Below are positions 1-12,237 of a stretch of DNA of 12,237 nucleotides, in pieces. The translations under genes and the position numbers were made by a program. Position 1 is the first letter of the stretch. Each line of letters starts with the position of its first letter. The notes beneath the pieces were generated by a model. The model searched no databases, was not told the origin of the DNA, and worked only from the letters and a program-made list of their open reading frames with translations. The stretch is from the NCBI GenBank assembly GCA_003526525.1, contig DPVV01000215.1:5451-17687 (forward strand). The letters are read 5' to 3'. The DNA comes from Lachnoclostridium phytofermentans (GTDB lineage Bacteria > Bacillota > Clostridia > Lachnospirales > Lachnospiraceae).

Positions 1-1076
1 TTTCCTTTTAACTGTAACCGCATGGCACCAAGTGCTACAACAGAATTTAACTCTTCTATATCGCCATTCTTGATATATAAACTACCAAGAGAAAGATTAA
101 TATCGCATGCTTTCATTACTACATTGTCTAACGAAAGCGCTCCATTTGCTAGGTTCACAGTGCTATCCTTCGCTGATATATTGGCAATTCTCACATCACC
201 TAACGCATTATTTAATTGAATATCCTCTAACACTACCCCTTTCGGAACAGTAATTGATATTGTACTTACCTTGATGTTTTTATTATCTTTTGTTTGTGAA
301 TTTAGATAAAGTGTATTCCCCTTTATACGATAATCCACTGAATAATTTTGTCCGTAAAAGCTTGCCTGTACAGAATATACATCACCACTAATTACTTCAC
401 AATCAACATAATTCCCTAAATCCAAAACTAGTTTGGAAAATTCAGCGATGTTTTTTTCATCAATCTTTCTCTCCACTGTACTTGAGTCTGTTGAATATAA
501 AGTCCAAACTCCACTATTGGCATTCTCTTGTTGATATAATTTACTACTGGTAACCTCTCCATTTAATCCATTTACTTGTATCTCAAAACGTTTCGTGTTA
601 TTTAGCAGTACAACTCCTGTAAAGTATTTTCCAGTAACAGTATTTGTAGCGGACAGCGTAATTTTCGGTGCCGTTACCTTATCTTCTACTAATTTATCAA
701 CTTCTTCTAAAACTTTCTTAGCTGCTTGGTCCTTAGTAATGTTAAACCCTTCAGTAGAACCTTTTTCAAAAACGATTTCTAAATCGTCAGTGTTTAATTC
801 GCTATCCTTTGTGGAATTATTTTCACTTAGAAGATTGCTATCTTTTGATGTATTGTATTCATCCGATGGTTTATTACCCTTTGGTAAACTGCTGTCTGTA
901 TCGGATGTGTGATCTTTATTATCTGAGAGTTGCTTATTCGAACTTATCATTGCTTTTTGTTCCACCTGATTAAGCGCGCCATTGGCATCTTTCTTTAGCG
1001 CTAATACAAAAACTGTGATTACTACTAACATAATTCCAATGGCAAAGATTGCTGTTATTAACTTATTTCTCTTCAT
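1..1076 (-). CDS. Membrane-anchored PepSY-like/DUF4097 protein, C-terminus cut by window edge
   Basis: The frame is open from the ATG at 1076 to the window edge, giving 358 residues with no stop. GGAGG (1085-1089) lies 8 nt before the ATG and fixes the start. Residues 7-28 form one hydrophobic helix behind MKRNK, so the protein is probably anchored with its C-terminus outside. Residues 30-100 are a Ser/Asn/Asp-rich spacer. Residues about 112-180 resemble a PepSY domain (an ITKDQAAKKVLEEV helix, then FEIQVNGLNGEV). From about 200 onward the sequence becomes short repeated strands (ISITVPKGV, LNNALGDVRI, ANGALSLDNV, LSLGSLYIKNG), as in DUF4097 beta-helix-like proteins. The gene is last in an apparent operon behind a response regulator and sensor kinase, 74 bp after the kinase stop. 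DUF4097 occurs in LiaG-type envelope-stress proteins, so a surface or accessory sensing role is inferred, not shown. Confidence 0.82.
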   Translation of the reverse strand, partial: MKRNKLITAIFAIGIMLVVITVFVLALKKDANGALNQVEQKAMISSNKQLSDNKDHTSDTDSSLPKGNKPSDEYNTSKDSNLLSENNSTKDSELNTDDLEIVFEKGSTEGFNITKDQAAKKVLEEVDKLVEDKVTAPKITLSATNTVTGKYFTGVVLLNNTKRFEIQVNGLNGEVTSSKLYQQENANSGVWTLYSTDSSTVERKIDEKNIAEFSKLVLDLGNYVDCEVISGDVYSVQASFYGQNYSVDYRIKGNTLYLNSQTKDNKNIKVSTISITVPKGVVLEDIQLNNALGDVRIANISAKDSTVNLANGALSLDNVVMKACDINLSLGSLYIKNGDIEELNSVVALGAMRLQLKG

Positions 1077-1103
1077 AATGTATTCCTCCAATTATTTTTG
1101 ATA

Positions 1104-1140
1104 ATTGAAGTATAGCAACCGAAGGTAACCATACTTCAAT
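1104..1140. repeat. Perfect 10-bp inverted repeat between sensor kinase and DUF4097 gene
   Basis: ATTGAAGTAT (1104-1113) is repeated in inverse at 1131-1140. Three further inner pairs (ACC/GGT) surround a short loop, which on the minus strand contains CTTCGG. The repeat lies after the kinase stop and before the ribosome binding site of the next gene. No T-tract follows on the minus strand, so it does not look like a terminator. It could be an mRNA-stabilising or processing hairpin, or a protein-binding palindrome. Confidence 0.6.
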
Positions 1141-1150
1141 CAAAAAGTAA

Positions 1151-2548
1151 TCAAGTGGTAAATAATATGGAAACTTTTGTTCCATTCCCTAATTGAGATT
1201 CCAAAGTTATTCTAGCATTATGATATTCTGCAATTTGTTTACATAAGGCTAATCCTAAGCCAACACCACCATTTTTTCTACTCCTCATCTTATCCACTCG
1301 GTAAAATGGTGCTGTAACCTTCTCTAACTCAGATGGGTCCATTCCGATTCCGGTATCTATTACTTCAATTATAGTACCTTCTTTGTTTCCTAGAAAATTC
1401 ACAATAACCTCCCCACCTTTATCACAGGCACGAATTGCATTTTCTATTAAATTAGTTAATAGCATTTCAAGCATTTCTTGATTACCATGTAATCTTTTAA
1501 TTTCACTTTGGAATTTTAAGCAGATCTCGTTTGAAGAAATTCGTTTGTTAAATAAGTACTGCAATCTCTCTATCATTGTACTGGTATCGATTTCTTGATA
1601 TTCTATCATCTCTTCACGAATACTTGCCATCTTTAAAAGAGTATTGCTTAATTTATTCAGTCGTTTTATTTCAGAACTGGTATACTTTAATACTTCAATT
1701 CTTTCTTCTTCACTCACATTAGCCATCATCAAATAATCCATATAGCCAAGAGCGGCAGTAAGTGGTGACCGTAACTCGTGAGCCATGTTGTCAATTAATA
1801 GCTTTCTGGATTCGCTTTCTTTGCTTAAGGCATCCACTTTTTGTGAAATACTTTTACTCATACTGTTGAACTGTTCAGCTAGCTCTCCTAGCTCATCCTT
1901 GGTATGTAACTCAATTCGGCTATCAAAATTTCCCTCAGCAATAACCTTTGTTGCCTGCGATAGTACCTTTAGAGGTTTCATTAATGTTTTAATTATTATA
2001 AATAAAATTACTGCCAGTAAAAGCATAAACAAGAAATCCAGTCCTATCATAAGTTGAATCATCGTGTGTCTTGCCGTTATAACATTCTCCATAGAAGTTG
2101 CCAATACGATGGTGTATGAATCATATGGTTCTGATAAATTACCTGCAACAAAAATATAAGGTTCGCCCTCAATTTCTCGTATCACAATATTTTGAACATA
2201 ATTATTAAGCTGTAACTCTCCTCTATCTCCTTTTATCTCTAACTTATTCTCGCTAAATAATTTCTGATTGTTCCATAATTCCAGATAGATTCCCTGTTCC
2301 TCATAAAAATTCTGGTAAACCTGAAAGTTTAGAATCACAGAATCATAGGTAAGCGTATCATTCTTCTCAACATTAGATAAATCCTTATAGAAGGATGTAC
2401 TTACAAACTGCTGGTCAGTAGCAGCGCGCTCCTTTGCACTTTTTATCTCTTCCTTATAGTTTAGCTGTATTACAAAATACATAGCTATATTAAAGAAAAT
2501 AGCCACAATGATCAATACTATCAGATATATCTTTTGCCAAACTCTCAT
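1151..2548 (-). CDS. Two-component sensor histidine kinase (HAMP-HisKA-HATPase)
   Basis: This 465-residue membrane sensor should autophosphorylate on a histidine and pass phosphate to the regulator encoded just upstream. TM1 covers residues about 7-29 and TM2 about 163-187. The roughly 130 residues between them form an extracellular sensor domain I cannot classify. A HAMP linker follows (about 187-238). The HisKA box NMAHELRSPL places the phospho-accepting His at 257. The ATPase domain has an N-box (NLIENAIRAC, 366-375), G1 (DTGIGM, 398-403), F-box (APFYRVDK, 413-420) and G2 (GGVGLGLAL, 427-435), all intact. An AGAGG motif 6 nt before the ATG supports the start, though it is only moderate. 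It lies 112 bp after the response regulator on the same strand, so the two form a pair. The ligand is unknown. Confidence 0.95.
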   Translation of the reverse strand: MRVWQKIYLIVLIIVAIFFNIAMYFVIQLNYKEEIKSAKERAATDQQFVSTSFYKDLSNVEKNDTLTYDSVILNFQVYQNFYEEQGIYLELWNNQKLFSENKLEIKGDRGELQLNNYVQNIVIREIEGEPYIFVAGNLSEPYDSYTIVLATSMENVITARHTMIQLMIGLDFLFMLLLAVILFIIIKTLMKPLKVLSQATKVIAEGNFDSRIELHTKDELGELAEQFNSMSKSISQKVDALSKESESRKLLIDNMAHELRSPLTAALGYMDYLMMANVSEEERIEVLKYTSSEIKRLNKLSNTLLKMASIREEMIEYQEIDTSTMIERLQYLFNKRISSNEICLKFQSEIKRLHGNQEMLEMLLTNLIENAIRACDKGGEVIVNFLGNKEGTIIEVIDTGIGMDPSELEKVTAPFYRVDKMRSRKNGGVGLGLALCKQIAEYHNARITLESQLGNGTKVSILFTT

Positions 2549-2564
2549 TCTCAGCCTCTGTTCT

Positions 2565-2578
2565 GGCGCTTAGGCGCC
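2565..2578 (-). other. GC-rich hairpin in the regulator-kinase intergenic gap
   Basis: GGCGC (2565-2569) and GCGCC (2574-2578) form a 5-bp GC stem with a 4-nt loop, starting 16 nt upstream of the kinase start codon in an otherwise A/T-rich gap. On the minus strand no T-tract follows it. It could be a processing or stabilising hairpin that sets the regulator:kinase ratio. That role is inference. Confidence 0.45.
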
Positions 2579-2660
2579 TTTCCTTTCGATTGTAGCTTTT
2601 TTCTCCAACAAGAAAAACATGTTTATTTAATTTATCGTAACATAAATAAAAAGCAGTTAC

Positions 2661-3308
2661 TTACACCTCCATACGATACCCTAACTTATATACTGTTTTA
2701 ATATGTTCTTCTAATGTTAGCTTTTTTCTTAACTTCTGAATATGTACATCCACTGTTTTGGTGTCTCCCACAAAATCATAACCCCAAGCCTTCTCTATCA
2801 ATTGTTCTCTACTAAGAGCCAAATTTTTGTTAATAACGAGTACTTCTAACAAATTAAATTCTTGTGGTGTAAGCTCAATTTCGCTTCCTCTTCTCTTTAC
2901 TACCTTACTTTCTAAATTTATTTCAACCTCGCCAACTTTAGTAATTGATTCACTTTTCTGATTTCGGCGAAGTACTATATTGATTCTGGCTATTAATTCA
3001 AGCATCTCAAAAGGTTTAACAATATAATCCTCTGCTCCCGAGGTTAATCCCCTTACTTTATCATCAATATGATCTTTGGCTGTTAAAAATATTGTTGGCA
3101 CACCATTTATCTTATCCATCACATCAAAACCAGATAAATATGGCAGCATGACATCAAGTAGAATTAAATCATAGTTGCGACTTTCTATCATCTGTAACGC
3201 TTCTTTTCCATCGTATGCTTGATCTATGTGATGGCCAACCATCGATAGATTTCTTTTTATCATATCATTAATCATTTCTTCATCATCTACTACTAATATT
3301 TTTGCCAT
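2661..3308 (-). CDS. OmpR/PhoB-family response regulator
   Basis: This 215-residue cytoplasmic DNA-binding regulator is the partner of the downstream kinase. The receiver domain (residues 1-115) has the acidic pair D8/D9, phospho-acceptor D52 (LILLDVMLP), T76 and K98 (VKPF). The C-terminal winged helix (about 125-215) has the ELTPQEFNLLEVLV strand-helix and the VDVHIQKLRKKL recognition helix typical of the OmpR class. The frame can be extended 15 codons upstream. However, the ATG at 3308 is preceded at 7 nt by GAGGGAAG-type purines, and MAKILVVDDEE is the family's normal N-terminus, so I chose that start. A promoter (3371-3399) and twin direct repeats (3402-3431) upstream suggest autoregulation. 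Confidence 0.95.
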   Translation of the reverse strand: MAKILVVDDEEMINDMIKRNLSMVGHHIDQAYDGKEALQMIESRNYDLILLDVMLPYLSGFDVMDKINGVPTIFLTAKDHIDDKVRGLTSGAEDYIVKPFEMLELIARINIVLRRNQKSESITKVGEVEINLESKVVKRRGSEIELTPQEFNLLEVLVINKNLALSREQLIEKAWGYDFVGDTKTVDVHIQKLRKKLTLEEHIKTVYKLGYRMEV

Positions 3309-3370
3309 AATACTTCCCTCTTCTTTTCCATAACCGCCTCTACAACCTACCATGCTTTCCCATCTTCCTT

Positions 3371-3399
3371 ATTTTATACTGATTTCATGTATGTAGCAA
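3371..3399 (-). promoter_or_regulatory. Sigma-A-type promoter of the regulator-kinase-DUF4097 operon
   Basis: On the minus strand TTGCTA (3394-3399) and TAAAAT (3371-3376) are 17 bp apart, upstream of the response regulator. Both boxes are close to the -35/-10 consensus. The transcript leader would be about 55 nt. Confidence 0.6.
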
Positions 3400-3401
3400 G
3401 A

Positions 3402-3431
3402 TTGATTTGAAAAAGCATTTTGATTTGAAAA
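3402..3431 (-). promoter_or_regulatory. Twin direct repeats upstream of the -35 box (candidate regulator operator)
   Basis: TTGATTTGAAAA occurs exactly twice, at 3402-3413 and 3420-3431, with a period of 18 bp. The nearer copy ends 2 bp from the -35 box. OmpR-class regulators bind direct repeats next to -35, so self-activation by the adjacent regulator is likely but inferred. Confidence 0.5.
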
Positions 3432-3588
3432 TGTCATTATGTTATTCGTACTAGTTTTCTTAACACATATATTGATTAATCAAAATTTTAAGTTTTTTGC
3501 GCCATTTGATTTATATACCTTATTTTTAAGTATAGCACGGAAAGTGTTGAAGTTGGTGCTTCCAAGAGTCCTTGTAGTTAGTAACATT
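3432..3588. other. Gene-free stretch between operator repeats and terminator
   Basis: I see no convincing gene here. An open plus-strand frame starting at 3439 lacks a ribosome binding site, runs into the terminator hairpin and resembles no family I know. Confidence 0.5.
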
Positions 3589-3627
3589 AAAAATGCCGAA
3601 GCTCCGGGAAATTACGGACTTCGGCAT
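3586..3627 (-). terminator. Rho-independent terminator for the DUF2935 gene
   Basis: ATGCCGAAG (3593-3601) pairs perfectly with CTTCGGCAT (3619-3627). An inner TCCG/CGGA stem adds to this. On the minus strand the hairpin runs directly into TTTTTAATG. It lies about 90 nt after the stop of the DUF2935 gene. Confidence 0.85.
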
Positions 3628-3714
3628 AGCTATCATATTCTGCACTAATCTTTATTTCTTTAACCAAGTGACCTTAATAAATCTTTGCCTAAAACAACGG
3701 TCAAATTGAATAAT

Positions 3715-4626
3715 TTAATTGCATACATCTTGTTCCAATATTCTAATATAGTGATTTGCTTCCCTTAAAACATGATCTGCTAATAATGGAAGTATAATGC
3801 TACGAATCTCACAATCATTGATACCTTTTGTTCCTGCAAGCTTAAAATCACGATACTTTAGAGTCTCTTCTAAGGTTTTACAAGTCAAACCTTCCATTGT
3901 CCTATCCGTCATCGTTCTAGCTTCTTCTAATAAATTTGCATATCCATTTGCAAAATCGTCTGCTGTCATAATCAAATCATTTTCAGTTGGATCTAACAGT
4001 CCCCTAATAAATAGAGCATGTTCCATCATTATTTGATTCCAGAACAGCTCAACATCTCTTAGATCTTCTTGAACACATTCTTTCCCGCTCTCTAAATACA
4101 TAATATATTTTTGATATAATTTCGCCTCACGTATAATATGCTCAATGAGTAGAGGATAATTCATAGTAAACATACAACAATTTAATACATTTTTTAGAAT
4201 ATTCTCTTTTAGGCATATCAACCCTTCTAAAAGCTCTAGGCTACGACAATTAATTTGCCTTACAGCATTAACTACGCTTCTGTCAATACATCTTTGTTGA
4301 TTCATACACTTCAAGAACTCTAATTCTCGTTTTGTTATATTTGTGTTGATACAACTACCAGTAAACCTTGCTGACTTTATTTCAGAAGGAAGTGTATAAT
4401 CTGTAACAACTTCACCTGACTCAAATACACAAGGCCCTACAATACCTTCACTACAACAAACTACCTGACTCAATAAATCTTCAAAAGCTTCCTTAAAACG
4501 TCTGGCTTCTGCCATATAATCGCAATCGGCTTGTGTAAATCCAACTTCTAAGAAAAAAGAATGTTCTTTCATTATTCTTGCAAAAAATAAGTGAATTTCC
4601 AATGACGAAATAACGTAATACTCCAT
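3715..4626 (-). CDS. Tandem DUF2935 helical-bundle protein, cysteine-rich
   Basis: These 303 residues have no signal peptide or membrane segment. Two copies of the DUF2935 pattern are visible. The first has E10...E21-H22 and H163..R166-E167; the second has E193...E202-H203 and H285..R288-E289. The shared spacing (E, then EH 11 residues on; later H-x-x-RE-A) suits a ferritin-like helical bundle with paired metal ligands. That reading comes from the residue pattern. There are 15 cysteines (about 5%), including CC at 57-58 and 150-151, which is high for a cytosolic protein. AGGAG 5 nt before the ATG supports the start. The gene stands alone, with its own terminator at 3586-3627 and a palindromic repeat upstream. 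The biochemical role of the family is not established; a metal or redox role is a guess. Confidence 0.88.
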   Translation of the reverse strand: MEYYVISSLEIHLFFARIMKEHSFFLEVGFTQADCDYMAEARRFKEAFEDLLSQVVCCSEGIVGPCVFESGEVVTDYTLPSEIKSARFTGSCINTNITKRELEFLKCMNQQRCIDRSVVNAVRQINCRSLELLEGLICLKENILKNVLNCCMFTMNYPLLIEHIIREAKLYQKYIMYLESGKECVQEDLRDVELFWNQIMMEHALFIRGLLDPTENDLIMTADDFANGYANLLEEARTMTDRTMEGLTCKTLEETLKYRDFKLAGTKGINDCEIRSIILPLLADHVLREANHYIRILEQDVCN

Positions 4627-4738
4627 AATTACTCCTAATTCTATTAATACTCACCTTATACAATATGCGCTCATTACTAATATCGTGATAGAAATGATTC
4701 TTACAACTACTTCAATTTATTATTTTATTATTAATCAC

Positions 4739-4780
4739 CAAGAAAAAACACGCTTCGCGAACTTTTTCTTGTCATGAATA
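4739..4780 (+). repeat. Dispersed palindromic repeat, copy 1
   Basis: CAAGAAAAA (4739-4747) and TTTTTCTTG (4763-4771) form a 9-bp stem around a 15-nt loop containing CACGCTTCGCGA. TCATGAATA follows. Nearly the same 42-bp sequence occurs inverted at 10711-10752, and partial copies lie at 11788-11806 and 12210-12237. It sits between two unrelated genes, like a REP-type or small non-autonomous element. Confidence 0.75.
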
Positions 4781-4800
4781 AAGCCTAACTATCTAATACC

Positions 4801-4849
4801 AAAAACAAAAATAGAGCCGAAATATCATTTATTGATATGTCAGCTCTAT
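4801..4849 (-). terminator. Rho-independent terminator for the DUF3783 gene
   Basis: On the minus strand ATAGAGCTGA pairs with TCGGCTCTAT (plus 4840-4849 and 4811-4820, one G-U pair). An inner TATCA/TGATA stem adds to this, and a T-rich tail (plus AAAAACAAAA, 4801-4810) follows. Confidence 0.85.
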
Positions 4850-4856
4850 CTTTCTT

Positions 4857-4912
4857 ATCTACTTATTCTTTCTCATCTACTTATTCTTTCTCATCTTACT
4901 TATTCTTTCTTG
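4857..4912. repeat. 18-bp tandem repeat overlapping the 3' end of the DUF3783 gene
   Basis: ATCTACTTATTCTTTCTC occurs twice in exact tandem (4857-4874, 4875-4892). A third diverged copy with one extra base starts at 4893 and contains the last codons and the stop of the gene. The two exact units look like duplications of the gene's own 3' end placed just before the terminator. Confidence 0.8.
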
Positions 4913-5261
4913 CTTCAATCTCTTGTCTTTCCTTCTCCATCTCCTGGTATAACTCTAAAACATTCCAGCTTAGATTCGTTGGTGTTAGAACTGCTTTATA
5001 AGTTGTGGTTATTTTCTGACTTCTTAATCGGTATAACACCTGATCAATTTCTGAATTGTTAAGCCCGCACATTAGTAAAAGGCTGCCTTGTGGCAGTTCA
5101 CCACTATAAGGGGGTTCCTCTTCTTTACTTCCATTAAGAAGGCTCTCTACTGTTTTATTAAACTTTTCATTTGGTATAGACTCAACACGTAAACGCATTG
5201 TAGCAATCGCCTGCTTCACTTTCAAAGGGTTGTCCACTTGGAATAGTAATATTTTTTTCAT
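4896..5261 (-). CDS. DUF3783 domain protein
   Basis: This is a 121-residue soluble protein. The central and C-terminal part matches DUF3783 as I know it: GSLLLMCGLNNSEIDQVLYRLR (about residues 59-80), then TTYKAVLTPTNLSWNVLELYQEMEKER (about 85-111), ending in a charged helix. The N-terminus (KKILLFQVD) is a single strand followed by a helix. Family function is unknown. AAGGAAAG about 7 nt before the ATG supports the start. The gene has its own promoter (5296-5325) and a strong terminator (4801-4849), so it is probably monocistronic. Its last codons lie inside a tandem repeat, which may have changed the terminal residues RKNK. Confidence 0.82.
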   Translation of the reverse strand: MKKILLFQVDNPLKVKQAIATMRLRVESIPNEKFNKTVESLLNGSKEEEPPYSGELPQGSLLLMCGLNNSEIDQVLYRLRSQKITTTYKAVLTPTNLSWNVLELYQEMEKERQEIEARKNK

Positions 5262-5295
5262 TGATACTTTCCTTCTTATCTTTCTTTTTAGTTTT

Positions 5296-5325
5296 ATTGT
5301 AATACATATTCACTAGAATCGCCAA
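5296..5325 (-). promoter_or_regulatory. Promoter of the DUF3783 gene
   Basis: On the minus strand TTGGCG (5320-5325) and TACAAT (5296-5301) are 18 bp apart, about 35 nt upstream of the start codon. Confidence 0.55.
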
Positions 5326-5416
5326 GTATCTTTTCACGAATTTCTTACTATCCTTTTGTTATAACAATTACTTTTTTAATAAAATCTTCGAAATATGAAG
5401 CGAATAATGAGATTGA

Positions 5417-5602
5417 TTATTCTGATTTATCGTCTATATTCTGTGTTGAATTTTTACTAAACTTGTGACCTGCTGAAGTAGGAGTTTCATCACCGCTTAC
5501 ATAATCATTGGAATTATAATCTGTGCTTTTATGGATGATAGAATTTCCATTTCCTTTACCAGCATTCTTTTTATTACTAGCATTTGAATTTATATTCTTC
5601 AT
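5417..5602 (-). CDS. Small hydrophilic protein, 61 residues, unrecognised
   Basis: AGAGG (5610-5614) lies 7 nt before the ATG, which supports real translation. The product is rich in Asn, Ser, Lys and Asp, with no hydrophobic segment and no cysteine. It is probably disordered, and I recognise no family. It lies on the same strand as the DUF3783 gene, 155 bp upstream of it and separated by that gene's own promoter. No clear terminator follows. Size and composition would fit a small spore or stress protein, but nothing in the sequence shows this. It could also be a chance frame; the ribosome binding site is the main support. Confidence 0.5.
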   Translation of the reverse strand: MKNINSNASNKKNAGKGNGNSIIHKSTDYNSNDYVSGDETPTSAGHKFSKNSTQNIDDKSE

Positions 5603-5793
5603 AATTTTACCTCTTTCTGTATTTTCATTATTCTAAACTTTACTACAAGAATATTGTTTACCAATCCTTATGAAGTATACTTTTTTTGCTGTTTTAAAAA
5701 GAGTATTACTGGTTTCATGCTAACCATACCTTTCTATCTGCAAATCATTTAAAATATTTAATTAATAAGCTATGTTTTAAAGCAATTTGAAAA
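5603..5793. other. Divergent intergenic region
   Basis: A/T-rich sequence separates the small minus-strand gene from the plus-strand kinase. I see no gene, RNA or repeat in it. A clear promoter is visible only on the kinase side (5794-5823). Confidence 0.5.
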
Positions 5794-5823
5794 TTGATTT
5801 AGCTTTGTAAATAATGTTATAAT
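5783..5823 (+). promoter_or_regulatory. Kinase promoter with overlapping inverted repeat
   Basis: TTGATT (5794-5799) and TATAAT (5818-5823) are 18 bp apart, with a leader of about 75 nt. A 6-bp inverted repeat, CAATTT-GA-AAATTG (5783-5796), overlaps the -35 box and could be an operator. Confidence 0.6.
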
Positions 5824-5905
5824 TAGCATATAGGTAGAATGTGATTGGTATATAGTTGTAGTTAATTATAAATAATACCTACCTTGATGGAAGGATTAGT
5901 AAGTT

Positions 5906-6520
5906 ATGAATTATAAAAGTATTAAAGGAACATTTACGTCATTTGAACAATTATTAAACGTCTTGGAAAATTTACAAAGAAAGCAGTCTACCCTTTTAGT
6001 AGGAGTGGATGGTTGTGGAGGTTCTGGTAAAAGTACATTTGCAAAAGAATTTGAAAAATTAAGTCCCAAAATAACAATTGTACATATGGATGATTTTTGT
6101 TTACCATCATGTTCAAGAATAAATGGCACATCGGAAGAAAAACCTATTGGTGCAGATGTTGACTGGCAAAGATTAAGAAAGCAAGTGTTAGTACCATTAG
6201 CAAATAACCAAGAAGGAAACTATCAACGATATGATTGGTGTTCTGACTCATTAAGTGAGTGGCACAGAGTATGTATTGGTGGAATCATAATTATTGAAGG
6301 GGTATATTCAACAAGAAAAGAATTAGATGATTTTTATGATTTTAAAATTTTCGTTGATTGTCCAAAAGAACTGCGATTAAAAAGAGGAATTGAACGTGAT
6401 GGTGTAGAAGCAAAAGATCTATGGGAGAAAATTTGGATGGTAGCGGAAGATAAATATATGATGGAACATAAACCGTATGAACGAGCAGATTTAGTAGTGG
6501 ATGGCTGTGGAGATAATTAA
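5906..6520 (+). CDS. Uridine kinase-like P-loop ATPase
   Basis: This 204-residue soluble P-loop phosphotransferase is of the uridine kinase/phosphoribulokinase type. The Walker A motif GCGGSGKST covers residues 36-44. MDDF (61-64) matches the acidic DDF motif of uridine kinases, and DVDW (84-87) matches the following DW motif. A hydrophobic strand IIIIEGVY (127-134) corresponds to the strand before the substrate-binding acid. LRLKRGIERDG (156-166) is an arginine-rich lid-like segment. The natural substrate cannot be told from sequence; nucleosides or another small hydroxyl compound are possible. AAGGA about 10 nt before the ATG supports the start. It is the only clear plus-strand gene in the window and appears monocistronic, with its own promoter and no obvious terminator before the element remnant downstream. 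Confidence 0.85.
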   Translation: MNYKSIKGTFTSFEQLLNVLENLQRKQSTLLVGVDGCGGSGKSTFAKEFEKLSPKITIVHMDDFCLPSCSRINGTSEEKPIGADVDWQRLRKQVLVPLANNQEGNYQRYDWCSDSLSEWHRVCIGGIIIIEGVYSTRKELDDFYDFKIFVDCPKELRLKRGIERDGVEAKDLWEKIWMVAEDKYMMEHKPYERADLVVDGCGDN

Positions 6521-6540
6521 GTATAGTATCTATAAAAACA

Positions 6541-6665
6541 GATAAAGAGAACTGTCGAAACGGATACTCGGAAGTAGCTTCGATGCTACTTAGTGGGAAC
6601 TTTAACACCTACCGAGACTAAGATGCCCCCGCTTTCGCTTCGCAATAAGCGAGGGACATCTTCTG
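6541..6665 (+). mobile_element. Probable right-end remnant of an IS200/IS605-family (TnpB) element
   Basis: The 308 bp between the kinase and the ABC-F gene hold no credible gene. A 7-bp hairpin AAGTAGC/GCTACTT is followed by GGGAACTTTAACACCTACC and a long hairpin (6621-6634 with 6647-6661, one wobble and one bulge). The plus-strand frame over 6592-6633 reads VGTLTPTETKMPPL, like the conserved C-terminus of IS1341-type TnpB proteins. In such elements that region overlaps the guide (omega) RNA. No TnpB body lies upstream, so this would be a solo end or non-autonomous derivative. The assignment rests on motif memory and is tentative. I see nothing definite in 6666-6828. Confidence 0.4.
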
Positions 6666-6828
6666 TAAGATTATATTGTAAATTTCTAGATATACATTTT
6701 TCTCTATTTAGAACCTTTATATATCTACCAGTTATCGATGTGTAAAGAGGGGCTTCTGTCCTCATCAACTGTCCTATCACCATAATTACAATAACCTCTG
6801 AGTATTTTATCTGACTTGTTAATTTCTC

Positions 6829-8754
6829 TTAAACCAAGCCTGACCACTCAATCAGCAAATCATTTAGAATTTGCTCTTCCTTATTGATGGTTTCTTGAAG
6901 TTCACTTAGCTTTTGATAATCCGTAGCTATTTCAGGATCACTAAACTTAAGTTTTAGCTTATTTATTTTTTCTTCTAAATCGGAGATCTCATTTTCTATC
7001 TGAACTAATCTCCGTTCCCGCTTTGCTTTTTCCTTCCCGTTAAGATAAGATATCTGCTCGCTTGTCATTGTATTTTGTAAGCAAATTGTACTCTCTGATA
7101 ATTTATCCTTATTCTCATCTCTAAGAGCACCTGTGTTACCTAACAAGTTCTTTTCTTTTTTCTCAAGATATTCTTCATAACCACATGGATAATAATTGAC
7201 CTCCCCGTTCTCAAAAATGAGTAAATTATCTGCAACACTACGCACGAAATAACGATCATGCGACACAAAAAGAAGAGTTCCCTGATAACTTTTCAACATG
7301 GATTCTAACATTTCTTTTCCTATCATATCTAAATGATTGGTAGGTTCATCAAGAATCATCAGATTCGCTTGCCGTTTCATTAACTTTGCTAAGGATAGTC
7401 GAACCTTTTCGCCTCCGGATAGCTGACTTAATGGTTGAAATACATCATCACCAGTAAATAAGAAATTTCCTAATATGGTTCTTACTTCTGTTTGCGTTAG
7501 CTTTGGATAAGTGTCCCAAAACTCCTCAATCACATTTTTACTCTCATCCAAGTTAAGAAGCTCCTGATCAAAATAAACCCAGTCCACATCCCTGCCAAAC
7601 TTTAACGTTCCTCCAAGAGCATCTATCTGACCAACAACGGACTTAAATAAAGTTGACTTTCCTTTCCCGTTCTCACCAATGACTGCAAGTTTTTGCCCCT
7701 TCTTTAATTCTAGAGAAACACTTGCTAACACTTCTTCATAGCCTATCTTTAACTCTTTCACTGTTAGAACCTCTTTTCCAGATTCTATATTCGGCTGAAG
7801 CTTTGCATGCATAGCTTTTGTATCAAAGCGCAGTGGTTTTGGAATCTTAACCATATGCTCAATCTGCATTTGCTTAGAACGTGTCATAGCTACCTTAGTC
7901 GGCGTATTCTTCCACTTCTCTATAAAAATTGTTAGTCTCTCGATTTCTTTTTGCTGGGCTTCGTAATCTTTGCATTGTTTCTCATAATCGAGACGTTTAC
8001 GTTTCAAAAATTCAGTATAGTTACCAGGGTAACGTTTCATCTTTTTGTGCTCAATTTCATAAGTTACATCCACAATTCTGTCTAAGAACATACGATCATG
8101 AGAAACTATTACCACTGCATGATTATACTTTTTTAGGTAACCTTCTAACCACTCAATCATTGGCATATCTAAATGATTGGTTGGCTCATCTAGTAACATA
8201 ATGTCTGGCTTACTAAGTAGTAATTTAACAAATGCAATTCTGGTTTTTTGTCCACCTGAAAAAGTTAGTATTTGACGGTCTAAATCAGACAAATCAAATC
8301 CAAACTTCGTAAAAATCTGCTCTATCTCATATTGATAGGAATAGCCACCAAGTCTTTCAAATTTATCAGAGACCTTTGCATATTGTTCTAGAATTTTCTC
8401 GCTTGCTTCCACTTCCATAAGACTTGTTAATTCATTCATTTTATCTTTTAAAGTGAAAATTTCCTCATATACCTTTAGTAATTCTTCTCTTACGGTTATT
8501 GTTTCTTTTTCGAAACTAATCTGTTCCAAATATCCAATACTAGGTGCCCCATCTGCTTGTATGAAAAACTCTTCATCACTATCTAAATTATCTACCTCAA
8601 GTTTTCCGGCGATTGCTTTAAGTAATGTTGTCTTCCCACAACCATTTCTACCTACAATCGCTATCTTTTCTGTATTTTTAATTTCCATAGAAACACCGTC
8701 TAACAATCTGTTTCCTGGATACCCGATAATTGCATTCTTCATTTGATAAACCAT
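6829..8754 (-). CDS. ABC-F family ATPase, YdiF-like (ribosome-associated; possible antibiotic protection)
   Basis: These 641 residues contain two ABC ATPase domains and no membrane segments. Domain 1 has Walker A GRNGCGKT (35-42), signature FSGGQK (165-170), Walker B with E190 and H219. A charged linker of about 80 residues (about 243-325), the ABC-F interdomain (PtIM) region, follows. Domain 2 has Walker A GENGKGKS (360-367), signature LSGGEK (445-450), Walker B with E470 and H499. Residues about 570-636 form a C-terminal coiled coil. Length and layout match B. subtilis YdiF. ABC-F proteins act in the ribosomal E site; some give resistance to 50S antibiotics and others are housekeeping. AGGAG 9 nt before the ATG supports the start. 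The long leader with a small ORF and attenuator-like terminator upstream favours antibiotic-responsive control, but substrate specificity cannot be read from sequence. Confidence 0.93.
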   Translation of the reverse strand: MVYQMKNAIIGYPGNRLLDGVSMEIKNTEKIAIVGRNGCGKTTLLKAIAGKLEVDNLDSDEEFFIQADGAPSIGYLEQISFEKETITVREELLKVYEEIFTLKDKMNELTSLMEVEASEKILEQYAKVSDKFERLGGYSYQYEIEQIFTKFGFDLSDLDRQILTFSGGQKTRIAFVKLLLSKPDIMLLDEPTNHLDMPMIEWLEGYLKKYNHAVVIVSHDRMFLDRIVDVTYEIEHKKMKRYPGNYTEFLKRKRLDYEKQCKDYEAQQKEIERLTIFIEKWKNTPTKVAMTRSKQMQIEHMVKIPKPLRFDTKAMHAKLQPNIESGKEVLTVKELKIGYEEVLASVSLELKKGQKLAVIGENGKGKSTLFKSVVGQIDALGGTLKFGRDVDWVYFDQELLNLDESKNVIEEFWDTYPKLTQTEVRTILGNFLFTGDDVFQPLSQLSGGEKVRLSLAKLMKRQANLMILDEPTNHLDMIGKEMLESMLKSYQGTLLFVSHDRYFVRSVADNLLIFENGEVNYYPCGYEEYLEKKEKNLLGNTGALRDENKDKLSESTICLQNTMTSEQISYLNGKEKAKRERRLVQIENEISDLEEKINKLKLKFSDPEIATDYQKLSELQETINKEEQILNDLLIEWSGLV

Positions 8755-8780
8755 ATCTTTATTCTCCTATTTCTCAATAA

Positions 8781-8862
8781 ATCGAGTAGGAGGAAATTTC
8801 CCTAACTGAGAAATTTCCGACCTCTCACACCACCGTGCGTACCGTTCGGTACACGGCGGTTC
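8781..8862 (-). ncRNA. Catalytic domains V and VI of the group IIC intron
   Basis: Domain V pairs CACGGCGGT (8852-8860) with ACCACCGTG (8829-8837), with an upper TACC/GGTA stem, a GAAC loop and a 2-nt bulge. The lower strand contains CGC, as in the O. iheyensis triad. Domain VI pairs 8792-8800 with 8810-8818 around a 9-nt loop. The A at 8787, seven nt from the 3' end, is the likely branch point. Confidence 0.88.
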
Positions 8863-8869
8863 AATCAAC

Positions 8870-10153
8870 TTAACAAGTAGCACACCTTTCGGTGTAGTAA
8901 TCTATCATTGAAACTAGGCCAAAGTCTTTCAGCCTGTTGGGGCTGATTGCCCTTTGAATATCTGTCATGGAACATACACGAGCTATACATGCTCCATTAT
9001 AGGCTGTTCTATATGAAGCCCATCTTGGTATTCCCAGTTTCATTAAGTTCTTCGCTCTGTTCTGTGGAGTTTTCCAATGTTTCCAAATACACATACGCAA
9101 TCTATAACGCATGTTACTGTCCAGTTTCTTGCACAATCCTTTCATACTTCCGATTTTGAAATAATTAATCCAACCTCGGGTTAGCTGATTCAGTTTCTGA
9201 ATCTTGTATGCATTGTCTACTCCCCAGCTCCGACAAGTTAATTCTTTCATTCTTGCTTTGAACTTTTCCACTGACTTCGCATGTGGTTTTGCTTTGTACT
9301 GTTTTGCAAATGAATCATAGTAAAATCCGAATCCCAGATACTTTATGCCCTTTGGTTTATCCACTTTGCTCTTGCTGACATTGACTTTTAATCCAAGCTT
9401 TTCCTCAATGAATTTTGAGATGCTCTTCATTACTCTGTTAGCTGCCAGTTCACTTCCGACCATAATAATACAGTCGTCTGCATATCTGACAAAATCCAGT
9501 CCTCTTGCTTCCATTTCCTTATCCAGTTCATTCAACATGATGTTTGATAGGAGCGGTGAGATATTTCCACCTTGAGGTGTTCCTATTATAGAATCCTCAT
9601 ATTCATCATCTATCATGACTCCGCTAACTAAGAACTTTCGTACAATAGAGATAACATCTCCATCTTTGATTGTTCTTCCGACTATCGTCATTAACTTATC
9701 ATGGTTTACTGTGTCAAAGAACTTTTCGAGGTCAATGTCCACTATCCAGTTGTACCCATCATTCATCATTTCTAATGCTGTAAGTACTGCTTGCTGTGCA
9801 CATCGGTTTGGTCTGAATCCGTAGCTGCGGTCATGGAACTGTTCTTCGAAAATAGGAGTAAGTACCTGGCCTACAGCTTGTTGTACAAATCTATCTGTAA
9901 CTGTTGGTACTCCAAGTTTTCTGATTCCACCATCTGGCTTTGGTATCTCCACACGCCTTACTGGTTGCGGTTTATATTTACGTGTCCGCAACTGTTCCTT
10001 AATTATTTCGCCGTTCTTCGAAAGGTATTCGCCTAGTTCTGTGTATTTCATTCCATCCACGCCCTCTGCTCCTTTATTTCGTACGACTTGCAAATATGCC
10101 GTATTGAGGTTATCTTTACTTAATATCTGCTCCATTAGACTACTTGTGTCCAT
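8870..10153 (-). CDS. ltrA: Group II intron-encoded reverse transcriptase/maturase, class C, no endonuclease domain
   Basis: The 427-residue protein binds its own intron RNA, helps it splice and copies it into DNA during retrohoming. Reverse transcriptase motifs are in order: VEIPKPDGGIRKLGVPTVTD (68-87), DIDLEKFFDTVNH with catalytic Asp (139/141), GTPQGGNISPLLSN (191-204) and the active-site YADD (224-227). Domain X (maturase) covers about 310-375 (GWINYF, RLRMCIWKHWK). The protein ends soon after, without an HNH endonuclease domain, as expected for class C. A GTG 12 codons upstream (10189) is in frame. The ATG at 10153 has AAAGGA 8 nt before it and gives the usual MDTSSLMEQIL start, so I chose it. 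The stop lies 7 nt from domain V. All catalytic residues are intact, so the intron may be active. Confidence 0.95.
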   Translation of the reverse strand: MDTSSLMEQILSKDNLNTAYLQVVRNKGAEGVDGMKYTELGEYLSKNGEIIKEQLRTRKYKPQPVRRVEIPKPDGGIRKLGVPTVTDRFVQQAVGQVLTPIFEEQFHDRSYGFRPNRCAQQAVLTALEMMNDGYNWIVDIDLEKFFDTVNHDKLMTIVGRTIKDGDVISIVRKFLVSGVMIDDEYEDSIIGTPQGGNISPLLSNIMLNELDKEMEARGLDFVRYADDCIIMVGSELAANRVMKSISKFIEEKLGLKVNVSKSKVDKPKGIKYLGFGFYYDSFAKQYKAKPHAKSVEKFKARMKELTCRSWGVDNAYKIQKLNQLTRGWINYFKIGSMKGLCKKLDSNMRYRLRMCIWKHWKTPQNRAKNLMKLGIPRWASYRTAYNGACIARVCSMTDIQRAISPNRLKDFGLVSMIDYYTERCATC

Positions 10154-10630
10154 GCGTTGTTTCCTTTCTGTCCCGTTTACCTCTGCCACCTTTGACGTTA
10201 TCGACAGGTGTTGCTTTGGCTACAAGCCGGAACCTACTTCAACTGATTGATTGTTCACCCCTTCACTCCATTTCCATTACAGAAACTTCTTCGCTACTAT
10301 GGGTTCTGCTGACTTCTCACAGTTCGTTGTTACTCGGCTAATAAAGCCGCTGTGAGACCTCCCCGATTAAGGTGCGAGCTCTTTCCCCTCATCTATCCGT
10401 CACATTTACTCGTACTTCCAGCAACTTTTGGACTTCATCTCTTCTAGCAGACTTATCCGTATTTCCGAGCCTTATATGTGATTCCTGTCCGTCGGACCAA
10501 GGGTTTGCCTACAGCTTCCTTCAGATTCCACCTCACGGTGGACACCCTTGCTGTTCAGCTATGTGTTTCCTCGTTGCCTAGGCACACTCGGGACTTGCAC
10601 CCGCTAGAGCCCGCCCATGGCGGGCAAACT

Positions 10631-10660
10631 AAAAAAACCTTTTCCGTGTTTGGAAAAGGT
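10631..10660 (-). terminator. Terminator/attenuator hairpin in the ABC-F leader; group IIC target site
   Basis: ACCTTTTCC (10637-10645) pairs perfectly with GGAAAAGGT (10652-10660) around a 6-nt loop. On the minus strand seven Ts and an A follow, and the intron begins at the next base. It lies about 260 nt after a promoter with no gene of normal size between, so it reads as a leader attenuator for ABC-F. Confidence 0.85.
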
Positions 10661-10710
10661 CAAATAAACATATAAATACATGCAGAAATAAAGTATATGA
10701 TTTTAAGTTT

Positions 10711-10752
10711 TATTCACGACAAGGAGAAGCTCGCGAAGCGTGCTTTTTCTTG
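10711..10752 (-). repeat. Dispersed palindromic repeat, copy 2, inside the ABC-F leader
   Basis: CAAGGAGAAGC (10720-10730) and GCTTTTTCTTG (10742-10752) form an 11-bp stem with two wobble pairs. On the minus strand this copy matches 4739-4780 almost base for base, including the loop CACGCTTCGCGA and the flank TGAATA. Confidence 0.75.
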
Positions 10753-10822
10753 TTTATCATATACGAACTTGAAGTTATCAAAAAGCAATGTAATTTATCT
10801 GTCTACGATTTTCCACAACAAC

Positions 10823-10845
10823 TAACCATGTGTAAAGCATGGTTA
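10823..10845 (-). promoter_or_regulatory. Leader hairpin downstream of the five-codon ORF
   Basis: TAACCATG (10823-10830) and CATGGTTA (10838-10845) form a perfect 8-bp stem with a 7-nt loop. It lies 27 nt after the leader ORF stop. Outer ACAACT/AGTTGT segments could extend it. No T-tract follows. Confidence 0.6.
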
Positions 10846-10871
10846 TAAACAAAAATATTCAGTTGTATTAA

Positions 10872-10889
10872 TCACAGACAACGCTTCAT
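10872..10889 (-). CDS. Candidate leader peptide MKRCL (five codons)
   Basis: On the minus strand ATG-AAG-CGT-TGT-CTG-TGA is preceded by GAGG (10897-10900) 7 nt upstream, and begins about 26 nt after the predicted transcription start. UUGUCU of this ORF could pair with AGACAG downstream (about 10798-10803), so a ribosome stalled here could change the fold of the leader. Short upstream ORFs of this kind are known from ABC-F and erm attenuators. Translation and antibiotic stalling here are inferred. Confidence 0.5.
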   Translation of the reverse strand: MKRCL

Positions 10890-10921
10890 CGGAGTACCTC
10901 GCTTTACGTATATTTCTTTAT

Positions 10922-10950
10922 ATGGTAACATAATTTTACTGCAATGTCAA
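10922..10950 (-). promoter_or_regulatory. Promoter of the ABC-F leader
   Basis: On the minus strand a perfect TTGACA (10945-10950), a 17-bp spacer and TACCAT (10922-10927), with an extended -10 TG one base upstream, form the best sigma-A-like promoter in the window. No other gene starts between it and ABC-F apart from the leader ORF and the intron protein. Confidence 0.75.
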
Positions 10951-10979
10951 TTTTTGTATCCATTGAGAATTTCACTAAT

Positions 10980-11249
10980 TTACCAAATACTAGTTGCAGT
11001 TTGCCCCATAGCCAGGGTATAACCTTCCTTCAATTCCACGATCACAGAACCAACAATTATTTCTTCTCCCCTATCGTTACCAGCAAATGCACCATAAGCA
11101 ATATAATCGTTTTCTGTAATGTCTTGATAGGTATCAAGACCTGAAATAGTATTCCTAAAACAAATCTGATCATTCGCAACTAAGTTAGTCAAAATATGAG
11201 GTTTGGTTAAATCAAATTCTTTAAATGTGATATCTTCTACTTCTGCTTC
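10980..11249 (-). pseudogene. Unrecognised coding fragment, second frame of a broken gene
   Basis: Eighty-nine codons are open, from just after a TAG at 11250-11252 to the TAA at 10980, with no ATG and no ribosome binding site. The product has protein-like composition (AYGAFAGNDRGEEIIVGSVI, then LKEGYTLAMGQTATSIW). The frame overlaps the end of the preceding fragment by 12-13 bp in a different register. Joining them near 11250 gives a continuous-looking protein, so a frameshift in one former gene is likely. I do not recognise the family. Confidence 0.45.
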
Positions 11250-11785
11250 CTATAATGATTCGTTACTTTCGTTGGAGCTGTTAGATGATATATACTTCCA
11301 TGTTCTGGCCAGCCTTTTTTCTCAATATGCGCATTATACACTTCTTCCATGTCAAAATTGCCAATGCTTAACTGGCACGCACGATTACTTAACCCCTTCC
11401 TAAGTTCTAGGGCACGGTTAAAACTACTAGGTACGGTTGTCTTATGCTTGATAGGAACCCAAATTTCACCTCGCTTTTCTCCTTTTCTATGGTTACCGTA
11501 ATACATCTCAAATGCAGTCTTATTGATTAATTCATAACCGGAGTTTGGAAGCCATTCTGAATAAATCCTTGCCCATAAAGCGGATACCTCACAATCATTA
11601 GCAGAAAAAATTGCCCACTGTCCAGCTAGAATATGTAATCTCACATATTGATCCGATACATAGATACCATCCCTCATATATTGTATGTACTCAGAAAGAG
11701 GAATTCCGGTAATATAATTAAATATGCGCTGGAAGTGATAGGATGAATAAGAAGTCAAAGCAGCCAGACTATAAAGGCTGACTGC
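11237..11785 (-). pseudogene. Broken AraC-family regulator (HTH piece plus GyrI-like domain) fused to unknown sequence
   Basis: The frame is open from 11785 but has no ATG or ribosome binding site upstream; the first possible start is TTG at 11758. The first residues (YSLAALTSYSSYHFQRIF, NYITGIPLSEYI) are the latter part of one AraC-type helix-turn-helix. An intact member would have a second helix-turn-helix and about 100 more residues next. Here the frame jumps to a GyrI-like effector-binding domain (GQWAIFSANDCEV, LWARIYSEWLPNSGYEL, EIWVPIKHK; about residues 40-106 counted from TTG). An internal deletion therefore removed the middle. The last 65 residues match nothing I know and seem to continue in another frame downstream. 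The 5' end coincides with a ~51-bp repeat. I judge it non-functional. Confidence 0.7.
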
Positions 11786-11806
11786 TTAATTCATGATAAG
11801 GAAAAG
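11756..11806. repeat. ~51-bp direct repeat, copy A
   Basis: This sequence recurs at 12176-12227 in the same orientation with two substitutions and one indel. It contains a hairpin (GCAG-C-CAG with CTG-A-CTGC, wobble-paired on the minus strand) and half of the dispersed palindrome (AATTCATGATAAGGAAAAG, 11788-11806). Confidence 0.8.
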
Positions 11807-11880
11807 TTTGTGAAGATCTGAGCATGGGTAGGTAATATAATTAACTGGTTGGACAAAGAGTGCATGATTCAGAAAAATAA

Positions 11881-12084
11881 TTCGCACTTCATATAATACA
11901 ATACCTGGACCAATGGGTAGCTGAATATGTAGAACTTGAGCTATTTGCGATTATCCACCATACTGCTGTTAATGAACTGGATATATTCGAGAAATCAATG
12001 ACCAAGAGAGAGTTGTCCATAACCGAATCATTAACCTCTGTGCTATATGAATATGACCGACCACGATATTTTAGATATAGTTAA
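11881..12084 (+). pseudogene. Plus-strand coding remnant between the direct repeats
   Basis: Sixty-seven codons are open between stops at 11878 and 12082, with no ATG in the first 39 codons and no ribosome binding site. The product (for example YLDQWVAEYVELELFAIIHH) looks protein-like but matches no family I know. It may be the tail of a decayed gene or chance; the rest of 11807-12175 shows nothing else clear. Confidence 0.3.
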
Positions 12085-12126
12085 ACAGCTAAAAATTTCC
12101 ATCAAATCAGACTAAAATGTTTCTAT

Positions 12127-12155
12127 CCCGACTTTTGAAATAATCTTATGTCGGG
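12127..12155. repeat. Short inverted repeat
   Basis: CCCGAC (12127-12132) and GTCGGG (12150-12155) form a 6-bp GC-rich stem with a 17-nt A/T-rich loop. On the plus strand a loosely T-rich stretch follows, so it may be a weak terminator. Confidence 0.4.
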
Positions 12156-12175
12156 TATTATCTTCTATTATACAA

Positions 12176-12237
12176 CAAAGCAGCCAGACTATAAAAGACT
12201 GACTGCTTAATTCATGACAAGGAAAAGCACGCTTCGC
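12176..12237. repeat. ~51-bp direct repeat, copy B, running into a dispersed palindrome cut by the window edge
   Basis: Bases 12176-12227 match copy A at 11756-11806. Here the palindrome part is complete up to the window end: ATTCATGACAAGGAAAAGC followed by ACGCTTCGC (12210-12237), the arm and loop of the element at 4739 and 10711. Confidence 0.78.

Follow-up and report, generated by a model that had tools for sequence, protein, structure and literature searches.

The described system nearest to the intron reported here is presumably that of the E. rectale group IIC intron and its reverse transcriptase, MarathonRT. Like that intron, found behind terminators, the present one has a reverse transcriptase of the same family and a target composed of a hairpin and a T tract. 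Insertion of IIC introns at intrinsic terminators is described in the accessible text of two reports (PMC4424553, PMC8919778), and the latter, in the same text, presents such introns as hardly transcribed because of their position behind terminators; a conditional site would differ in this respect. A second group of related systems comprises the attenuators controlled by upstream open reading frames (uORFs) of the ABC-F resistance genes cplR, vmlR and msrD, as given in the available portions of PMC10201436 and PMC10314930. In the first of these portions, attenuation through ribosome stalling on the uORF is established for other ABC-F genes.

In the 12,237-nucleotide stretch of Lachnoclostridium phytofermentans DNA analysed here (the window), the minus strand carries, in order, a GyrI-like ORF, a 70-aa ORF, a leader, a terminator, a IIC intron with its reverse transcriptase (RT) and an ABC-F gene (Table 1). 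Whereas the usual IIC sites follow the ends of same-strand ORFs, the target in the window appears to be a conditional terminator within a 5' leader, with a promoter on its 5' side and the regulated gene directly 3'. The leader shares a short uORF, predicted alternative hairpins and an intrinsic terminator with the cplR, vmlR and msrD attenuators, as far as the accessible text presents these; it differs from them in sequence and in its five-codon uORFs (MKRCL/MMLCI/MILCI), and it would also gate a retroelement. The favoured reading, with a probability of about 0.72, is that a IIC retro-intron, recognising hairpin and T tract as such introns normally do, inserted at the conditional terminator of an ABC-F attenuator under uORF control. 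Comparison among congeners establishes two things at the level of sequence: the insertion occupies a site whose orthologue in one congener is empty, and the leader, with its promoter, uORF, predicted alternative pairing and terminator, is conserved.

Table 1. Features of the leader, intron and ABC-F gene, numbered by position in the window
Feature	Position	Strand	Basis or remark
Promoter TTGACA-17-TACCAT, TG before the second hexamer	10922..10950	-	Promoter scan, conservation
uORF ATGAAGCGTTGTCTGTGA (MKRCL)	10872..10889	-	Conserved five-codon uORF
Anti-anti-terminator fold	10799..10881	-	Stem C 10881-10872/10808-10799; stem A ACAAC/GUUGU; stem B ACCAUG/CAUGGU
Predicted anti-terminator strand UUGUGGAAAA	10809..10818	-	Complementary to terminator 5' arm
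Intrinsic terminator GACCUUUUCC-AAACAC-GGAAAAGGUU and T tract 10637-10631	10631..10661	-	Scan, conservation
IBS1 UUUUUA, just 5' of the intron; EBS1 UAGAAG			Four Watson-Crick and two G-U pairs
Group IIC intron, 1849 nt	8781..10629	-	Rfam, boundary motifs of relatives, IBS1-EBS1
Intron-encoded reverse transcriptase/maturase, 424 aa from ATG	8870..10144	-	TIGR04416, RVT_1, GIIM, PDB match
3' exon, 26 nt, with AGGAG ribosome-binding site inside	8755..8780	-	Before ATG 8754
ABC-F ribosomal-protection-like protein, 641 aa	6829..8754	-	NF000355, OptrA model

Three Rfam group II families match the intron on the minus strand, all above the gathering score: RF02001 at 10542-10371 (141.6 bits, E 5e-30), RF01998 at 10336-10258 (46.8 bits) and RF00029 at 8861-8781 (45.3 bits). 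These represent pieces of domains I-IV and then domains V/VI, in order; none of the three models is IIC-specific, and the subclass is assigned from the RT, from the target and by resemblance to known IIC sequences. The boundaries derive from a sample of 81 loci, namely the best 80 of 357 confirmed RT relatives with flanks, plus the window. A 5' end reading GTTTGC(G/C)CGCCATGGGC or similar is present at 64/81 loci, including one wrong call (L069); the other 17 are cut by a contig end (12) or fall outside the search pattern (5). The 3' end CTCCTAC(T/C)CGAT is present at 73/81, the remaining eight being cut (5) or outside the pattern (3). By these motifs the first base of the intron is 10629, separated from the T tract (T10637-T10631) by the single base A10630, and its last is 8781, which leaves 26 nt before the ABC-F ATG at 8754; the RT and ABC-F ORFs are both open on the minus strand. 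In the preliminary description the intron began one base past a seven-T tract, ended 26 nt short of the ABC-F start and read in the same direction, and it was assigned to class C. Both boundaries agree with those found here, and the class is upheld by the RT family, the hairpin and T-tract target and the short IBS1-EBS1 pairing.

Pairing between IBS1 and EBS1 was compared across 60 introns, a set that includes the window and leaves out L069 and three loci with <20 nt of 5' exon. All six positions pair in 37 of these introns and five or six in 54. For 26 distinct EBS1 loops, the mean score is 5.58 with their own targets and 3.96 with swapped targets. The window scores 6, two of its pairs being G-U, and its pairing is normal for the intron family.

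The RT exceeds the cut-off of TIGR04416 (421 bits, cut-off 300), and Pfam matches at E 0.01 or better consist of RVT_1 and GIIM, nothing else. Its best PDB match is 7uim (791.7 bits), which we take to be the maturase of the E. rectale IIC intron, 'MarathonRT'; the GsI-IIC RT 6ar1 matches with 358.3 bits over residues 2-417 of 424. Together, the TIGR04416, Pfam and PDB matches identify a class C RT/maturase that has no endonuclease domain. The ORF is open, and YADD was located in it by reading. The element is a complete-looking group IIC intron and, as judged from its sequence, a candidate for splicing and mobility.

One alternative is that the intron is a dead passenger, which neither splices nor moves any longer and whose sole effect is to lengthen the ABC-F leader by about 1.85 kb. 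The host genome, 87% complete, contains a single full-length copy; two of the EBS1-IBS1 pairs are G-U; and a decayed insertion behind an FMN riboswitch (L141, below) shows that such insertions do decay. The intact features of the element point the other way: its RT is open, with RVT_1 and GIIM, the Rfam domains I-IV pieces and V/VI match are present with an intact 3' end, and pairing at five or six of six positions is usual (54/60 introns). A dead passenger is a serious possibility, if a somewhat unlikely one. Separately, another group II intron, divergent from the first (66-89% alike), is present in pieces in the host genome, at G000:C330:1419-3185, and reaches the contig end.

The ABC-F protein scores above the cut-off of the general model NF000355 (442.5 bits, cut-off 380). 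Its nearest model is OptrA, but its score of 610.9 bits falls short of that model's cut-off of 1450. The gene is a probable ribosome-protection gene. The GyrI-like ORF (PF06445) and the 70-aa ORF occupy 11758-10980 (minus), 5' of the leader. The 70-aa ORF has no Pfam match; by eye, it resembles part of a longer GNAT-like ORF in the congener G001.

The ABC-F gene is present in four of the five genomes of the genus, the host genome included (E <=1e-150; identities 100, 89, 73 and 68%), and was not found in G004, which is 78% complete. In G001, with an ABC-F protein 89% identical, the leader is shared through GGTTTTTTTA and is followed by 26 nt and the ATG, with no intron. The empty site contains TTTTTTTA as in the window, and 19/26 of the nucleotides leading to the ATG are identical to those of the window. 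The flanks of the two sites align, at 87% over 396 nt on the upstream side and at 78% over 334 nt within the leader, and the sites are therefore orthologous. G002 and G003 also lack the intron at this site, and both have a longer stretch between terminator and ABC-F. An intron-free allele of the same leader, which the preliminary description had named as something to seek in related genomes, thus exists in G001, 26 nt before the ATG. The empty site suggests past mobility of the intron.

The leader itself is conserved, with promoter, uORF, paired stems and terminator kept in 4/4 congeneric genomes in which ABC-F was found. In all four leaders TTGACA-17-TA lies 46-47 nt 5' of AAGnGAGG, and all four contain the motif CATGGTTA-n-TTGTTGTG(G/A)AAAA. 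The uORFs, of five codons each, encode MKRCL in the window and in L006, MMLCI in L007 and MILCI in L008. Stem C is formed by the uORF and the sequence 3' of the CATGGTTA-n-TTGTTGTG motif, with standard pairs at 10, 9, 9 and 9 of 10 positions; the count for L008 has the 3' arm shifted by one column relative to the MAFFT alignment, and in unshifted columns L008 retains 17/22 pairs of the whole fold. Compensating changes occur within the stem (UGUGA/UCGUA vs UAUAA/UUAUA and UUUGA/UCAAA). The fold of the window leader beats all 200 shuffles (z -4.35). A scan of the window for terminators finds four, against 3.0 expected in shuffles; the predicted terminator is convincing through its conservation in congeners, not from a simple scan alone.

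No Rfam family matches the leader at E 1 or better. Beyond the four congeners, the leader was not seen by eye in the 600 nt 5' of each of 18 other family loci of the ABC-F group. A leader model (R1) matches strongly, under strict filters, only in G000 and G001 of 397 family genomes, and a search within the genus returns the same four genomes. Three weak genus matches (E 0.31-0.84) were set aside, as was one in G100 (E 0.016) that appears, by eye, to lie within coding sequence. Comparison with plasmids gives weak matches only, in 7 records at E 0.9 that cover 20% of the query. The leader thus seems to be restricted to the genus, and its conservation rests on four congeners. Among the 18 other ABC-F loci, L099 has a look-alike uORF start, GAGGTATTCCGATG, with no terminator visible, and was not counted; this segment (L099:1330-1500) is perhaps a translational version of the leader.

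The sites used by relatives provide the context for this target. Extra sites were located through the intron 5' end, which is matched exactly 87 times across 55 of the 397 genomes; 60 of the 87 were taken. The survey, in which the window is counted, covers 117 sites whose 5' flank is 300 nt or longer, and 111 of these are distinct. When ORFs of at least 60 codons are considered, a same-strand ORF ends <=200 nt upstream at 94/111 sites and <=120 nt upstream at 85; for ORFs of at least 100 codons the numbers are 75/111 and 69, all as raw counts with no random-position or random-terminator baseline. The last 48 nt of the 5' exon fold at -8 kcal/mol or better at 108/111 sites. The statement of the preliminary description that IIC introns usually target gene ends agrees with both ORF thresholds. 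Among the 17 sites outside the 94 are the window, L141 and L025.

Given these counts, the terminator in the window could simply close an upstream transcription unit, one now represented by decayed ORFs, with the intron at a gene end like 94/111 family sites and ABC-F served by its own promoter; the 70-aa ORF does end 350 nt upstream of the intron. Such an arrangement is highly improbable, given that the stretch from the 70-aa ORF to the terminator contains a promoter, a uORF and paired stems, all conserved 4/4, and that in G001 only 26 nt separate the T tract from the ATG, so that no second promoter fits past the terminator. The conserved leader parts and the empty G001 site favour instead a regulatory attenuator as the target, which is how the preliminary description had read it.

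Conditional terminators are represented once more in the sample. At Rfam gathering scores, a search of 107 distinct loci, some sharing one site, finds one cis-regulatory family directly 5' of an intron 5' end, the FMN riboswitch at L141 (G385). There a terminator hairpin, identified by reading, comes after the riboswitch (305-418); next are TTTTTTA and the 5' end of an intron, which starts at 501. All of this intron except a short 5' relic is gone, and ribD starts at 653 (TIGR00326 340 bits, cut-off 156; locus span 305-1825). A congener, L206 (G402), has a like riboswitch, hairpin and T tract and is intron-free. As in the window, the intron 5' end at L141 directly follows the T tract of a conditional terminator; unlike the window, L141 holds a short relic only, and its terminator is ligand-controlled, not ribosome-controlled. 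On these annotations, at least two conditional terminators in the sample have received a IIC intron, in one case a full-length and in the other a decayed element. In a literature search that took in few subscription journals, no report came up of a IIC intron lying in an attenuator or in the terminator of a riboswitch. Apart from the FMN riboswitch, the Rfam search yielded a single cis-regulatory match, TwoAYGGAY in L069, which is >3 kb off and on the opposite strand. At L025:3400-5500 (Anaerostipes sp. 992a), a promoter-like TTGACA and a short leader with a hairpin precede a IIC intron and an argD-like gene; this may be a third leader insertion and was not counted. At L039 and L067 an ORF begins shortly 3' of the intron, with no sign of a leader switch.

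How the leader might switch was modelled by folding a transcript that ends before the 3' arm of the terminator, with the uORF and the next 11 nt either covered or free. With the uORF free, the expected anti-terminator pairs number 0.7, 0.2, 0.0 and 4.1 (window, L006, L007 and L008); with it covered, 9.5, 9.2, 3.7 and 8.6. In the free state the uORF stem forms, mixed in L008 with the anti-terminator (6.4 vs 4.1 pairs). Shuffles of the leader middle reach the observed pairing of UUGUGGAAAA with the 10-nt arm in 1, 0, 8 and 0 of 200 cases, in the same order, and in 9, 6, 44 and 14 of 200 when any upstream segment is allowed to pair with the arm. The anti-terminator is thus predicted to capture the terminator 5' arm when the uORF is covered, strongly in three leaders and weakly in L007. 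In the full leader at equilibrium, the terminator is predicted to win in both uORF states, in part only for L008 with the uORF covered (6.7 terminator vs 2.9 anti-terminator pairs). The switch must therefore be co-transcriptional and kinetic.

Under the attenuator reading, the proposed mechanism likely involves: formation of stem C and then of the terminator when no ribosome is stalled, so that RNA polymerase would stop before the intron; stalling of a ribosome on the five-codon uORF, probably under a ribosome-targeting drug, which would block stem C; and pairing of GUGGAAAA with the terminator 5' arm once stem C is blocked, whereupon polymerase would read through intron, RT and ABC-F. Intron RNA and RT would then be co-induced with ABC-F. 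Drug induction of leader read-through would follow by analogy with other ABC-F genes, whose attenuation through stalling on a uORF is established in the available portion of PMC10201436. We infer likewise a rise of intron RNA, RT and mobility with ribosome-targeting drugs.

In the intron-free allele, only 26 nt with the ribosome site lie between terminator and ABC-F, and read-through should therefore be the sole route to ABC-F RNA. The intron occupies this gap and should inherit the same dependence unless it brings its own promoter. Because it lies after the whole T tract, it leaves the switch intact, and ABC-F retains its own ribosome-binding site, which is part of the 3' exon; the insertion should therefore be close to neutral for the host. 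By landing at a conditional terminator, a IIC element would obtain a regulated promoter for free, and expression of the retro-intron would be tied to a stress signal shared with the ABC-F gene. The site makes intron expression, splicing and mobility on induction directly testable, and it bears on how one terminator hairpin serves both as RNA-polymerase stop and as intron exon motif.

A promoter inside the intron would change this picture, since RT and ABC-F could be transcribed at a constant level, with ABC-F uncoupled from the attenuator. Outward-oriented internal promoters are reported in IIC-attC introns, by a title cited in the accessible text of PMC4424553, and one promoter-like match (10 of 12) lies inside the intron, at 9492-9465. 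That match overlaps the YADD codons, by reading, and promoter-like matches in the region are at chance level (18 found vs 17.7 expected). IIC introns behind terminators are, moreover, rarely transcribed according to the available text of PMC8919778. Constant transcription from within the intron is distinctly unlikely.

Splicing would restore the original leader length. The preliminary description had also made it necessary for a short, normal ABC-F leader, which is not borne out: the Shine-Dalgarno AGGAG lies within the 3' exon, and the unspliced transcript therefore carries the ribosome-binding site too. In folding predictions, the mean unpaired probability of this site is 0.81 for the exon alone and 0.16, 0.39 and 0.27 with 40, 90 and 130 nt of intron, against 0.50 on average with shuffled intron ends. 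Folding of four other loci gave no consistent masking of the ribosome site. Folding thus hints only weakly at masking of the ABC-F ribosome site by the unspliced junction. A bolder proposal would hold that IIC introns settle time and again in conditional terminators, of ABC-F attenuators and riboswitches alike, and so gain inducible transcription; that here the retroelement is made and moves under ribosome-targeting drugs; and that in unspliced RNA the ABC-F ribosome-binding site is paired with CUCCUACUCGAU, the conserved end of the intron on its 3' side, making splicing a second switch. In this full form the proposal is doubtful, and we consider it unlikely.

The window leader also contains a small dispersed repeat, GCACGCTTCGCGAGCTTCTCCTTGTC, located between anti-terminator and terminator at 10743-10718 (minus), with a second copy at 4748-4773 (plus). 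It was not seen in the G001 leader. At <=3 mismatches, the repeat has 26 matches in the host genome, against 0 for a reversed control.
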